NCBI RefSeq assembly: GCF_001637325.1
Contig: NZ_LRXL01000037.1
Coordinates: 496,001 to 560,000, forward strand
Origin: Cochleicola gelatinilyticus
Lineage (GTDB): Bacteria > Bacteroidota > Bacteroidia > Flavobacteriales > Flavobacteriaceae
DNA length: 64,000 bases
Direction: 5' to 3'
A program made the position numbers and the translations under genes. A model generated the notes under the pieces. The model ran no database searches, was not told where the DNA came from, and worked only from the letters and a program-made list of their open reading frames with translations. Shown in pieces: positions 1-64,000 of the stretch (within the stretch, counting starts at the first letter, position 1; each line of letters starts with the position of its first letter).

Positions 1-41
1 AATACTAATTTGCGAATCATATTAAAAAAGAATATTCTATA

Positions 42-797
42 ATGAATGTATTAATTATCGAAGACGAAAAGCCTTCAGCCAGACGCTTACAACGAATGTT
101 AGAGGCATTAAATGTTACTACAGATAAAATGCTGCACAGTGTTGAAGAAGCGATCGAATGGTTTCAAAATAATGAGCATCCAGATCTTATTTTTTTAGAT
201 ATTCAGTTAAGCGACGGACTTTCGTTCGAGATTTTCGATGAGGTTGAGGTACATAGTGCAATCATCTTTACCACAGCTTTCGATGAATATGCTTTAAAAG
301 CTTTTAAGTTGAATAGCATCGATTATCTTCTCAAACCTATAGATGAAGAAGAGTTAGAAACTGCTGTAACTAAGTACCAAACATTAAGTGCTCCGGCAAA
401 ACCATTGCAGCTTAATTTTGAAGACATTAAAAATCTGTTAACCAATCCCATTGAGCGTGAATATAAAAAACGATTTACGACTAAGATTGGGCAGCATATT
501 AAAATGATTCCCGTAGATGAGATCGAATGTTTTTATTCTGAAAATAAAGGAACATACGCACATACCATCGATGGAAGAAATTATTTATTAGACACCACTC
601 TTGAAAAATTAGAAGAAGAATTAGAACCAAAAACCTTCTTTCGTATAAGTCGGAAATACTATGTAAATATACATGCCATTAAAGATATTATCTCATACAC
701 AAATTCACGGCTTCAGTTAAAACTAAACAGCTACAGAGACCAAGAGGTTATTGTTGCACGCGACCGTGTAAAAGACTTCAAGGTATGGATCGAGTAA
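42..797 (+). CDS. LytTR-family response regulator
   Basis: Two-domain transcriptional regulator of 251 residues. Residues 1-115 form a CheY-like receiver: the acidic pair sits in IIEDEKPSA, the phospho-acceptor is Asp53 in FLDIQLSDG, and the conserved Lys98 lies in DYLLKPI. Residues about 140-250 form a LytTR DNA-binding domain (FRISRKYYVN, followed by VARDRVKDFKVWI). In Bacteroidota such regulators usually pair with a LytS/YehU-type membrane histidine kinase, often encoded just upstream. Only 41 bases of upstream sequence are visible, so the kinase cannot be checked. The target genes are unknown. The start is the first ATG after an AT-rich leader. Confidence 0.93.
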   Translation: MNVLIIEDEKPSARRLQRMLEALNVTTDKMLHSVEEAIEWFQNNEHPDLIFLDIQLSDGLSFEIFDEVEVHSAIIFTTAFDEYALKAFKLNSIDYLLKPIDEEELETAVTKYQTLSAPAKPLQLNFEDIKNLLTNPIEREYKKRFTTKIGQHIKMIPVDEIECFYSENKGTYAHTIDGRNYLLDTTLEKLEEELEPKTFFRISRKYYVNIHAIKDIISYTNSRLQLKLNSYRDQEVIVARDRVKDFKVWIE

Positions 798-896
798 TTA
801 ATAGGAGTAAAGAGTGTAATATATAAGGAATAATTTTATAGAGAATACCATAATGTGCCATTAGTACTGGCTTCAACTAGTCAAAGAAACTAATCC

Positions 897-2126
897 TTAA
901 TCATTTCTTTCTTTTTCCTTTTTCACTTCAATTCTATTCTCATGAAAAGCAGAAGGAAGTAATTTAGGAATAAACTTTACTAACAAGGGTAATAATAAGG
1001 TGCCTCCTGGGAGCAGAAAAATTGTAAGTGACGGAATACTTTTACAAATATCCAGCAGTTGTTCTTTAACCTTGTTCTTTTCCTCTTTTGAAAGGTCTCG
1101 AAATGTAGATTGCCCTAATAGCACCATTAATTCGCCACTTTCAGACAACTCTTTAACGAGTCGGTTTTTATTCCGAAGAATTAATGTTTTTACTGTTTTT
1201 GAAGACTGCTTGTAAAATTGTTGTACTGGGTTAGAATACTTAAACAGCTGAACATTCGTGGCATTAGTTTCTGCAAAATGTTTAATTGCTTCAATGCTTG
1301 TTTCGATGATTCCTTCAGGTTGTTGTAACGCCACTGCCAACTGTTGAAGAAATTGAAATTCTGAAGTATTCATTTCTTTATCATCCCAAATTGCCAAGCA
1401 ACACAAATCTATAATATACTTCTTCACAACATCATCTTCCTTTTTAAGGTACGAAAGATGTTCTAAGGTATCGATTGGTGATTGGTCGGTTTGATGGTGT
1501 AAATAATCAGATGAAGATTCGAATAACTCCAATAATAATAAATCGTATTTCTTTTTATTTTTTTTAGACTGTAAGGCAAGAACGCATGCATTAATAATTG
1601 CCAGCTCCAACTGGCGCGCATATTCTTTCACCTCGTTGGGATTTGTTAAATAGTATCTAAATGCTTGAACATCTGCATACAGTAGGGCATAGGTAAGTAG
1701 GGAGGCGGCGTCTTTTTTTAAAACAGAATTTCGTTCTTGAATTCGTGCGGAAAGAATTTTTTCGAGATTTTGTTCTGTACTTTGCGACAGAGAGAGCTTG
1801 TGTAAAAAGCGTTTTTTTCCTTTATCTAACTGTTTATAGAATTGTATGATGTGTTCTATCGATTGCTTCGGAAGGAGAGTAGGATCATGCTTATAACTTG
1901 TAACGAGTAAGGCTTGAAACAAATTAACCTTTGTAAACTCTTCATTTGAAAGTTGAAGCGTACTTATTTTTTTAAGAGAAACTGTGTTTACTGAAATACC
2001 GTATATAAATCCGCATGCCAGTAGTTGCTGGTAGAATTCGTTAGACGTTGCTTGCTTAAATGCAGTAAGTTCTGAATCATATACGTTCAAAAATTTTAAG
2101 ATCCATCCTGCGGCTGAAGGGTTCAT
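897..2126 (-). CDS. LETM1-like protein (biofilm-associated type)
   Basis: A 409-residue soluble, mainly helical protein. Residues about 320-395 carry a LETM1-type ribosome-binding-like segment: KELSESGELMVLLGQSTFRDLSKEE, then SIPSLTIFLLPGGTLLLPLL and LLPSAF, very close in pattern to mitochondrial LETM1. Flavobacterial relatives are labelled LETM1-related biofilm-associated proteins; I recall the label but not a biochemical role. The N-terminal 300 residues show no recognisable domain and no transmembrane anchor, unlike eukaryotic LETM1. It converges with the LytTR regulator and diverges from the DUF4331 gene. It appears monocistronic. Function in the bacterium is inferred only from similarity. 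Confidence 0.8.
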   Translation of the reverse strand: MNPSAAGWILKFLNVYDSELTAFKQATSNEFYQQLLACGFIYGISVNTVSLKKISTLQLSNEEFTKVNLFQALLVTSYKHDPTLLPKQSIEHIIQFYKQLDKGKKRFLHKLSLSQSTEQNLEKILSARIQERNSVLKKDAASLLTYALLYADVQAFRYYLTNPNEVKEYARQLELAIINACVLALQSKKNKKKYDLLLLELFESSSDYLHHQTDQSPIDTLEHLSYLKKEDDVVKKYIIDLCCLAIWDDKEMNTSEFQFLQQLAVALQQPEGIIETSIEAIKHFAETNATNVQLFKYSNPVQQFYKQSSKTVKTLILRNKNRLVKELSESGELMVLLGQSTFRDLSKEEKNKVKEQLLDICKSIPSLTIFLLPGGTLLLPLLVKFIPKLLPSAFHENRIEVKKEKERND

Positions 2127-2136
2127 AGGAATTAAT

Positions 2137-2220
2137 TTAACGTCTTTTAAGAGTATTGATGGCTATTTATCACTTGTTTAACGAACATGCATTTTTGCTT
2201 AACAAATAATTAACGTCTTT
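2137..2220 (+). promoter_or_regulatory. 11-bp direct repeat upstream of DUF4331 genes
   Basis: The 11-mer TTAACGTCTTT occurs at 2137-2147 and again at 2210-2220, in the 171-bp divergent gap between the LETM1-like gene and the first DUF4331 gene. The second copy is followed by CGTA 14 bases after its TAAC, which loosely resembles an ECF sigma promoter (TAAC ... CGTA), though the usual spacing is 16-17. It may be a binding site or chance. Confidence 0.3.
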
Positions 2221-2297
2221 ATAAAAACCGTACTAGTAGGTTTGAACGTATATCATTATATAACACGTAAAAATAACAATTAATAACAATTACAATT

Positions 2298-3017
2298 ATG
2301 AAAAAAACAAAACTTATTGCAGCTATTGGAGGTATCGGTTTAGCCGTGCTTTCAGTATTTTTAATAGCTGCCGATCACGTAGACGCGCCAAATGTGGCGG
2401 GTACTAGTAGTGACATCGCCGATTTATATGCTTTTGAAGGAGCAAATCCTGAGAATACCGTATTAATAGCAACGATTCAAGGACCGTTAATGCCGGGAGA
2501 GCAAACTAACAATGCTCAATTCGACGAAGATGTACTTTTAGAATTTAATATAGATAATACTGGAGATTTTGTAGAAGATTTAGTTATCCAAGCAATAAAA
2601 AGAGGTGACTCTATGTACTTTTTTGGACCTGTTGCACCAGACGCACCAGGATTATCAAGCACTATTCAAACAAGTGTAGCTCCTATTGCTGTTAAAATAT
2701 CAGAATCTAACGAAGAATTAACCGCATCTGCTAATGGTATGACAGTGTACGCTGGACCACGTAGAGATTTATTCTTTTTCGATTTCAACCGATTTAATAT
2801 GGTTGCAGGTGGAGAAGTAGCTCCTGAAGGATTTTTACCTCCAGAACAAGCAAGTGATTTCTTTGAAGATTTAAACGTTTTAGCCGTGGTTGCTGAAGTT
2901 CCAAACACATTGTTGGGTACTGCACCTACACACGTAGCAGTTGCTGCAGGGTTATTTGAAGAAGGCGCACTGCCAGATTCCTATAATGTTTGGGTATCGA
3001 CAAAAAGAAAGCAATAA
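2298..3017 (+). CDS. DUF4331 family protein, N-terminal-half type
   Basis: Exported 239-residue protein. Residues 1-24 are a signal peptide (MKKTKLIAAIGGIGLAVLSV). The mature part begins AADHVDAPNV and continues TSSDIADLYAFEG and NTVLIATIQGP, the typical opening of DUF4331 proteins (HxDAP, then DxxDLYAF). Later motifs include GPRRDLFFFDF, also a family hallmark. The usual C-terminal part of the family (RxGxPxxN, then DGVDxxD and FPYL) is missing here and is found in the next gene 28 bases downstream, so the two genes look like a DUF4331 protein split in two. The biochemical role of DUF4331 is not known to me. Probably periplasmic or cell-surface. Confidence 0.85.
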   Translation: MKKTKLIAAIGGIGLAVLSVFLIAADHVDAPNVAGTSSDIADLYAFEGANPENTVLIATIQGPLMPGEQTNNAQFDEDVLLEFNIDNTGDFVEDLVIQAIKRGDSMYFFGPVAPDAPGLSSTIQTSVAPIAVKISESNEELTASANGMTVYAGPRRDLFFFDFNRFNMVAGGEVAPEGFLPPEQASDFFEDLNVLAVVAEVPNTLLGTAPTHVAVAAGLFEEGALPDSYNVWVSTKRKQ

Positions 3018-3045
3018 ATTATACACTACAAAAAGAAGATAAAAA

Positions 3046-3813
3046 ATGAAAACATATATAAAAATATTAGTATTTGCACTTTGCACTACGACATTATTCG
3101 TACAGTGTAAAGACGACGACGATAACGTAATTGTTAACGCAACTTGTGATGATGGAATTCAAAATGGAGATGAAGAGGGATTAGATTGTGGAGGAACCGC
3201 TTGTGAGCCATGTGCCGTGGAACCAACTTGTGAAGATGGAATTCAGAATGGTGACGAAGAAGGAGTAGATTGCGGTGGTTCATTTTGTGCACCATGTGAA
3301 GAAGATCCAGATCCAATAGATTTTTCAGGTACGTATGTACAAGAAGATGTAATGGGACGTCCAGGGATTAACACCGTATTTGGTGGAACCGATGAGGTTA
3401 AAAATAACTTTAATGTTTCTGTGGTTTCAGATAGAGCCTCATTTCAGCCAGGATTTCAAGCGCAGCTTGAAGCATACCATGATGTATATGGAGCTGCTTT
3501 AGGAGTTGAGATTGATTATGAAGAAAATATTCTTGGATTAGATGCAGCAACATTTACAACTGTATTAGCACAATTCGATGCGTTGCAAGTTGCAGCCGAT
3601 GGACCAACTACATATTTTGATGGTACAAATGCTTTAACAGGTAGAAACCTTCAAGACGATGTAATTGATATATCATTAACGTTAATGTTTGGTGGTACAA
3701 CGGGTACTCGTTTCGACGGTAATAACGGAACACCACAATTAACAAGTGATGGAGTAGATGCTGGTGACAGAATGTTCCCATCTGCATTCCCTTACATGCC
3801 TACCCCTAACTAA
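3046..3813 (+). CDS. lipoprotein with Cys-rich repeats and DUF4331 C-terminal half
   Basis: A 255-residue lipoprotein: signal MKTYIKILVFALCTTTLFVQC with lipobox Cys21, followed by an acidic stretch DDDD, common in exported flavobacterial lipoproteins. Residues about 33-88 hold two tandem 28-residue repeats of the type CDDGIQNGDEEG-DCGG-C-PC, also visible as an 84-bp period in the DNA. The rest (GTYVQEDVMGRPGINTVF; LTGRNLQDDVIDISL; DGVDAGDRMFPSAFPYM) matches the C-terminal part of DUF4331 proteins. It lies in an operon with the N-half gene before it. A strong hairpin terminator follows. The likely location is the outer membrane, with the two halves interacting; this is inference. Confidence 0.82.
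   Translation: MKTYIKILVFALCTTTLFVQCKDDDDNVIVNATCDDGIQNGDEEGLDCGGTACEPCAVEPTCEDGIQNGDEEGVDCGGSFCAPCEEDPDPIDFSGTYVQEDVMGRPGINTVFGGTDEVKNNFNVSVVSDRASFQPGFQAQLEAYHDVYGAALGVEIDYEENILGLDAATFTTVLAQFDALQVAADGPTTYFDGTNALTGRNLQDDVIDISLTLMFGGTTGTRFDGNNGTPQLTSDGVDAGDRMFPSAFPYMPTPN
3141..3308 (+). repeat. two tandem 84-bp coding repeats (Cys-rich motif)
   Basis: The segments beginning AACTTGTGATGATGGAATTC (3141) and AACTTGTGAAGATGGAATTC (3225) are imperfect copies, 84 bp apart, encoding CDDGIQNGDEEG...C-PC motifs with five or six cysteines each. This motif is widespread in Bacteroidota surface proteins, usually as a spacer between the lipid anchor and the functional domain. Confidence 0.8.
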
Positions 3814-3839
3814 GAAACTCTTTTTTAGGATATAAGTTA

Positions 3840-3872
3840 AAGAAAAGAGCAAGCAATTGCTCTTTTCTTGTT
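3840..3872 (+). terminator. intrinsic terminator after DUF4331 pair
   Basis: Perfect 13-bp stem AAGAAAAGAGCAA / TTGCTCTTTTCTT with loop GCAA, ending in a T-rich stretch. It closes the DUF4331 two-gene unit, so the following TPR lipoprotein may have its own promoter. Confidence 0.85.
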
Positions 3873-3957
3873 TATATTAGTGATGTACACCTTTTATTTT
3901 AAAAGCTTGAAACATCGATTTTTAATATATAAAGTAATAATAAATACCCTACTAACA

Positions 3958-5247
3958 ATGAAAAAAACACTCATCATTTTAAGCATACTAGCATTTTTTT
4001 CGGCATGTAAAGAAAATACAGAGAAGTCGAAATCTATTACGAATGCTTCAGATTATAATAAGTATTTAACTTCCGAAAACAAATCTTCTTACGAAACTGC
4101 TCTTTCAGAAAAAGATTTTTGGTCTAAAAGGCTTGACGCTGATACTACAGGAGTAGGAGATATGGGACCTTTAGCTGGTGCCTACGGAAAACTTTTTGCC
4201 ACAACTGGAGATGGACAGTATCTTTCCAATGCCGAGACCATGTATAAGAAAGCGATGGATATATCTGCAAATAATAAAGATGGATATGCGAGAGGATTGG
4301 CTCGAACATATATTTCACAACACCGTTTTAAAGAAGCACAAGAGCTCCTAGAGGAATCTTATGCTGGTGTCTCTAATAAAAAAGAAACCGAATTCATGTT
4401 ATTCGATATCTATATGGAAACAGGAAATTATGAAAAAGCCAATGAGAATTTAGAAAAAATCAAAAATAATGGAGATTTTAATTATCTAATTCGCCAAGCC
4501 AAATGGAACGATTATAATGGAGAACTAGATGCCGCTATTCGAAATTTAGAAAAAGCAAAGGAGATTGCAGAGTCTAGAAAAAGCAAGCCTTTAAAAATAT
4601 GGACGTATTCTAATTTAGGAGATTTCTATGGCCACGCAGGAAGAATAGAAGATGCCTACCAACACTATTTAATGACACTTGAATTGGAACCTGATAATGC
4701 CTATGCAAAAAAGGGTATTGCTTGGATTAATTACTCTTATCAAAAAAATACCAAAGAGGCCAATCGTATTCTCGATTCAATTTTAAAAAATCATAAAGTA
4801 CCCGATTATCATTTACTAAAAGCTGAAATGGCTGAATTTAATAATGATACTTCGGAAGCAAACAATCAAAAAAAGGCATTCATCAAAACCATTTCTGAAG
4901 GTAATTATGGAAATATGTATAATGGATATCTTATTGAGTTATATGCCGATACAGACCCTCAAAAAGCGCTAAAACTTGCACAAATGGAGATTGAGAACCG
5001 GGCTACTCCAGAAACCTACGATTTACTAGCGTATGCTCAGTTAAAAGCGGGTCAAAAGGAACAAGCCTTAAAAACTATAAAAGATCATGTAGTGGGCAAA
5101 ACTTTCGAACCTACTGCTCAATATCATACAGCTCTTATTTATAAAGCCAATGGTATGAATGATGCCGTCACGCCTTTAAAAGAGGAATTAGAAGAAGCAG
5201 CCTTCGAGATTGGACCTGTTGTCTTAAAAGATGTTAAAAACCTATAA
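3958..5247 (+). CDS. TPR-repeat lipoprotein
   Basis: Start taken at ATG 3958, because it gives a clear lipoprotein signal (MKKTLIILSILAFFSAC, lipobox Cys17); an upstream in-frame start would bury it. The 429-residue product consists of helical TPR-like repeats, e.g. GDGQYLSNAETMYKKAMDIS, GYARGLARTYISQHRFKEAQELLEE, YSNLGDFYGHAGRIEDAYQHYLMTLELEPDNAYA, and C-terminal repeats near residues 350-410. TPR lipoproteins act as protein-interaction scaffolds at the cell envelope. It sits directly downstream of the DUF4331 pair, same strand, but beyond a terminator. A shared role with DUF4331 is suggested only by position. Two strong hairpins follow the stop. Confidence 0.85.
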   Translation: MKKTLIILSILAFFSACKENTEKSKSITNASDYNKYLTSENKSSYETALSEKDFWSKRLDADTTGVGDMGPLAGAYGKLFATTGDGQYLSNAETMYKKAMDISANNKDGYARGLARTYISQHRFKEAQELLEESYAGVSNKKETEFMLFDIYMETGNYEKANENLEKIKNNGDFNYLIRQAKWNDYNGELDAAIRNLEKAKEIAESRKSKPLKIWTYSNLGDFYGHAGRIEDAYQHYLMTLELEPDNAYAKKGIAWINYSYQKNTKEANRILDSILKNHKVPDYHLLKAEMAEFNNDTSEANNQKKAFIKTISEGNYGNMYNGYLIELYADTDPQKALKLAQMEIENRATPETYDLLAYAQLKAGQKEQALKTIKDHVVGKTFEPTAQYHTALIYKANGMNDAVTPLKEELEEAAFEIGPVVLKDVKNL

Positions 5248-5323
5248 AATTAAAACCGCAGATATAAAAACTGCGTAAGTAATTGTAGAAAGGTTGGTTA
5301 TCTATCGATTCGATAGATATTCC

Positions 5324-5346
5324 AAAACTGGCGAAGCCGGTTTTTT
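5324..5346 (+). terminator. terminator 1 after TPR lipoprotein
   Basis: Stem AACTGGC / GCCGGTT, loop GAA, followed by TTTTTT. First of two tandem terminators. Confidence 0.7.
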
Positions 5347-5366
5347 CAGAGTTTTTTTGTTAGTTG

Positions 5367-5395
5367 AAGCGCCCTTGGAGAAGGGCGCTTTTTTT
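5367..5395 (+). terminator. terminator 2 after TPR lipoprotein
   Basis: Perfect stem AAGCGCCCTT / AAGGGCGCTT, loop GGAG, followed by a run of T. A strong, GC-rich intrinsic terminator. Confidence 0.88.
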
Positions 5396-5624
5396 ATGAG
5401 CAATGTAATTTAATTATTACGCTCTTCATATATTCTAATATCGTATATACTACATTAAAAATAGTATAGCAGTAGGTTATTTTAGTCAACCTTTTAACTT
5501 TAGTATATGCTTTACAGATAAATATTATTGGTTGGATTTAAACCGGTTTAAAATATGTGAAAAAGGCCATTTCATAGAAGGAACCTGACAGTAGATAAAC
5601 CTAAGGCAGTGATGAAAATATTAA

Positions 5625-5660
5625 ATAAAAAAAGCGCTTTGAAATATATTTCAAAGCGCT
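5625..5660 (-). terminator. terminator of sigma/anti-sigma operon
   Basis: A 28-bp perfect palindrome at 5633-5660 (arms AGCGCTTTGAAATA) preceded on the plus strand by an A-run, i.e. followed by a T-run on the minus strand. It ends the ECF sigma / anti-sigma transcript. Confidence 0.85.
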
Positions 5661-5681
5661 CTATAGTCTGTTTATAACAAA

Positions 5682-6476
5682 TTATTGTCCCACAGTTCCC
5701 AAAGTATATAATTGAGAAAGTGTAGGCCCTTCACTTCCGCCTTCTGGCTCTAGTGTAATTCCAAAAGCTTCTGGATCTGGTACATTATCAAATCTGTATA
5801 TTCCTTCTTCTACTTCGGTGCCAATTGCTAGTAAACCAACATTTCGTGGTGTAAGAGGTTCCATAAGTAGTGACCATACTTGATATACCTTTCCACGAGG
5901 TGCTTCGGGAAGTCCCTTTGCATCTATATAAGCAACTTTATCTTTCTTATTGAAATATACTTTTGCAAATGCTTCAGGTGCTACAGCTTGATTTCCAGGT
6001 AGGGTATAACTACTGTAATCTTTCGATCTAATAACATCTAAAATTGAATTAGTTTCAGCCAACTGCTCTTCAGTAGTAGTTATTTTATTTTTCAACTCTG
6101 TATTTTCCGTAGAAGTAACTTGTAAATTATCCTCTAACTCATTGTTTTGGTTAAGCATCCAAAAGAGACCACCTACACATAAGATCGCTGCTGCCCAGCC
6201 TGTAATGGCTGCCCAATTTGTTTTGTCTTTATCGACACTTCGTAGGGTTCTTACCTTTGAGATTGCGGTAAGGATATGAGACCAAACCATTGCTGGAATT
6301 GGTGGAGCTACTGCTTCTGCTAACTCAATTAAGGTTGCTTCTATTTGTTCTAATTCTCTCTGTACTTCGGGAGAGGTACTTATTGCTTCTTCTATTTCTG
6401 CGTGCTCTTCTTTTGGAAGTGCTCCGTATATATAAAGCTCTAGTTTCCCCGATGCTATAATTTCTGCTGCTGTCAT
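5682..6476 (-). CDS. anti-sigma factor, RskA family
   Basis: A 264-residue inner-membrane protein. Residues 1-75 form a cytoplasmic anti-sigma domain (LELYIYGALPKEEHAEIEEA, resembling the zinc-less ZAS-type fold), with one membrane segment near 93-110 (WAAAILCVGGLFWML). A coiled-coil stretch follows (NNELEDNLQVTSTENTELKN) and then a periplasmic RskA-type domain (AYIDAKGLPEAPRGKVYQVW, TLGTVGQ end). The sigma gene lies 3 bp upstream in the same operon, so this protein presumably sequesters that sigma factor at the membrane until a signal triggers its release. The signal is unknown. The family match is good; specificity is inferred from adjacency. Confidence 0.9.
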   Translation of the reverse strand: MTAAEIIASGKLELYIYGALPKEEHAEIEEAISTSPEVQRELEQIEATLIELAEAVAPPIPAMVWSHILTAISKVRTLRSVDKDKTNWAAITGWAAAILCVGGLFWMLNQNNELEDNLQVTSTENTELKNKITTTEEQLAETNSILDVIRSKDYSSYTLPGNQAVAPEAFAKVYFNKKDKVAYIDAKGLPEAPRGKVYQVWSLLMEPLTPRNVGLLAIGTEVEEGIYRFDNVPDPEAFGITLEPEGGSEGPTLSQLYTLGTVGQ

Positions 6477-6479
6477 AAG

Positions 6480-7013
6480 TTATCCCAATACAATTGTTCT
6501 TAAATCCCGTAAACATGTACGGTTCCTTGTTTTTAATGTTCCAAGGGGTATGTCTAAATCTTTTGCGGCGTCAACCTGTGTAAAACCTTTAAAATATAAT
6601 AGGTCAATTATTTTTATACATGCAGGTTTTAAAGCATCAATAAATTTCTGAATACCAATGGCGTTGGTTTTTTTGTTGAGACTGTCAGTTGATTTTATTA
6701 TATCTACGAAATTTGTTGTAGAAAGGTTTTTCTTACTGTTCTTATATGCCTTCGAGCGAGTCTCATCGATAGAAGTATTCCTTGCTATATTAAGGATCCA
6801 AGTAAAAAATCGACCTTTATTTATATCGTAAGATTTTGAGTTATCCCAAATTTTAATAAAGACATCTTGTAATACTTCTTCCGCTACATTATTATCCAGA
6901 ACAATACTGTATATTATACCATAAAGTGCTTCCGAATACATAGTGTATAATGTAGAAAAAGCTTTTTCATCTCCATTTTGCATAGCGATGATAAGCGAAT
7001 TTGGTTGTTCCAT
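6480..7013 (-). CDS. ECF RNA polymerase sigma factor
   Basis: A 177-residue sigma-70 family protein of ECF type. Region 2 spans residues 10-85 (FSTLYTMYSEALYGIIYSI, EEVLQDVFIKIWDN, GRFFTWILNIARNTSIDETR). Region 4 spans about 120-175 (ALKPACIKIIDLLYFKGFTQVDAAKDLDIPLGTLKTR), with the helix-turn-helix intact. It is cotranscribed with the RskA-type anti-sigma factor 3 bp downstream. Candidate targets are the nearby envelope genes (DUF4331 pair, TPR lipoprotein, M36 peptidase), but no shared promoter motif could be shown convincingly. Its own upstream region (7014-7215) is divergent with the M36 gene. Confidence 0.93.
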   Translation of the reverse strand: MEQPNSLIIAMQNGDEKAFSTLYTMYSEALYGIIYSIVLDNNVAEEVLQDVFIKIWDNSKSYDINKGRFFTWILNIARNTSIDETRSKAYKNSKKNLSTTNFVDIIKSTDSLNKKTNAIGIQKFIDALKPACIKIIDLLYFKGFTQVDAAKDLDIPLGTLKTRNRTCLRDLRTIVLG

Positions 7014-7152
7014 AAATCAGTTTTTTATTGATATTAGCGAAGTTAATAAATATTTTGACTATTTACTATTTTTATAGTTTTTAGAGAAAATCTAACAATT
7101 CTATCATAAAATTGAATAAATGTTAAATTTTTATCTATTTATAACTATTTGT

Positions 7153-7184
7153 TTGAAAAACCTTCAGTATTCGATAGATTTACG
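7153..7184 (+). promoter_or_regulatory. Bacteroidota-type promoter of M36 peptidase gene
   Basis: TTG at 7153-7155, 19-bp spacer, then TAGATTTA at 7075+100 (7175-7182), one base off the TAnnTTTG consensus. The gene starts at 7216, leaving a short AT-rich leader. Confidence 0.6.
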
Positions 7185-7215
7185 TTTCTTAATAATTTAA
7201 TAAATAAAAATTTAT

Positions 7216-10200
7216 ATGAAAAAAATTACTTGGGCTTTAACCTCGCTGCTTTTTATTTCATGTTTTGTCTCCATGTATGCACAAAACGATTCAAAAGCAA
7301 TAGATCAACATTTTCAACAAGTTCTTGAAAATAACGAATTACTACCTACTGATGTTAGATGGAAAATAACCAGCAGCAATAGGAGTAGATTAAGTGGTGT
7401 AGAACATGTCTATTTTAGGCAAATTATCGAGGGACTCGAAGTTTATGGAACCGAATCTGGTGTTCATTCTTTATCAGATGGAACTCTTCTTTCTGCTGAC
7501 AATCGATTTATTAAAAATGCCATAGGTAAGACTATTTCTGGCGCAACAGCTTCCTTGTCGGCCGCACAAGCAGTAGTTTCTGCAGCAAGTAAATTGGGAT
7601 ATTCAATTACAGAAGACTTAAATATCCTAGCTACCGAATCAGCAAGAAACCGAGTTACTCTTAGTGGAGGTGGAATGTCACAAAATGATATTGTAGCACA
7701 ATTAATGTACGCTGCAAACTCTGAAGGAGCACTTGTGTTAGCTTGGAATTTTTCAATAGATGCTATAAATGACACACATTGGTGGAGCCTAAGAGTCGAT
7801 GCAAATTCTGGTGAAATAGTTTCAAAAAATGACCTTATTAGTAGTTGTGGATTAGATCATGATCATAGCAATGATGTTTCAGAATTAGATTACAATGCAA
7901 ATTTATACGACATTCCAAATTATAAAACTACGGTTAGAGAGACAACGTTAGGGTGTAATGAATGTTATGAAGTAATCGCACTTCCATTCGAAAGCCCTTA
8001 TTATGCTGCTCGTTCTATAGAAAACCAACCTGCTAATACAACGGCTTCTCCTTTTGGGTGGCATGATATTGATGGTGTAGACGGTGCTGAATTTACGGTA
8101 ACACGCGGAAATAATGCCAATGCATATGAAGATGGGGATAATGTAGGGTTTCAGCCTGACGGTGGTGCTAATTTAGAATTTACTGGATATCCTTTCGATT
8201 TAATCTATTCAAATACCAATCAGTATGAATCTGCAGCAATAACAAATTTATTTTATTGGAATAACGTTATTCATGATGTTATGTACCAATATGGTTTTGA
8301 CGAAGAAAGTGGAAATTTTCAGGAAAACAATTATGGAAATGGAGGAGCCGGAAGTGATTCTGTAAATGCGGAAGCGCAAGATGGATCCGGTACCTGTAAC
8401 GCAAATTTTGGAACCCCATCTGACGGTCAAAATCCGAGAATGCAAATGTATGTTTGCGGTAATAAAGATGGTGATTTCGATAATCTTGTAATAGCTCACG
8501 AATATGGACATGGAATATCTAACCGGTTCACAGGAGGTCCCGGAGCATCAGGATGTTTACAAAATCAGGAACAGATGGGTGAAGGATGGAGTGATTTTAT
8601 AGGATTAATATTAACCATGGAGCCTGGCGATGTGGGTACAGATGTTCGTGGAATAGGAACCTACCTAACTAATGAAGGAGCAGATGGCGAAGGATTTCGT
8701 TCATTTCCTTACAGTACCGATATGAGTGTTAACCCGCAAACATACGATTATGTTAAAACTGAAGTAGCTCCGCATGGAGTAGGTTCTGTATGGAGTTCGA
8801 TGCTTTGGGAAATGACATGGGAATTAATTGGAGAATATGGATATAGTGAAGATATGTATACTGTTACAGGAGATGTAAATCAAGACGCAGGGAACGTTAT
8901 TGCATTAGCTTTAGTGATGGAAGGAATGAGATTACAGCCTTGTAGTCCTGGATTTGTGGATGGTAGAAATGCAATCTTAGCTGCCGATCAAGCAATTTAT
9001 AACGGAGCAAACGAATGCTTTATTTGGGATGCTTTTGCAAGAAGAGGATTAGGAGTAAGTGCAGATCAAGGATCTTCAGGAAGTAAACAAGATGGAACAG
9101 AAGCATTCGATACCCCATCTCAACTAGCTTCAATTACAGCACCAGATGACATATGTGCAACCTCAGGAGAATTAACTAACATTGGCGGAGGAAGTCCAGC
9201 TGGTGGAGTGTATAGTGGTCCTGGCGTAACAGATAACGGAAACGGAATAACCTATTCATTCGATCCAGCTGAAGCAGGAGTTGGAGTACACACTATTACG
9301 TATGCTGTTCCCGCAGGAGCATGCTCGGTAGCATCTTCGGCAAGTGATACAATTGAAGTATTATTCGTTCCAGAAGGACCAGAAACAACAGGTGTATCCG
9401 ACGTTTGTGGAGGAGAACCCGTAACAGTGACCGCTACATTAAATGATCCGGCAAATGTAATTCGTTGGTTCGATGCAGCATCTGGAGGAAACTTTCTGTT
9501 CGAAGGGACTGAATATACTTTCTCACCTAGTGATGATATTGATTTATATGCACAAGAAACTCCCCCGGGAATACTATCGCAATTGGTAATTTCTGAAATT
9601 ACTTTAGAGACACCCGATCGTATAGAAATTCAAAATGTTGGGGTTGCTACAGATTATACTGGATACACCATTGCAGCAAGTGAAGAGCCTTACGATAATA
9701 TTAATACAATTAATTCAAGTATGCCAGATATCGGAATGATGGGTGAAAACTCTGTTATTGCTTATAACGATGATGGTGGTTCAGGATATTGGGGAAGTAA
9801 CTTATGGTGGGATAATGAAGGTTCAGGATGGGTTATTATTATCGACCCTAATGGTAACGTTGTAGATTCTTTATTTTGGAATTATACTGCCGCTGAAATT
9901 GCAACTTTGAATGTTCAAATTAATGGATTTACAATAACAGGAGCCGACCTTGATTGGACTGGTGATGGAGCCCAATTATTAGCAGAATGTTCAGGTTCTT
10001 TCCGAAGAGTAGGAGAGAGTGATAGCGCAGCAGATTGGTCGGGTACATGTGACGATTCAGATTTCGGAGTACCTAATTCAGATATTGGAGTAGGTTTCCA
10101 AGGATGTCTTGCAGAACGAACGCTTACACAAGTACTAACCGAAAATGAACTCCCAACAGTAACCTGTCCGGAGGATATGACAGAAGTTATAAATGAAGGA

Positions 10201-10659
10201 GATGCATTTACTATCCCAGACTATACAGCGTTGTCAACAACAACTGATAACTGTGCTGTTGCACCTACACTTTCTCAAGTTCCAAGTATTGGTGATGAAG
10301 TAGCAGGAGGTGTGTACGAGGTAATAATAACGTCAACAGATGCTTCTGGAAATGAAGAAACGTGTACTTTCATGCTTACTGTCGATGAAATTTTAGGAGT
10401 AGCAGATATTGAGTTAAGTACAACCATACGCTTATACCCTAATCCAACTAATGGAGATATTACATTGTCTAATAAAGGATCTCAAGTGTTAGTAGATGCT
10501 ACAATTTTCGATGTAAATGGAAGATTGATAAAATCGTTAGACCTTTCTAATGCAGGTGTTGAAACAAACGTTTCTATATCAGATTTAGCTTCTGGAATGT
10601 ATTTTATGAAAATTACTTCGGAAGAAGGAAATATTGTAAAACGTATTATCAAGCAATAG
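7216..10659 (+). CDS. secreted M36 (fungalysin) metallopeptidase, T9SS cargo
   Basis: A 1147-residue secreted protease. Order: signal peptide (1-22), FTP propeptide (about 25-200, with VEHVYFRQIIEGLEVYG), M36 catalytic domain (about 235-620) with zinc motif HEYGH at His428-Glu429-His432 and the third-ligand region GEGWSDF (Glu456), then Ig-like segments (DICATSGELTNIGGGSPAGGV), a lamin-tail-like stretch (SQLVISEITLETPDRIEIQN), a HYR-type repeat (VTCPEDMTEVI ... TTDNCAVAP) and a C-terminal T9SS sorting domain (LYPNPTNGDI ... GMYFMKITSEEGNIVKRIIKQ). It should be cleaved and released or anchored at the surface to digest proteins extracellularly. Monocistronic, with promoter and terminator visible. 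Strong family match. Confidence 0.95.
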   Translation: MKKITWALTSLLFISCFVSMYAQNDSKAIDQHFQQVLENNELLPTDVRWKITSSNRSRLSGVEHVYFRQIIEGLEVYGTESGVHSLSDGTLLSADNRFIKNAIGKTISGATASLSAAQAVVSAASKLGYSITEDLNILATESARNRVTLSGGGMSQNDIVAQLMYAANSEGALVLAWNFSIDAINDTHWWSLRVDANSGEIVSKNDLISSCGLDHDHSNDVSELDYNANLYDIPNYKTTVRETTLGCNECYEVIALPFESPYYAARSIENQPANTTASPFGWHDIDGVDGAEFTVTRGNNANAYEDGDNVGFQPDGGANLEFTGYPFDLIYSNTNQYESAAITNLFYWNNVIHDVMYQYGFDEESGNFQENNYGNGGAGSDSVNAEAQDGSGTCNANFGTPSDGQNPRMQMYVCGNKDGDFDNLVIAHEYGHGISNRFTGGPGASGCLQNQEQMGEGWSDFIGLILTMEPGDVGTDVRGIGTYLTNEGADGEGFRSFPYSTDMSVNPQTYDYVKTEVAPHGVGSVWSSMLWEMTWELIGEYGYSEDMYTVTGDVNQDAGNVIALALVMEGMRLQPCSPGFVDGRNAILAADQAIYNGANECFIWDAFARRGLGVSADQGSSGSKQDGTEAFDTPSQLASITAPDDICATSGELTNIGGGSPAGGVYSGPGVTDNGNGITYSFDPAEAGVGVHTITYAVPAGACSVASSASDTIEVLFVPEGPETTGVSDVCGGEPVTVTATLNDPANVIRWFDAASGGNFLFEGTEYTFSPSDDIDLYAQETPPGILSQLVISEITLETPDRIEIQNVGVATDYTGYTIAASEEPYDNINTINSSMPDIGMMGENSVIAYNDDGGSGYWGSNLWWDNEGSGWVIIIDPNGNVVDSLFWNYTAAEIATLNVQINGFTITGADLDWTGDGAQLLAECSGSFRRVGESDSAADWSGTCDDSDFGVPNSDIGVGFQGCLAERTLTQVLTENELPTVTCPEDMTEVINEGDAFTIPDYTALSTTTDNCAVAPTLSQVPSIGDEVAGGVYEVIITSTDASGNEETCTFMLTVDEILGVADIELSTTIRLYPNPTNGDITLSNKGSQVLVDATIFDVNGRLIKSLDLSNAGVETNVSISDLASGMYFMKITSEEGNIVKRIIKQ

Positions 10660-10701
10660 AAATATTTAATAGGTCAGCTTAAAATAGGGTGACAAATTCA
10701 T

Positions 10702-10739
10702 AAAAAAAATCCAGCGAAATTACTTCGCTGGATTTTTTG
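10702..10739. terminator. bidirectional terminator, M36 gene / purB
   Basis: Stem ATCCAGCGAA / TTCGCTGGAT with loop ATTAC, A-run before and T-run after, placed between two convergent genes; works in both directions. Confidence 0.9.
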
Positions 10740-10777
10740 TTTTTAAGTATAAATCTTCTATTTTAACTAAGGAAACC

Positions 10778-12121
10778 TTAAATCCCAGTATAGTTACCAG
10801 GTGTGATTTTAAGCATTTCATTTTTTACTGAATCATCCACATCGAGCGTTCCAATAAAATCAGCAATCGATTTCTGATTGATCTTTTCATTAGTTCGGGT
10901 GAGTCCTTTTAAAGCTTCATACGGATTTGGATAGGCTTCACGACGTAAAATGGTCTGTATTGCTTCAGCCACAACAGCCCAGTTATTTTCTAGATCTTCT
11001 TCAAATTTCGTTTTGTTGAGTAATAATTTTCCTAAGCCTTTTAGGGTGCTTTGCATGGCAATTAGCGTATGGCCCATAGGAACGCCAATATTCCGAAGTA
11101 CTGTGCTATCGGTTAAATCACGTTGTAAACGACTTATAGGAAGTTTTGCTGAAAGATGTTCGAAAAGGGCATTGGCAATCCCTAAATTTCCTTCACTGTT
11201 TTCAAAATCGATCGGATTTACTTTGTGCGGCATAGCACTACTTCCCACTTCACCTTTTTTAATTCGTTGCTTGAAGTAATCCATCGAAACATACGTCCAG
11301 ATGTCACGATCAAGATCGATCAAGATGGTGTTAATTCGTTTTAAACAATCGAATAAAGCTGCCATATGATCGTAATGTTCGATTTGTGTGGTAGGGAAGG
11401 AGTGATGTAATCCGAGTTTGTTCTGCACAAAATTCTTTCCAAATTCTTTCCAGTCTGTTGTTGGATACGCCACATGGTGTGCGTTGAAATTTCCGGTGGC
11501 ACCTCCAAATTTTGCAGCACTTTTAATATCATTCAGTAAATCGAATTGTTCTTCAATACGCACTACAAATACTTCAATTTCTTTTCCCAGTCGTGTAGGG
11601 GATGCTGGTTGTCCGTGAGTACGTGCAAGCATTGGGATATCTGCCCATTCTTCAGCAAGCTCTTTCAGTTTACTCGTAACTTCTTTTAATTGCGGCACAT
11701 AGGCTTCATTCATTGCATCTTTTAAAGATAATGGTATCGCCGTATTGTTTATATCTTGAGAGGTGAGTCCGAAGTGAATAAATTCCTTGTATTTTTCTAG
11801 ACCAAGTGCGTCGAATTTTTCCTTAATAAAATACTCTACCGCCTTTACATCGTGGTTGGTCACTTTTTCAGTTTCCTTGATATGAACCGCATCCTGTACA
11901 GAAAAATCGGTATACAATTTACGGAGTGATCCAAAATGTTCGCTGTCGAAATCTTTCAGTTGTGGTAAAGGTAATTCTACCAAAGCGATAAAATATTCAA
12001 TTTCTACCAATACCCTGTACCGTATAAGGGCTTCTTCAGAAAAGAAAGGAATTAAAGAAGCTGTTTTTGAAGCATAACGCCCATCAATAGGTGAAATTGC
12101 TTGTAGTGCATTTGTATACAT
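10778..12121 (-). CDS. purB: adenylosuccinate lyase
   Basis: A 447-residue enzyme of the fumarase/aspartase superfamily that cleaves SAICAR to AICAR and adenylosuccinate to AMP in purine synthesis. The start is canonical (MYTNALQAISPIDGRYASK), the signature loop is GSSAMPHKVNPIDFENSEGN near residues 285-305, and the catalytic-histidine region is MLARTHGQPASPTRLGKE near 165. Length is normal for the family. A minus-strand promoter element (TATCTTTGC) lies about 20 bp upstream of the ATG. The next gene upstream is a HEAT-like protein that databases often mislabel as adenylosuccinate lyase because of this neighbourhood. Confidence 0.97.
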   Translation of the reverse strand: MYTNALQAISPIDGRYASKTASLIPFFSEEALIRYRVLVEIEYFIALVELPLPQLKDFDSEHFGSLRKLYTDFSVQDAVHIKETEKVTNHDVKAVEYFIKEKFDALGLEKYKEFIHFGLTSQDINNTAIPLSLKDAMNEAYVPQLKEVTSKLKELAEEWADIPMLARTHGQPASPTRLGKEIEVFVVRIEEQFDLLNDIKSAAKFGGATGNFNAHHVAYPTTDWKEFGKNFVQNKLGLHHSFPTTQIEHYDHMAALFDCLKRINTILIDLDRDIWTYVSMDYFKQRIKKGEVGSSAMPHKVNPIDFENSEGNLGIANALFEHLSAKLPISRLQRDLTDSTVLRNIGVPMGHTLIAMQSTLKGLGKLLLNKTKFEEDLENNWAVVAEAIQTILRREAYPNPYEALKGLTRTNEKINQKSIADFIGTLDVDDSVKNEMLKITPGNYTGI

Positions 12122-12140
12122 AGGTTGCGATTTTAAAGGT

Positions 12141-12149
12141 GCAAAGATA
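12141..12149 (-). promoter_or_regulatory. -7 element of purB promoter
   Basis: On the minus strand this reads TATCTTTGC, a perfect Bacteroidota -7 element, 20 bp before the purB ATG. No TTG at the expected -33 position was found, so the transcript leader would be very short. Confidence 0.5.
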
Positions 12150-12231
12150 CGGAAGTAGGAAGAGTTAGAGGATAGGAGTTCTAACTTTTTATAAAGAATA
12201 CGAACCGTATGATAATTTTAAGAAAATGGGA

Positions 12232-12795
12232 TTAAAAAAGTTTTTTAAGAATTCGTTTTCCTCGTACTTTATAAGCGGCGGAACTTGTATGTATGTGCTG
12301 TTCTATAATTATTTTTAGCTCTGGATGAATCCATGTAAACTCCAAGCCTAAATAATAAAGTGATTCCATAGCATAGACTTGACATGCTACTTTTTGATTG
12401 GTAATGAGCCAATCGAAACAACATTCGGTCATTGCATCCCTATGTACGACAGTAAGTGCTTCCATAACATTTTTATCCTTATTTATATAATAGTCAATGG
12501 CGAGCATTTCACAGATCTTGGCTAAAGGACGTAACGATTGGTCGCGCTTTATTTTTGGAAGGTTTTTAAAATAAAAATCAAGATGTGGCAGTAATAAATC
12601 TAATTGTTTTGCACATACAAATTCTAGTATCCATGCAGCTTTGTAAGCAATATCAGAGGGGTCTTTGAAACAATACGTTATAAGTGTATGAAACGTTTCG
12701 GGGTGATCTATAACCCAATTAGCAACGTCAAGTCGGGTTTGCCGATATGCTTTGGTATATTGTAATTTTTTTAGAAGTGCTTCAGAAGTGTTCAT
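12232..12795 (-). CDS. HEAT-like helical protein of unknown function
   Basis: An all-helical 187-residue protein without signal peptide or membrane segment. Helical pairs such as DIAYKAAWILEFVCAKQLDLLLPHLDFYF and QVYAMESLYYLGLEFTWIHPEL resemble HEAT/armadillo repeats. The start ATG overlaps the sirtuin stop by one base (TAATG), so translation is coupled to it. purB lies 110 bp downstream on the same strand with its own promoter. I know no function; homologues in this position are sometimes called adenylosuccinate lyase in automatic annotation, which is not supported by any lyase motif here. A scaffold role is the most that can be suggested. Confidence 0.75.
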   Translation of the reverse strand: MNTSEALLKKLQYTKAYRQTRLDVANWVIDHPETFHTLITYCFKDPSDIAYKAAWILEFVCAKQLDLLLPHLDFYFKNLPKIKRDQSLRPLAKICEMLAIDYYINKDKNVMEALTVVHRDAMTECCFDWLITNQKVACQVYAMESLYYLGLEFTWIHPELKIIIEQHIHTSSAAYKVRGKRILKKLF

Positions 12796-13472
12796 TACAA
12801 AGCTTTAATAGCTGAAATTACTTTAGGGACTCCCGTTGTAGCAGATTCTGAAAATACTGTAACGTTATTTGAAGAAGTTATTGCCGGAGCAGGATCAACG
12901 AAAAAAACAGGTGTTTCATCCTTTGTATATTGTAGTAGACCTGCGGCAGGATACACTTGCATAGAAGTGCCAACAATTACTAATACATCTGCTGTTCCCA
13001 CCACATCGATTGCGTGGTCCATTAAGGGCACTGCTTCTCCAAACCAAACGATATGTGGACGCAGTTGGTGATTGTGTTCACAAAAATCTCCAACCATAAG
13101 ATCTTCTCTCCAATCGAGTATAAGTTTTTCATCGAAGGTGCTTCGTACTTTAAGCAATTCGCCATGAAGATGAATCACATTGCTACTTCCGGCACGCTCA
13201 TGTAGATCGTCTACATTTTGGGTGATAATAGTGACATCGTGCTCATTTTCTAATTCTGCTAACGCTTTATGGGCTCTATTAGGTTCTACTTCTATTAACT
13301 GTTTTCTTCGTTTATTATAAAAATCGAGCACTAATTCAGGATTATTTGTAAAACCCTCGGGAGTAGCCACTTCCATAACATCATGCCCCTCCCACAAGCC
13401 ATTACTATCCCGAAATGTTTTAAGTCCGCTCTCTGCACTAATTCCAGCTCCAGTAAGTACTACAATTTTCAT
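12795..13472 (-). CDS. cobB: NAD-dependent protein deacylase, sirtuin class III
   Basis: A 225-residue sirtuin that removes acyl groups from protein lysines using NAD. Visible motifs: LTGAGISAESGLKTFRD (NAD site), TQNVDDLHERAGS (Asn86, Asp88), catalytic HLHGEL (His103), IVGTSMQVYPAAGLL. The FYNKRR motif gives Tyr52 and Arg55, the pair that in Sirt5/CobB binds succinyl and malonyl groups, so desuccinylase activity is likely. The zinc tetracysteine is absent: only one cysteine (Cys131) occurs in the whole protein, as seen in several flavobacterial sirtuins. First gene of a coupled pair with the HEAT-like protein. Confidence 0.93.
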   Translation of the reverse strand: MKIVVLTGAGISAESGLKTFRDSNGLWEGHDVMEVATPEGFTNNPELVLDFYNKRRKQLIEVEPNRAHKALAELENEHDVTIITQNVDDLHERAGSSNVIHLHGELLKVRSTFDEKLILDWREDLMVGDFCEHNHQLRPHIVWFGEAVPLMDHAIDVVGTADVLVIVGTSMQVYPAAGLLQYTKDETPVFFVDPAPAITSSNNVTVFSESATTGVPKVISAIKAL

Positions 13473-13667
13473 ATTATTGGGTTTGTGTACTAAAGTAAAG
13501 ATGTTTTTTTAGATGACAAATTCTGAAGCGAAAGTTACATGGATTTTAGTTTAGAAAATTAAAGGTACAGGTTGTTTACAGTATAATATTCCATCTTTTA
13601 TTTTAAACTACTAACTCTCCAAAATTCATTTCTTCTAATCTTTGTACTTTAGCCGAAAACAACTAAT

Positions 13668-14342
13668 ATGGATGAAGCGCTGCTGGCTCATTTACAAACT
13701 TTTTTAACCGATAGACGTCGTAAACTTTTTAAAGAGATTCTGGAGAAACGAACAAGACACTTTACTGTAGCGACCGAAGATGTGTATCAGTTGCACAATA
13801 CCAGTGCAGTAATGCGTTCCTGTGAAGTGTTTGGAATTCAGGATATTCATGTTGTGGAGGAATCGGTAGGAAAGCAAATCGATAAAGAGATTGCGATGGG
13901 CGCTCAGAAATGGGTTAACTTACATCGGTACGATTCGGTTCAAGATTCTATAAATTCCTTGCGAGATCAGGGATATAAGATTATAGCAACCACGCCACAT
14001 ACTAACGCAACGCTCCTTCATGATTTTGATGTAAGCCATAAAAGTGCATTTTTCTTCGGAAAAGAACGAGATGGGTTAAGCGATATCGTAATGGAACAAG
14101 CCGATGGGTTTCTTAAAATACCGATGTATGGTTTTACTGAAAGTTTAAATCTTTCGGTTTCTGCAGCAATTACTTTACAAAGTGTCGTTACAAAATTGAA
14201 GCAGACCGAAATTCCCTGGCAATTATCTGAAACAGAAAAAAAAGAACTAGAATTAGACTGGACCAAGAAAACCATTAAAAGTATCGATGAGATTATCGAA
14301 AGATATTACGAACAGAAAAAGCATCACTGCAACAGAGGTTAA
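13668..14342 (+). CDS. trmH: tRNA (guanosine-18-2'-O)-methyltransferase
   Basis: SPOUT-family RNA 2'-O-methyltransferase of 224 residues, close to E. coli TrmH in length. N-terminal helical part with RRRKLFKEILEKRTRHFTVATEDVYQLHNTSAVMRSCEVFG (the Asn and Arg of motif 1), motif 2 FFFGKERDGLSD near 130 and motif 3 IPMYGFTESLNLSVSAAI near 150-167, which forms the knotted SAM site. It should methylate G18 in the D-loop of tRNAs. Transcribed alone or with the small lipoprotein gene 79 bp downstream. Divergent from cobB. Confidence 0.93.
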   Translation: MDEALLAHLQTFLTDRRRKLFKEILEKRTRHFTVATEDVYQLHNTSAVMRSCEVFGIQDIHVVEESVGKQIDKEIAMGAQKWVNLHRYDSVQDSINSLRDQGYKIIATTPHTNATLLHDFDVSHKSAFFFGKERDGLSDIVMEQADGFLKIPMYGFTESLNLSVSAAITLQSVVTKLKQTEIPWQLSETEKKELELDWTKKTIKSIDEIIERYYEQKKHHCNRG

Positions 14343-14421
14343 AGTTATTTTAAATATAGTGCCATTCACAACAGCTTCGCATTAAATAGTTTTATTTTGT
14401 AGGGAACCAAATTACGAAACG

Positions 14422-14838
14422 ATGAAGTTTTTGCTATTTTTATTTTTAGTGATTGCAGCAAATGGTTGTACACAAACCGATGTGCAAACAATCGAATACA
14501 CAGAAATTACTAGAGGATCGTATTATACCATTACTGCTACAGAAAGCTCTATAACCGTCGTTAAAAACCGGGATGCTTCAGATCCTTTAAAAGTACCCAT
14601 GAAAGCATCAGACTGGGAAGAATTAACAGATTTGCTTTCAGACATAGAGCTTGCCAGTATTCCTTCGCTGGACGTACCTTCAAAAGCACATCAGTTTGAT
14701 GGAGCAGCTCTAACCAACATAAAGGTGCTTACTTTAGATGAAGAAATCGTTTCCCCCACATTCGACGATAACAACCCGCCTTCAAGATTAAAACCTATCA
14801 TAGATAAATTGACCGAGCTCGCAAATGCAGCTAAATAA
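14422..14838 (+). CDS. small lipoprotein, unknown function
   Basis: A 138-residue product with a lipoprotein signal (MKFLLFLFLVIAANGC, lipobox Cys16). The mature part has a beta-rich first half (TIEYTEITRGSYYTITATESSITVVKNRD) and a helical second half ending ELANAAK. No domain recognised. It lies between trmH and the nucleotide pyrophosphatase gene on the same strand with gaps of 79 and 61 bp. It is short but has normal codon use and a clear signal peptide, so it is likely real. Confidence 0.8.
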   Translation: MKFLLFLFLVIAANGCTQTDVQTIEYTEITRGSYYTITATESSITVVKNRDASDPLKVPMKASDWEELTDLLSDIELASIPSLDVPSKAHQFDGAALTNIKVLTLDEEIVSPTFDDNNPPSRLKPIIDKLTELANAAK

Positions 14839-14899
14839 TTATCAAAAACATGTTACAGTAATTAAATCTATTCATAAAACCTTTTAAACACACCTCAAA

Positions 14900-15472
14900 A
14901 TGAAACTTGTTTTTGCAACCCATAATATGAATAAATTTAAGGAAGTAAAATTATTACTTCCAAAGCACGTCGAATTGTTGAGTCTCAATGACATAGGATG
15001 TACTGAAGATATAGAAGAAACCGCAGACACTATTGAAGGGAATGCTGCACTAAAGGCAAGCTTCGTAAAACAGCGCTATGGTTTCGATTGTTTTGCAGAC
15101 GATACTGGCCTTGAGGTCTCTGCTTTAGACGGAGAGCCAGGGGTTTTTAGTGCACGTTATGCAGGTCCCGAGAAAGATTCGGAAGCAAACATCGCCAAAC
15201 TTCTTATAAAATTGAAAGGAGAAAAAGACCGCAGTGCTAGATTTAAAACGGCAATTGCTCTGGCACTTCATGATGAACACACCATGTTTCTTGGAATTTG
15301 TGATGGAGTAATTACCGAAGAAAAAAAAGGAGTCGATGGATTTGGATATGATCCTGTCTTTTTACCAAATAATTTCACAACTACGTTCGCAGAAATGTCA
15401 ATTGCCGATAAGAATGAGATTGGTCATCGTGGAAAAGCGATGCGCCAACTCATTGAATACCTCACAAATTGA
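14900..15472 (+). CDS. rdgB: XTP/dITP diphosphatase (RdgB/HAM1 family)
   Basis: A 190-residue enzyme that hydrolyses non-canonical purine nucleoside triphosphates (XTP, dITP, ITP) to monophosphates, keeping damaged bases out of nucleic acid. Motifs: FATHNMNKFKEV (substrate loop), FADDTGLEVSALDGEPGVFSARYAG with the metal-binding DD near 67, DGFGYDPVFLP near 150 and GHRGKAM near 176 (family SHR with Gly in place of Ser). Length is standard. Upstream is an unknown lipoprotein, downstream another one after 41 bp. Confidence 0.96.
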   Translation: MKLVFATHNMNKFKEVKLLLPKHVELLSLNDIGCTEDIEETADTIEGNAALKASFVKQRYGFDCFADDTGLEVSALDGEPGVFSARYAGPEKDSEANIAKLLIKLKGEKDRSARFKTAIALALHDEHTMFLGICDGVITEEKKGVDGFGYDPVFLPNNFTTTFAEMSIADKNEIGHRGKAMRQLIEYLTN

Positions 15473-15513
15473 TTTTAAATAGAGAGCACTTTTTTGTATC
15501 TTTAAAAGAAAAA

Positions 15514-15981
15514 ATGATGAAAATAGCAATTAAATTAGGCTCCCTACTGATGCTAGGTTTGATGATGTATGGATGCTCTTCTAAAGATGATATTACTACA
15601 AATAATGAAAATCTTCTATTTGGTAAATGGACCCAACCGGTAGAAACTGCCTGTCCCACAATACCGACAATTTTCTTCGGAAAGAACAAAACCTTTTCAT
15701 GGAATATTCCTGAAACATCCAATTGCGAAGATAGTAACTTATCGGAAGTGCAGGTTTCCGGAACTTATGAAGTTTCAGAAGAACGACTTATGCTTGCGGT
15801 AGAAAATTTTAGAACCGTAAATGCTGAAGACACACCATTTCAATTTAACGAAAACACAACTTTTTCAGCAAACATTGAATACTTAACCGAACAAAGTCTT
15901 CAGTTTAAGGTCTTTTTAAATGGAGATAATGCTTCAGAAAATGATAATACGTTCACGTTTTTATTCAGCCGTACCCGATAA
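15514..15981 (+). CDS. lipocalin-like lipoprotein
   Basis: The start at ATG 15514 is preferred over an upstream in-frame codon because it gives a lipoprotein signal (MMKIAIKLGSLLMLGLMMYGC, lipobox Cys21). The 155-residue product has a mature part beginning after SSKDD with LLFGKWTQPVETAC, then beta strands (KTFSWNIPE, VQVSGTYEVSEERLMLAV, LQFKVFLNG, TFTFLFSRTR). This order (GKW, then alternating strands) resembles the lipocalin-like domain common in Bacteroidota lipoproteins. Ligand unknown. A leader with TATCTTTA at about -15 may be its promoter, overlapping the end of rdgB. Confidence 0.7.
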   Translation: MMKIAIKLGSLLMLGLMMYGCSSKDDITTNNENLLFGKWTQPVETACPTIPTIFFGKNKTFSWNIPETSNCEDSNLSEVQVSGTYEVSEERLMLAVENFRTVNAEDTPFQFNENTTFSANIEYLTEQSLQFKVFLNGDNASENDNTFTFLFSRTR

Positions 15982-16037
15982 ACAGTACGTTGCTTTAAAT
16001 AAACATAGATAGTAGCGGTTAGCTCGATGTGAAACAC

Positions 16038-16046
16038 TACCTTTGC
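16038..16046 (+). promoter_or_regulatory. -7 element of DEAD-box helicase promoter
   Basis: TACCTTTGC matches the Bacteroidota -7 consensus TAnnTTTGC. There is no TTG at the ideal distance, only TTA near 16019. Transcription from here would give a leader of roughly 90 bases. Confidence 0.5.
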
Positions 16047-16057
16047 AGCTTGAAAAA

Positions 16058-16125
16058 TCCTCAGGGTGAGGAGTGTTGCAGGAAGTAATGGTTATATGTC
16101 GTCCACTTCAAGTCAGCACATATAA
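16058..16125 (+). promoter_or_regulatory. structured 5' leader of DEAD-box helicase
   Basis: Two perfect hairpins in the leader: TCCTCA-GGG-TGAGGA (16058-16072) and TTATATGT (16092-16099) paired with ACATATAA (16118-16125). Long structured leaders are known for cold-induced RNA helicase mRNAs in other phyla, so temperature or autoregulation is possible. Confidence 0.45.
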
Positions 16126-16140
16126 TTTTTATACTATTTT

Positions 16141-17937
16141 ATGTCAACATTTAAATCGTTAGGCCTTAACGATGCTATTCTCCAGGCCATTACTGATATG
16201 GGTTTTGAAACCCCTTCAGAAGTACAAGAAAAAGCAATTCCAATTGTATTAGAACAAGAAACCGACCTCGTTGCGTTAGCACAGACAGGAACGGGAAAAA
16301 CTGCGGCTTTCGGATTTCCGATGTTGCAAAAGATAAATTTAGACAGCAGAACCACACAAGGGCTTATATTATCTCCTACACGTGAACTCTGTCTGCAGAT
16401 CACCAATGAGCTTATTGCCTACGGAAAGTATATGAAAGGACTTAATGTTGTTTCTATCTACGGAGGTGCGAGTATTCAAGACCAGGCAAAACAAATTAAG
16501 AAAGGTGCGCAGATCATTGTTGCAACTCCAGGTCGTATGAAAGATATGATCGGAAGACGCATGATCGATATTTCTAAAATTGAGTATTGTGTGCTTGATG
16601 AAGCTGATGAGATGTTGAACATGGGATTCTTTGAAGATATTACCGAGATCCTTTCACATTCACCAAAAGATAAAAGTACGTGGTTATTTAGTGCTACCAT
16701 GCCAAAAGAGGTAGCTACCATCGCAAAAAAATTCATGAACAACCCGGAGGAGGTAACCGTAGGTTCTAAAAACGTAGGTTCTGAAAATGTTTCGCATGAA
16801 TACTATCTTGTAAACGCTCGTGATCGTTATCAGGCTTTAAAGCGTTTGGCAGATGCTAATCCAGAAATTTTTTCGGTTATATTTTGCCGAACCAAACGGG
16901 ATACTCAAAAAGTTGCTGAACAATTAATAACCGACGGCTATAATGCAGGTGCCATACACGGAGATTTAAGTCAGAATCAACGTGACATGGTTATGAAATC
17001 GTTTCGAACTAGACAGATTCAAATGCTAGTTGCCACCGATGTAGCTGCTCGAGGAATAGATGTAGATGATATTACGCACGTAATTAATTATCAGTTGCCC
17101 GATGAGATCGAGACGTATACGCATAGAAGTGGACGTACAGGTAGAGCAGGGAAAACGGGTGTTTCTATGGTGATTGTTTCTAAAAGTGAAGTTCGTAAAA
17201 TACGTACAATCGAGAAAATGATCCAGAAGAGCTTCGATAAAAAAGATATTCCTTCAGGAATGGCGATCTGTGAAAAACAATTGTTTCATTTAGCCAATAG
17301 TATTAAAGACACAGAAATCAATCACGAGATTGATGCGTATCTTCCTAACATTAACGAAGTTTTAGAAGATTTCAGTAAAGAAGAATTAATTAAGAAAGTG
17401 TTTTCAGTAGAATTTACACGTTTCTATAATTATTATAAAAAAGCAAAAGATCTTAATATCTCAGCTGGAGACCCGAGTGGTAGAGGTGAAGAATCTGCAG
17501 ATAGCACCCGTTATTTTATTAATATTGGTGGGAAAGATGATTTCGATTGGATGAGTTTAAAAGATTTTTTAAGAGATCTTTTACAACTTGGGCAAGACGA
17601 TGTTTATAAAGTAGATGTTAAAGACAGTTTTTCTTTCTTTAATACAGATAAAGTGCATGAGGCATTAGTTACTAGTGTTTTTGAAGACTTTCAATTAGAA
17701 GGAAGACGTGTATCTGTTGAAATTTCTAAGGATACGGGAAGACGTGGTCGCAGTGGCGGTGGCGGAGGAAAATTCCGTGGAAAAGGTAAAGGTGGCGGAG
17801 GTCGATCTAAAGGCGGATTTAAAAGACGTAGTGATGATTTTGGTGGAAATAAACCAAAATTTGCAGGAAAACGGAGAGGAAAAAGTAAGCCAGAAAGTGG
17901 TGGTACAGGTGGTAAAAGAAGAAGAGGAAGAAGTTAA
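16141..17937 (+). CDS. DEAD-box ATP-dependent RNA helicase
   Basis: A 598-residue helicase. Motifs in order: Q motif (GFETPSEVQEKAIP), Walker A AQTGTGKT (about 43-50), PTRELCLQ, DEAD in VLDEADEMLNMGF (near 155), SAT in WLFSATMP, then in the second domain VATDVAARGIDVDD and HRSGRTGRAG. Residues about 460-535 form a DbpA/CsdA-type RNA-binding domain, and the last 60 residues are a Gly/Arg/Lys-rich tail (RGRSGGGGGKFRGKGKGGGGRSK) that binds RNA non-specifically. Likely roles are ribosome assembly and mRNA unwinding, as for DeaD/CshA. Monocistronic, with structured leader and terminator. Confidence 0.95.
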   Translation: MSTFKSLGLNDAILQAITDMGFETPSEVQEKAIPIVLEQETDLVALAQTGTGKTAAFGFPMLQKINLDSRTTQGLILSPTRELCLQITNELIAYGKYMKGLNVVSIYGGASIQDQAKQIKKGAQIIVATPGRMKDMIGRRMIDISKIEYCVLDEADEMLNMGFFEDITEILSHSPKDKSTWLFSATMPKEVATIAKKFMNNPEEVTVGSKNVGSENVSHEYYLVNARDRYQALKRLADANPEIFSVIFCRTKRDTQKVAEQLITDGYNAGAIHGDLSQNQRDMVMKSFRTRQIQMLVATDVAARGIDVDDITHVINYQLPDEIETYTHRSGRTGRAGKTGVSMVIVSKSEVRKIRTIEKMIQKSFDKKDIPSGMAICEKQLFHLANSIKDTEINHEIDAYLPNINEVLEDFSKEELIKKVFSVEFTRFYNYYKKAKDLNISAGDPSGRGEESADSTRYFINIGGKDDFDWMSLKDFLRDLLQLGQDDVYKVDVKDSFSFFNTDKVHEALVTSVFEDFQLEGRRVSVEISKDTGRRGRSGGGGGKFRGKGKGGGGRSKGGFKRRSDDFGGNKPKFAGKRRGKSKPESGGTGGKRRRGRS

Positions 17938-17967
17938 TTCTCAACACATGTATTTTGAGTATATTTT

Positions 17968-17997
17968 AAAATCTCCCTTTTTTAGGGAGATTTTTTA
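17968..17997 (+). terminator. terminator of helicase gene
   Basis: Stem AATCTCCCT / AGGGAGATT with T5 loop, followed by a T-run. Confidence 0.85.
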
Positions 17998-18157
17998 TTT
18001 TTTATACGGTAAGATATTCTTCACCGAGTTTCTACAAAAATTAGAATTACCATATAATGGTGTTATAAATAGCTATTTATTTTAAAAAGTTGCATTTGGT
18101 TTGAAACTTTCACTCGATTTTCTCGTCTATGATATGTATATTTACACCCCATTTACT

Positions 18158-18943
18158 ATGAAAAAGACCCTATTCATTCTTTTAGCATGTTTTGTAGCTA
18201 CTGTTTCGTTCGCTCAAGAAGAAACGGAAGAAGCTACCGATGTCGTAATTGAAGGGAATGTTCTAAATGATGCCACCGATGCGCCGCTAGAAAATGTGAA
18301 CGTAGTTAATCTCAACAGCGTTCGAGGAAGTACTACCGATAAAGTAGGAGCATTTTCGATTCGTGCGAGTGTAAATGATACCTTATATTTTAGTTATTTA
18401 GGATTTAAATCAATTCGGGTTCGTGTAACCAACGACTGGTTAAAATTTGGTGACATTAAAGTGAAAATGACCGAGTTGGGTATTGCGCTGGAAGAAGTAG
18501 TTGTACGCCCTGTTCAACTTACAGGTTATGTTGAGGTAGATGCTAAGATTATTCCAATTTACGATAATTACAGGTATCGCATCTCTGGACTTGGGAGTGG
18601 ATATGAAGGAGGAAGTCAGCAACCGGGTGCCATTACAAAAGTGTTGGGTGCAATTTTTAACCCTGCCGATTTTCTTTATAATGTCTTCGGAAAACGTCCC
18701 AAACAGATGCGTAAACTTCGGAAAATGAAGGAAGATGACGAAATACGAAATTTGTTACACAGTAAGTTTGATAGAGAAACGCTTATGGCTGTATTGCAGT
18801 TAGAGCGAACCGATATCGATGAAATTCTTAATAAATGTAGTTATTCGAAAGATTTTATTACCACTGCAAATGATCTTCAAATTTTAGATGCTATTAGTGA
18901 ATGCTACGAAGAATACAAAGTACTGAATCGTGATCGGGGATAA
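18158..18943 (+). CDS. exported protein with CarboxypepD_reg-like domain
   Basis: The start at ATG 18158 places the signal peptide at the N-terminus (MKKTLFILLACFVATVSFAQ); an earlier in-frame codon would add an unlikely extension. Product of 261 residues. Residues about 28-110 form a carboxypeptidase-regulatory-like beta domain (VVIEGNVLNDATDAPLENVNVVNL, GAFSIRAS, DTLYFSYLGFKSIRVRV), as found at the N-terminus of SusC-type receptors and alone in many flavobacterial proteins. The C-terminal 150 residues are charged and helical, with no known domain. Probably periplasmic; substrate unknown. Stands alone between two terminator-bounded genes. Confidence 0.8.
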   Translation: MKKTLFILLACFVATVSFAQEETEEATDVVIEGNVLNDATDAPLENVNVVNLNSVRGSTTDKVGAFSIRASVNDTLYFSYLGFKSIRVRVTNDWLKFGDIKVKMTELGIALEEVVVRPVQLTGYVEVDAKIIPIYDNYRYRISGLGSGYEGGSQQPGAITKVLGAIFNPADFLYNVFGKRPKQMRKLRKMKEDDEIRNLLHSKFDRETLMAVLQLERTDIDEILNKCSYSKDFITTANDLQILDAISECYEEYKVLNRDRG

Positions 18944-19137
18944 ATTTATAACCGAATGAGATTAAGGTACATTTATACAATCTAATAGTCTATTTTTTAA
19001 AATAGCATATTCTTCAAATTTTAGTATAATCCTTTCTATTTTCTTTAACATTAGTCTGTAAGGTTTCTCTTATTTTTACCAAGACCGGACTATTTCTTTA
19101 GATGGAATAGCGTTTGGTTCCCAATTAAAATGAAATT

Positions 19138-20502
19138 ATGCAAACCATTATATCCCTTCAACGCGCATTTTATAATTCACAGGCTACTAAAAAAATAGCA
19201 TTTCGTCGCGAACAATTAGAAACCTTAGAACGCATGCTTACTGAAAATGAAGCTGCACTAGACGACGCCATTTACAAAGACTTTAAAAAAAGTGCTTTCG
19301 AAAATTATGTGAGTGAACTTGCTTTGTTATATCATGATATTAAACAGGCCAAGAGAAATTTAAAGCGTTGGACGAGAAAGAAAAAAGTAAGCACTAATTT
19401 AATGAATTTTCCAGCTTCTAGCTACATGCTTTCTGAACCTTTAGGAGTATGCCTAGTGATGGGTGCGTGGAATTATCCCTATCAATTATCTTTTGCGCCC
19501 ATAGTAGCAGCAATTGCTGCAGGAAATACAATTGTCTTAAAACCAAGTGAATTACCTGCAAACACCTCCTCATTGATGGCGAAACTAGTAGCCGATTATT
19601 TTAGACCGGAGTTTTTTACAGTTATAGAAGGCGGAATTCCGGAAACTACAGCATTATTAAAACAAAAGTTCGATAAAATTTTCTTTACTGGAAGTACGAA
19701 AGTAGGCAAAATCGTTTATAAAGCAGCCGCAGAGAACCTTACTCCAGTTACGCTCGAAATGGGAGGGAAAAGCCCCACGTTTGTTACTGAAGAAGCCAAC
19801 ATAAAAATGACTGCGAAGCGAATGGTTTGGGCAAAATTTTTAAATGCAGGACAAACTTGCATTGCTCCCGATTATGTTTTAGTGCATGCTTCAATACAAG
19901 AAAAACTTCTTGAAGCACTTAAAGCTGAAATTATAGAGGCACATTATGCTTTTGAAAATAATAATTACCTGCAAATTATAAACGAGGATCATATGGAACG
20001 GTTGCAGAAAATGATGGTTCCCAAAAAAATATATTTTGGTGGCGAGATTCATAAAGAGACTCGCTATATACAACCCACAATATTAAAAGATGTTACCTTT
20101 AATGATGTGGTGATGGAAGAAGAAATCTTCGGTCCTATCTTACCAGTGATTCCATACGTTTCTTTGGAAGAAGCAATAGAAAAAGTAAACACATTACCGA
20201 AACCACTAGCATGTTATGTTTTTACTGAAAACAAAAAGCAAAAAAGTCAAATTTTAAAATCGATCTCTTTTGGTGGAGGTGCCGTAAATGATGCAGTAAT
20301 GCACATTACTAACCCTAATCTTCCTTTTGGAGGAGTAGGGGATAGTGGTATTGGTTCATATCATGGCAAAGCTGGTTTCGACGCATTTACACATTATAAG
20401 AGTGTGCTTGAAAAACCTACCTGGTTAGAGTTTCCTTTAAAATACTACCCGTATTCAGCTTCAAAATTAAAGTGGTTAAAGCGGTTGATGAAACTTCAAT
20501 AA
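19138..20502 (+). CDS. aldehyde dehydrogenase, class 3 type
   Basis: A 454-residue NAD(P)-dependent aldehyde dehydrogenase. Rossmann and substrate motifs: VMGAWNYPYQL (about 108-118), AAGNTIVLKPSEL, FTGSTKVGK (184-192), active-site LEMGGKSP (Glu207) and NAGQTCIAPDYV (Cys241). The shorter N-terminus and the PDYVL motif fit the class 3 / fatty aldehyde (ALDH3) branch rather than ALDH1/2. It probably oxidises medium or long-chain aldehydes to acids. Gene stands alone and converges with a T9SS protein gene across a long palindromic terminator. Confidence 0.95.
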   Translation: MQTIISLQRAFYNSQATKKIAFRREQLETLERMLTENEAALDDAIYKDFKKSAFENYVSELALLYHDIKQAKRNLKRWTRKKKVSTNLMNFPASSYMLSEPLGVCLVMGAWNYPYQLSFAPIVAAIAAGNTIVLKPSELPANTSSLMAKLVADYFRPEFFTVIEGGIPETTALLKQKFDKIFFTGSTKVGKIVYKAAAENLTPVTLEMGGKSPTFVTEEANIKMTAKRMVWAKFLNAGQTCIAPDYVLVHASIQEKLLEALKAEIIEAHYAFENNNYLQIINEDHMERLQKMMVPKKIYFGGEIHKETRYIQPTILKDVTFNDVVMEEEIFGPILPVIPYVSLEEAIEKVNTLPKPLACYVFTENKKQKSQILKSISFGGGAVNDAVMHITNPNLPFGGVGDSGIGSYHGKAGFDAFTHYKSVLEKPTWLEFPLKYYPYSASKLKWLKRLMKLQ

Positions 20503-20508
20503 AGTGTG

Positions 20509-20562
20509 AGATAAAATATAAAGGGGTAGCGACATTGCTACCCCTTTATATTTTATCTTACT
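20509..20562. terminator. 22-bp perfect palindromic bidirectional terminator
   Basis: The arm at 20509-20530 pairs perfectly with 20537-20558 over 22 bp around loop GACATT; the core is AAGGGGTAGC / GCTACCCCTT flanked by AT-rich extensions. Lies between convergent genes. Confidence 0.88.
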
Positions 20563-20574
20563 AAAACTCGTTTT

Positions 20575-21822
20575 TTAGAATTTTAAAAATTTTATTGTTT
20601 TACTTCCTTTTAGCGTTTTAATAGAAGCAATATACATTCCATCAGGTACATCGGAAATATGTATAACAGCTGTGTTTGAATTGTTATTTATGCTCTTAAC
20701 TAATTGTCCTGAAGTAGAATACAGTGTTACTTGTTCTATAGTTTCTTTTGTAGAGGCTACTGTAAGTTCTTTATTGGTAGCTGTATAAAAGGATGTGATC
20801 GTTTCTGTGATAGTATTTTGATCTTCGATACCTAATAAGACGTCTTCAAATTTTAGCATGGTTCCCTGAGACCCACACACAAGACCAGAATTATTTGCAA
20901 ATAACTGAATTTCATAAAATGTAGAAGTCCCTTCACCGTCATGAATTTGTGTCCAGTTTTCCCCGTTATCTTCAGAGATGTAAAGATCTTGATCGGTTCC
21001 TGCTGCTAATAATTTATCTGCAGTATAATACAAACCATAAAAATTATGATATCCAGTGGCGAATTGATTCCATGTTTCACCGCCATCGTGTGTAATTTCT
21101 AGTTTTCCATCTTCCGAAGCTACAATTCCATTATTTGTATCTTTAAAGAATACTTCCAAACTAAAAAATTGTGGCATTCCAGTTCTAACAGTTTCCCATG
21201 TATTTCCACCATCGATAGATTTTGCAATACGCTCATTATTTCCTACTGAAAAAACGGTAGTTTCGTCAGCGTAATCTAGACTAATTGACCCTACATTATC
21301 TATACTATCTGTAATAGTCCAAGTAGAACCTCCGTCGTTTGTAGTATAAATTTCGAATCCAACACCAGACGTTACAAATGCAGTCACTATTCCAACATTT
21401 TCGTTAAAGAAATTTAAGCTTACATACCTATTAACATTATCGGCAATAGTTATTTCTTCCCAAGAATCTCCGCCATCTTCAGTTTTTAAAACTATATTAT
21501 ATCCTACGGCGAAGCCCTTGTCTGCAGTTAGAAATTCAATTTTTTCAAAACCTGGTGATTCTCCTGTAATAGGATACACGGTTTCCCAAGTGTCACCACC
21601 ATCTTGAGATCTAATAATAACCCCTGGTGAATTTTGAGTGTTTTGTGCCCCTGCAGCAAAAGCAACATTGTTTTGTCCAGAGGGAATAGACATGTCGTAT
21701 AATATAAAGTCGGTTCCAGAGTCTTTATATTCAAAAGTCTGTGCTTTCAAAGTGATTGTAGCACTAAATAGTGCGAGAATACTGAAAGAAATTTTACAAA
21801 ATGAAGTGGTAATCTTTTTCAT
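20575..21822 (-). CDS. secreted BNR/YCF48-like beta-propeller, T9SS cargo
   Basis: A 415-residue secreted protein. Residues 1-27 are a signal peptide. The body has repeated Asp-box/YCF48-type blades: SQDGGDTWETVYPI, KTEDGGDSWEEITI, TTNDGGSTWTITDS, SIDGGNTWETVRT, THDGGETWNQFA, SEDNGENWTQI, spaced about 45 residues, which predicts a seven-bladed propeller. The last 70 residues are a T9SS sorting domain (VTLYSTSGQLVKSI ... DGMYIASIKTLKGSKTIKFLKF). Such proteins are exported through the Por secretion system and attached or released at the surface; the ligand is unknown. Monocistronic. Confidence 0.92.
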   Translation of the reverse strand: MKKITTSFCKISFSILALFSATITLKAQTFEYKDSGTDFILYDMSIPSGQNNVAFAAGAQNTQNSPGVIIRSQDGGDTWETVYPITGESPGFEKIEFLTADKGFAVGYNIVLKTEDGGDSWEEITIADNVNRYVSLNFFNENVGIVTAFVTSGVGFEIYTTNDGGSTWTITDSIDNVGSISLDYADETTVFSVGNNERIAKSIDGGNTWETVRTGMPQFFSLEVFFKDTNNGIVASEDGKLEITHDGGETWNQFATGYHNFYGLYYTADKLLAAGTDQDLYISEDNGENWTQIHDGEGTSTFYEIQLFANNSGLVCGSQGTMLKFEDVLLGIEDQNTITETITSFYTATNKELTVASTKETIEQVTLYSTSGQLVKSINNNSNTAVIHISDVPDGMYIASIKTLKGSKTIKFLKF

Positions 21823-22025
21823 AACATACTAATTAAGGTTTATTTGGGGTAAAGAAAAAGTTTGTATTCGTATTTTCAAAAAAAAGCGATTCTGTTAACC
21901 CATCATTAACCTTTGTAATTAAAACATATTTCGTAAGGATATAAGGATAATTCTTAGCTCTAATTTTTTTGAGTTTTTTAATTTTAGTTTGTGTATTTTA
22001 GATAGTCATTTTAACCAACTTTGTA

Positions 22026-22337
22026 TTGCTTCAAACTATATTTCATTATTCATTTCATTTTTTACTCCCAGGTGCTATCGCCTGGTTTTTTTTCAGAAGA
22101 AATTGGAAAATTGCTTGGTTAATCATGATTGCAACAATGTTAGTAGATCTAGATCATCTTTTGGCGAGTCCTATTTTTAAACCTAATCGATGTAGTATTA
22201 ATTTTCATTTATTGCATACGTACCCTGCGATAGTAGGGTATGGGGTTCTATTTTGCTTTAAGAAAACCAGAGTTGTTGCAGTCGGACTTCTATTGCATAT
22301 GGTTACAGATGGGTTGGATTGTCTTTGGATGCGATAA
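22026..22337 (+). CDS. DUF6122 family membrane protein
   Basis: A small integral membrane protein of 103 residues. Start is TTG at 22026, chosen because relatives begin M-LQT-HY-xHFL-PG-IA; no ATG fits. Hydrophobic segments lie near 8-24, 28-45, 64-78 and 84-98. Family motifs are LLPGAIAWFFF, MLVDLDHLLASPIF with PNRCSINFHLLH, and HMVTDGLDCLWM. The conserved DLDH and HxxxD pairs resemble the metal-binding residues of YbcI/DUF457-type membrane hydrolases, so a metal-dependent role is possible but unproven. Stands alone. Confidence 0.82.
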   Translation: MLQTIFHYSFHFLLPGAIAWFFFRRNWKIAWLIMIATMLVDLDHLLASPIFKPNRCSINFHLLHTYPAIVGYGVLFCFKKTRVVAVGLLLHMVTDGLDCLWMR

Positions 22338-22569
22338 ACACATAGCTATTTCTAAATTTTTGGCATTGTTTCTGTATTAGCTTGGTAGAGGAGAATGTTA
22401 GAAGAAACCCTATGTTAGTTCGGTTTTAAATTATGCTAGAAATGCTTGCTTTTTTGTTTCGATTTATTATTTTCGTTGTCCTCCTACTTAAAATTATATA
22501 AAATGTTTAATTTGCGACACTATTTGTCGTTAGTGCTATGGCACGGACCAAAAACGAAATTGCCCTTTC

Positions 22570-23076
22570 ATGAAAAAATTTTTATTTCTTTTTTTAGTTT
22601 TCTTTATATGCCAGTCGGTATTCAGTCAGAACCTAACAGTCACTCAATTCTTAAACCTTAGTGAAAAAACAGTAGGCGAGGTGGATGAAATGATGACTGC
22701 TAACAATTGGTATTTTTATAAAGCGACCGATGAAACTGAAGATACTTTTGCTAATACTAAATATGTTTTTAATCAACCAGATTACAAGCTAGGTGGACCA
22801 GCAGATTATTTTATTACCTATTATTTTTCTGAAAACACCAAAGCGCAGGCGATTGAGATCATCTTTTTAAAGCAAGAGTTTTATGAATCTTTGAACAATC
22901 AGATAAAAAACCTGAAATTTAATTTAGAATCTTCGAGCACCGAAAATGGAAATATCGTAAAGATTTATGCACACAAACGCGATATAATTAAAGTAACGAT
23001 TCCTCCAAATTTCGATAATTATAAGACGTATAAATATCAGTTTATGTCTAAGTCAAGCTATAAGAGAATGCAATAG
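22570..23076 (+). CDS. exported protein of unknown function
   Basis: A 168-residue product with signal peptide MKKFLFLFLVFFICQSVFSQ (cleavage after SQ, typical of flavobacteria). The mature part is mixed alpha/beta (VTQFLNLSEKTVGEVDEMMTANNWYFYKATDE, FITYYFSENTKAQAIEIIFLKQ, ending YKYQFMSKSSYKRMQ). No family is recognised. The 232 bp upstream of it contain no gene. A weak hairpin (CCCG ... CGGG, near 23089-23109) lies between it and convergent rlmH. Confidence 0.78.
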   Translation: MKKFLFLFLVFFICQSVFSQNLTVTQFLNLSEKTVGEVDEMMTANNWYFYKATDETEDTFANTKYVFNQPDYKLGGPADYFITYYFSENTKAQAIEIIFLKQEFYESLNNQIKNLKFNLESSSTENGNIVKIYAHKRDIIKVTIPPNFDNYKTYKYQFMSKSSYKRMQ

Positions 23077-23115
23077 CGTTTGTAGTCTCGCCCGATTGTC
23101 TTCTTTACGGGAATT

Positions 23116-23589
23116 TTATTTATGATGGTAGGGTTCATTTTTAAGTATCGTAAATCCGCGATATACTTGTTCTACAAAAAATAAGCGTATCATTTGATGT
23201 GAAAATGTCATTGAAGATAGTGCAATTTTTCCGTTGGCACGCTGATATATTTCATTGCTAAATCCGTAAGGACCTCCGATTACAAAAATTAATTGTTTTA
23301 ATCCACTATTCATTTTCTTCTGAAGGTATTTAGAGAATGCTTCAGAAGTAAACGATTTCCCATTTTCATCTAACAAAATTAGTTGATCTGAAGGTGTAAG
23401 GCGTTTTAAAATTTCTTCTCCTTCCAATTTTTTTTGTTGATCTTCAGAAAGGTTTTTAGCATTTTTAATGTCTCGTATGATTTCAAAATCGAAAGACACA
23501 TAGTGCCTTAGCCTTTTAGTGTAATCTTCAATTAAGGTTTGAAGTTGCTTATTGTCTGTTTTTCCAATGGCTAAAAGAGTAATTTTCAT
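23116..23589 (-). CDS. rlmH: 23S rRNA pseudouridine-1915 N3-methyltransferase
   Basis: SPOUT methyltransferase of 157 residues that methylates m3-pseudouridine 1915 in helix 69 of 23S rRNA, a step done on the assembled 70S ribosome. Start set at ATG 23589 (MKITLLAIGKT), which gives the universal RlmH N-terminus and length; an upstream in-frame start would add 19 unlikely residues. SAM-binding knot motif LIFVIGGPYGFSNEIY near 98-113 and the C-terminal SLSSMTFSHQMIRLFFVEQVYRG region with HxxxR and YRA-type end NEPYHHK are intact. Confidence 0.97.
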   Translation of the reverse strand: MKITLLAIGKTDNKQLQTLIEDYTKRLRHYVSFDFEIIRDIKNAKNLSEDQQKKLEGEEILKRLTPSDQLILLDENGKSFTSEAFSKYLQKKMNSGLKQLIFVIGGPYGFSNEIYQRANGKIALSSMTFSHQMIRLFFVEQVYRGFTILKNEPYHHK

Positions 23590-23727
23590 TTCGTAGATTA
23601 TTCGTTGTAAAAGTAAAAAATATCTTGTCTTTTGGGAGTAATTCATTTCAAAATAATCCCTGTATTCTAACTATATTAGACGATATAAAGCATCTTTTAT
23701 TTAATTTAGCTGAAATTTCTAAAAGTT

Positions 23728-24585
23728 ATGATCTCAAAGAAACAATTCGAAAAAGAAATAGATATAATAATTGCGAATGCCATTCGTGAGGATGTTGGTA
23801 ATGGCGATCATAGTTCGCTAGCCTGCATTCCTGAAGAAGCCACTGGAACCGCAAAGTTATTGGTAAAAGACGAAGGGATAATTGCAGGGATCGATTTTGC
23901 GAAACAGGTCTTTGAGTATGTAGATACAGGTTTGGAAATGGATGTTAAAATGAAGGATGGAGATAAAGTTTCTTACGGGGATATCTGTTTTTATGTTTCT
24001 GGTTCGTCGCAATCTATTTTAAAAGCAGAACGTCTTGTATTAAATGCTATGCAACGAATGAGTGCGATTGCTTCTAAAACAAATAAATATGTGCAATTGC
24101 TTGAGGGCACTGGAACTAAAATACTCGACACTCGTAAAACGACACCTGGGATTCGAGCTCTAGAAAAATGGGCTGTAAAAATTGGTGGAGGAGAAAATCA
24201 TAGATTCGCATTGTACGACATGATTATGCTAAAAGATAATCACATTGATTTTTGCGGAGGAATTACTAAAGCAATTGAAACAACTAAAACATATTTGCGA
24301 GAAAACAGTTTAGATCTAAAAATTATAGTTGAGGCGCGAGATCTTTCAGAGATTGAAGAAATTCTTAAAACGGAAGGTGTGTACCGCATTCTTATCGATA
24401 ACTTTAACTATGAAGATACTCGTAAAGCGGTTGATTTAATTGGCGATACTTGTTTAACCGAATCGAGTGGAGGAATTACCCTCGAAACGGCACGTAAATA
24501 TGCAGAATGCGGTGTAGATTTTATATCGAGCGGAGCATTAACTCACTCGGTTTATAATATGGATTTAAGCTTAAAAGCGGTTTAA
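23728..24585 (+). CDS. nadC: nicotinate-nucleotide pyrophosphorylase
   Basis: Quinolinate phosphoribosyltransferase of 285 residues; converts quinolinate and PRPP to nicotinate mononucleotide in de novo NAD synthesis. Motifs: REDVGNGDHSS at the N-terminus, RKTTPGIRALEKWAVKIGGGENHR (about 133-157), DMIMLKDNH with Lys and Asp of the substrate site, IIVEARDL, ESSGGI and GVDFISSGALTHS. Length standard. Its stop overlaps the next start by one base (TAATG), coupling it to a YihY-family membrane protein, an arrangement common in flavobacteria but without known functional reason. Confidence 0.97.
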   Translation: MISKKQFEKEIDIIIANAIREDVGNGDHSSLACIPEEATGTAKLLVKDEGIIAGIDFAKQVFEYVDTGLEMDVKMKDGDKVSYGDICFYVSGSSQSILKAERLVLNAMQRMSAIASKTNKYVQLLEGTGTKILDTRKTTPGIRALEKWAVKIGGGENHRFALYDMIMLKDNHIDFCGGITKAIETTKTYLRENSLDLKIIVEARDLSEIEEILKTEGVYRILIDNFNYEDTRKAVDLIGDTCLTESSGGITLETARKYAECGVDFISSGALTHSVYNMDLSLKAV

Positions 24586-25559
24586 TGTCTGAAGAAAAAT
24601 CGCAAACTAATATTCCCGTAATTGGAAAGCCTATTCGATATATAAAAGAGAAATTGTATTCTTTTTTTCAATATCTTATTGGAATTAGTAAGCGAATTTT
24701 AATTCCAGGAACTAACGGTTTGTCTTTATATAATCTATTAGATATTTATGGAACAGGAATTATAAAAGGTACTTTCTCTTCGCGAGCTAGCTCTATTGCG
24801 TATAGTTTTTTCGTCGCCATATTTCCTTTTTTACTATTTATTCTAAACCTTATCCCAATTGTTCCTGTAGAAGGATTTCAAACACGATTCTTAATTTTTA
24901 TTGAAGGATTATTGCCTCCCCAAACTGCAGATTTTTTCTATCCAGTAATTGCAGATATTGCCGTAAACCCAAGAGGGGGATTGTTATCTGCTGTTTTCTT
25001 TTTGTCAGTGTTTCTTACAGCTAATGGGGTTAATGCTATTTTTAGTGCATTTGGGTATTCGTTTCACGTTACAATGAATCGTAGTTTTTTTAGACAATAT
25101 ATGGTTGCGCTGGTAGTTTCTATTTTCTTGGCATTGTTGTTGTTAATTACTGTTGGCGTCATATTATACGGTGAATACCTAATAAATGACCTTACTGGAA
25201 AAGCGTACATTCAGAATGATCTGTTTTGGATTTCTGCGTTACAAGTAACGATCTTTGTAATTATGATTTACATTATAACCGCAATTTTGTATTATTACGG
25301 TACAAAAGAAGGAAAAGAATCCAGGTTCTTTTCTTTAGGTGCATTGTTAACAACCCTATTGTTTATCTTAACAACGTATTTATTTGGAGTTTATATAAAT
25401 AATTTTTCAAATTACAACGAGTTATATGGCTCGATTGGTGCACTTTTAATAATGTTATTATATATTTGGATTAACTCAAATATATTGTTGTTAGGATTCG
25501 AATTAAACATTTCTTTACAACGATTACGAGATAAGTCTCAACATGGAACACTAACTTAA
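24585..25559 (+). CDS. YihY/BrkB family inner-membrane protein
   Basis: A 324-residue polytopic membrane protein. After a cytoplasmic N-terminus (about 1-70) come six hydrophobic segments (about 72-92, 130-150, 170-195, 210-235, 245-265, 280-305). Family motifs: GTFSSRASSIAYSFFVAIFPFLLFILNLIPI and SIGALLIMLLYIWINSNILLLGFELN. The family was once assigned RNase BN activity, later withdrawn; the real role (transport is a guess) is unknown. Translationally coupled to nadC by a one-base overlap; the next exported protein starts 12 bp after its stop. Confidence 0.92.
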   Translation: MSEEKSQTNIPVIGKPIRYIKEKLYSFFQYLIGISKRILIPGTNGLSLYNLLDIYGTGIIKGTFSSRASSIAYSFFVAIFPFLLFILNLIPIVPVEGFQTRFLIFIEGLLPPQTADFFYPVIADIAVNPRGGLLSAVFFLSVFLTANGVNAIFSAFGYSFHVTMNRSFFRQYMVALVVSIFLALLLLITVGVILYGEYLINDLTGKAYIQNDLFWISALQVTIFVIMIYIITAILYYYGTKEGKESRFFSLGALLTTLLFILTTYLFGVYINNFSNYNELYGSIGALLIMLLYIWINSNILLLGFELNISLQRLRDKSQHGTLT

Positions 25560-25571
25560 TTATAAATAAAA

Positions 25572-26135
25572 ATGAAAAAAGTCTTATTACTTTGTATTTC
25601 AATTCTTACTATTGGTACCGCTGTTGCTCAAACTCAAGTAGGTAGTGTAACGCTACCAAATACTGTAAACTTTGGTGGGCAAGAATTAGTATTAAACGGT
25701 GCTGGAATTCGAAAAAAAGCAATGGTTTTAAAATTATACTCAGGAGGTTTATACCTTACTGAAAAATCTAGTGATGCAAAAAATATAGTTAATGCTGATG
25801 AATCTATGGCGATTAAATTGGTGATAACTTCTGGATTTGTATCAAGTGATGCTATGAGTGAAGCAGTAGAAGAAGGATTCGACGCTTCAACAAATGGAAA
25901 CACTTCGGCAATCTCAGCAGAAATTAAAAAATTTATGGGTTTCTTTAGCGCTGAAATTGTTGAAAATGATGTCTTTGATATTACCTACCAAAAAGGAAAA
26001 GGGACTGTCGCTTACAAAAATGGTAAAGAATTAGGTACTATCTCTGGTATGACCTTTAAAAAAGCACTTTTTGGAATCTGGTTAGGAAACGATCCTGCAG
26101 ATAGTAAACTTAAAAAAGCAATGCTTAATAAATAA
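25572..26135 (+). CDS. chalcone isomerase-like exported protein
   Basis: A 187-residue product with signal peptide MKKVLLLCISILTIGTAVAQ. The mature part matches the bacterial chalcone-isomerase-like family (PF16036 type): VGSVTLPNTVNFGGQELVLNGAGIRKKAMVLKLYSGGLYL (the G-G-RxK-xxxxVYxxGLY signature), then AIKLVITSGFVS, EVVEN-type strand and GTVAYKNGKELGTISGMTFKKALFGIWLGNDPADSKLKKAML (the typical WLG-xP-D-xLK end). Bacterial members are not known to act on flavonoids and may bind lipids. It lies in a run nadC-yihY-this-DUF2147, with very short gaps. Confidence 0.9.
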   Translation: MKKVLLLCISILTIGTAVAQTQVGSVTLPNTVNFGGQELVLNGAGIRKKAMVLKLYSGGLYLTEKSSDAKNIVNADESMAIKLVITSGFVSSDAMSEAVEEGFDASTNGNTSAISAEIKKFMGFFSAEIVENDVFDITYQKGKGTVAYKNGKELGTISGMTFKKALFGIWLGNDPADSKLKKAMLNK

Positions 26136-26141
26136 AAAAGT

Positions 26142-26567
26142 ATGAAAAAAATAGCACTCCTCTTAATTATATGTGTATCATCGACAACACTATTCGCTCA
26201 AGGCGTAATGGGCGATTGGAAAACAATAGATGATAATACTGGAGAAGCCAAATCGATCGTTACAATTTACGAGCGTGATGGTAAAGTATATGGAAAGGTA
26301 AAGGAAATCTTTAACGAAGAACGACGCGATGTGGTTTGCGTAGAATGTACAGGGAAAGATAAAAACAAGCCTGTATTAGGACTAGAAATCATAAAAGATT
26401 TAGAAAAAGATGGTGACGAATATACCGACGGAACCATCACCGATCCTGAAAACGGAAAACAATATAAATGTTATATTACCTTAGAAGAACCAAATAAATT
26501 GAAGGTACGTGGTTATGTAGGTTTTTCTTTATTAGGAAGAACTCAATATTGGGTGAGACAACAATAA
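26142..26567 (+). CDS. DUF2147 family exported protein
   Basis: A 141-residue protein with signal peptide MKKIALLLIICVSSTTLFAQ. The mature part is a DUF2147 domain: GVMGDWKTIDDNTGEAKSIVTIYERDGKVYGKVKEIF, Cys pair CVECTGKDKNKPVLGLEII, then DGTITDPENGKQYKCYITLE and KLKVRGYVGFSLLGRTQYWVR. In characterised proteobacterial relatives the family is secreted, with no firm enzyme activity. Starts 6 bp after the chalcone isomerase-like gene, so the two are certainly cotranscribed. A hairpin terminator follows. Confidence 0.92.
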   Translation: MKKIALLLIICVSSTTLFAQGVMGDWKTIDDNTGEAKSIVTIYERDGKVYGKVKEIFNEERRDVVCVECTGKDKNKPVLGLEIIKDLEKDGDEYTDGTITDPENGKQYKCYITLEEPNKLKVRGYVGFSLLGRTQYWVRQQ

Positions 26568-26589
26568 CATCTTGTGTATAAATTAATGT

Positions 26590-26620
26590 AAAGGCTGTTC
26601 AATAGTTGAATGGCCTTTTT
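26590..26620 (+). terminator. terminator after DUF2147 gene
   Basis: Stem AAAGGC(TG)TTCAA / TTGAA(TG)GCCTTT with a T-run. It overlaps the annotated-looking ATG at 26610, which argues that priA starts further downstream. Confidence 0.8.
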
Positions 26621-26669
26621 TACTTTTGTTAAACCAAGTAATTTTTATTCATTTTTTTTACATAGCTAC

Positions 26670-29177
26670 TTGTACTTCATCGATGTCATATTGCCCATTC
26701 CATTAAAGCAAGCATTTACTTATCAAGTAAATCGTGATGAAGCGGTATTTTTAAAACGTGGTATGCGGGTCGCGGTTCCCTTCGGAAAATCGAAAGTATA
26801 CACAGGTATTGTTTATGGAATTTATAACGATAATCCACCTGGGTACGATACCAAACATATTGATCAAATTTTAGATGAACAACCCATTGTTACAGAAACT
26901 CAGTTAAAGCATTGGGAGTGGATGTCTGCCTACTATATGTGTACTTTGGGGGAAGTAATTCGTGCCGCATTACCAGGAGCTTTTCTATTGGAAAGTGATA
27001 CCATGGTTGGACTTCGGAAAGATGTGTCGAAACATAATATTGATGAAGCTTCAGAAGAAAATACATCGGTTTCAGAAAGTAACACAATAGATGAGTCTGA
27101 ATTTACAGATGATGAATTTCTGGTATATGAAGCCTTACAGCATCAGTCGCAATTACACATTAACGACATCCGCTCTATTCTCGATCGAAAGAACGTAGTA
27201 AAGGTTCTTGAAGGGCTTATTCAGAAAAAGGTGATTGAAGTACAAGAAGAGGTGCACGAACAATATACACCAAAATTAAAACGATATCTTCAATTAGCAC
27301 CGCCATACACTTCCGAAGAAAAACTTAAAGAATTATTAGATTCACTTTCAAGAGCACCAAAACAACGGGAAGTACTTATGAATTTGTTTATGCTCTCAGC
27401 ACAAACTAAAAAGCCTGTCGATGCGATACTACTACAGAAGAAAAGTAACACTTCTGCCGCCGTTGTAAAGACTTTGGTCGAAAAAAAAATCTTAGAAGAA
27501 TACCTTATTCAAAAAGATCGAGTTGAATATACAGGAGGAGCAGTTTCAGAAACCAAACAACTAAATGAAGCACAAACACTGGCGCTTTCTGAGGTAAAAA
27601 CACATTTTGAAACTAAAGATGTCGTGCTACTTCACGGGGTTACTTCGAGTGGAAAAACCGAAGTGTACGTACGGCTTATTGAAGAAATGATCGCGACTGG
27701 AAAACAGGTGCTGTATATGCTTCCTGAAATTGCATTAACCACGCAACTTATTTCAAGACTCCAAAATTATTTTGGAGAAACAGTCGCAGTATATCATTCT
27801 AAATATTCGGTAAATGAACGGGTGGAGGTCTGGCAAAATGTACTTGAGAGTAAACCTAAGGCGCAAATTGTAATTGGTGCTCGCTCGTCGCTGTTTTTGC
27901 CTTTTAGTAACCTAGGACTTATTATTGTAGACGAGGAGCATGAGCCTTCGTTTAAACAATACAATCCATCTCCTCGCTATCATGCGCGAGATAGCGCGGT
28001 AGTGCTTGGGAATATTCATAATGCAAAATTGGTGCTAGGGTCTGCAACACCTTCATTAGAAAGCTATCATAATTCTGAAACGGGTAAGTACGGACTGGTG
28101 CGACTCACAAAACGGTTTGGAAATGTTTTGATGCCAGATATCTCGCTAATAGATATTAAGGAAAAACATCGTAAAAAATTAATGACAGGGCATTTTAGTG
28201 ATACTTTGTTAGAAGCTATGAGAGAGGCAATCTCTAATAAGGAACAGATTATTTTGTTTCAGAACCGAAGAGGCTATTCTCCCGTTGTAGAATGTACAAC
28301 GTGTGGTGTGTCTCCCCAATGTCCCAATTGTGATGTGAGTTTAACATACCATCAATATAAAAAACAATTACGATGTCATTATTGTGGCTATCATATGGCA
28401 ATGTTGCGATCTTGCATGGCATGTGGTAGTGAAACTCTCGATACCAAAGGATTTGGAACCGAACAGATAGAAACAGAACTAAATCACCTATTTCCAGATA
28501 AAGTTGTGGCTCGAATGGATCAAGACACTACACGTGGAAAAAACGCATATGGAAAATTAATTGAAAGATTGGAAAATGAAGAGATTGACATTCTAGTTGG
28601 AACTCAAATGCTTGCAAAAGGATTAGACTTTAGAAACATTGGTCTTGTAGGAGTAATGAATGCCGATACGTTGTTGTATTTCCCAGATTTTAGAGCGCAT
28701 GAACGTAGTTTTCAGTTATTGCAACAAGTTTCTGGTAGGGCAGGACGTACCGAGAAACGTGGAAAAGTGCTTATTCAAACTTACAATCCTCACCATTTAA
28801 TATTACAGCAGGTAAGTTCTAATGAGTATGAAGCGATGTACAAACAGGAGGCTGAAGAACGATATCAATACAAATATCCTCCCTACTACCGTACAATCCG
28901 AATCACTTTTAAAGACAAAAGTTACGATAAGATGGATAAAGCATCTATATGGTTTGGACGCGCATTAGAACAAAAGTTAAAAGAGCATGTTCTTGGTCCA
29001 GAAACACCTCCCGTGGGAAGAGTAAGAAACCTTTATATAACAAATGTATTGGTGAAAATTCCGAAGCAACAATCGCTGGCAAAGACCAAAGGCTATATTT
29101 CGAATGTACAGCGAAGCTTTAATACGATCAAAGAGTTTTCTACAGTTCGAGTGAGCATCGATGTTGATAATTATTAG
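26670..29177 (+). CDS. priA: primosomal helicase PriA
   Basis: Replication-restart helicase, 835 residues from a TTG start at 26670. This start gives the usual N-terminus (M)YFIDVILPIPLKQAFTY; the upstream ATG 26610 sits inside a terminator and adds 20 unrelated residues. N-terminal 3'-DNA-binding domain (to about 90), winged-helix region, then helicase: Walker A GVTSSGKTEVY, LPEIALT, DEEH in IIVDEEHEPSFK, SATPS, and zinc cysteines CTTCG, CPNCD, CHYCGY, CMACG, followed by QMLAKGLDF and QVSGRAGR. It reloads the replicative helicase at stalled forks. All key motifs are intact. Confidence 0.96.
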   Translation: MYFIDVILPIPLKQAFTYQVNRDEAVFLKRGMRVAVPFGKSKVYTGIVYGIYNDNPPGYDTKHIDQILDEQPIVTETQLKHWEWMSAYYMCTLGEVIRAALPGAFLLESDTMVGLRKDVSKHNIDEASEENTSVSESNTIDESEFTDDEFLVYEALQHQSQLHINDIRSILDRKNVVKVLEGLIQKKVIEVQEEVHEQYTPKLKRYLQLAPPYTSEEKLKELLDSLSRAPKQREVLMNLFMLSAQTKKPVDAILLQKKSNTSAAVVKTLVEKKILEEYLIQKDRVEYTGGAVSETKQLNEAQTLALSEVKTHFETKDVVLLHGVTSSGKTEVYVRLIEEMIATGKQVLYMLPEIALTTQLISRLQNYFGETVAVYHSKYSVNERVEVWQNVLESKPKAQIVIGARSSLFLPFSNLGLIIVDEEHEPSFKQYNPSPRYHARDSAVVLGNIHNAKLVLGSATPSLESYHNSETGKYGLVRLTKRFGNVLMPDISLIDIKEKHRKKLMTGHFSDTLLEAMREAISNKEQIILFQNRRGYSPVVECTTCGVSPQCPNCDVSLTYHQYKKQLRCHYCGYHMAMLRSCMACGSETLDTKGFGTEQIETELNHLFPDKVVARMDQDTTRGKNAYGKLIERLENEEIDILVGTQMLAKGLDFRNIGLVGVMNADTLLYFPDFRAHERSFQLLQQVSGRAGRTEKRGKVLIQTYNPHHLILQQVSSNEYEAMYKQEAEERYQYKYPPYYRTIRITFKDKSYDKMDKASIWFGRALEQKLKEHVLGPETPPVGRVRNLYITNVLVKIPKQQSLAKTKGYISNVQRSFNTIKEFSTVRVSIDVDNY

Positions 29178-29224
29178 AACTTAGATGTTCTTATTATAAA
29201 CTTTATGACTATTTATTTTTTAAC

Positions 29225-29536
29225 TTAATCAAGAAGGTCTTGTTCTCCCCATGTGTCTAAACTTTTTAAAATCAATTCTAAAGAGCGGCCTCTTTCACTT
29301 AAGCCGTATTCTACTTTAGGAGGTACCACTGGAAAAACTTTTCGGGTTATTAATCCGTCCTTTTCTAATTCACGAACAGTTTGAGTGAACATTTTATTCG
29401 AAATACCTGAAATCTTACGTTGTAAAATTCCCGAGCGTAAGTTGTTATCTAGCAAATGAAAAAGGATTAGAGGTTTCCATTTTGTGCCTATTAGACCCAT
29501 GGTATAATGCAGGGGGCAGTGATTTTTTTTATTCAA
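29225..29536 (-). CDS. HxlR-family transcriptional regulator
   Basis: A 103-residue winged-helix regulator. Start is TTG at 29536; there is no in-frame ATG before the conserved N-terminal motif HCPLHYTMGLIGTKWKPLIL. Other hallmarks: LRSGILQRKISGISNKMFTQTVRELEKDGLI with the recognition helix, then VFPVVPPKVEYGLSERGRSL. The N-terminal Cys (Cys7) is the residue that in several HxlR proteins senses electrophiles or thiol oxidants. Divergent from a VOC-family gene with a repeat-rich gap, so it probably controls that gene and itself. Confidence 0.93.
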   Translation of the reverse strand: MNKKNHCPLHYTMGLIGTKWKPLILFHLLDNNLRSGILQRKISGISNKMFTQTVRELEKDGLITRKVFPVVPPKVEYGLSERGRSLELILKSLDTWGEQDLLD

Positions 29537-29576
29537 TTTTTTAGTTGTAAATAGTTGATAATAAGTATAATACTCG

Positions 29577-29605
29577 TTTAGGTAACTATCTTACTTTTAG
29601 GTAAG
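29577..29605. promoter_or_regulatory. candidate HxlR operator repeats
   Basis: TTTAGGTAA occurs twice in direct orientation (29577-29585 and 29596-29604, 19 bp apart), and CTTAC (29590-29594) forms an inverted repeat with GTAAG (29601-29605). They lie midway between the divergent HxlR and VOC genes. Confidence 0.5.
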
Positions 29606-29657
29606 TTATTGCCCAAGAGGTAAATATAAATTAATTTTGAATGCTAAAATATAAATT

Positions 29658-30170
29658 ATGAACACAAATAAAACATATCCCAAAACCTTTTCACATATTG
29701 GATTAACCGTCCCAGATATACATGAAGCTGTGAAATTTTACAGGGAAGTAATGGGATGGTACGTTGTTATGAAACCATCTAAAGTGAAAAAGGAAGCCGA
29801 AACGGCGATTGGTAAAATGTGTATTGATGTATTTGGAGAAGATTGGACTTCGTTCGATATTGCTCATTTGGCCACATCAGACGGAATAGGTATAGAACTG
29901 TTTTCTTTTCCAAATGGGGTTAAGGAAGCACCAGAATTTAGTCCATTTAATACAGGTCTATTTCATTTTTGTATTCAAGACCCTAATATCGAAGACCTAA
30001 TTGAAACCATTGTATCTTATGGAGGAAAGCAGCGCATGCCAATAAGAGCATATTATCCCGAGGATAAGCCTTTTAAAATGTGTTATGTTGAAGATCCATT
30101 TGGAATTGTTTTCGAGATTTACACTCATAGTTATGAGTTAACGTATTCTTCTGGAGCATATTCTAAATAA
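29658..30170 (+). CDS. VOC-family (glyoxalase-like) protein
   Basis: A 170-residue protein with the vicinal-oxygen-chelate fold: KTFSHIGLTVPDIHEAVKFYREVMGWYVVM, then FDIAHLATSDGIGIELFSFP, TGLFHFCIQDPNIEDLI and MCYVEDPFGIVFEIYTHSYE. The metal-ligand positions (His14 region, Glu in GIELF, His in FHFC, Glu in FEIY) are kept. It could be a lactoylglutathione-lyase-like detoxifying enzyme, or a dioxygenase; the substrate cannot be read from sequence. The adjacent thiol-type HxlR regulator supports a response to reactive aldehydes or quinones. Monocistronic. Confidence 0.88.
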   Translation: MNTNKTYPKTFSHIGLTVPDIHEAVKFYREVMGWYVVMKPSKVKKEAETAIGKMCIDVFGEDWTSFDIAHLATSDGIGIELFSFPNGVKEAPEFSPFNTGLFHFCIQDPNIEDLIETIVSYGGKQRMPIRAYYPEDKPFKMCYVEDPFGIVFEIYTHSYELTYSSGAYSK

Positions 30171-30205
30171 AATATCTAGTAACTAATTTATGAAAATTGG
30201 AGGAA

Positions 30206-30254
30206 ATAAAATACCCTGATAATTACAGTAATGTAGCTATCAGGATATTTTATT
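30206..30254. terminator. bidirectional terminator, VOC gene / LytTR gene
   Basis: Arms ATACCCTGATA (30211-30221) and TATCAGGATAT (30238-30248) around a 16-base loop, with A-rich and T-rich flanks, between two convergent genes. Confidence 0.75.
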
Positions 30255-30276
30255 TTAAGTTTAAACGAACTATTTC

Positions 30277-31026
30277 TTAGTTGCGCATTGTAGCGGCTAA
30301 TGCTTCTACTAAATCAGATTTTCTATTACGGCTTAATGGTAATTGTTCTTTATCAAGTTCAATTACTTTACTATTGTAGCGTTCTACTTTATCTAAATTA
30401 ACGATATACGATTTGTGAATTCGTAGAAATCGTTCACTTGGTAAAAGAGCTTCAAAAGCTTTCATTGTTGAAAGAACTACTAAAGCATCGTGTTCGGTAA
30501 CTAGTTTTACATAGTCTCCAAGAGCTTCAATGTAGCGGAGCTCATTCAAGAAAACCTTTCTTTTTTTCAAGTTACTCTTAACAAAGATGAAATCTTCATC
30601 GTCGAAGCCATCATCGTTTTTAAATTTATAATTCGTGATCGCTTTGTGAACCGCATTTAGAAACCGTTCTTTAGAGATAGGTTTTCTAAGATAATCCACA
30701 GCATCGTAATCGAATGCTTTAAAGGCATATTTCGTTTTACCAGTTACAAAAATAATCTGTGGTTTATTAGTAAGATCATCGAGCAAATCGAAACCAGAAA
30801 GTATAGGCATTTCAATATCGAGAAAAATAAGGTCAATCTCGGTAGTAGCCAATCCCATTTTTGCTTCAATAGCATTATTATATTCTGCTACTAAATTTAA
30901 AGAGGGGTGATTCTCTATAAGCTTTACGATAGAAAGTCTTTGTAGGGTGGAATCATCAACGATTGCACATTTCAGTATAGGTTTATCCACAGTAATAAAA
31001 GTTTTTCTTACAGCAATTATAGACAT
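30277..31026 (-). CDS. LytTR-family response regulator
   Basis: Start chosen at ATG 31026, giving 249 residues; a TTG six codons upstream is less likely, and a GTG at KTFITVDKP is possible. Receiver: LKCAIVDDSTLQRLS (acidic pair), Asp in IDLIFLDIEMPILSG (phospho-acceptor), and YLRKPISKERF with the conserved Lys. The LytTR domain follows (FIFVKSNLKKRKVFLNELRYIEALGDYVKL, FLRIHKSYIVNLDKVERYNSKVIEL, LPLSRNRKSDLVEAL). No kinase gene lies beside it. Orthologues commonly sit next to rpsF in Flavobacteriaceae. Divergent from the ribosomal operon. Confidence 0.92.
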   Translation of the reverse strand: MSIIAVRKTFITVDKPILKCAIVDDSTLQRLSIVKLIENHPSLNLVAEYNNAIEAKMGLATTEIDLIFLDIEMPILSGFDLLDDLTNKPQIIFVTGKTKYAFKAFDYDAVDYLRKPISKERFLNAVHKAITNYKFKNDDGFDDEDFIFVKSNLKKRKVFLNELRYIEALGDYVKLVTEHDALVVLSTMKAFEALLPSERFLRIHKSYIVNLDKVERYNSKVIELDKEQLPLSRNRKSDLVEALAATMRN

Positions 31027-31121
31027 TAATTCGATGAAATGCAAGTTTTATTAACATTTATCGCATTTTTTTATCCTTTAATCTATTTAGTGTAGGAATT
31101 AAAAAAGGTATAGATTAGGGT

Positions 31122-31152
31122 TTGAAAATAAGAAATATTGTAGTATTTTTGC
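31122..31152 (+). promoter_or_regulatory. promoter of rpsF operon
   Basis: TTG (31122-31124), exactly 19 bp, then TATTTTTGC (31144-31152). This is a full match to the Bacteroidota consensus TTG-N19-TAnnTTTG, about 50 bp before rpsF. Confidence 0.85.
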
Positions 31153-31178
31153 ACGCTCTTGGTAAAGTGCTGAGAGTT
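31151..31178 (+). promoter_or_regulatory. possible pseudoknot leader of rpsF operon
   Basis: GCAC (31151-31154) can pair with GTGC (31167-31170), while CTCT (31156-31159) can pair with AGAG (31173-31176); the two stems interleave. S6-S18 autoregulatory leaders exist in other phyla, but the CCG bulge typical of that motif is not seen here. Confidence 0.3.
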
Positions 31179-31203
31179 TATCAATAATTTTAATAGATTT
31201 TAT

Positions 31204-31545
31204 ATGAATCATTATGAAACTGTTTTCATCTTAAATCCCGTTTTATCTGAAGAACAGATAAAGGAAACAGTAAAGAAATACGAAGATATTCTTGTTTCTA
31301 AAGGTGCTAAGATGATATCCAAAGAGAATTGGGGGCTAAAAAAATTAGCTTATGCCATTCAACACAAAAAAAGTGGTTTTTATCACTTGTTCGAATTTAC
31401 TGCTCCAGGTGACGCTGTGAATGAGGCTGAAGTAGAATTTAGAAGAGATGAGCGTATCATGCGATACCTTACAGTAAGTCTAGACAAACATGCAGTTGCA
31501 TGGGCGGAAAGAAGAAGAAAAAGAGATAACAAAAAAACAGCATAA
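31204..31545 (+). CDS. rpsF: 30S ribosomal protein S6
   Basis: A 113-residue protein of the central domain of the 30S subunit that dimerises with S18. Recognised by MNHYETVFILNPVLSEEQIKETVKKYEDILVSKGAKM and ENWGLKKLAYAIQHKKSGFYHLFEFTA, ending with VSLDKHAVAWAERRRKRD. First gene of the rpsF-rpsR-rplI operon, 3 bp before rpsR, behind a consensus promoter. Divergent from a LytTR regulator, as in many flavobacteria. Confidence 0.98.
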   Translation: MNHYETVFILNPVLSEEQIKETVKKYEDILVSKGAKMISKENWGLKKLAYAIQHKKSGFYHLFEFTAPGDAVNEAEVEFRRDERIMRYLTVSLDKHAVAWAERRRKRDNKKTA

Positions 31546-31548
31546 GAT

Positions 31549-31845
31549 ATGGCAACGATCCAGGAACAAGCAAAAGGAAAGAAAGACGGAGAGATCAGAT
31601 ATCTTACTCCGCTGAATATTGAGACTTCTAAAGCGAAAAAATACTGTCGTTTTAAGAGATCAGGAATTAAATATGTTGACTACAAAGACCCAGATTTTTT
31701 ATTGAAATTTGTAAACGAGCAAGGTAAAATTTTACCTAGACGTCTTACAGGGACTTCATTAAAATACCAACGTAAAGTAGCGGTAGCAGTGAAAAGAGCG
31801 CGTCACTTAGCGCTTATGCCGTATGTAGCCGATTTATTAAAATAA
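31549..31845 (+). CDS. rpsR: 30S ribosomal protein S18
   Basis: A 98-residue small-subunit protein. Signature [62 protein letters not shown] is clear. Only one Cys (zinc-free form). The N-terminal extension of about 25 residues ([19 protein letters not shown]) is typical of Bacteroidota S18. It binds S6 and 16S rRNA. Middle gene of the operon, 15 bp before rplI. Confidence 0.98.
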
Positions 31846-31860
31846 AAAGCAGATCGAATT

Positions 31861-32316
31861 ATGGAACTTATATTAAAAAATGACGTAGAAAATTTGGGCT
31901 TTACTGATGACCTTGTTACAGTAAAGAACGGATACGGAAGAAACTACTTGATCCCAAACGGTCATGCAGTTCTTGCCACTCCATCTGCTAGAAAAGCACT
32001 TGCAGAAACATTAAGCCAACGCGCCTATAAAGAAAAGACTGTAGTAGAAGCAGCTCAAAAAGATGCTGATAAACTAAGTGAAATTCTTGAACTTAAAATC
32101 GGTGCAAAAACTGGTGAAGGTGATAAGTTATTTGGATCTGTAACTAACGCAGATCTTGCTGATGCATTAGCTAAAGAAGGTGTTGAAGTAGAGAAAAAAT
32201 ATATCTCAATTGCAGGAGGTGCCATTAAGCGTACTGGGCAATATGATGCGACAATTCGTTTTCATAGAGATGTGATCTCAAACTTCACATTCGAAGTGAT
32301 CGCTGAAGCAAAATAA
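31861..32316 (+). CDS. rplI: 50S ribosomal protein L9
   Basis: A 151-residue large-subunit protein with two globular domains joined by a long helix. N-domain: MELILKNDVENLGFTDDLVTVKNGYGRNYLIPNGHAVLAT (residues 1-40). Linker helix to about 80. C-domain: LKIGAKTGEGDKLFGSVTNADLADALAKEG and SIAGGAIKRTGQYDATIRFHRDV. Last gene of the operon; a G-U containing terminator follows 26 bp after the stop. Confidence 0.98.
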   Translation: MELILKNDVENLGFTDDLVTVKNGYGRNYLIPNGHAVLATPSARKALAETLSQRAYKEKTVVEAAQKDADKLSEILELKIGAKTGEGDKLFGSVTNADLADALAKEGVEVEKKYISIAGGAIKRTGQYDATIRFHRDVISNFTFEVIAEAK

Positions 32317-32341
32317 TTTCTTCGGAAACTATATAGATTAC

Positions 32342-32372
32342 AACCTTTCTCATTCGTGGGGGAGGTTTTTTT
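32342..32372 (+). terminator. terminator of rpsF-rpsR-rplI operon
   Basis: AACCTTTCTC pairs with GGGGGAGGTT (ten pairs, some G-U) around ATTCGT, followed by seven T. Confidence 0.75.
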
Positions 32373-32446
32373 CTTCCATGAAATGAATTAATATTTCGCC
32401 AAAATTTTACCTTCAAGATATATAATTTGAATACCGAGTAACTAGT

Positions 32447-32923
32447 ATGAAGTATACACGCTTAACCAAAGAACAATTTGAAGAACTGCACGGAGAATTT
32501 ATAAATTTTCTTGCAACACAGTCAATCACAGCAGACGAGTGGGAACAGATTAAAACCAACAAACCTCAAGTAGCTGAAGAAGAACTCGATATTTTTAGCG
32601 ATTTAGTTTGGGAAGGAGTCCTTTCTAAAGCAACATACCTTGAAAATATAGCTCCTCAACAACTTTTCTTGTTTAAAGTGGTTGAGAAAGAAATGCAACT
32701 CATTGTTATAAAAGTTATAGATACAACAAAAGATATCACTACCGTCGAAGGATATCGATGGTTGCAAGAAAACTATCTTTCCGATGATGTTGAATTTTTC
32801 ACTTCCGAAAAGGCTTTTTCTAATGACAAACACGGGGATATCTTCGCAATTATCAAGCAAGGAGCTATTATCACAAAGGGTGAGTTATTTAATTTCTTTA
32901 GTAAGATATTGAGTAGTGAGTAA
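32447..32923 (+). CDS. DUF6495 family protein
   Basis: A 158-residue cytosolic protein, regularly found immediately after rplI in Flavobacteriaceae. It opens MKYTRLTKEQFEELHGEFINFLATQSITADEWEQIK and includes DIFSDLVWEGVLSKATYLENI and RWLQENYLSDDVEFFTSEKAFSNDKHGDIF. Alternating helices and short strands, no catalytic signature visible. Function unknown. The conserved position next to ribosomal genes hints at a translation-related role, but this is inference. Downstream 284 bp hold no gene or strong hairpin. Confidence 0.82.
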   Translation: MKYTRLTKEQFEELHGEFINFLATQSITADEWEQIKTNKPQVAEEELDIFSDLVWEGVLSKATYLENIAPQQLFLFKVVEKEMQLIVIKVIDTTKDITTVEGYRWLQENYLSDDVEFFTSEKAFSNDKHGDIFAIIKQGAIITKGELFNFFSKILSSE

Positions 32924-33207
32924 TGCATAAAAAATCTTAGCTGATAGAAGTGTAAATAAATTAGTTACTTTATTAAAATCTATTCCGCCACATCTTATCA
33001 ACCTAAGGCAAAAAAACATTTCTATTATCGTATATATTCACGCTTAAAATAAACAAATGTTACAAACTCTAATAAATAGAAAATTTGATTATTTATTAGT
33101 TAATTAAAATCCTAAAACGGGATAAATAGATATAAGTAACCCATAAATTCCTCACGGTTATATAGGCATAATTTTACCTGTCATTTCTATATTTTGTGGT
33201 GCGTCTT

Positions 33208-33684
33208 TTATTTTGGAGATAATTTATTAAAAAATTCATCTAGAGAATTTGAAATTTTAAGAATACCAAAATCCCCATTATCTACATAGTATATTTTTCC
33301 AGCATGCATTCCTTCAGTAGCATAGTAAACTGTTGCATTCATAAGTTTGATTATAGGAATAAGTTTTTCAACCTGCACATAACGGTCCGGAATTTCAAAA
33401 TGATCTCTAAATTCTTGTAAGTAACTAATATATTGCCACGAATCTTGTATGGATAAAAAGGATGCTATTTCTACAAGCACATTAGAAGATTTCCATCCGT
33501 CTTGGTAAATAATATCTATCTGGCAGTCTTTTCCATCAATTGTTGGTTTTCCTCCCGCATAATTTTTGAAAAATGTACTTAATTCTAAAGTGAAAGTTAG
33601 ACCTGTGAGGTTTTCTAATTTAGTAATTTCATTTTGTGAGAAGGGGTTCGGATTTTGAATTACTATTTTATTAGGCATTTTCAT
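33208..33684 (-). CDS. SMI1/KNR4 (SUKH) family protein
   Basis: A 158-residue protein with the SUKH fold. Family features: FSQNEITKLENLTGLTFTLELSTFFKNYAGGKPTIDG (the -P--LxxFxxxNGG motif with Tyr-Ala-Gly-Gly), IASFLSIQDSWQYISYLQEF, IPIIKLMNATVYYATEGMHAGKIYYVDN and a C-terminal helix SLDEFFNKLS. Many SUKH proteins neutralise polymorphic toxins, and others are housekeeping. No toxin gene or Rhs/T6SS component is visible nearby, so it is either a solitary immunity remnant or has another role. Stands alone with 283 bp of gene-free DNA on one side. Confidence 0.85.
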   Translation of the reverse strand: MKMPNKIVIQNPNPFSQNEITKLENLTGLTFTLELSTFFKNYAGGKPTIDGKDCQIDIIYQDGWKSSNVLVEIASFLSIQDSWQYISYLQEFRDHFEIPDRYVQVEKLIPIIKLMNATVYYATEGMHAGKIYYVDNGDFGILKISNSLDEFFNKLSPK

Positions 33685-33820
33685 AATAAATGTTTTACAG
33701 TACCATATAAAAGTAACAAAGAAAGCTGGTTAAGCACATTTTAATTAAATCCATCAAAGAGGCTTTTAGTTTTAGCAATAGATGGCACAGTATCTTTCTA
33801 ATATAAATTCGAATTAAATA

Positions 33821-35062
33821 TTATTCGTATCTCAAACTTTCAATAGGATCTAATTTAGCTGCTTTAGAAGCTGGGTAGGAACCGGCAACAACAGCCACCA
33901 GAAAAGTAATGATGGTCGCCCAGATCATTGCAGACCACGGTAATGCAAAGTCGAAATTAAATATTTGTGCAAAAGCAAATCCAGTAGCAATTCCTAAAAT
34001 AATTCCTACGATGCTTCCAAATTGTCCAATCACAATTGTCTCTATAAAAAATTGTGTGGAAATTGTAGAACTTTTAGCTCCCAATGCTTTTCGCACCCCA
34101 ATTTCACGAGTACGTTCTGTCACAGAAACTAACATGATATTCATTAAGGCAATGGAGGATCCTAAAATTGTAATAATACTTATAATCCAGGCTGCGGTAT
34201 TTAATATTGTCCCTATTTCGGCTAACTGATTTACAAGATCTTCACTTCTGGAAATCCCGAAATTATTTTCCTCGACTGGACTTAATCTGCGTACATTTCT
34301 AAAAGTAACGATCGCTTCATCTTGAGCGCCAGAAAGATATTGTTTGTCATCGACTTTAACACTAATAGTGTAATTAATATTAGGTTGCGTGAAAATTCCA
34401 CGTGCTGCCTGTATAGGTATGAGTACTTTAAGGTCTTGATTATTTCCGAAAGTAGCTCCCTTCGATTCTAAAATTCCTATTACTTTAAACTTAACCCCAC
34501 GAACACTAATAATCTTTCCTAAAGGATCATCGTTTTTAAAAAGGTTTTTGAGGAAATCAGACCCTAGTAAACAAACTTTATTATTATTCTGAATGTCAAA
34601 TAACGTGAAATTACGCCCTTGTTCTACATTGGTGCCAGTTGCATCTAAATAGTTTTCATTAACCCCGTAGATCTGAGCTTCAGGATCGGTTTTCTCAGAT
34701 TCAAATTTTACCTCCGCTGTTGCAGTTCCTACAAAGGATACCGAAACATTTGTTTTGGGATATTCATAGGTATCTACGAACCTCCGAACGTCATTATAAT
34801 TAATAACAGGGTTTATTTTTTCTCGTTGACCTCCTCCTCTAGATTGAACAGAAAATTCGTACCGTTGCAGGTTAAAAGTGTTCGCACCCATCGATTCAAA
34901 ATTTCCCGCAATATTTGTTTCAAGCGCTTTAACGGCGCTAAGAATGCCTACTAATGCCCAAATACCAATCCCTATAATAACAATTGTTAAAATGGTTCTT
35001 AGTAATTGACTTCTAATGGAATCTAAAGCGATTCGCACATTCTCTTTAAATAATGAAAACAT
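33821..35062 (-). CDS. ABC transporter permease, MacB/FtsX type
   Basis: A 413-residue membrane protein. One N-terminal transmembrane segment (about 22-43, ILTIVIIGIGIWALVGILSAVKAL), a periplasmic MacB-type domain (about 50-280, with GREQKG-type strands and KFKVIGILESKGATFGNNQDLKVLIP), then three C-terminal segments (about 290-315, 335-365, 375-400) with the FtsX motif MLVSVTERTREIGVRKALGAKSSTI and GSYPASKAAKLDPIESLRYE end. It should work with a MacB-like ATPase, which is not in the window. Likely mechanotransmission type, such as export of lipoprotein or small molecules. Confidence 0.93.
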   Translation of the reverse strand: MFSLFKENVRIALDSIRSQLLRTILTIVIIGIGIWALVGILSAVKALETNIAGNFESMGANTFNLQRYEFSVQSRGGGQREKINPVINYNDVRRFVDTYEYPKTNVSVSFVGTATAEVKFESEKTDPEAQIYGVNENYLDATGTNVEQGRNFTLFDIQNNNKVCLLGSDFLKNLFKNDDPLGKIISVRGVKFKVIGILESKGATFGNNQDLKVLIPIQAARGIFTQPNINYTISVKVDDKQYLSGAQDEAIVTFRNVRRLSPVEENNFGISRSEDLVNQLAEIGTILNTAAWIISIITILGSSIALMNIMLVSVTERTREIGVRKALGAKSSTISTQFFIETIVIGQFGSIVGIILGIATGFAFAQIFNFDFALPWSAMIWATIITFLVAVVAGSYPASKAAKLDPIESLRYE

Positions 35063-35452
35063 AGGTGGTGGTTGTATTCTGTACCATTAGACTATTTGAT
35101 ATCTGCAATGTTACGAAATTAACTATTTTTTTTTCTAAACAATAGACAGTGGGGTACCTCTAGTTTATAAATAAAGAAAATGTAGATAGAATACTTTGAC
35201 ATTCTTAAATAGTCCACTATGAACACTATGCAAGATGCTACTGTTAGATACTATCTAAATGATTTTTACAACGATTTTATTAATTAGTATCACTCCCGAT
35301 TAATTAAAAAATATTTACCGTAAAGTAGTTATGTAATTTATATTAAAATGTAACTAATTTTTTCACGATACACATATTTACAAGGTATTACCATCATTAA
35401 TATGGTAATGCACTTTAATTTTATAGTTTCGTAGCTTCATAATTTGATTTCA
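35063..35452. other. 390-bp divergent regulatory gap
   Basis: Between the ABC permease and the YfcC-type transporter. No gene seen. It holds the inverted repeat ATTACCAT / ATGGTAAT (35387-35394 and 35402-35409, 7-bp spacer) about 45 bp before the transporter start, a candidate operator. The rest is AT-rich without strong structure. Confidence 0.6.
35387..35409. promoter_or_regulatory. inverted repeat, candidate operator
   Basis: Perfect 8-bp arms ATTACCAT and ATGGTAAT separated by 7 bp, centred about 55 bp upstream of the YfcC-type transporter start. Confidence 0.4.
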
Positions 35453-36949
35453 ATGAAAACAAGATCTTTTCCTTCTGCACAAGCCATATTATTAATTATA
35501 ACTGCTCTTGTTGCGTTACTTACATGGCTAATTCCCGCAGGTCAGTATGCGTCTTTAACATACGATAAATCAGAAAACAGTTTTATTAAAATTGTAAATG
35601 GAAAATCAGAAAAACTTCCAGCTACCTCAGAAACGCTTGAATCATTACACGTGCAAATACCTTTACAAAGTTTTACTTCAGGAGCTATTTATAAGCCCAT
35701 TAGTATTCCTAATTCTTACGAATTGGTCGAAGCCAGGCCACAGGGTTTTTCTGAATTTGTTCAAGCTCCTATTAAAGGGATTATCGAAACAGCAGATATT
35801 ATATTTTTAGTTCTCATTATTGGTGGTGTTGTTGGGGTTGTTGAAAAAACAGGAGCCTTTAGTGCTGGGATTCGATGGCTTTCAGAATTTTTAAAGGGTA
35901 GAGAGTATATTTTAATTATTAGTACCACAAGCCTAATTGCCTTAGGGGGAACTACATTCGGATTTGGTGAAGAAACTATAGCATTTCTTCCCATTTTAAT
36001 ACCCGTTTTTTTAGCTGCAAAATATGATGCTTTAGTTGCAGTTGCGTGTGTTTTCTTAGGATCTCAAATCGGTGTAATGGCATCAACTACAAACCCATTT
36101 TCTACGATTATCGCTTCAGATGCTGCGGGTATTGTATGGACTACAGGACTTTATGGTAGAATAATAATGCTTGTAATCTGTGTTTCGGTCACTATTATTT
36201 TTATTCTCAGATATGCAAAAAAAGTAAAATTAGATCCTAGTAAATCAATCATTTTTGATCAAAAAAAACAAATTGAAAGACTTTTTAGTGTAAATCCAGA
36301 CTTAAAAATACCTACGTTAACAAGAACACTTAAATTAATTTTATTTCTTTTTATTCTTTGTTTTGTTGTAATGGTTTGGGGGGTTATTGCCTTCGAATGG
36401 TGGTTTGTTGAGATGACAGCTGTATTCTTTTTTGGAGCGATAGTAATTGGTTTTCTAGCACGAATGAAAGAAACCTCTTTTATAGATTCTTTTATAGGTG
36501 GAGCTGGCGCTTTATTGGGGGTTGCATTTATAATTGGGTTGGCTAGAGGAATATCCATACTTATGAGCGACGGGTTAATTAGCGATACTATTCTTTTTCA
36601 AGCGGGAAGTCTCACAGAGGGTATGGAACGAGGAGTTTTTATAAATGCTTTGTTCATCGTTTACAATTTTTTCGCCTTTTTCGTATCTTCTACTTCAGGC
36701 ACGGCTGTTCTCACTGTACCAATTATAGCACCGTTAGCCGACACCGTTTCTATAAGCAGAGAGGTGGTTGTAAATGCTTTTCAATTTGGTCACGGACTCT
36801 TCAATTTACTTAACCCAACAGGACTTATTTTAGCCTTTCTTGGGGTTGCAAAAATAGGATATGGTCGTTTTTTAAAATTCGTATGGCCTCTAGTTGCTAT
36901 CCTCGGTCTAATAATAATGGCCTTTTTAACCCTCTCTGTATATTCATAA
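35453..36949 (+). CDS. YfcC-type basic amino acid/peptide transporter
   Basis: A 498-residue inner-membrane carrier of the YfcC/ArcD2 (C4-dicarboxylate-like) family. Start at ATG 35453; a TTG three codons upstream is less likely. About 12 hydrophobic segments. Family motifs: LVALLTWLIPAGQYA at the N-terminus, GFSEFVQAPIKGIIETADIIFLVLIIGG, then GGTTFGFGEETIAFLPILIPV, MASTTNPFSTIIASDAAGI and SSTSGTAVLTVPIIAPLADTV. An extra 60-residue soluble loop follows the first segment (YDKSENSFIKIVNGKSEKL...). Relatives transport arginine/ornithine or short peptides; the exact substrate is not known. Confidence 0.92.
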   Translation: MKTRSFPSAQAILLIITALVALLTWLIPAGQYASLTYDKSENSFIKIVNGKSEKLPATSETLESLHVQIPLQSFTSGAIYKPISIPNSYELVEARPQGFSEFVQAPIKGIIETADIIFLVLIIGGVVGVVEKTGAFSAGIRWLSEFLKGREYILIISTTSLIALGGTTFGFGEETIAFLPILIPVFLAAKYDALVAVACVFLGSQIGVMASTTNPFSTIIASDAAGIVWTTGLYGRIIMLVICVSVTIIFILRYAKKVKLDPSKSIIFDQKKQIERLFSVNPDLKIPTLTRTLKLILFLFILCFVVMVWGVIAFEWWFVEMTAVFFFGAIVIGFLARMKETSFIDSFIGGAGALLGVAFIIGLARGISILMSDGLISDTILFQAGSLTEGMERGVFINALFIVYNFFAFFVSSTSGTAVLTVPIIAPLADTVSISREVVVNAFQFGHGLFNLLNPTGLILAFLGVAKIGYGRFLKFVWPLVAILGLIIMAFLTLSVYS

Positions 36950-37199
36950 AAAGATGAGAGTACAATTAAAAAAGAATTAGGCGTTGTGATGTACAATAGT
37001 AAATGCTTCTGAAAAATATTTTTTTATCTTAAAACACATAGAATTTATAAAATGAAAATTAGAAGGGATGGTATAACTATAGCTTCCTTCAGAATGAAAT
37101 TACATTTTAAATTAAGATATTTGCACCAAATAAATTCGAATTGAAAATTTAAAATTCAAGCACAACTCATATTGAATTTTAAACCTTAAAGAGACACTT

Positions 37200-38567
37200 T
37201 TGAAAAAACCAAGCATACCAAAAGGAACCCGTGATTTTACACCACAAGAAGTAGTGAAGCGCACTTATATTACAGACATTATTAAACGCTGTTTTATGAG
37301 CTACGGGTTTCAACCCATCGAAACTCCTTCATTCGAAAATAGCGAAACGCTTATGGGAAAATACGGGGATGAAGGAGATCGATTAATTTTTAAGATTTTA
37401 AATAGCGGTGATTTTCTTCGGAAAGTGGATGACACAACCTATTCTGAAAAAGATGCTACCAAACTCACGTCTAAAATTTCAGAAAAGGCGCTTAGGTATG
37501 ACCTCACTGTCCCTTTTGCTCGGTACGTAGTGCAACATCAAAATGAAATAACATTCCCTTTTAAACGCTATCAAATTCAACCAGTATGGCGAGCCGACCG
37601 CCCGCAGAAAGGACGTTTTAGAGAATTTTTCCAATGCGATGCCGATGTAGTGGGGAGCGATTCTTTATGGCAGGAAGTAGAATTCGTTCAATTATACGAC
37701 GCCGTTTTTTCAGCATTAAACCTAAAGGAGGTCGTTATTAAAATGAATAATCGGAAGATTCTTAGTGGGATCGCTGAAGTGATTGGTGCCGAAGATAAAC
37801 TCATCGATTTTACGGTAGCTTTAGATAAGTTGGATAAAATAGGGGAGGAAGGTGTAAAAAAAGAAATGCTAGAAAAAGGTATTTCTGAAACTGCAATCGA
37901 AAAATTACAACCAGTATTTAATAACGATGGAAGTGCTTCTGAAAAATTAACATTGCTTAAAAAACTCCTGGATACTTCTGAAACAGGCTTACAAGGGATT
38001 AAAGAGTTGCAATTCATCATCGATGCTATTGAAGCATTGGGCTTGCAATCTGCTAATTTGGAAATAGACATCACCTTAGCCCGAGGATTAAACTATTACA
38101 CAGGGGCCATCTTTGAGGTCGCCGCACCCAAAGGGGTCGATATGGGAAGTATCGGTGGAGGGGGTCGTTACGATGACCTTACGGGCATCTTCGGACTCAA
38201 AAATGTAAGTGGAGTGGGAATAAGCTTCGGTCTCGATCGTATCTACCTTGTTCTCGAAGAACTAAATCTTTTTCCCGCAACCGTTTCCGCAAACACTAAA
38301 GTACTATTTATCAACTTCGGAAATAAAGAGTCCTTGTATGCCATGAAAGCAATTTCAAAATTAAGAGGTCTAGACATCACAGCAGAACTTTATCCCGATG
38401 AAGCAAAGATGGGAAAACAAATGGGTTACGCAGACAAACGGGACATACCTTTCACGGTATTAGCAGGAGATGAGGAGGTGAAAGCAAATTTGTATACCTT
38501 AAAGAATATGAAGAGTGGGGAGCAGGAAAAAGTAACTTTTGATAAACTACAAAATCTGTTGAAATAA
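37200..38567 (+). CDS. hisS: histidyl-tRNA synthetase
   Basis: Class II aminoacyl-tRNA synthetase, 455 residues. The start is TTG at 37200: it gives the standard N-terminus [13 protein letters not shown], and there is no suitable ATG nearby. Motif 2 region [13 protein letters not shown] and [26 protein letters not shown], histidine-binding [14 protein letters not shown], motif 3 [18 protein letters not shown], and the C-terminal anticodon-binding domain (about 360-455; [31 protein letters not shown]). Charges tRNA-His. Monocistronic; the tRNA-Met gene lies 57 bp downstream with its own promoter. Confidence 0.97.
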
Positions 38568-38580
38568 ATAGAGCGAATAT

Positions 38581-38611
38581 TTGCAGCACATCATTTTGTT
38601 TTTATCTTTGC
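38581..38611 (+). promoter_or_regulatory. promoter of tRNA-Met
   Basis: TTG (38581-38583), 19-bp spacer, TATCTTTGC (38603-38611): perfect Bacteroidota consensus, ending 13 bp before the tRNA. Confidence 0.85.
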
Positions 38612-38624
38612 AAACTTAAAATGC

Positions 38625-38698
38625 GGCGAGGTAGCTCAGGTGGTTAGAGCGTCGGATTCATAACCCGGAGGTCACGAGTTCAAGTCTCGTTCTCGCTA
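38625..38698 (+). tRNA. tRNA-Met (CAT)
   Basis: A full cloverleaf can be drawn. Acceptor stem GGCGAGG / TCTCGCT (with G-U at both ends), D-arm GCTC / GAGC, anticodon stem TCGGA / CCCGG (one A-C mismatch next to the loop), anticodon loop TTCATAA with CAT, T-arm ACGAG-TTCAAGT-CTCGT, and discriminator A at 38698. CCA is not encoded. It is read as elongator Met; an Ile2 (lysidine-modified CAT) identity cannot be ruled out by eye, and the Watson-Crick 1-72 pair is a G-U, unlike an initiator C-A mismatch. A terminator follows. Confidence 0.95.
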
Positions 38699-38702
38699 CA
38701 AC

Positions 38703-38732
38703 AAAAACCCCTTCAATATGGAGGGGTTTTTT
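38703..38732 (+). terminator. terminator of tRNA-Met
   Basis: CCCCTTC / GGAGGGG stem (one G-U) with loop AATAT and six T. Confidence 0.85.
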
Positions 38733-38831
38733 ATTTGAAAATTTAATCGTACAACACGATAAAAAGACTTGCTGTTCCTTTTTCCTTTTATAATTAATAT
38801 ATATATTGGGCACTAGCTAACGTAAAAAACA

Positions 38832-39218
38832 ATGGAAGAAAAAGTAAAGTTTGAAATGGAATTTCCGATACATGTATCCCCGTCGTTACTGTATCAATAT
38901 ATATCTACACCTTCTGGTATGTCCGAATGGTATGCCGACAATGTAAATTCAAGAGGTGAGTTCTTCACCTTTATATGGGAAGGAAGCGAAGAAAAAGCAA
39001 AACTACTAGGAAAAAAAAGTGGCGAACGAATTAAATTTCGTTGGATGGCCGATGAAGGAACCGATTACTTTTTTGAATTGCGCATTCAAGTGGATGAAAT
39101 AACTAAAGATGTTTCTCTTATGATCACAGATTATGCTGAAGAAGACGAAGTAGATGAGGGTAAAATGCTTTGGGAGAATATGGTTTCTGAACTAAAACAG
39201 ATCTTAGGATCCGCATAG
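38832..39218 (+). CDS. START-like domain protein
   Basis: A 128-residue soluble protein of the Bacteroidota START-like family (SRPBCC fold): EFPIHVSPSLLYQYISTPSGMSEWYADNVNSRGEFFTFIWEGSEEKAKLLGKKSGERIKFRWM, with the beta-alpha-beta arrangement and a C-terminal helix (KMLWENMVSELKQILGSA) closing the pocket. Its ligand is unknown. It sits between tRNA-Met and the class IV aminotransferase, which has its own promoter 19 bp after its stop. Common in this position in flavobacteria. Confidence 0.88.
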   Translation: MEEKVKFEMEFPIHVSPSLLYQYISTPSGMSEWYADNVNSRGEFFTFIWEGSEEKAKLLGKKSGERIKFRWMADEGTDYFFELRIQVDEITKDVSLMITDYAEEDEVDEGKMLWENMVSELKQILGSA

Positions 39219-39236
39219 AAAAGAGCTAAATAATTG

Positions 39237-39245
39237 TATCTTTGC
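39237..39245 (+). promoter_or_regulatory. -7 promoter element before class IV aminotransferase
   Basis: TATCTTTGC is a perfect -7 element, 44 bp before the ATG. No clear TTG at -33. Transcription starting a few bases further would include the hairpin described next. Confidence 0.5.
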
Positions 39246-39288
39246 GCCGCATAATTTCGACTTAAACCGGAATTTAAGCGGCTTTTTT
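39246..39288 (+). promoter_or_regulatory. terminator-like hairpin abutting a start codon
   Basis: CTTAAA (39261-39266) pairs with TTTAAG (39273-39278); an outer GCCG (39246-39249) pairs with CGGC (39279-39282); six T (39283-39288) run straight into ATG 39289. The unit looks like an intrinsic terminator or attenuator fused to the translation start. Confidence 0.5.
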
Positions 39289-40137
39289 ATGATTAATTAC
39301 AACGGAAATATAGGTTCTGAAACCAATTTGAAACTTTCTCACTCTAATCGGGGTATAAACTATGGTGATGCGGTTTTCGAAACGCTTCGAATGACCGCTG
39401 GAAAACTCAACTTTTGGGAAGATCATTACTTTAGATTAATGGCTTCCATGCGTATTATGCGTATGGAAATCCCTATGAATTTTACGATGGAATTTCTGGA
39501 AGCTCAAGTACATGACCTTTTTGAAGCAGCTTCCGAAGAAAAAAAAGATTCCTACAGAATAAAAATATTAGTGTGGCGCATCGAAGGAGGTAAATATACT
39601 CCAGATACCAATGATGTTGAGTATCTAATATCTTACGAAAAGATAACGAACCCCTTTTATACTTTAAATACCGATTCTTACGAAATTGAACTTTTTAAAG
39701 ATCATTATGTAACTTCGGGACTCTTATCTACGCTTAAATCTAACAATAAACTTTTAAATGTTCTTGGAAGCATCTATGCCAAAGAGAATGACTATGCAAA
39801 TTGTTTGGTGCTCAACGAAAAAAAACAAGTTGTGGAAGCACTTAACGGGAATATTTTCTTGGTAAATGGGTATAAGATTAAAACACCTCCCTTAGAAGAT
39901 GGTTGTCTTAATGGAGTCCTTAGAAAACAAATCATCGCCATTCTTTCTCAATTGCCCGATTATGTATTAGAAATAGAATCTGTTTCTCCGTTCGAATTAC
40001 AGAAAGCCAATGAAATTTTTATAACGAATGTGGTAACAGGAATTCAGCCTGTATCGAAATATCGAAAAAAGGAATATACCTCAGTTGTAGCAAAAGAATT
40101 ACTAGGAAAATTAAATGTAAAAGTACGTCTAGGTTAG
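39289..40137 (+). CDS. class IV aminotransferase (PabC/IlvE-like)
   Basis: A 282-residue PLP enzyme of the D-amino-acid transaminase fold. N-terminus MINYNGNIG, then NRGINYGDAVFETLRM (the conserved GDGVFET-type motif), the region STLKSNNKLLNVLGSIYAKEN with the likely PLP lysine and CLVLNEKKQVVEALNGNIFLV, then GCLNGVLRKQII and EIFITNVVTGIQPV. Candidates are aminodeoxychorismate lyase (folate branch) or branched-chain aminotransferase; the short N-terminus and NYNG start favour the PabC-like group, but the substrate is not certain. It overlaps the 3' end of convergent yqgE by 4 bp. Start choice is supported by the family N-terminus despite the adjacent hairpin. Confidence 0.87.
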   Translation: MINYNGNIGSETNLKLSHSNRGINYGDAVFETLRMTAGKLNFWEDHYFRLMASMRIMRMEIPMNFTMEFLEAQVHDLFEAASEEKKDSYRIKILVWRIEGGKYTPDTNDVEYLISYEKITNPFYTLNTDSYEIELFKDHYVTSGLLSTLKSNNKLLNVLGSIYAKENDYANCLVLNEKKQVVEALNGNIFLVNGYKIKTPPLEDGCLNGVLRKQIIAILSQLPDYVLEIESVSPFELQKANEIFITNVVTGIQPVSKYRKKEYTSVVAKELLGKLNVKVRLG

Positions 40138-40697
40138 TTATAAGAAGGGTTTTCTGGTGCGTTCGACCATAATACATAATCACCACCAAATTCGATCATT
40201 TTTTCTTTCCATAGATTGTCGTAAGGTTTTCCAATAATGTCATTTTTATAGGCATTAGGAGCCACTACCCAACTATGTACTTCTAATTCTTGTTCTAATT
40301 GGTCTGTTTCCCAACCTGAGTAGCCAAGAAAAAAACGAATTTGATCTTCTTTTAATTTGTCCTCTTTTAGCAGATCTGTAATGGCGTTAAAATCTCCTCC
40401 CCAGTAAATACCGTTAGAAATTTCAATACTATCTGGAATGATCTCAGGGATTCTATGAATAAAATATAGATTGTCTTGTTCCACAGGACCACCGTTATAT
40501 ACCATAAGGTTCGATGCAATCTCAGGAATAAAATCTTTTAATTTATATTCTAAGGGCTTATTTAAAATAAAACCAACAGAACCATTCTCATTATTATATT
40601 CAGCGATAAGAATGATAGACCTGTTGAAAGAAACATCTCCAATAATTGAAGGTTCGGCGACAAGCAGACACCCTTTGGTTGGTTTGAGTGAGGTCAT
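40134..40697 (-). CDS. yqgE: YqgE/AlgH family protein (DUF179)
   Basis: A 187-residue protein of the YqgE/AlgH family. Motifs: KPTKGCLLVAEPSI-DVSFNRSIILIAEYNNENGSVGFILNKPLEYKL, YNGGPVEQDNLYFIHR, GIYWGGDFNAITDLL and RFFLGYSGWETDQLEQELEVHSWVVAPN. The structure is known in other species, but the function is not settled. It converges with the aminotransferase, sharing 4 bp including both stop codons. On the minus strand a TTG-N20-TAGATTTA promoter-like element lies at about 40718-40748. Confidence 0.95.
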   Translation of the reverse strand: MTSLKPTKGCLLVAEPSIIGDVSFNRSIILIAEYNNENGSVGFILNKPLEYKLKDFIPEIASNLMVYNGGPVEQDNLYFIHRIPEIIPDSIEISNGIYWGGDFNAITDLLKEDKLKEDQIRFFLGYSGWETDQLEQELEVHSWVVAPNAYKNDIIGKPYDNLWKEKMIEFGGDYVLWSNAPENPSYN

Positions 40698-40783
40698 ATA
40701 GTTAGTTTTTGGTCTTTTAAATCTAAGTTAATTTTTTTGAATAAACAACATAATTGCGCATTACCGTTAATTGGTAAAAATAA

Positions 40784-40821
40784 AAAACCCTCCTCATACC
40801 GAAAAAAAATCGGATGAGGAG
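40784..40821 (-). terminator. terminator of HU gene
   Basis: On the minus strand, CTCCTCAT-CCGA / TCGG-ATGAGGAG type stem with a short bulge and an A/T loop, followed by a T-run. It separates the HU gene from yqgE. Confidence 0.8.
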
Positions 40822-40848
40822 AGTTTCAATAAGATAGAAGTGACGTAC

Positions 40849-41121
40849 TTAGTTTACGCTACTCTGTAAATCTGAACCGGCTTTAAATTTCACTACATTT
40901 TTAGCAGCAATTTTTATAGTTTTTCCAGTTTGTGGATTTCTTCCTTCTCTTGCAGCTCTTTTAGAAACTGACCAAGATCCGAATCCTACTAGAGATACTC
41001 TATTTCCTTTTTTAAGAGAACCTTCTACGTTTCCTAAGAAAGATTCTAATGCCTTTTTAGCAGCGGCCTTTGTAATTCCGGCATCTTCTGCCATTGCATC
41101 GATTAAATCTGATTTGTTCAT
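40849..41121 (-). CDS. HU family DNA-binding protein
   Basis: A 90-residue histone-like protein. N-terminal helices MNKSDLIDAMAEDAGITKAAAKKALESFLGNVEGSLKKGNRVSLVGFGSWSVSKRAAREGRNPQTGKTIKIAAKNVVKFKAGSDL cover the entire family consensus, including the DNA-intercalating arm motif R-GRNPQTG. It bends and compacts DNA as a dimer. Promoter TTG-N19-TAAATTTG sits 53-82 bp upstream. Monocistronic with a strong terminator. Confidence 0.97.
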   Translation of the reverse strand: MNKSDLIDAMAEDAGITKAAAKKALESFLGNVEGSLKKGNRVSLVGFGSWSVSKRAAREGRNPQTGKTIKIAAKNVVKFKAGSDLQSSVN

Positions 41122-41173
41122 AGTTTACTTTTTAAAATTAAATTGTTGGTTAAACATTGTATTAATTGCTCTA

Positions 41174-41203
41174 CAAATTTAATCGGATTATCGGTTCACG
41201 CAA
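41174..41203 (-). promoter_or_regulatory. promoter of HU gene
   Basis: Read on the minus strand: TTG (41203-41201), exactly 19 bp, TAAATTTG (41181-41174). Full consensus match. Confidence 0.82.
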
Positions 41204-41307
41204 GGAATGACGGGCTAAATCGCTGTATTTGTTGATAACTTTGGGGGTTTGTTAACAAACTCAGTTGATTTTAAGACGATTTTAAGGAAATCAGTAACCA
41301 TAGGGGT

Positions 41308-42255
41308 TTACATAACTTTTGCTTCACTTGCGAATTCAAAACCATTTAATAACGAAGCAGCCTCCATTTTTCGCTTTCCAGGAAGTTGTAATTCCTTTAT
41401 ATATAGGTAGCCGTCTTTTGTAGCTACTTTAATTTCCTTTTTTGTTGTAAAAACAGTTCCCGATTTGTAATTATGTGATTCTATGACCCCTTCCGAAGCA
41501 TAAATTTTCATTTTTAGGGTATCCTTTCCATTTTTCAATTTGGTCCAAGCTACAGGATATGGAGAAAGCCCGCGAACAAATGCATGGATTACACTAGAAG
41601 AGTGGCTCCAATCAATGCGCGTATTCTCTGGAGTAAGTTTGGGTGCTTCTTTTAGTTGCGTTGTTTTTGGTTGCGCGGTTGTTTTTACCGAACCTTGTTC
41701 TATTCGGTTTACTGTTTCAATTACCAAATCACTACCAACTATCATAAGTGTATCATGAAGTGATCCGGCCGTTTCATTGGGTGCTATATCGACTTCAGAT
41801 GTAGCAATAATCTCCCCCGTATCGATCTTCTCATCTATAAAAAATGTGGTAACTCCTGTCTTTTTTTCTCCATTTATAACAGCCCAATTTATAGGCGCTG
41901 CACCTCGATAACTAGGCAGGAGAGAAGCATGTAAATTAAAGGTGCCGTATTCTGGCATCGACCACACTACTTTTGGAAGCATACGAAATGCGACAACAAT
42001 TTGTAGGTTCGCATTAAGTGCTCGTAACTCCTCTAAAAAATCAACGCTTTTTAAATTGGTGGGCTGTAATACCTTTAATCCTTTCTTGGTAGCAAACTCT
42101 TTAACAGCAGAAGGAGTAAGTTTTCTTCCACGACCTGCGGGACGATCTGGGGCAGTAATCACTCCAACAATATGTTTACCTTCGGCTACTAGTTGTTCTA
42201 AAACACCCACTGCAAACCCGGGGGTTCCCATAAATACTATTCGTAATTCTTTCAT
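41308..42255 (-). CDS. fmt: methionyl-tRNA formyltransferase
   Basis: A 315-residue enzyme that formylates Met-tRNA-fMet using 10-formyl-THF. Motifs: RIVFMGTPGFAVGVLEQL, VITAPDRPAGRGRKLTPSAVKEFA, the catalytic FNLHASLLPSYRGAAPINWAVINGEKKTGVTTFFIDEKIDTGEII (Asn, His, Asp triad), and the C-terminal tRNA-binding OB-like domain (RIDWSHSSSVIHAFVRGLSPYPVAW, KRKMEAASLLNG). Its ATG overlaps the recQ stop (ATGA), so it is coupled to recQ and the AAA ATPase upstream. In most bacteria fmt sits with def; here it is with recQ, common in Bacteroidota. Confidence 0.97.
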   Translation of the reverse strand: MKELRIVFMGTPGFAVGVLEQLVAEGKHIVGVITAPDRPAGRGRKLTPSAVKEFATKKGLKVLQPTNLKSVDFLEELRALNANLQIVVAFRMLPKVVWSMPEYGTFNLHASLLPSYRGAAPINWAVINGEKKTGVTTFFIDEKIDTGEIIATSEVDIAPNETAGSLHDTLMIVGSDLVIETVNRIEQGSVKTTAQPKTTQLKEAPKLTPENTRIDWSHSSSVIHAFVRGLSPYPVAWTKLKNGKDTLKMKIYASEGVIESHNYKSGTVFTTKKEIKVATKDGYLYIKELQLPGKRKMEAASLLNGFEFASEAKVM

Positions 42256-44165
42256 TTAGCTATGTAATACTCGTTTTTTGAATTTAATGCGATCGTTCTG
42301 TTTTCCAGTAATAATTGCAATGTCTGTAACAAATCGGGCAACGCAAAGGTAGTTTTTTCTGAAAGTTCCCGCGAACTCATAGGCTTCTGTTTTAAAAGTT
42401 CTAATATGAGTTCTGAAACAGACTTGATTTCATTGGTATTTTTATTTTTTTCTGAAACAGATTCTTCGTTTAAACACACCGAACAGACACCACAAGGTAT
42501 TGAAGGTTTTTCTCCAAAATAACGTACCATTTGATGGCTTCTACATACCCTTGTATTTTCAATATAACGGAGGACAGACCGAACTTGATTTACTTTATTA
42601 TTATATTGTGTCACCACCTGTTTACTTACTACATTAATTGTTTTGTCATCCTCTCTTGGTACTAAGAAAGTAATACTAGCATCTGTAATTTTGAGTTGAA
42701 GGGTAATTAATTCTGCACGTTCCAATTGCTGAAGCGTGGTAATGATCGTGTCTGTGTGTTGCCCTGTTTTTTTACTTATTACATCAAGATTCACTGAGGT
42801 AGGAGTTTCAAAAATTCCCCCATAAAGTCTTAAAAGAGACTTCCCGATGACTGAAGCTATAGGATGGCTTGAAAAATAATCTAATACTGTTTCCGAAGAA
42901 CTAATAAACTGTACTATAGAACGCCGTCCAAATTCTTGCGAAAGTTGTATAATTCCTAGACGATCTAAGGTATTCAATGCGTTATATGTGAGAAGTGTAT
43001 TTAGAGCATACCTACTGCAAAATTCAGTAAAATTAAATGCATGTTCTGTAAACACCCCTTCACCATACGAGATCTGAAAATAATTATTCAGGTTCCGGTA
43101 TAATTTTTTTAAACCATCGGGAGTTGCCAAGGCTGCTATAAATTGTCGTTCTACTAGCGTTTTATCGTAGGTATTATAAAGAATGACTGCGGTAGCAAGT
43201 TCTCCATCTCGACCCGCACGCCCAGCTTCTTGAAAGTAGCCCTCTAAACTTTCGGGTAATTGAATGTGAATTACAAATCTCACATTAGGATGATCGATTC
43301 CCATTCCGAAGGCATTTGTAGCGACCATTGTTGACACGCGACCTTCACGCCAAGCTGCAGCTCTTTCTTTTTTTTCTTTAGGAGAAACACCGCCATGATA
43401 AAAAGCAGCTCGAATTCCTAGGCTGTTTAGCTGATCACTGGTTTCAACAGCAAGTTTTCTACTGCGAACATATACAATAGCAGATCCTGTGTTATCTTTT
43501 AGTAATTTCTGAATATGGTATAATTTGTCTTCCGCAAATTGAACTTTATACGATAGGTTTTCTCTTATAAATGAATTTTGAAATACTTTAGGTACGTTGA
43601 GCTGAAGCTCTTTAATGGTGTCTTTGAGTACCTCTGGCGTTGCTGTTGCTGTTAATGCAATGATAGGAGCCAGTGGTTTCAGTTCACGCAGCACGGTAAT
43701 ATTTTTATAAGCAGGACGAAAATCGTTTCCCCATTGTGAAATGCAATGTGCTTCATCTACTGCGATCGAATTTACATTCATTTGGCGAATAGCACCCTGT
43801 ACCATGTCTTGCTGAAGACGTTCTGGTGATAGGTATAAAAATTTATAGTTTCCGTAGATTGCGTTGTCTAAAAGCGTACGTAATTCGTCGAAGGAGAGCC
43901 CCCCCGAAATGGAAAGTGCTTTAATTCCTTTGGCTTTTAGATTTTGAGTTTGATCGTTCATTAAAGCGACCAGAGGCGAAACTACAATACAAATTCCTTC
44001 CTGTACCAATGAGGGAATCTGAAAGCAAACAGATTTCCCCCCGCCTGTAGGTAATAGTGCAACAGTGTCATTCCCATCAAGTACAGCGTTTATAATTTCT
44101 TCTTGCAGCGGCTTAAAGGATGTAAATCCCCAAAATTGTTCCAATAATTGCTGCGCTGTTTTCAA
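42252..44165 (-). CDS. recQ: ATP-dependent DNA helicase RecQ
   Basis: A 637-residue superfamily-2 helicase. Start is TTG at 44165, overlapping the upstream stop as TTGA; the protein begins MKTAQQLLEQFWGFTSFKPLQ, as expected. Motifs: aromatic FWGF Q-region, Walker A LLPTGGGKSVCFQ, VDEAHCISQWGNDFRP (DEAH), LTATATP, then VATNAFGMGIDHPNVRFVIH and QEAGRAGRDG. The RecQ-C-terminal part has the zinc site CRSHQMVRYFGEKPSIPCGVCSVC. No HRDC domain is evident; the tail (EIKSVSELILELLKQKPMS...) is shorter. Functions in recombination and fork repair. Confidence 0.96.
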   Translation of the reverse strand: MKTAQQLLEQFWGFTSFKPLQEEIINAVLDGNDTVALLPTGGGKSVCFQIPSLVQEGICIVVSPLVALMNDQTQNLKAKGIKALSISGGLSFDELRTLLDNAIYGNYKFLYLSPERLQQDMVQGAIRQMNVNSIAVDEAHCISQWGNDFRPAYKNITVLRELKPLAPIIALTATATPEVLKDTIKELQLNVPKVFQNSFIRENLSYKVQFAEDKLYHIQKLLKDNTGSAIVYVRSRKLAVETSDQLNSLGIRAAFYHGGVSPKEKKERAAAWREGRVSTMVATNAFGMGIDHPNVRFVIHIQLPESLEGYFQEAGRAGRDGELATAVILYNTYDKTLVERQFIAALATPDGLKKLYRNLNNYFQISYGEGVFTEHAFNFTEFCSRYALNTLLTYNALNTLDRLGIIQLSQEFGRRSIVQFISSSETVLDYFSSHPIASVIGKSLLRLYGGIFETPTSVNLDVISKKTGQHTDTIITTLQQLERAELITLQLKITDASITFLVPREDDKTINVVSKQVVTQYNNKVNQVRSVLRYIENTRVCRSHQMVRYFGEKPSIPCGVCSVCLNEESVSEKNKNTNEIKSVSELILELLKQKPMSSRELSEKTTFALPDLLQTLQLLLENRTIALNSKNEYYIAK

Positions 44166-44701
44166 TGGTTGATTTTAAGGGTTGTGAGAATGTAAGCCAT
44201 TCTTTCTTCTACAGTTCCAAAAGGAACGGTGTGTATATTGTAATTATATTTCTCGTAGGCTTTTACTAAAGCAAGATGAATTTTTTCTGCTTGTTCAAAA
44301 GATTCATAACGTTCGCTGTCTTGTTGATAAATCTCCTTCCAAGGCGGCAACAAAAAAACAACATCATACCTATATTCTAAGCAAGTTTTTGGGAAATGTT
44401 CGGGGTAGGTAGTTCCCAAATAATCCATATAGGCGGTAACGTCGGGCAATCCGCGGTCGAAAAAGATACGATCGCTGGTGGATTGAGCCGTTTCTTTAAA
44501 TTGTCGTAGCCTTCCTTCTAATAAACGCTGACTGAAAAGAATAGGGTCTTCTAAAAATAGCTGCTCGATTCCTTCTTCTCGCGCAGCCAGTATTACAGCA
44601 CGTGAAATCTCGGGAATGCAATGAAGCCCTTTTTGTTCCATGTAATCGATTAACGTGGTTTTTCCGGTACTTGGTCCGCCGGTAATAACGATTCTTTTCA
44701 T
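44162..44701 (-). CDS. AAA-type ATPase (AAA_28/NadR-like)
   Basis: A 179-residue P-loop protein. Walker A GGPSTGKTTLIDYM (residues 8-21), RAVILAAREEG, DRIFFDRGLPDVTAYMDYLG with the Walker-B-type Asp and DRGxxD that is typical of AAA_28 and of nucleoside-kinase-like proteins, and KIHLALVKAYEKYNYNIHTVPFG at the end. Members of this group include NadR kinase-like and mammalian Ttd14-like proteins; the substrate is unknown. It begins an operon with recQ and fmt, with stops and starts overlapping. A role linked to nucleotide metabolism is only inference. Confidence 0.88.
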   Translation of the reverse strand: MKRIVITGGPSTGKTTLIDYMEQKGLHCIPEISRAVILAAREEGIEQLFLEDPILFSQRLLEGRLRQFKETAQSTSDRIFFDRGLPDVTAYMDYLGTTYPEHFPKTCLEYRYDVVFLLPPWKEIYQQDSERYESFEQAEKIHLALVKAYEKYNYNIHTVPFGTVEERMAYILTTLKINH

Positions 44702-44758
44702 GATGCTGGAGTACAGTTTTTCTACAAAGAACGTAAATAAATATTGATAGCGAAAACG

Positions 44759-44766
44759 TATCTTTG
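44759..44766 (+). promoter_or_regulatory. -7 element before DUF493
   Basis: TATCTTTG, 22 bp before the ATG of the DUF493 gene. No TTG at the right distance, so a weak candidate. Confidence 0.4.
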
Positions 44767-44788
44767 TAGGGATAAGAGAATATCTATT

Positions 44789-45079
44789 ATGGAAAACGAA
44801 AAAAAGACAACAGAATTTTATGCACGATTAAAAGAGCAACTAGAAGGCGATACTACTTGGCCAGCCCCTTATTTGTATAAATTTATAGTGCCTTCAGATG
44901 CTTCTAAAATTGCCGAAATAGAGGGCGTTTTTAACGGTACCGACGCGACCATTGAGACACGTGATTCTTCAAAAGGTACCTATACAAGTGTATCTATAAA
45001 AGTTACCATGAATTCTCCCGATGCGGTAATAGAAAAATATCTAGAAGTTTCTAATGTCGAAGGTGTTATTTCCCTTTAA
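44789..45079 (+). CDS. DUF493 (YbeD-like) protein
   Basis: A 96-residue protein; the start at ATG 44789 gives MENEKKTTEFYARLKEQLEG, while an upstream in-frame codon would lie within the promoter. The ACT-like alpha/beta fold of YbeD/DUF493 is visible: WPAPYLYKFIVPSDASKIAEIEGVFNGTDATIETRDSSKGTYTSVSIKVTMNSPDAVIEKYLEVSNVEGVISL. A regulatory, ligand-binding role is assumed for the family. First gene before DUF4290-murA, but separated from them by a 97-bp gap with a structured element. Confidence 0.93.
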   Translation: MENEKKTTEFYARLKEQLEGDTTWPAPYLYKFIVPSDASKIAEIEGVFNGTDATIETRDSSKGTYTSVSIKVTMNSPDAVIEKYLEVSNVEGVISL

Positions 45080-45087
45080 ATTTAGTA

Positions 45088-45144
45088 TTTTGCCAATAAT
45101 TAGAAGTGACAGCCCCGCCCGTTACTTGGGCAACACTGGCAAAA
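45088..45144 (+). ncRNA. candidate structured RNA element before DUF4290-murA
   Basis: Three nested stems in 57 bases: outer TTTTGCCA (45088-45095) with TGGCAAAA (45137-45144), middle AGTG (45105-45108) with CACT (45134-45137), inner GCCC (45117-45120) with GGGC (45128-45131). The middle stem shares T45137 with the outer one, so one pair is exclusive. GC-rich unpaired bases (ACAGCCCC) lie in an otherwise AT-rich gap. It could be a cis-regulatory element or a small RNA; a Bacteroidota RNA class such as Flavo-1 is one possibility, not checked. Confidence 0.4.
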
Positions 45145-45176
45145 GAACACTCTTTCCTTTATTTAAATAATATATT

Positions 45177-45836
45177 TTGATTGAACAAATAGAATACAAT
45201 ACGGAACGACCTAAGTTAATCATTCCAGAATACGGACGCCATATTCAAAAAATGGTAGACCACGCCTTATCTATCGAAGACCGAGAAGAACGAAATAAAA
45301 TCGCAAAAAGTATTATCGCTGTAATGGGTAATCTAAACCCTCATCTGCGAGACGTGCCTGATTTTCAGCCGATGCTTTGGGACCAATTATTTATTATCTC
45401 AGATTTTAAATTGGATGTTGACTCTCCCTATGATAAACCTTCGCGGGAAGAACTTATGGAACGTCCAGAACCTTTAAATTATCCACAAAACTTTCCGAAG
45501 TATCGTTTTTACGGAAACAATATAAAAAGAATGATCGACGTGGCGGTTACATGGGAAGAAGGAGATAAAAAAGAAGGTTTAATTCTTACCATTGCGAACC
45601 ACATGAAAAAGTGTTTCCTCAATTGGAATAAAGATACCGTGGAGGATGATGTAATCTTTAATCATCTTTTTGAACTTTCCGAAGGGAAAATTAATTTAAA
45701 GAATAGCGACGAAGATCTTTCTAACGCTAGTGCTTTACTTAAAAACAAAAAGCGTTATAATAGTACCAATAGCACTAGTAACGGAGGAAGCAATAAGAAA
45801 AACTACAAAGGGAACCGTGGACGCAAACGGTATTAA
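45177..45836 (+). CDS. DUF4290 family protein
   Basis: A 219-residue soluble protein specific to Bacteroidota. Start is TTG at 45177 (MIEQIEYNTERPKLIIPEYGRHIQKMVDHAL), matching the family N-terminus. Helical body: EREERNKIAKSIIAVMGNLNPHLRD, FPKYRFYGNNIKRMIDVAVTWEEGDKKEGLILTIANHMKKCFLNWNKD. The last 30 residues are Asn/Ser/Gly/Lys-rich and disordered (NSTNSTSNGGSNKKNYKGNRG). It is consistently encoded just before murA, 16 bp away here. Function unknown; position suggests wall synthesis or division. Confidence 0.9.
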   Translation: MIEQIEYNTERPKLIIPEYGRHIQKMVDHALSIEDREERNKIAKSIIAVMGNLNPHLRDVPDFQPMLWDQLFIISDFKLDVDSPYDKPSREELMERPEPLNYPQNFPKYRFYGNNIKRMIDVAVTWEEGDKKEGLILTIANHMKKCFLNWNKDTVEDDVIFNHLFELSEGKINLKNSDEDLSNASALLKNKKRYNSTNSTSNGGSNKKNYKGNRGRKRY

Positions 45837-45852
45837 ATCTTAGCCATTATTT

Positions 45853-47166
45853 ATGGGAACATTTCAAATTGAAGGCGGACACAAACTAAAAGGAGAAATC
45901 CGTCCGCAAGGAGCTAAAAACGAAGCGCTTCAAATTCTTTGTGCAGTACTTGCGACACCAGAAGAAGTTATTATAGAAAACATTCCCGACATCCGGGATG
46001 TAAATAAACTCATTACCATTCTCGGTAACCTTGGGGTTAAAATTCAAAAAATAGGAAAAGGAAAGTTTGCCTTTAGAGCAGACGATCTGCATTTAGAATA
46101 CCTAGAATCTGAATTATTTAAACAGGAGGGAAGCTCATTAAGAGGTTCTATAATGATCGTGGGACCCTTATTGGCTCGTTTCGGAAAAGGATACATTCCA
46201 AGACCCGGTGGCGATAAAATTGGCCGTAGAAGACTCGATACTCATTTCGAAGGATTTATAAAATTAGGAGCCAAATTCCGGTACAATAAAGAAGAACGGT
46301 TTTACGGCGTAGAAGCCCCAAAAGGATTAACGGGAACCGATATGCTTCTCGATCAGGCCTCAGTTACAGGAACAGCGAATATTGTTTTGGCAGCAGTGAT
46401 GGCAAAAGGGACTACTACCATCTACAACGCGGCTTGTGAACCATATCTACAGCAGCTTTGTAAAATGTTAAACTCGATGGGAGCCAAGATTAAAGGGGTT
46501 GGTTCAAATTTATTAACCATCGAAGGGGTTAAAAGTTTAGGCGGATGTACACATCGTATTCTACCCGATATGATAGAAATTGGAAGTTGGATCGGCTTGG
46601 CCGCAATGACCCGTAGTGAGATCACCATTAAAGATGTAAGTTGGGAGAATTTAGGCTTAATTCCACAAACGTTTAGAAAATTGGGTATAAAGCTTGAAAA
46701 GAAAGGGGATGATATTTACATTCCTTCTCAAGATAGTTATGAGATACAAGGGTACATCGATGGTTCTACATTAACTGTAGCCGATGCACCTTGGCCTGGA
46801 TTTACACCAGACCTTTTAAGTATTGTACTTACAGTTTGTACCCAAGCAAAAGGAAATGTACTTATTCATCAAAAAATGTTCGAAAGTCGTTTGTTTTTCG
46901 TGGATAAATTAATCGATATGGGAGCGAGAATTATTTTGTGTGATCCGCACAGAGCTACTGTAATGGGACATGATTTTCAATCAAGTTTAAAGGCTACTAC
47001 AATGGTTTCTCCAGACATTCGTGCAGGGATCTCTTTATTAATTGCAGCACTCTCAGCAAAGGGAATAAGCACTATTCATAATATTGAACAGATCGATCGT
47101 GGATATGAAAATATTGACGAACGTCTCCGATCTATTGGGGCAAAAATTACCCGACTCGATAACTAG
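45853..47166 (+). CDS. murA: UDP-N-acetylglucosamine 1-carboxyvinyltransferase, Asp variant
   Basis: First committed enzyme of peptidoglycan synthesis: joins phosphoenolpyruvate to UDP-GlcNAc. 437 residues. Motifs: KNEALQIL near 22 (Lys22-Asn23), GSSLRGSIMIVGPLLARFG, then RPGGDKIGRRRLDTHFEGF. In this loop E. coli has PGGCTIG with the Cys that fosfomycin alkylates; here residue 121 is Asp (GAT at 46213-46215). Asp variants are catalytically competent and fosfomycin-resistant in Mycobacterium, Chlamydia and Borrelia. Further motifs: DQASVTGTANIVLAAVMAKGTT, GSTLTVADAPWPGFTPDL, DIRAGISLLIAALSAKG. Cotranscribed with DUF4290; terminator follows. Confidence 0.97.
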   Translation: MGTFQIEGGHKLKGEIRPQGAKNEALQILCAVLATPEEVIIENIPDIRDVNKLITILGNLGVKIQKIGKGKFAFRADDLHLEYLESELFKQEGSSLRGSIMIVGPLLARFGKGYIPRPGGDKIGRRRLDTHFEGFIKLGAKFRYNKEERFYGVEAPKGLTGTDMLLDQASVTGTANIVLAAVMAKGTTTIYNAACEPYLQQLCKMLNSMGAKIKGVGSNLLTIEGVKSLGGCTHRILPDMIEIGSWIGLAAMTRSEITIKDVSWENLGLIPQTFRKLGIKLEKKGDDIYIPSQDSYEIQGYIDGSTLTVADAPWPGFTPDLLSIVLTVCTQAKGNVLIHQKMFESRLFFVDKLIDMGARIILCDPHRATVMGHDFQSSLKATTMVSPDIRAGISLLIAALSAKGISTIHNIEQIDRGYENIDERLRSIGAKITRLDN

Positions 47167-47183
47167 AAATAAGTAAATGCTAT

Positions 47184-47223
47184 AAAAAAGCCCAAATCGT
47201 ATTTAATCGATTTGGGCTTTTTT
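47184..47223. terminator. bidirectional terminator, murA / coiled-coil gene
   Basis: AAAAAAGCCCAAATCG / CGATTTGGGCTTTTTT perfect 16-bp stem with 8-base AT loop. Confidence 0.9.
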
Positions 47224-47258
47224 GCATTATATAAAACTATACTTTATAAAGATAAAAT

Positions 47259-47837
47259 CTATTTATTTTTATTAATCTCGTCCTGTAGTTTTCTTCGAAG
47301 TTGTTGTTCTCTTTCTAAAGTCTTTGCTCTGTGTGCATCGAACTCTTCCTCGGTCTCGGCAAGTTTGAGATTGGCTGCTTTTGTCACTGCGTGGCTATTC
47401 TTGTATTTGTAAAATAAAAAGGCTAGAATAGCGAGAAGTATAAGAATAAGAGACCACATAATCGTATTGTAGGTAGCTTTTTGTGTGAGCATTCCTAAAA
47501 TCTCAATCCCATCTTCTTTTTCTTTTGAAGTTGTTAAATCTTCTTCAGTAGTTTTGAGCGTTTCAGTGAGTGACGAAATTTCAGTTTGTTGTTTTTCAAT
47601 TTCGGCATTTGCGGTTGTAATTTGCTTTTCCAATGCAGCTACAGAATCCAATACGTTTTTCTGAAGTTGATTGATTTTAAATTTTTTAATTACTTTATAC
47701 TCCTGAAAATTATTGGAGCCATCAATTACATCGGTAAACTGACCTTCCAAAGAATTGTCGGTACTAGTTTCAGTTTGTGCAACTGCAATTAAAGAAAGGA
47801 AACAAAGAGATACGGTGAGGGATATTTTTTTAATCAT
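47259..47837 (-). CDS. exported coiled-coil membrane protein, unknown function
   Basis: A 192-residue product with a signal peptide (MIKKISLTVSLCFLSLIAVAQ). A long coiled coil spans about 55-115 (LQKNVLDSVAALEKQITTANAEIEKQQTEISSLTETLKTTEEDL), then one membrane segment (about 125-147, MWSLILILLAILAFLFY), then a second, cytoplasmic coiled coil (KLAETEEEFDAHRAKTLEREQQLRRKLQDEI). Flavobacterial members are often mislabelled tRNA (guanine-N1)-methyltransferase, though no methyltransferase motif exists. Role is unknown; a scaffold across the inner membrane is one reading. The palindrome GTGGTACCAC at 47893-47902 lies upstream. Confidence 0.8.
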   Translation of the reverse strand: MIKKISLTVSLCFLSLIAVAQTETSTDNSLEGQFTDVIDGSNNFQEYKVIKKFKINQLQKNVLDSVAALEKQITTANAEIEKQQTEISSLTETLKTTEEDLTTSKEKEDGIEILGMLTQKATYNTIMWSLILILLAILAFLFYKYKNSHAVTKAANLKLAETEEEFDAHRAKTLEREQQLRRKLQDEINKNK

Positions 47838-47945
47838 TTTACTGCTGTTAGTTTGTATAGCCTAAATAACAGTGCAAGATTAGAAAAATTGTGTGGTACC
47901 ACCTAAAATATACCGAGTATTTTACTATATTTTAACAACATTAAG

Positions 47946-48170
47946 TTAACTATTCTTGCAATAATTAAGCGCACCAGAAGGACATTTACCTATTTGTGAG
48001 ATAATTTTTACAGTATCAGCACCATCAAGTTTTATCCAAGGGATTACCGTTGTTCTAAATACAGATGAAAGTCCTTTTGCACATTCTTCTGCATGAATAC
48101 ATTTTTTAGGTTCAAAAGTTACCGTGATTTCACCATTAGTGAATTCGTTTATTAGCATCTCCATAAGCAT
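47946..48170 (-). CDS. 4Fe-4S mono-cluster protein (DUF1271/Fer4_19)
   Basis: A 74-residue protein; start taken at ATG 48170 (ATGs at 48164 and 48158 are alternatives). It is a small divergent ferredoxin: VTFEPKKCIHAEECAKGL supplies Cys residues with spacing C-x5-C, SQIGKCPSGALNYC gives two more (CPSGAL-C). Four cysteines fit a single [4Fe-4S] cluster or a redox-metal site. Electron partner unknown. It lies next to the photolyase operon, same strand, 101 bp apart, possibly in it but without clear evidence. Confidence 0.8.
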   Translation of the reverse strand: MLMEMLINEFTNGEITVTFEPKKCIHAEECAKGLSSVFRTTVIPWIKLDGADTVKIISQIGKCPSGALNYCKNS

Positions 48171-48271
48171 AAATTTGGGGGTTATGAATTTCGATATCAA
48201 AACATTATATCGATAAATATACAAAAAAATACGACGAAAGGTAATTTTTGATTAAAGATTTGTAAGAAAAT

Positions 48272-49576
48272 TTAAGAAACCGCTTTTTTGTAAGTTGAAA
48301 GTGCTCGTTCTCTAGCTTCTTTATGATCGACCATTTTCTCGGGGTAAGCATCGGTGTCATATTCTTCTACCCATTTTTTAATGTATTTTTTATCGGAATC
48401 AAATTTATCGATTTGCGTTGTCGGATTAAAAATTCTGAAATACGGAGCTGCATCTACACCACTACCAGCTGCCCATTGCCAATTACCCACATTACTAGAT
48501 AATTCGTAGTCGAGTAACTTTTCAGCAAAATACGCTTCTCCCCAGCGCCAATCGATGAGTAAATGTTTGCAAAGAAAACTTGCGACCAACATACGTACGC
48601 GATTGTGCATGTATCCCGAGGTATTTAACTGGCGCATTCCTGCATCTACTAGCGGATAACCAGTTTTTCCCTCTTTCCATTTTTGAAAGTCAGTTTTATG
48701 GTTTCGCCATTCCACACGGTCGTATTTTTTTCGAAAAGCAGTATCTACTGTATGCGGAAAATGCCACAGAATCTGCATGAAGAACTCTCGCCATATTAAT
48801 TCCTGCCAAAAGACTTCGTTCTTTTCAGCAATGGCTTTTTTAACTATTTTACGAATGCTTACTGTGCCAAACCGCAAATGAGGACCTAAATGTGATGTAG
48901 CATCTTGTGCAGGAAAGTTTCGCGTCTTCTCGTATTTCTGAATAGTTGTGGGCGTTACGTCATAATCGGGAATATCTATAGAAGATTTTTTAAATCCCAT
49001 GTCCGATAGTGAAAGGTTTGGAAGTCTGGAATGTTGCAAGAGGTTATCTAGATGTTGCGATGTGTAGTAAATTCTTAAATCCTCATCGGCATTAAATTTC
49101 GATTTCCACGTTTTCATATAGGGTGTATATACCACGTAAGGATCACCATCAGCTTTTACGACTTCCTCTTTTTCAAAAACAACCTGATCTTTGTACGTAT
49201 AGAAACCAATTTCTTTTTCTGAAAGTTGATTTTTTACTTCTGAATCTCTTTTATTTGCATAAGGCTCATAGTCATGATTGGTGATTACATTTTGCACATC
49301 GAATTCTGAAGTTATGGTCTTAAATACTTCTGAAGGTGCTCCGTGATACATGGCTATACTGCTTCCATGATTCTGAAGCTCCTTACGCATGTTTTGAAGT
49401 GTTAGAAAAATAAAGGTCACTCGTGCATCGTCTTCAGGCAATTCATTAAGAATTTCAGTATCAAAAATAAACACAGGAAGTACGGGATACTTTCCGTGAA
49501 GTGCTTTGTAAAACCCAACATTATCATCTAAACGAAGGTCTCTCCGAAACCAAAATATATTCACTTTATCTGCCAT
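48272..49576 (-). CDS. phr: deoxyribodipyrimidine photolyase/cryptochrome family
   Basis: A 434-residue flavoprotein of the photolyase family, probably repairing cyclobutane pyrimidine dimers with blue light. N-terminal antenna domain: NIFWFRRDLRLDDNVGFYKAL, PVFIFDTEIL. C-terminal FAD domain: FWQELIWREFFMQIL (the ELIWREF motif that holds the dimer), WKEGKTGYPLVDAGMRQLNTSGYMHNRVRMLVASFLCKHLLIDWRWG, LSSNVGNWQWAAGSGVDAAPYFRIFNPTTQIDKFD. The WQW and NWQW residues fit class I photolyases. Its ATG overlaps the SDR stop by one base. Final gene of SRPBCC-SDR-phr. Confidence 0.95.
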   Translation of the reverse strand: MADKVNIFWFRRDLRLDDNVGFYKALHGKYPVLPVFIFDTEILNELPEDDARVTFIFLTLQNMRKELQNHGSSIAMYHGAPSEVFKTITSEFDVQNVITNHDYEPYANKRDSEVKNQLSEKEIGFYTYKDQVVFEKEEVVKADGDPYVVYTPYMKTWKSKFNADEDLRIYYTSQHLDNLLQHSRLPNLSLSDMGFKKSSIDIPDYDVTPTTIQKYEKTRNFPAQDATSHLGPHLRFGTVSIRKIVKKAIAEKNEVFWQELIWREFFMQILWHFPHTVDTAFRKKYDRVEWRNHKTDFQKWKEGKTGYPLVDAGMRQLNTSGYMHNRVRMLVASFLCKHLLIDWRWGEAYFAEKLLDYELSSNVGNWQWAAGSGVDAAPYFRIFNPTTQIDKFDSDKKYIKKWVEEYDTDAYPEKMVDHKEARERALSTYKKAVS

Positions 49577-50271
49577 TATGAAATATTTAAGGTAGACATT
49601 CCGCCATCAACACCCAGAACTTGCCCTGTAACCCAAGAAGAAGAATCCTCCAATAAAAATACGGCAGTAGCTGCAATATCTTTTGTAGTACCAATACGTT
49701 GCAATGGATGTCTTTTCCCTAATGTTTCTTTTTTAGCTTCGGTAGACACCAGTTTTTTAGCCAATGAGGTATCTGTTAACGAGGGGGCAATAACATTCAC
49801 CCTAAAATTTGGAGCATATTCTGCAGCTAATGCCTTTGCAAATCCTTCGATGGCTCCTTTTGCAGCAGCTACACTCGTATGAAAAGGCATTCCGACTTTA
49901 ACAGCAACAGTGCTAAAAAACACCAAACTTGCCTGCTCTGTTTTTTTTAACTTCGGAAGCAATCCGTGAACCACGTTTACCAACGATAAAAAATTGAGTT
50001 CTATATCTTTTTGAAAAATCTCGGGAGACATCATTTTAAAAGGTTTAAGATTGATGCTACCAGGGCAATACACTAAGCCATGAATTTCTTCTGGCAAATT
50101 CAAGTCGGAAATAGAATCTTTAAGTACATCAAATGTATGGTGTGTTATTTCTTCAGAAAGTTCTTCTTTCGTTCTCGAAGCAATTATAACATTGTGTGAA
50201 TCCTTCAGTTGTGTTGCGATCTCGTTTCCAATACCGTAGGAGCCTCCAATTAACAGTATATTTTTCTTCAT
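49576..50271 (-). CDS. short-chain dehydrogenase/reductase
   Basis: A 231-residue SDR. NAD(P) motif GGSYGIGNEIATQL (TGxxxGxG type, with Gly8-Gly-Ser-Tyr-Gly-Ile-Gly), LVYCPGSIN (NNAG-equivalent), then the catalytic region: SLVFFSTVAVKVGMPFHTSVAAAKGAIEGF, where Ser is present but the usual Tyr-x-x-x-Lys reads HTSVAAAK, so the catalytic Tyr is replaced by Val/Thr-region residues while Lys is kept. Then AEYAPNFRVNVIAPSLTDTSLAK and WVTGQVLGVDGGM. Sits between SRPBCC and photolyase genes. The Tyr loss may mean altered chemistry or a non-enzymatic role. Confidence 0.9.
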   Translation of the reverse strand: MKKNILLIGGSYGIGNEIATQLKDSHNVIIASRTKEELSEEITHHTFDVLKDSISDLNLPEEIHGLVYCPGSINLKPFKMMSPEIFQKDIELNFLSLVNVVHGLLPKLKKTEQASLVFFSTVAVKVGMPFHTSVAAAKGAIEGFAKALAAEYAPNFRVNVIAPSLTDTSLAKKLVSTEAKKETLGKRHPLQRIGTTKDIAATAVFLLEDSSSWVTGQVLGVDGGMSTLNIS

Positions 50272-50274
50272 AGT

Positions 50275-50736
50275 TTATAGTTTTCCGAAGAGTTCCTCTA
50301 ATTTTTGTTTCCGGTAGTTAAATATTTCCTCAAGTTTTGGTTTAACAATAAATGGATGCACCAGTCGACCCAATAATCCCAATGGAACTTTATAATGAAT
50401 AATGTCTTCCATCTCCACACCGCCGTCGATTTCTTTAATAAAGTGTTTGTGATGCCAAAGAGCATAGGGACCAAAACGTTGTTCGTCGACAAAATACTCG
50501 TTGTCTTTTACGTGTGTAATTTCTGTGACCCATTTAGTTTTAATACCAAAAACAGGGGTTACAATGTATTGCAGTATCTGACCAGCATACATAGATCGAC
50601 TTGTGCTTTCTAGAATATGAAAACCCATATAATCTGGGGTAATAACTTTCAGATTTTTAGGATCGGAAAGAAACTCCCAAGCTTGGATTTTCGAAATAGG
50701 AAGACACTGTGTAGCGTTTAACGTATATATTTTCAT
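50275..50736 (-). CDS. SRPBCC-family (polyketide cyclase-like) protein
   Basis: A 153-residue protein with the START/SRPBCC fold: ATQCLPISKIQAWEFLSDPKNLKVITPDYMGFHIL, then IVTPVFGIKTKWVTEITHVKDNEYFVDEQRFGPYALWHHKHFIKEIDGGVEMEDIIHYKVPLGLLGRLVHPFIVKPKLEEIFNYRKQKLEE. This subgroup is usually described as cell-division-inhibitor-like or ligand-binding SRPBCC and repeatedly sits upstream of an SDR and phr. No ligand known. Gap to SDR is 3 bp. Upstream 26 bp away is a tiny basic ORF. Confidence 0.9.
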   Translation of the reverse strand: MKIYTLNATQCLPISKIQAWEFLSDPKNLKVITPDYMGFHILESTSRSMYAGQILQYIVTPVFGIKTKWVTEITHVKDNEYFVDEQRFGPYALWHHKHFIKEIDGGVEMEDIIHYKVPLGLLGRLVHPFIVKPKLEEIFNYRKQKLEELFGKL

Positions 50737-50762
50737 AAATGAGTTGCTCTGTCGATAGAAAT

Positions 50763-50870
50763 TTATCTTTTTAAAGACATTTTTCTATTCATTCGAAGCA
50801 ACCTGTTTAATTCGTAATTTATACGATTTCGTTTACTACGGCCAAATAATTTTTTAAAGAATGATACCAT
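50763..50870 (-). CDS. candidate 35-residue basic protein
   Basis: An ORF too short for standard calling: ATG at 50870, stop TAA at 50763, protein begins MVSFFKKLFGRSKRNRIN and ends MNRKMSLKR. It is strongly basic with an amphipathic start. It lies just before the SRPBCC-SDR-phr cluster (26-bp gap), so it could be the first gene of that operon. Similar small KKLFG-type proteins are common in flavobacteria, but I cannot confirm that this one is conserved. Confidence 0.4.
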   Translation of the reverse strand: MVSFFKKLFGRSKRNRINYELNRLLRMNRKMSLKR

Positions 50871-50899
50871 GATTTTATAGCTTTTCGTAAAGTTAAAAC

Positions 50900-50928
50900 T
50901 GTTTCATGAATTTGTTTCATGTTTAAAC
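50900..50928. promoter_or_regulatory. repeats upstream of the photolyase cluster
   Basis: TGTTTCATG occurs twice (50900-50908, 50913-50921) with 13-bp spacing, overlapping palindromes TTCATGAA (50903-50910) and GTTTAAAC (50921-50928). It lies between the divergent photolyase cluster and the gene at 51026, a plausible regulator site (light- or stress-responsive). Confidence 0.45.
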
Positions 50929-51025
50929 AAAAGATTAACAAAAATTTTAAAATTTAAAAAAGTGTCTTATAATTTCTAATTTAATATTATAATTGCTTTG
51001 TGTTCAACCCTTATAAACTATTCTA

Positions 51026-51544
51026 ATGAAGTATTTATTACCGCTTTTTTTATTTGTAACAATGACATCTTTTGGTCAAGATATAACGATATTATGGGAA
51101 GATTCAAAAGGAAAAGAGTATAAGGCATTGCTCGTATTAGAAAATCACGGTGGAATTGAAAATGATTTTCAAAAGAATGAAGGATTTGGTAGAATTGTTT
51201 TCGAGGAAAATAATAAAAAAAGAATAGTGCATCTGGATCTTAAATATAATCGATACATCGATAGAGTATATAAAATAACGGAGATAAGTACAGTAAACTC
51301 CTATTTTTTAGATACCAAAGAACCGTTTGAAATGTATACTTTTAAACGTAAAACGACCCCAGATAGCTCAGAATTTGATATGAAATCTTCTCAAGGAGTA
51401 ATCGACTATTCTGGGGTAGTGATTTTTACCACTGAAATGAGAAATACAATAAAAAAATTAGGAATGACCGAAGGTTTAGATGAACTGGGGGAGGAATATT
51501 TTGAAAAGGATGAAAAGCTTAAAAAAGCTTTTTTAACGTTTTAA
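51026..51544 (+). CDS. exported protein of unknown function
   Basis: A 172-residue product with signal peptide MKYLLPLFLFVTMTSFGQ. The mature chain begins DITILWEDSKGKEYKALLVLENHGG and is mixed alpha/beta (RIVHLDLKYNRYIDRVYKITEISTVNSYFLDTKEPFEMYTFKRK), ending with a helical, acidic segment (GLDELGEEYFEKDEKLKKAF). No family recognised. Separate 91-bp gap to the next orphan gene; might be an operon. Confidence 0.78.
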   Translation: MKYLLPLFLFVTMTSFGQDITILWEDSKGKEYKALLVLENHGGIENDFQKNEGFGRIVFEENNKKRIVHLDLKYNRYIDRVYKITEISTVNSYFLDTKEPFEMYTFKRKTTPDSSEFDMKSSQGVIDYSGVVIFTTEMRNTIKKLGMTEGLDELGEEYFEKDEKLKKAFLTF

Positions 51545-51634
51545 AGATTAATATGATTCGAAAGGGTATATCGCCCTATCTCCAGATTTATACATCATGT
51601 CACGGGGTAATAGAAGTTAATAATTTATAGGCAT

Positions 51635-52243
51635 ATGCTTTACATCAATTTTGAAATTGGTGACACCGCCAAATACAAAGATTTCGAAAAACTATATGCT
51701 TATATGGTCGAAATTAGGCAACCAGATTTTAAATTTGATGACACAGGACCTGAATTTGATTGGGATACTATACCTGAGGATGAAGTAGAGAATGCTCTGG
51801 AAGAATTAAATACATATTTGGACCAACAGGTAGAACCAGAGGTATATCGATGTAAAGAAAAATTACCAGAGTATGTAAGAGAATTTTTAAAACACTATTT
51901 ACAACATACTAGTGAGAGCCCGGAGTACATTAGCGATCGCGATGTGGTTTCCATATTTAATTATTTAGAATTTGATTTTGAGGTGGCAATGGAAAATCTT
52001 CTTACAACAGATGAGTATTCTGGTGTTGTTCAATTTTCTACGGGGAATTATCCGTTTGGCGGGTTAGAGCGTTTTATAGCTACAATGGCGGCGTATCAAA
52101 TAAAATCAATAAGCTGTTTTGATGGTTTTAATCACTGTGAATTACATTGGACTTCAGCGTATGATTTTGAATTTATTCCGAAATCTAAAAATACAAAGCG
52201 CACGTCAAAGGTTGCCAAAATAATTAAAAAGCTCTTCAAATAG
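51635..52243 (+). CDS. cytosolic protein of unknown function
   Basis: A 202-residue protein without signal peptide: MLYINFEIGDTAKYKDFEKLYAYMVEIRQ. The first half is acidic (FDDTGPEFDWDTIPEDEVENALEELNTYLDQ), the second half beta-rich (VVQFSTGNYPFGGLERFIATMAAYQIKSISCFDGFNHCELHWTSAYDFEFIP) with a basic C-terminus (KRTSKVAKIIKKLF). No domain recognised. The GNYPFGGLERF segment suggests a small alpha/beta fold. Transcribed toward DUF2911. Confidence 0.7.
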   Translation: MLYINFEIGDTAKYKDFEKLYAYMVEIRQPDFKFDDTGPEFDWDTIPEDEVENALEELNTYLDQQVEPEVYRCKEKLPEYVREFLKHYLQHTSESPEYISDRDVVSIFNYLEFDFEVAMENLLTTDEYSGVVQFSTGNYPFGGLERFIATMAAYQIKSISCFDGFNHCELHWTSAYDFEFIPKSKNTKRTSKVAKIIKKLFK

Positions 52244-52413
52244 AATTCTTCTTTTTAATAGGTTAACTACTTATCTAAGTAGGCTTTACAATTTCTTAAA
52301 AATCATGTAAATACTATATTACCCATCTTTATTTTTAAGGTTTTGTTAACGTATTAAAAACAACCAAATCGTACCTTCGTAAGAATATCAAAAAATCAAT
52401 AAAAACGAAACCA

Positions 52414-53259
52414 ATGAAAAAAATTATTCTATCTACTCTTTTGGTTGTCATGAGTTTAAGTGTAACAGCACAAATTGAAACTCCGGCACCAAGTCCGTTC
52501 CAAAAAATTGAGCAAAAAGTAGGATTGACCGATGTTACCCTCGAATATTCACGTCCTTCAATGAAAGGGAGAACCATCTTTGGTGGCCTTGTACCATACA
52601 ATAAATTATGGCGCACAGGAGCCAACGCAAATACCAAGATCACTTTTAGTGATGATGTAATGATTGGTGGAAAAGAAGTTAAAGCTGGATCTTATGGAAT
52701 TTTTACCAAACCTACAGCATCGAGTTGGGAAGTGATCTTCTACGGAGACGCACCAATTTCAGGAATGCCCGAAAACTGGGATGATAGCAAAGTAGCGGCA
52801 AGTGTTACTGCCGAAGTTTATCCATTACCAATTAATATTGAAACGTTTACTATGAGTTTCGATGATTTAACGCTTGATTCAACAATGCTCGGATTTATGT
52901 GGGAAAAGGTCTATGTTGCTGTCCCGATTAAAACGATGACAGATAAACAGGTTTCTGCGTCTATCGATCGTGTGATGAACGGACCAGGAGCTAACGATTA
53001 TTACAGTGCTGCTGTATATTACTTATCTGCTGACAAGGATATAAATAAAGCGAAGCAGTGGATCGATAAGTCGATCGAAATGAATGACAAGCCTGCTTTT
53101 TGGCAACTGCGTCAGAAGTCTTTAATCTACGCTAAGTCGGGCGATAAAAAAGGAGCGATAAAAGCTGCAAAAGAATCTATGGCATTGGCAAAAGAAGCTG
53201 GTAATAAAGATTACGTAGCTTTAAACGAAAAATCATTAAAAGAATGGGGAGCGATGTAA
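52414..53259 (+). CDS. DUF2911 family exported protein with TPR-like tail
   Basis: A 281-residue exported protein. Signal MKKIILSTLLVVMSLSVTAQ, then the DUF2911 domain (about 30-170): QKVGLTDVTLEYSRPSMKGRTIFGGLVPYNKLWRTGANANTKITFSDDVMIGGKEVKAGSYGIFTKP, typical of the family, and FTMSFDDLT. The last 90 residues are helical, TPR-like (GPGANDYYSAAVYYLSADKDINKAKQWIDKSIEMND, KSGDKKGAIKAAKESMALAKEAG). DUF2911 proteins are common in Bacteroidota; function unknown. Followed by a bidirectional terminator. Confidence 0.93.
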   Translation: MKKIILSTLLVVMSLSVTAQIETPAPSPFQKIEQKVGLTDVTLEYSRPSMKGRTIFGGLVPYNKLWRTGANANTKITFSDDVMIGGKEVKAGSYGIFTKPTASSWEVIFYGDAPISGMPENWDDSKVAASVTAEVYPLPINIETFTMSFDDLTLDSTMLGFMWEKVYVAVPIKTMTDKQVSASIDRVMNGPGANDYYSAAVYYLSADKDINKAKQWIDKSIEMNDKPAFWQLRQKSLIYAKSGDKKGAIKAAKESMALAKEAGNKDYVALNEKSLKEWGAM

Positions 53260-53278
53260 GCCTTCCATCTTAAAAAAT

Positions 53279-53317
53279 AAAAAACCTTTTTCATTTAAGA
53301 ATGAAAGAGGTTTTTTT
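53279..53317. terminator. bidirectional terminator, DUF2911 / two-domain protein
   Basis: AAAACCT-TTTCATT / AATGAAAG-AGGTTTT stem with loop TAAG and T/A runs. Confidence 0.85.
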
Positions 53318-53331
53318 ATGAAATAAAATCA

Positions 53332-54315
53332 TTACATCCTTGAAAGGTTTTTCAATTCATTTGTTAATACTCTTTCAAGATCTTTAATTCGTTTGTAGGG
53401 CAAACAGCGTTGTCCGCGTGTGTCGAATTTTAGCTCATTAGAATCGTTGATAATTAAAACGGTTTTTTTTCCTTTGCCCCACGCATAACCAACTTCAAGA
53501 TAAACATTAGGATTTGCAAGACTGAGATCTGCTATTACAAGCTCCGCCGACTCAATGCGTTGCAATACCCAAGACATAATATCTCCTGTAAAACTCTCTA
53601 GATCTGCGCGCTCACACAAATATCCTGCATTATTTACAGCTCCTTGAATACCATAATGAAAAATGTCGTCAAAATCTTCAGCAAATGGCATAGCTACAAA
53701 AACTCTTTTTTTCTCTTCAGAAATTTTACCTGTGGATTCCATTAAGGAGGCAACTGCTTTTCTAGTGTCTATTTTTCTTGAGTTTGGTTTGGGTATCAAC
53801 CCATCGGAAAATATACGGTACAAATTCTCTCGAAGTCTTCCAGAGCGAGATAATGAAAGTTCAGAAAAGATAATTTCTTCAAGTGACTCGGGGTACAAAT
53901 TATTTTCAATTGCCTCGGTGATTCCAGCCAGTTGCGATTTAAATGATTCTACCTCGTCTAAACCATACCCGGGACCATGTATGGTTAGCAATAAGGTTTT
54001 TGCAGCATTGTTGCTTTCTTTTGCTGCGGACATCATTTGAGTGCCAAACGCTCTAATTTCTTTATAGTTTAACTCTTGTAGAGGAGGGGTTCCGATAAAT
54101 AAAAGGTGAGGCGCCGCCACAACTTCATGACTTTCCATAAAATGAAAATTTCCTAAAACCGGCAGATCTTTTGAAATATGTAGTCCTTTTGCTTCTAAAG
54201 CTTCAATTACATGGTGATCCAGCCCATGTGCTTGTGTCGCATATTTCATTCCTAAAATGTCTGCGTTTACAGTAAAGGCATCCTTATTTACGATACTCAC
54301 TTTTATTCCTTCCAT
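53332..54315 (-). CDS. two-domain protein: macro-like N-half, nucleoside deoxyribosyltransferase-like C-half
   Basis: A 327-residue cytosolic protein. Residues about 203-325 match the nucleoside-2-deoxyribosyltransferase-like fold: RVFVAMPFAEDFDDIFHYGIQGAVNNAGYLCERADLESFTGDIMSWVLQRIESAELVIADLSLANPNVYLEVGYAWGKGKKTVLI. Glu274 in YLEVGYA takes the place of the family nucleophile, with Asp263 and Asn268/270 nearby. Residues about 5-140 form an alpha/beta domain resembling macro or M17-aminopeptidase N-domains (NADILGMKYATQ, LLTIHGPGYGLDEVESFKSQLAGI). Such a pairing could sense or cut a nucleotide such as NAD or ADP-ribose. Monocistronic, no defence partner visible. Function is inference. Confidence 0.75.
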   Translation of the reverse strand: MEGIKVSIVNKDAFTVNADILGMKYATQAHGLDHHVIEALEAKGLHISKDLPVLGNFHFMESHEVVAAPHLLFIGTPPLQELNYKEIRAFGTQMMSAAKESNNAAKTLLLTIHGPGYGLDEVESFKSQLAGITEAIENNLYPESLEEIIFSELSLSRSGRLRENLYRIFSDGLIPKPNSRKIDTRKAVASLMESTGKISEEKKRVFVAMPFAEDFDDIFHYGIQGAVNNAGYLCERADLESFTGDIMSWVLQRIESAELVIADLSLANPNVYLEVGYAWGKGKKTVLIINDSNELKFDTRGQRCLPYKRIKDLERVLTNELKNLSRM

Positions 54316-54408
54316 AGTACTCCTTTAAAACTAACTTAAAGATACTAAATTAGTTAAGAAATAAAATTAAGGGTTGTAAATGGTATGGTTTTTCTTATGA
54401 CTTGTATC

Positions 54409-56106
54409 TTAATTAAATTTGGGCTCTGTCTTTTTGGTTGTAGGAAGTACAAATTGTAGCAAGATTGCAATCCCCATTACTAAGGCACAACCTACAACGT
54501 TTAACCACAAGAAAGGCATTAAATCGATCCACCAAATGTAAATTACGATGACTTGCGTAATAAGAGCAGCTATAAATACCGCGCGACTTTTTACATACTT
54601 TATAAAAAAGGCAAGTAGAAATATCCCGAGAACATTTCCGTAGAAAATCGATCCAATAATATTTACCAGTTGAATAAGGTTGTCGAAAAGATTCGCCACA
54701 CAGGCAACCCCAATAGCAATAATTCCCCAGAGCATTGTAAACCATCGAGAGGCAGTTACATATTGTTTGTCGGTTCTTCCGGGCACATTTCTTTTATAAA
54801 GGTCGATTGCTGTTGTAGAACCTAAGGCATTTAATTCTGATGCCGTAGAAGACATCGCAGCACTCAAAATCATGGCGAGTAAAAGCCCAATAATACCCAC
54901 AGGTAAATTATTTAGAATAAAATGAATAAATACATAATCCTTGTCGTTAACCTCTGCATTAGGATTGGCTTTTAAAATAAGTTCTTTCGACTGTTCTCTT
55001 AATTTTTCTTCGGAAGCGTTTAAAGCAGCGATCTCATTTTTAAGTACTGTTTCTTCTGAAGGATCTTCAAGTTTTGCATACGCAATCTGTTTTACCGAAA
55101 TTTGTTTTTCAAGACCCCTTTTCGCAGTTTCTAAGGCTTCGTATTCCTGAGCATATTCTGAAGTCATAACATCTTTCACTGCAGCAGGATTAAAATGAAG
55201 CGGTGAACTATTAAATTGATAAAAAACAAAAACCATAACACCCACTAAAAGAATAAAGAATTGCATGGGTACTTTAAGCATTCCGTTCATGATTAATCCC
55301 ATCTGACTTTCCTTTAAAGATTTTCCAGAGAGGTATCGTTGAACTTGACTTTGATCGGTTCCAAAATAGGAGAGGGCTAGGAAACTTCCACCAATAAGTC
55401 CGCTCCAAAAAGTGTATCTGTTATCGAAATCGAATGAGAAATCGATGATATCCATTTTACCATTGGCACCAGCAATATCGAGTGCTTTAGAAAACGAAAT
55501 ATCTAGCGGAAGGTAATTTAGAATAATTAAAAAAGCTAAGAACATTCCGGCAAAGATTACAGCCATTTGTTGCTTTTGTGTTACACTAACGGCTTTGGTT
55601 CCGCCGCTAACGGTATAAATAATAACCAGCACTCCAATGATGATATTTAAGTAGAATAAATTCCATCCTAATACTGCCGATAAAATGATAGAGGGTGCAA
55701 ATATGGTGATCCCTGCCGCAAGTCCCCGCTGAATTAAAAAAAGAATGGCTGTAAGAGTTCTTGTTTTTAAATCGAATCTGCCTTCGAGATATTCGTATGC
55801 AGTAAATACTTTTAGTTTATGGTAAATCGGAATAAATACCAAACATATAATTACCATCGCGATGGGGAGTCCGAAATAGAATTGTACAAAGCCCATTCCG
55901 TCGTGAAATGCTTGTCCTGGCGTTGATAAAAAAGTAATTGCGCTCGCCTGAGTTGCCATAACGCTTAGTCCAATAGTCCACCAACGGGCATCGTTTCCTC
56001 CTTTTAAATAATCGGTAACATTTTTATTTCCACGTGATTTATACAATCCGTATAGTACGATGAACACAAGAGTCCCAATGAGAATGATCCAATCTATCTG
56101 TTGCAT
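54409..56106 (-). CDS. sodium:solute symporter (SSS family)
   Basis: A 565-residue transporter with about 13 hydrophobic segments. SSS motifs: VTDYLKGGNDARWWTIGLSVMATQASAITFLSTPGQAFHDGMGFVQFYFGLPIAM, GGTKAVSVTQKQQMAVIFAG, SYFGTDQSQVQRYLSGKSLKESQMGLIMNG, SAAMSSTASELNALGSTTAIDLYKR. Between segments 8 and 9 an insertion of about 100 residues contains a predicted coiled coil (EALETAKRGLEKQISVKQIAYAKLE, LKNEIAALNASEEKLREQSKEL), which is not usual. It likely imports a sugar or amino acid with sodium; the substrate may derive from PIG-L action. Cotranscribed with a tiny membrane protein and PIG-L. Confidence 0.93.
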   Translation of the reverse strand: MQQIDWIILIGTLVFIVLYGLYKSRGNKNVTDYLKGGNDARWWTIGLSVMATQASAITFLSTPGQAFHDGMGFVQFYFGLPIAMVIICLVFIPIYHKLKVFTAYEYLEGRFDLKTRTLTAILFLIQRGLAAGITIFAPSIILSAVLGWNLFYLNIIIGVLVIIYTVSGGTKAVSVTQKQQMAVIFAGMFLAFLIILNYLPLDISFSKALDIAGANGKMDIIDFSFDFDNRYTFWSGLIGGSFLALSYFGTDQSQVQRYLSGKSLKESQMGLIMNGMLKVPMQFFILLVGVMVFVFYQFNSSPLHFNPAAVKDVMTSEYAQEYEALETAKRGLEKQISVKQIAYAKLEDPSEETVLKNEIAALNASEEKLREQSKELILKANPNAEVNDKDYVFIHFILNNLPVGIIGLLLAMILSAAMSSTASELNALGSTTAIDLYKRNVPGRTDKQYVTASRWFTMLWGIIAIGVACVANLFDNLIQLVNIIGSIFYGNVLGIFLLAFFIKYVKSRAVFIAALITQVIVIYIWWIDLMPFLWLNVVGCALVMGIAILLQFVLPTTKKTEPKFN

Positions 56107-56107
56107 A

Positions 56108-56218
56108 TTAGGAGTAGCTTTGCATTAACAAATAAAATAGATAAATATACACGGCGTTGAGTAGCAATACCAATGTAAATTTCCATTTCCAAACAAATTT
56201 ATCTCTGGGTGTTTCCAT
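56108..56218 (-). CDS. 36-residue membrane protein between PIG-L and SSS genes
   Basis: Too short for usual ORF calling. ATG at 56218 overlaps the PIG-L stop by one base; stop at 56108, one base before the symporter ATG. Sequence METPRDKFVWKWKFTLVL then LLNAVYIYLFYLLMQSYS: a charged cytoplasmic stretch followed by one transmembrane helix. Position and perfect packing between two real genes argue for a real gene, similar to the small subunit partners that accompany some SSS carriers (e.g. DUF485, DUF997 types), although its sequence is not one of those. Confidence 0.7.
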   Translation of the reverse strand: METPRDKFVWKWKFTLVLLLNAVYIYLFYLLMQSYS

Positions 56219-58704
56219 TAGTCTTCGATCGATAAAAGATTGGCAAATAAACGATAGGCTCCAGGAACTCCAGCGGGCAATTCTCTAAAGAAACTCAAGC
56301 CTGTATAAATGTAATGACCCTTTCCATATTTTGCTACAAGTAGTGATCCATCAGATTGCGGGTAACCTTTATCATGCATGCCTAAAATAGGTGTAAAAGC
56401 TTTGTCCCATTCGTTCGGGAAATAAAGTCCTCGTTCTTGTACCCACCCTTTAAAGTCGTTTTGAGTAATTTTGTTGGGGCTATTTAAAACAGGATGATTT
56501 GGTGCCAGTAATCGCACTTCGCTTGCTTCATCAGTCACGCGGTCGCGCGAAAGTTTTAAAGGGTAAGGCGCAAAATCTTCAGTAACTAAGCGATGGCTGG
56601 TATTGTATTGAAGCAATAGTGTACCACCATTTTTTACATAATTGTTTAAGATTTCTTGTTTAAAAGTTAGTTCGGGCACAGTGTTATATGCTCTAATCCC
56701 TACAACGATAGCATCGAATTTTTTTAGCGTCGCTTCAGATATTATAGAAGGAGCAATGGTAGTAACAGTATATCCAATTTGCTGAAGACTTTCAGGAATG
56801 GCATCACCAGCACCTTCAATATAACCAATTTGTTGTCCCTTTTTCTCAATGTTTAACCGTACCACTTTTGCTTCCGAAGGTAATAATACACTTTGATACG
56901 GCAGATGGTCGTAATCTATCGTGACCAATTCTTTATCGTAAAAAGCATCACCAACTCGAACTACCGGGCGAATAATACCCTCGCTCTGATCTTTAGGAGG
57001 TTGCACCTTAAAAAACACGGTTTGTGTTTCTCCTTGATTGGTTAATTTGAAGGTATGCTCTGCAGGAGTTACCGTCCATCCCGAAGGAGCTTGAAGGGTT
57101 ACGGTTCCATTCATAGCGTCTTTACCAGAACGAACTTTAACAGGAATATTCTTGGCATCACCGGTCGCAAAAATTAAAACTTTTTCTTCGATTGACGTAG
57201 TCATGGCAGGAAGGATCTCCAGCGGTTTGTAAACCTCACCATCAACCGGATCATTAAATTTAAAAATAACTTCCTTCTTAATAGGGAGTGTCACATTATT
57301 TGCTTCTAGTTCGAACACAACGGTTTCTGAAGAAGGTGTTTCAGGGAGTCCAATAAGGTTTTTAGGAGCGGAATACATTCCCAATGTCCCTTTCTCATTC
57401 AGCCAATATGGAGTAGAAGTCGCCCTGTTCTCTGAAGTGATGGTTGCATTAAACTCTTTCTTTTCGTTGGGAGCAAGGGACTCATTTGGTGTAACAAGAA
57501 TTTTTCCAGATACACTTTTAATGGTTCGTAAGGTTATCGGAGTAGTTCCACGGTTAATTGCCTCGAATGTTACTTTATAGGTTCCTTTGGGGTTGATTGT
57601 ATTTGTTTCTGAAACTGCTTCGAGAAAGATTCCACCGCAATCTAAAATAAGTTGCTGCAGTTGTTTTAATTTAATGGAACGCCAATGGCTCTCTTCTGAA
57701 GCATCTAATAATTGATACGCCTTTACTAACTCTGGAAGCATTTGTGACGGATCTTTAAAATTAAAATTTAACTCTAAAGGTTTTAAAATGGTTTCGATAG
57801 CGTCACCATTGTCAATACGTTTCCAACTGGTATCAATACCTTCAAATAAATCATTATTCTCTGGAAAATCGCCTTTCAGAAATTCCAAAAATTCGGTATC
57901 TGATCCTCTAGAACCTGTGCTTCCGAAGCCTTGAGATTTGTGCATGCTACGACTTAATGAAGCTATTTCTCCATTAGATAGTCCTAGTGAGGCATAATAG
58001 TTTCCGGTTTCAACTTCGACAAGTTTTGATTTATCGGCAGCTTCAAATTTTTCTTTGCTTCCGTAGAACCACCAAGAGGTATTAAAGAATAATCTTTTTG
58101 GTTGCCAAGTTCCAAATTCGTTTGCTGTTTCAGGATATTTTGAAGTATCTCCTACAAGATCGAATGCCTCTACACTTAGCATAGCAGATGAAGTGTGATG
58201 CCCGTGTGTACTTCCAGGGCTTCTATGGTCAAACCGATTTACAATCACATCTGGTTTAAATTTACGGATGGCGCGAACTACATCGCTGAGTACTTCTTCT
58301 TTATTCCAGATCGCTAAAGTCTCGTCTGGGTGTTTTGAATAGCCAAAATCGTTGGCGCGGGTAAATAATTGCTGTCCGCCATCGGTACGACGTGCGGCAA
58401 GTAATTCTTGTGTACGAATAACTCCCAATAATTCTCTAATTTCTGGACCTACTAAATTTTGTCCTCCATCACCTCGGGTAAGCGAAAGGTATGCGGTACG
58501 TGCATGCACATCGTTCGCGAGATAGGAGATGAGTCGTGTGTTTTCATCATCTGGATGTGCTGCGATATAGAGTGCAGATCCAAGAAAATTGAGCGCCTGT
58601 AAATTATGATAAATTTCGGAAGCTGACGGTTTTTGGGGTTGTTGGGCTAGAAGGGTAAGCGAACAAAAGCAAATAGCAATGATCGAAGAAAAGAATGTGC
58701 GCAT
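56218..58704 (-). CDS. secreted PIG-L family deacetylase with C-terminal amidotransferase-like domain
   Basis: An 828-residue exported protein (signal MRTFFSSIIAICFCSLTLLAQ). Residues about 35-260: PIG-L/LmbE deacetylase with YIAAHPDDENTRLISYL (zinc-binding AHPDDE), LTRGDGGQN, ELLAARRTDGG and GSTHGHHTSSAMLSVEAF (second metal site). Middle part beta-rich Ig-like (about 400-610). Residues about 640-828: a ThuA-like/glutamine-amidotransferase-fold domain (FDAIVVGIRAYNTVPELTFKQEIL, GGTLLLQYNTSH, GKGHYIYTGLSFFRELPAGVPGAYRLFANLL). Expected to N-deacetylate an amino-sugar or related extracellular substrate. Operon with a tiny membrane protein and a symporter. Confidence 0.92.
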   Translation of the reverse strand: MRTFFSSIIAICFCSLTLLAQQPQKPSASEIYHNLQALNFLGSALYIAAHPDDENTRLISYLANDVHARTAYLSLTRGDGGQNLVGPEIRELLGVIRTQELLAARRTDGGQQLFTRANDFGYSKHPDETLAIWNKEEVLSDVVRAIRKFKPDVIVNRFDHRSPGSTHGHHTSSAMLSVEAFDLVGDTSKYPETANEFGTWQPKRLFFNTSWWFYGSKEKFEAADKSKLVEVETGNYYASLGLSNGEIASLSRSMHKSQGFGSTGSRGSDTEFLEFLKGDFPENNDLFEGIDTSWKRIDNGDAIETILKPLELNFNFKDPSQMLPELVKAYQLLDASEESHWRSIKLKQLQQLILDCGGIFLEAVSETNTINPKGTYKVTFEAINRGTTPITLRTIKSVSGKILVTPNESLAPNEKKEFNATITSENRATSTPYWLNEKGTLGMYSAPKNLIGLPETPSSETVVFELEANNVTLPIKKEVIFKFNDPVDGEVYKPLEILPAMTTSIEEKVLIFATGDAKNIPVKVRSGKDAMNGTVTLQAPSGWTVTPAEHTFKLTNQGETQTVFFKVQPPKDQSEGIIRPVVRVGDAFYDKELVTIDYDHLPYQSVLLPSEAKVVRLNIEKKGQQIGYIEGAGDAIPESLQQIGYTVTTIAPSIISEATLKKFDAIVVGIRAYNTVPELTFKQEILNNYVKNGGTLLLQYNTSHRLVTEDFAPYPLKLSRDRVTDEASEVRLLAPNHPVLNSPNKITQNDFKGWVQERGLYFPNEWDKAFTPILGMHDKGYPQSDGSLLVAKYGKGHYIYTGLSFFRELPAGVPGAYRLFANLLSIED

Positions 58705-58789
58705 AAATATTTGTTGTAATCTATTCTGACTGAAATCAAAGATACCAAAATAGAAATCGAAATTGCTCTTAAATTTTAATCTAAATAAG

Positions 58790-58811
58790 AAGGGAGGTGT
58801 TAGCCTCCCTT
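58790..58811 (-). terminator. terminator after PLP-enzyme gene
   Basis: AAGGGAGG / CCTCCCTT 8-bp stem with loop TGTTAG, T-rich on the minus-strand downstream side. Confidence 0.65.
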
Positions 58812-58817
58812 TACCTA

Positions 58818-60662
58818 TTAAATTTCTTCTACAAATTTTCGAAACACTTTTTTGTGGTGGTCTAAATCCATATTGCCAGACAACGATGCTCGTACAATGT
58901 AATCTTTATCCCCTTCTTTTGTGGTTCCTTGAGTAGATGTTGCCGGAATAGTCCAATAACAGCCTTTTAATTGCCCATAGCTTACACAAAATTTACTTTC
59001 TTTAGGAATTTCGGTAATCATTAGATTAATTAATCGAAGATTTAATGCTCTTTTATAGGTTTCTTTTTCTTCTTCGTTCGTTCCTTTGGTCGGTAGATCT
59101 AATGAAAAAACCGAAGGAGTGAAGCCCTGTTGGGCTAGTTCTTCAGAAACAAAATTAATTTTTGCTTCTGGTAAAGTTTCATGAATAAAGGTTACAAAGT
59201 CGCGAGTGTTTTTATACGCATCTTTTATTCGTTGATTCATAGAGGGCAACTGTTCCGAGAGAATGCTATATTGAAGTTCTGTGGCCTCGTTATCACAAAG
59301 ATTGAGATGAAGTTCTATTTTTTCCATCAAATTCATTGTATTTTTATTTCCTACGCAATATCCAGCCGTGCATTTTCCTCCACTTGGAAATTTAGAACCA
59401 CTAGCGTACGAAATGGCTCTTCCTTGAGCGAGCGTATTATTGCCCCCTAAAAAGTGTACGTTTGGACAAAATGTTTGATCCAATATAAATACTGGATCTA
59501 TTGCAACCTCACCCGAAGCTGTTTTACGCTCTTTTTGTAAAACTTGTTTTAACATGTCGAGATCGGGAACTTCAACTCTTGGATTGGTTGGAATTTCTGC
59601 AATGATATAAGGTATTGCATCTATCGCAGCGATTTGATTTAATATGGCATCTATACTAGTAACCATATCGTTATCACCATCTACAGGGAGATCTACAATC
59701 TCTACCGCATCTATACAAGCTGCTATGCGTCGTGCTTGATCGTTGGTTCCTCCATAGCAATTTGGAGGAACGATAAATTTAATGGCCTTTCCTTTATGGT
59801 TTTCAAAGGCGTCATGAATAAGTCCCATCATTATCGCATACTGAATAGACAATCCGCTTGAAGCCACCAAAGGGTTAATTTTGGTTCCTGTGATATCTTT
59901 TAGTAATGTTAGGACGTTATTTTTAACATCTGCATGATTCGAATTAATTGAGATAACAGGGGATTTACTTAACAGAGATTGTAAAGCAATACCCGTGTCG
60001 GATGGTGTCATGGCGATAGTTTCTCTTCTTCGAACATGCTGAATATCTGCAATATAGTCTTTGTTCTTAGATCCATTTACGATCAAGATACTTCCTATTT
60101 GCTGGTGCAAACTAATTAGGAAATCGATATTAGAAGTAAGATTAAAAGTATCTAAGGTTTCATGCTGCGTTATATAAATAGAACTACCATTAAATTCGGG
60201 AATATCATTAATATGGTCTACTTTATTTAACTCGAAAGTGTATCCGTAAATTTGTTTTATAAGGTCAGCATCAAATTCCGTAGGGAGTTCTCCTGTATAA
60301 TTAATCAGAGTATTTTTTCCAGCCAATAAATTAGTCCTTAAAATTGCCATCACAGGAATTGTCTTTGATGAAAAGCTAATTACTTGTTCTGGATCTACCT
60401 GCGTGAGTTTAGCGATAGTCCATTCTAGTACACTGGATAATGGGTGCCCTAAGCGAATGTAATCGTATGCGGTGGGTAATGCACTAAGCGCTGACGTTTC
60501 GGAATTATTGGCGGTATATAGTTTTTCAAATTCATCGAGAAATTGCGATTTTGCGAGTTCTTCGTTGTAAATGTCCAGACGGTGCGTGGTAAGGCGTAAC
60601 CAGTCACTTGGCATTTTTTCTACTACTTCTTTTATGTAACTGAGCACTTTATTTTCTTCCAT
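58818..60662 (-). CDS. large PLP-dependent transferase (Cys/Met metabolism type)
   Basis: A 614-residue fold-type-I PLP enzyme, longer than the 380-430 residues usual for cystathionine gamma-synthase relatives. The catalytic part lies at about 220-610: SGLSIQYAIMMGLIHDA, IKFIVPPNCYGGTNDQARRIAA, IPYIIAEIPTNPRVEVPDLDML, VFILDQTFCPNVHFLGGNNTLAQGRAISYASGSKFPSGGKCTAGYC, in which the PLP Lys lies in SGSKFPSGGK. The N-terminal 200 residues (LRLTTHRLDIYNEELAKSQFLDEFEKLYT ... HPLSSVLEWTIAKL) are not recognised. Specific reaction unknown; transsulfuration or amino-acid lyase is possible. Monocistronic with a terminator. Confidence 0.87.
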   Translation of the reverse strand: MEENKVLSYIKEVVEKMPSDWLRLTTHRLDIYNEELAKSQFLDEFEKLYTANNSETSALSALPTAYDYIRLGHPLSSVLEWTIAKLTQVDPEQVISFSSKTIPVMAILRTNLLAGKNTLINYTGELPTEFDADLIKQIYGYTFELNKVDHINDIPEFNGSSIYITQHETLDTFNLTSNIDFLISLHQQIGSILIVNGSKNKDYIADIQHVRRRETIAMTPSDTGIALQSLLSKSPVISINSNHADVKNNVLTLLKDITGTKINPLVASSGLSIQYAIMMGLIHDAFENHKGKAIKFIVPPNCYGGTNDQARRIAACIDAVEIVDLPVDGDNDMVTSIDAILNQIAAIDAIPYIIAEIPTNPRVEVPDLDMLKQVLQKERKTASGEVAIDPVFILDQTFCPNVHFLGGNNTLAQGRAISYASGSKFPSGGKCTAGYCVGNKNTMNLMEKIELHLNLCDNEATELQYSILSEQLPSMNQRIKDAYKNTRDFVTFIHETLPEAKINFVSEELAQQGFTPSVFSLDLPTKGTNEEEKETYKRALNLRLINLMITEIPKESKFCVSYGQLKGCYWTIPATSTQGTTKEGDKDYIVRASLSGNMDLDHHKKVFRKFVEEI

Positions 60663-60765
60663 ATCTTATTTTTATTAATAGGTCGATAACATACTGCAAA
60701 GAGAGGTATTTTAAAAGTATTGAAAGGGCGGTTTAAGAGAACATTAAGAACCTAATTTCTGGAAA

Positions 60766-61326
60766 TTAATCCACAGCATCGTCTTTATGTAAATCTTCTT
60801 CTTCGGAATGAAATTCTGGGATTTCATCAGGTTTAAATACACTCATCCCTTTCTGAAGCGTCATACTATTTGGGTATGCAACGATTTCGTTTGTATTGGT
60901 TTTAATTATTAGATGGAACGTTTTAATATCTTCTATGGTTCCTTCGTAAGGAAATTCTTTGTCATGAATCTTTACGTAGTCTCCAATTTTATAAGGAAAT
61001 GTAAAGAACATGATCACACCGCTAGTTATATTGCTTAGAATAGACCACTGCGCAAAAAAACCAATCCCTATTACCGCAAAAACAGAAGACATAACCAGCC
61101 CCAGATCTTTAAACTCTACACCCCAAATCATGAACAGTCCGAGAATAATTAGAAAGATCGTTGCAAAATCAATGTATTTTATAATAAGTCCGGTGCGATG
61201 TTCCAACCGTTCGAATTTTTGAGCGGCTCTTCTAGCAACGCGTATGAGTAACCAGCGAAGCATTAGAAAAACAGCAAAAACAATAAAAGATTTTACAAGC
61301 TGAACAGAATATACCTCTATAAACAT
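60766..61326 (-). CDS. small MscS-type mechanosensitive channel
   Basis: A 186-residue membrane protein. Three hydrophobic segments (about 8-25, 50-68, 72-95), the last being the pore helix (GLVMSSVFAVIGIGFFAQWSILSNITSGVIMFFTFPYKIGDYVKI; GxxxAxxGxG-type Gly/Ala pattern and the KIGDYVKI start of the cytoplasmic beta domain). Then GTIEDIKTFHLIIKTNTNEIVAYPNSMTLQKG, typical of MscS family, and an acidic tail. Shorter than E. coli MscS, with the C-terminal vestibule domain missing. Would release osmolytes under osmotic down-shock. Separated by 3 bp from the lipoprotein gene upstream. Confidence 0.92.
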   Translation of the reverse strand: MFIEVYSVQLVKSFIVFAVFLMLRWLLIRVARRAAQKFERLEHRTGLIIKYIDFATIFLIILGLFMIWGVEFKDLGLVMSSVFAVIGIGFFAQWSILSNITSGVIMFFTFPYKIGDYVKIHDKEFPYEGTIEDIKTFHLIIKTNTNEIVAYPNSMTLQKGMSVFKPDEIPEFHSEEEDLHKDDAVD

Positions 61327-61329
61327 ATG

Positions 61330-62286
61330 TTAACTTTTTAAATTAAGAGAATCGCGAAGTACTATATCTTTATTAGAATTTTGTTGCCAATAAGGAGTTT
61401 TTATACGTTTCATTTTAATCGCAGTTGTTTTTAAGCGCGTAGTGTCGTTTGGGTTAATACCATTAGTTTCTTCCCAACGTTCGATCTCGTATGGAAATTT
61501 ATTGTTAAAAGAGATGGATAGTTGTCGCTGTAATTCTGAATAATTTATTGTGAAATTGGTAATTGAATCTCCCTGTCTAAGTGCAGCGAAGGCCTTATAG
61601 GCTTTAAGCTCTTTGTGATACATTCGAGTAAAGTCGAAGGCAGGAATAACCGTTATATCACCAGTAGGAAGCTCTTCAGGGTTAATGCGAATGCGGTTCC
61701 AAAATTCATTTTCAAGCCATGTCTTCGGAAGTGTTTTTTCTTGGTCAGCTTCCCCCTCAAAATATGAATGCGTAATTATTTCGTATTGATCTCTATTGTT
61801 AAGTTGCATGTACGTTTGTCCACACCACTCTTGTACAGAAGTACTAATTTTAATTGCATGTTGTTCTTGTGTTAAGGGACTAAATGTACTTGACATAATT
61901 GAATAGGGATAAATACCCGTAAGAAAGTTTTTGGTTTTATTGACTTTTAATACTGGCATCGTAGTATCGTTAGACCGATTCGCTTTTACTTGAATATTGG
62001 GTAAAAAATCTTCCGTGACAAAAATTGTCATAGCAGTTCCTTCTCTAAGTTCACCATAACGTTCTATGGAAAGTTGATAGGAGGTGAGTTCTGCAGTACC
62101 AGAAAACCAATATTCTTTAAATTGTTGTGAAAGCATTCTTGAGTTAGAAGTTGCTTCAGAAGGGGTCTCTTTATTTATATGAGCTTGGTCTTTACTTCTT
62201 GACTTTTGTTTGGTTGTTTCAGAAGTGTCACACCCATAAAAAAGCAGGATGCTACTAACTGCTATAATTTTCAGAAATAAAGCCAT
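61330..62286 (-). CDS. lipoprotein of unknown function
   Basis: A 318-residue product from ATG 62286, chosen because it gives a lipoprotein signal (MALFLKIIAVSSILLFYGC, Cys19); an upstream TTG-type start would overlap maf and lack a signal. After a charged linker comes a domain rich in beta strands: KEYWFSGTAELTSYQLSIERYGELREGTAMTIFVTEDFLPNIQVKANRS, YSIMSSTFSPLT, WCGQTYMQLNNRDQYEIITHSYFEGE, GDITVIPAFDFTRMYHKELKAYKAFA. The set is conserved in flavobacteria near maf and is sometimes misnamed septum formation inhibitor. Function unknown. Cotranscribed with the MscS gene. Confidence 0.8.
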   Translation of the reverse strand: MALFLKIIAVSSILLFYGCDTSETTKQKSRSKDQAHINKETPSEATSNSRMLSQQFKEYWFSGTAELTSYQLSIERYGELREGTAMTIFVTEDFLPNIQVKANRSNDTTMPVLKVNKTKNFLTGIYPYSIMSSTFSPLTQEQHAIKISTSVQEWCGQTYMQLNNRDQYEIITHSYFEGEADQEKTLPKTWLENEFWNRIRINPEELPTGDITVIPAFDFTRMYHKELKAYKAFAALRQGDSITNFTINYSELQRQLSISFNNKFPYEIERWEETNGINPNDTTRLKTTAIKMKRIKTPYWQQNSNKDIVLRDSLNLKS

Positions 62287-62314
62287 ATGTACGTCGTGAT
62301 TTTCAGTAAAAATA

Positions 62315-62914
62315 CTACAAAATCTTTCCGTCAGCAATGTCGAGCAGGGTTTTATAAACGAGATGAGTAGGAAGTCCCATGACGTTAAAATACGAACCTT
62401 CAATACGGTTTATACCGATGTAACCAATCCATTCTTGAATCCCATAGCTGCCTGCTTTATCGAACGGTTGATATGCAGTTAGATAGTAATCGATCTCAGC
62501 TTCGGTAAGAGGATTAAACCAGACTTTGGTCGTATCATTTATCAAATATTGTGATGTTTTACTGGTAAAACAGACCGAGGTAATAACTTCATGTAGGTCT
62601 CCACTAAGGTGTTGTAACATCTTCTTTGCATCCTCTTTGTCTACTGGCTTTCCAATCGCTTTTCCGTCTTTCCAAACAATGGTGTCGCTGGTGATAAGCA
62701 CATCGTTATCTAAAAGATCTTGAAATGCCGAAGCTTTTAGTTTCGCCAAATAATCGGTGATTGCTGGTCCTTTTAACACCTTGGCAGGGAAGACTTCTTC
62801 TATTTCCCGTACATCTATAGTAAAATCGATATCTAAGTCGTGGAAAAAATTTTGTCGACGAGGGGAACCTGATGCCAAAATTATTTTGAGGTGTTGTAAT
62901 TTTTCTTTCAGCAT
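62315..62914 (-). CDS. maf: Maf/YhdE nucleotide pyrophosphatase
   Basis: A 199-residue enzyme of the Maf family. Family motifs: IILASGSPRRQNFF (N-terminal S-x-SPRR), KASAFQDLLDNDVLITSDTIVWKDGKAIGKPVDKEDAKKMLQHLSGDLHEVITSVCF with the catalytic Asp in SDT and KP-D, and YQPFDKAGSYGIQEWIGYIGINRIEGSYFNVMGLP. YhdE-type members hydrolyse dTTP and UTP to monophosphates plus pyrophosphate, guarding against modified pyrimidines. Length normal. Followed after 28 bp by the lipoprotein gene, and not linked to cell division genes here. Confidence 0.95.
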   Translation of the reverse strand: MLKEKLQHLKIILASGSPRRQNFFHDLDIDFTIDVREIEEVFPAKVLKGPAITDYLAKLKASAFQDLLDNDVLITSDTIVWKDGKAIGKPVDKEDAKKMLQHLSGDLHEVITSVCFTSKTSQYLINDTTKVWFNPLTEAEIDYYLTAYQPFDKAGSYGIQEWIGYIGINRIEGSYFNVMGLPTHLVYKTLLDIADGKIL

Positions 62915-63073
62915 TTTTTAGTTATTTTGGTTATTCTTAAATAGTCTTTCAACTAAACTACAGTTTTATTTTCCGAAGATGTATTGGTCATTTTTAGGCA
63001 GAAGTATAAAGATGACAAATCATAAAGGAGTAAGAGGCAGGGTAGCCATGTAATCACATCGAAATGGATTTAA

Positions 63074-63664
63074 TTATAACTTTTTTTGAAGATTAGTTTT
63101 TACATGTTTCTCCCACTCGCTTTTTAATATACTTAGTACGATACTGTCGCGTCTTCCATCGGGGGCGGTTGCGTTATTGCGTAAAACCCCTTCGACCGTG
63201 CAACCAATACTTTTCATAGCTGCAATACTTCGCGCATTGTTGTTATCAGCTCTAAACTCTACGCGTTCTAATTCGAGTACTTCAAAAGCGAATTCTAATA
63301 ATAAAAATTTGCAATTGGGATTCAATCCAGTACGTTGAAACTCTTTTCCATACCAAGTATACCCTAAAGATGTAGTTTTATGATGGGTACTATAATCGTA
63401 GAATCGTGTGGTTCCAGCATAGGCTTTTTTATGTTTGTCGTACACAATAAAAGGATAAGAAGTTCCTGCCTCCCGAGCCTTTACTGCAACATCGATATAA
63501 TGTTTAAGATTTTCTTTGCCACTAGCTTTTAATAGAGAATAGGTCCAGAGTTCGGGCTCATTACGAGAAAATTCTTTTAAACGATCGTAATCGCCTGTCA
63601 CTAGAGGCCTTAATGATACTCGGTTGTTTTCTAAAATATAATCTCTGTTAAAGTCAATCGTCAT
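63074..63664 (-). CDS. GNAT acetyltransferase (RimJ/RimL-like)
   Basis: A 196-residue N-acetyltransferase: RVSLRPLVTGDYDRLKEFSRNEPELWTY, YPFIVYDKHKKAYAGTTRFYDYSTHHKTTSLGYTWYGKEFQRTGLNPNCKFLLLEFAFEVLELERVEFRADNNNARSIAAMKSIGCTVEGVLRNNATAPDGRRDSIVLSIL. The WYGKEFQRTGLN (motif A, with the acetyl-CoA loop) and the N-N-RS-A--K-GC motif mark the RimJ/RimL group. Acceptor substrate unknown (ribosomal protein or small amine). Lies 23 bp after the UbiA-type gene, probably cotranscribed. Confidence 0.93.
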   Translation of the reverse strand: MTIDFNRDYILENNRVSLRPLVTGDYDRLKEFSRNEPELWTYSLLKASGKENLKHYIDVAVKAREAGTSYPFIVYDKHKKAYAGTTRFYDYSTHHKTTSLGYTWYGKEFQRTGLNPNCKFLLLEFAFEVLELERVEFRADNNNARSIAAMKSIGCTVEGVLRNNATAPDGRRDSIVLSILKSEWEKHVKTNLQKKL

Positions 63665-63687
63665 ATATTATGCTATTTTTTGATTGC

Positions 63688-64000
63688 CTACAAGATAAGA
63701 AACCCAAATAATAAAATAGAGCACATTCCCGAAAACATGATCCCTTTTAACCACAAAGAAAGTCGTGCAAAGTCTTTTTTAGTTTCTGCCGACCACGCCT
63801 TTATACTCGTGTATAATAAAGGTGCAACAACTAAGAAAAGCATATAAAATACGGCAAATTGATATTGATATAAGAACGTATACATAAAATAGATCACCAT
63901 ACTTATCGAAAGAGTGATTAGGGCAAATACAATATACCTTGTACGTTTTCTTCCAATAACAATTGGTAAAGTTTTATGTCCTGCATTTTTGTCCCCATTT
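63688..64000 (-). CDS. UbiA-family prenyltransferase, 3' part (cut by window edge)
   Basis: The reading frame continues to the window end without a start, so the gene is truncated at its 5' end; a 70-residue ORF starting at ATG 63900 is only its C-terminal part. Visible residues: NGDKNAGHKTLPIVIGRKRT, the second UbiA motif (D-x-x-G-D-x-x-x-G-K-T-L-P), then membrane segments (YIVFALITLSISMVIYFMYTF, FAVFYMLFLVVAPLLY, IMFSGMCSILLFGF). UbiA enzymes transfer a polyprenyl group to an aromatic or glyceryl acceptor; which one cannot be told from this fragment. Confidence 0.85.
   Translation of the reverse strand, partial: NGDKNAGHKTLPIVIGRKRTRYIVFALITLSISMVIYFMYTFLYQYQFAVFYMLFLVVAPLLYTSIKAWSAETKKDFARLSLWLKGIMFSGMCSILLFGFLIL

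Follow-up and report, generated by a model that had tools for sequence, protein, structure and literature searches.

On the minus strand of the window (the whole 64,000-nucleotide stretch of DNA that was analysed, from a source genome of 3,389,457 bases in 53 contigs, which its gene content suggests to be that of a Bacteroidota) lies a gene at positions 53332..54315 for a 327-residue protein that, judging by its ORF and its full-length relatives, joins a macro-like domain to a C-terminal NDT/TIR-like (DrHyd) domain. Such a fusion had been proposed in a sequence-only reading of this DNA, and it is supported by structural modelling, in which both halves take on folds of these kinds, and by the relatives in sequence. 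The motifs quoted there are all present in the minus-strand ORF of 327 codons at exactly 53332-54315: HGPGYG at residues 113-118, VFVAMPF at 205-211, ERAD at 235-238 and ADLSLANPNVYLEVGYA at 262-278. The macro-like domain, delimited by blocks of pLDDT values in AF2 models and by structure comparison, extends over residues 1-171 (53803..54315, minus strand); its earlier placement at residues 5-140 was right about the domain and wrong about its boundaries. It is followed by a linker of about 30 residues (approximately residues 172-202; 53710..53802, minus strand), seen as low pLDDT between the domains, and then by the NDT/DNPH1/TIR-like domain (residues 203-327 plus the stop codon; 53332..53709, minus strand), assigned from its AF2 model and structure comparison. 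The ORF is not a product of chance, because it has full-length relatives with 44-54% identity, matches to PF05014 and to PADLOC, and recognizable folds in both halves. On one side the gene is flanked by a sodium:solute symporter gene (54409-56106, minus strand; PF00474) and on the other side by a DUF2911 gene (52414-53259, plus strand; PF11138). None of the 10 neighbours scanned in the window, which has 13 likely neighbour genes, matches a PADLOC defence model. The G+C content of the gene is not foreign (38.0%, against a mean of 36.2% and an sd of 2.7 for the 62 ORFs of the window), and a scan for promoters and terminators was uninformative (5 versus 4.4 and 2 versus 1.1 in shuffles).

A macro-like fold in the N-terminal half had been set as a test of the fusion, and this half does model as a macro fold. 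With four full-length relatives in the AF2 run, block pLDDT values of residues 1-171 were 76-97, except for 64 at residues 111-120, the block of lowest confidence in this model; it contains the glycine loop HGPGYG (residues 113-118; 53962..53979, minus strand), located where macro domains have their second phosphate-binding loop. Among the 50 structural matches listed for this half, macro domains and M17 N-domains gave Z scores of 14.3-16.5, the closest being the N-domain of PepA (Z 16.5, 2.5 Å over 164 residues), with macroH2A (Z 15.8, 2.7 Å over 163 residues), Af1521 (Z 14.9) and YmdB (Z 14.8) also present; the top match of Foldseek was macroH2A1.1 (E 7.3e-7). The macro chain of ThsA was absent among these 50 matches, which is no argument against kinship. 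Sequence comparison gave much less. The macro profile PF01661 had no match up to E 10 in the four full-length members and none in the source genome, while Peptidase_M17_N was matched by one of the four (E 0.0039); an identity as M17 aminopeptidase was rejected, as the peptidase half is not among the Pfam matches. A PDB sequence search with the N-terminal half as the query returned nothing, and nothing came of comparing the two halves with each other. An alignment with Escherichia coli YmdB shows agreement at the 'GD...DVxV' start and in the 'GxYG' loop, HGPGYG being aligned with the STGVYG loop of YmdB, and the 'NAAN...GGGGVDGAIH' loop of YmdB is replaced by 'KYAxxxYGLDxxV'. Profile comparison gave a probability of 0.9% for YmdB, though the match falls on the expected loop, and of 0.4% for PepA. 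Seven residues, D12, K24, G31, D33, H113, G114 and G118, are invariant across the four full-length relatives. From the model and these alignments we infer a macro domain that binds a nucleotide but lacks the loop typical of macro hydrolases.

The C-terminal half came out poorly in the full-length AF2 model, which was based on four rows, and was therefore modelled separately with a 33-row alignment, reaching a pLDDT of 92.2. Five of these rows were full-length members of the family, and the other 28 came from the 36 loci carrying the C-terminal domain only; L007, L008, L010-L013, L036 and L038 were excluded because they were truncated, distant or disrupted. Its nearest structure among the 50 matches listed was DNPH1 (Z 16.6, 2.0 Å over 123 residues); MilB (Z 14.8), the TIR domain of SfSTING (Z 14.5) and a cyanobacterial NDT (CtNDT, Z 14.5) were likewise among them, with Z scores of 14.1-16.6 for DNPH1, MilB and the nucleoside 2'-deoxyribosyltransferases. 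TIR domains of SPARTA came up as structural matches too. A PDB search with the 33-row profile yielded matches to an NDT and to Rcl/DNPH1 (E 7e-5). With the whole protein as the query, a phmmer search of the PDB found nothing and a profile search found six weak matches (E 0.55-0.98), all to aryldialkylphosphatase. The C-terminal half matches PF05014 with E 8.4e-5 and 23.1 bits, under the cut-off of 28.8, which is exceeded by some other proteins with this domain (L028, L016 and L017, for example), and it matches the PADLOC model 'Effector, TIR' with E 7e-9, as do all four full-length members. By the fold of its model, it is a member of the class named TIR-DrHyd-SLOG by Iyer et al. (PMC9503650), and falls in the DrHyd/NDT-like branch. 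Glu274 (53494..53496, minus strand), which the sequence-only reading had placed at the nucleophile position, is the predicted catalytic residue: as part of an NxNVxxExG motif it is conserved in all 39 loci that gave an alignment, out of 40 tested, and it is invariant in the 33-row alignment. Loss of this residue among homologues, which the earlier reading had said would refute it, was thus not observed. The loci tested were the 36 with the C-terminal domain only together with L002, L003, L014 and L015 (L012 gave no alignment); they had been picked up through their similarity to the query and are its best-scoring matches.

The likely substrate can be judged from the first strand of this domain. 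NDTs and DNPH1 are described as having a Tyr residue hydrogen-bonded to the catalytic Glu and as being specific for 2'-deoxy substrates, with Phe or Ala usual at the same position in NADase TIR domains (PMC11204291); Tyr24 of DNPH1 corresponds to Phe17 of MilB, where the F17Y change switches the enzyme from CMP to dCMP (PMC10603095, PMC4081090). Structural superposition pairs residue 5 of our model with residue 18 of DNPH1, residue 6 with residue 12 of MilB and residue 5 with residue 1 of CtNDT, so that Phe206 (model residue 11; 53698..53700, minus strand) is predicted at the position of DNPH1 Tyr24, MilB Phe17 and CtNDT Tyr7 if the first strand is ungapped. There is no Tyr in residues 196-215, and Phe occupies the position of Phe206 in 34 of 35 aligned loci. 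As Phe206 resembles the residue in MilB and in NADase TIR domains, a ribonucleotide, NAD+ foremost, is the likelier substrate on this modelled alignment. A plain NDT enzyme was rejected on the missing first-strand Tyr and the score below the PF05014 cut-off. The general acid of DNPH1, Asp80 (PMC10603095), lies 24 residues ahead of its Glu and has no counterpart here, its place in an ungapped alignment being taken by Val250; the chemistry is therefore not fully that of DNPH1 and may be TIR-like, or catalysis may be weak.

The complete protein is rare. Full-length relatives were found in a Saprospiraceae MAG (L002, 54% identity), a Blastocatellia MAG (L003, 50%) and, in the phylum sample, genomes G402 (47%) and G244 (44%, interrupted by two in-frame stop codons). 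Matches occur in 9 of the 199 genomes of the window's family, where the whole length is covered only in the source genome and the other matches begin at residue 189 or beyond; in the phylum sample they occur in 76 of 395 genomes, three over the whole length and the remainder from residue 149 on. A profile of the N-terminal half matches the same three of the 395 genomes and two of 86 in family f18, a set that overlaps the 395; within these overlapping samples the N-terminal half was not found without the C-terminal domain, except for one fragment. Six copies were seen in all, four intact and two broken, a share of broken copies that would be expected if these are defence genes with fast turnover. 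The C-terminal domain itself has varied partners among ten proteins scanned: a TIR domain (L028), TPR-S (L030) and an ORC-CDC6-like NTPase (L010). The first of these (L028:1429-2391 in genome G363; 321 residues, with TIR at residues 4-123 and the NDT/TIR-like domain at the C-terminal end) combines two enzyme folds, related to each other, in a single polypeptide. Matching records numbered 22 for phages and 34 for plasmids, none covering 80% of the query, and no relative was confirmed in viral contigs by a method able to detect only close ones; an origin as a phage or plasmid gene was rejected on these grounds. 'Hypothetical proteins' of Staphylococcus and Streptococcus phages carry the C-terminal domain, at approximately 27-34% identity, without the macro half.

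The genomic surroundings of the family vary; one housekeeping context fixed in all genomes, which the sequence-only reading had said would refute it, is not what the relatives show. Of 24 relatives with a symporter match, six were read at the symporter site and the gene is absent there in all six: in L072 the symporter gene directly neighbours the DUF2911 gene at a distance of about 66 bp, compared with 1149 bp in the window; L071, L074, L075 and L076 have other ORFs between the two, and in L073 there is no DUF2911 gene in the stretch read. The junction (window 53260-54408) thus differs in gene content among L071-L076. Such differing contents imply that the junction is loose, and that either the gene was acquired at this site or the relatives read have lost it. 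In G402 the intact copy has on its upstream side three frames corresponding to consecutive portions of a single type I methyltransferase, and on its downstream side a SIR2-TIR gene (PF13289, PF13676) and an nSTAND1-WD40 gene; this region is likely to be a defence island. In that region (L048:3666-6902, G402:C204), SIR2-TIR is followed by nSTAND1-WD40 beside the broken type I methyltransferase frames. A second fragment in the same genome (L049, G402:C75, approximately 166-385) holds about 60 codons of the 5' end of the gene and runs into a truncated brxC that adjoins complete brxB and brxA genes of BREX; the junction is either a recombination scar or a misassembly. The broken copy of G244 sits among genes read as housekeeping (tsaB-like and gyrA-like), and the 93-residue ORF after it has no Pfam match. 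At L003, three neighbours tested had no Pfam match and two had no PADLOC match. Among the copies whose surroundings were read (in the window, G402, G244 and L003), defence neighbours are seen in one genome only (G402).

Taken together, these observations lead us to favour, with roughly an even chance of being right, a mobile single-gene anti-phage conflict protein of NADase type that would be regulated by its own macro domain. We infer the NADase activity, the ligand, the switching and the role in phage defence in a scheme in which the C-terminal DrHyd/TIR-like domain would cleave a ribonucleotide at its N-glycosidic bond, NAD+ being the likeliest substrate and Glu274 the catalytic residue, and the macro domain would bind an ADP-ribose-like nucleotide without hydrolysing it. 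Binding of this ligand would switch the C-terminal domain on (or hold it off), probably via changed self-association: by analogy, the ligand-bound macro half may gather C-terminal domains and so bring about NAD+ cleavage in the infected cell. Many TIR domains are said to need self-association for NAD+ cleavage, and the macro domains of ThsA oligomerize with ADPR or IAD, the authors stating that they know of no other such macro domain (PMC11204291). A TIR-like DUF4062 protein in E. coli is reported to lower phage plaquing and to be activated by a phage portal (PMC13174449). Counted in favour of the defence reading were both folds, the conservation of Glu274, Phe206 with no Tyr, the TIR-effector matches in PADLOC, rarity and patchiness, absence at the site in six relatives, the G402 neighbours, the broken copies and the finding of the N-terminal half only with the C-terminal domain, one fragment excepted. 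Counted against it were the non-defence neighbours in the window, the L003 neighbours without matches, the housekeeping surroundings in G244, defence neighbours in a single genome, the unmatched PF01661, the uncertain glycine loop, the missing acid Asp, the G+C content and the fact that ligand-driven oligomers are reported for Thoeris only.

A tentative further proposal, possible and clearly less probable, is that of a self-contained sense-and-kill immune protein whose macro domain, in one chain with a DrHyd NADase, would bind an ADP-ribose-type nucleotide, whereupon the protein would assemble and NAD+ be destroyed; the ligand would be either a signal from a neighbour or what the enzyme itself produces, and a single gene would act as a positive-feedback switch for abortive infection. 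It is rather unlikely that the protein is a maker of messengers, in which the C-terminal domain would use NAD+ to produce an ADP-ribose-type signal that acts on a different effector, with the product held or metered by the macro half. TIR and DrHyd domains are reported to produce such signals (PMC9503650), and ThsB makes the ADPR and IAD that are bound by the macro domain of ThsA (PMC11204291), yet no effector gene is found by the window copy or among the tested L003 neighbours. Also unlikely is an N-glycosidase of nucleotide pools or salvage, similar to DNPH1 or MilB, in which the macro half would be an accessory part for structure or regulation, like that of M17 aminopeptidases. Such an enzyme would fit the best structural neighbours of each half among the 50 matches listed (DNPH1 and MilB for one, the N-domain of PepA for the other), the one member that matches Peptidase_M17_N (E 0.0039) and the position of a lone gene amid ordinary genes in the window; a pool enzyme, however, would hardly be present over its whole length in only 1 of 199 family genomes, the Tyr for 2'-deoxy substrates is missing, Val250 takes the place of the acid Asp, and G402 has its defence neighbours. 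Least probable, and quite doubtful, is a toxin restrained in cis by a built-in antitoxin, the macro half binding or removing the product of the C-terminal domain: the N-terminal half was found only with that domain, one fragment apart, but in the YmdB alignment a different sequence stands where macro hydrolases have their NAAN/GGGG loop.

Both halves of the protein are of known kinds, and in the parts of the open-licence literature that we searched their fusion in a single chain was not noticed, although an earlier mention is possible. Should the favoured reading of a self-regulated NADase-type defence protein be true, this would be a single-gene candidate defence family, named by the profile libraries used only as a partial TIR effector, and it would put to the test the idea that an N-glycosidase can be gated by a macro domain. 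With macro domains and M17 N-domains the N-terminal half has its fold in common, and with YmdB the GD start and the GxYG loop, whereas PF01661 is unmatched, the NAAN/GGGG loop has become KYAxxxYGLD and there is no peptidase half. DNPH1, MilB and NDTs share the fold of the C-terminal half and the catalytic Glu; this protein differs in that its first strand lacks a Tyr, nothing corresponds to the acid Asp and a macro domain is attached. The effector of Retron-Eco1 is NDT-like. Retron-Eco1 is described as depleting NAD+, in common with the activity predicted here, and the macro half sets the present protein apart from it. Swarozyc (DUF4062) is reported as a TIR-like NADase that has a conserved Glu and carries an auxiliary domain, as predicted here, but its auxiliary domain has a winged/HTH fold, unlike the macro half (PMC13174449); DUF4062 is not among the Pfam matches of the four members, where HMMER filters may hide weak ones. 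The closest parallel in domain content is with type II Thoeris (TM-macro ThsA and TIR ThsB), which likewise brings a TIR/NDT-like enzyme together with a macro domain in a shared nucleotide pathway, and in which one subfamily of ThsB is reported to have an NDT-like active site (PMC11204291). An identity as type II Thoeris itself was rejected, as there is one chain and no second gene, with no defence-model match among the 10 neighbours scanned, and the macro fold from residue 1 leaves no room for a TM segment. Thoeris is made of two separate genes, while here there is one 327-residue chain with Phe and not Tyr at the specificity position, so that, if the favoured reading holds, nucleotide sensing and NAD destruction would be wired in cis instead of being divided between separate genes as in type II Thoeris.
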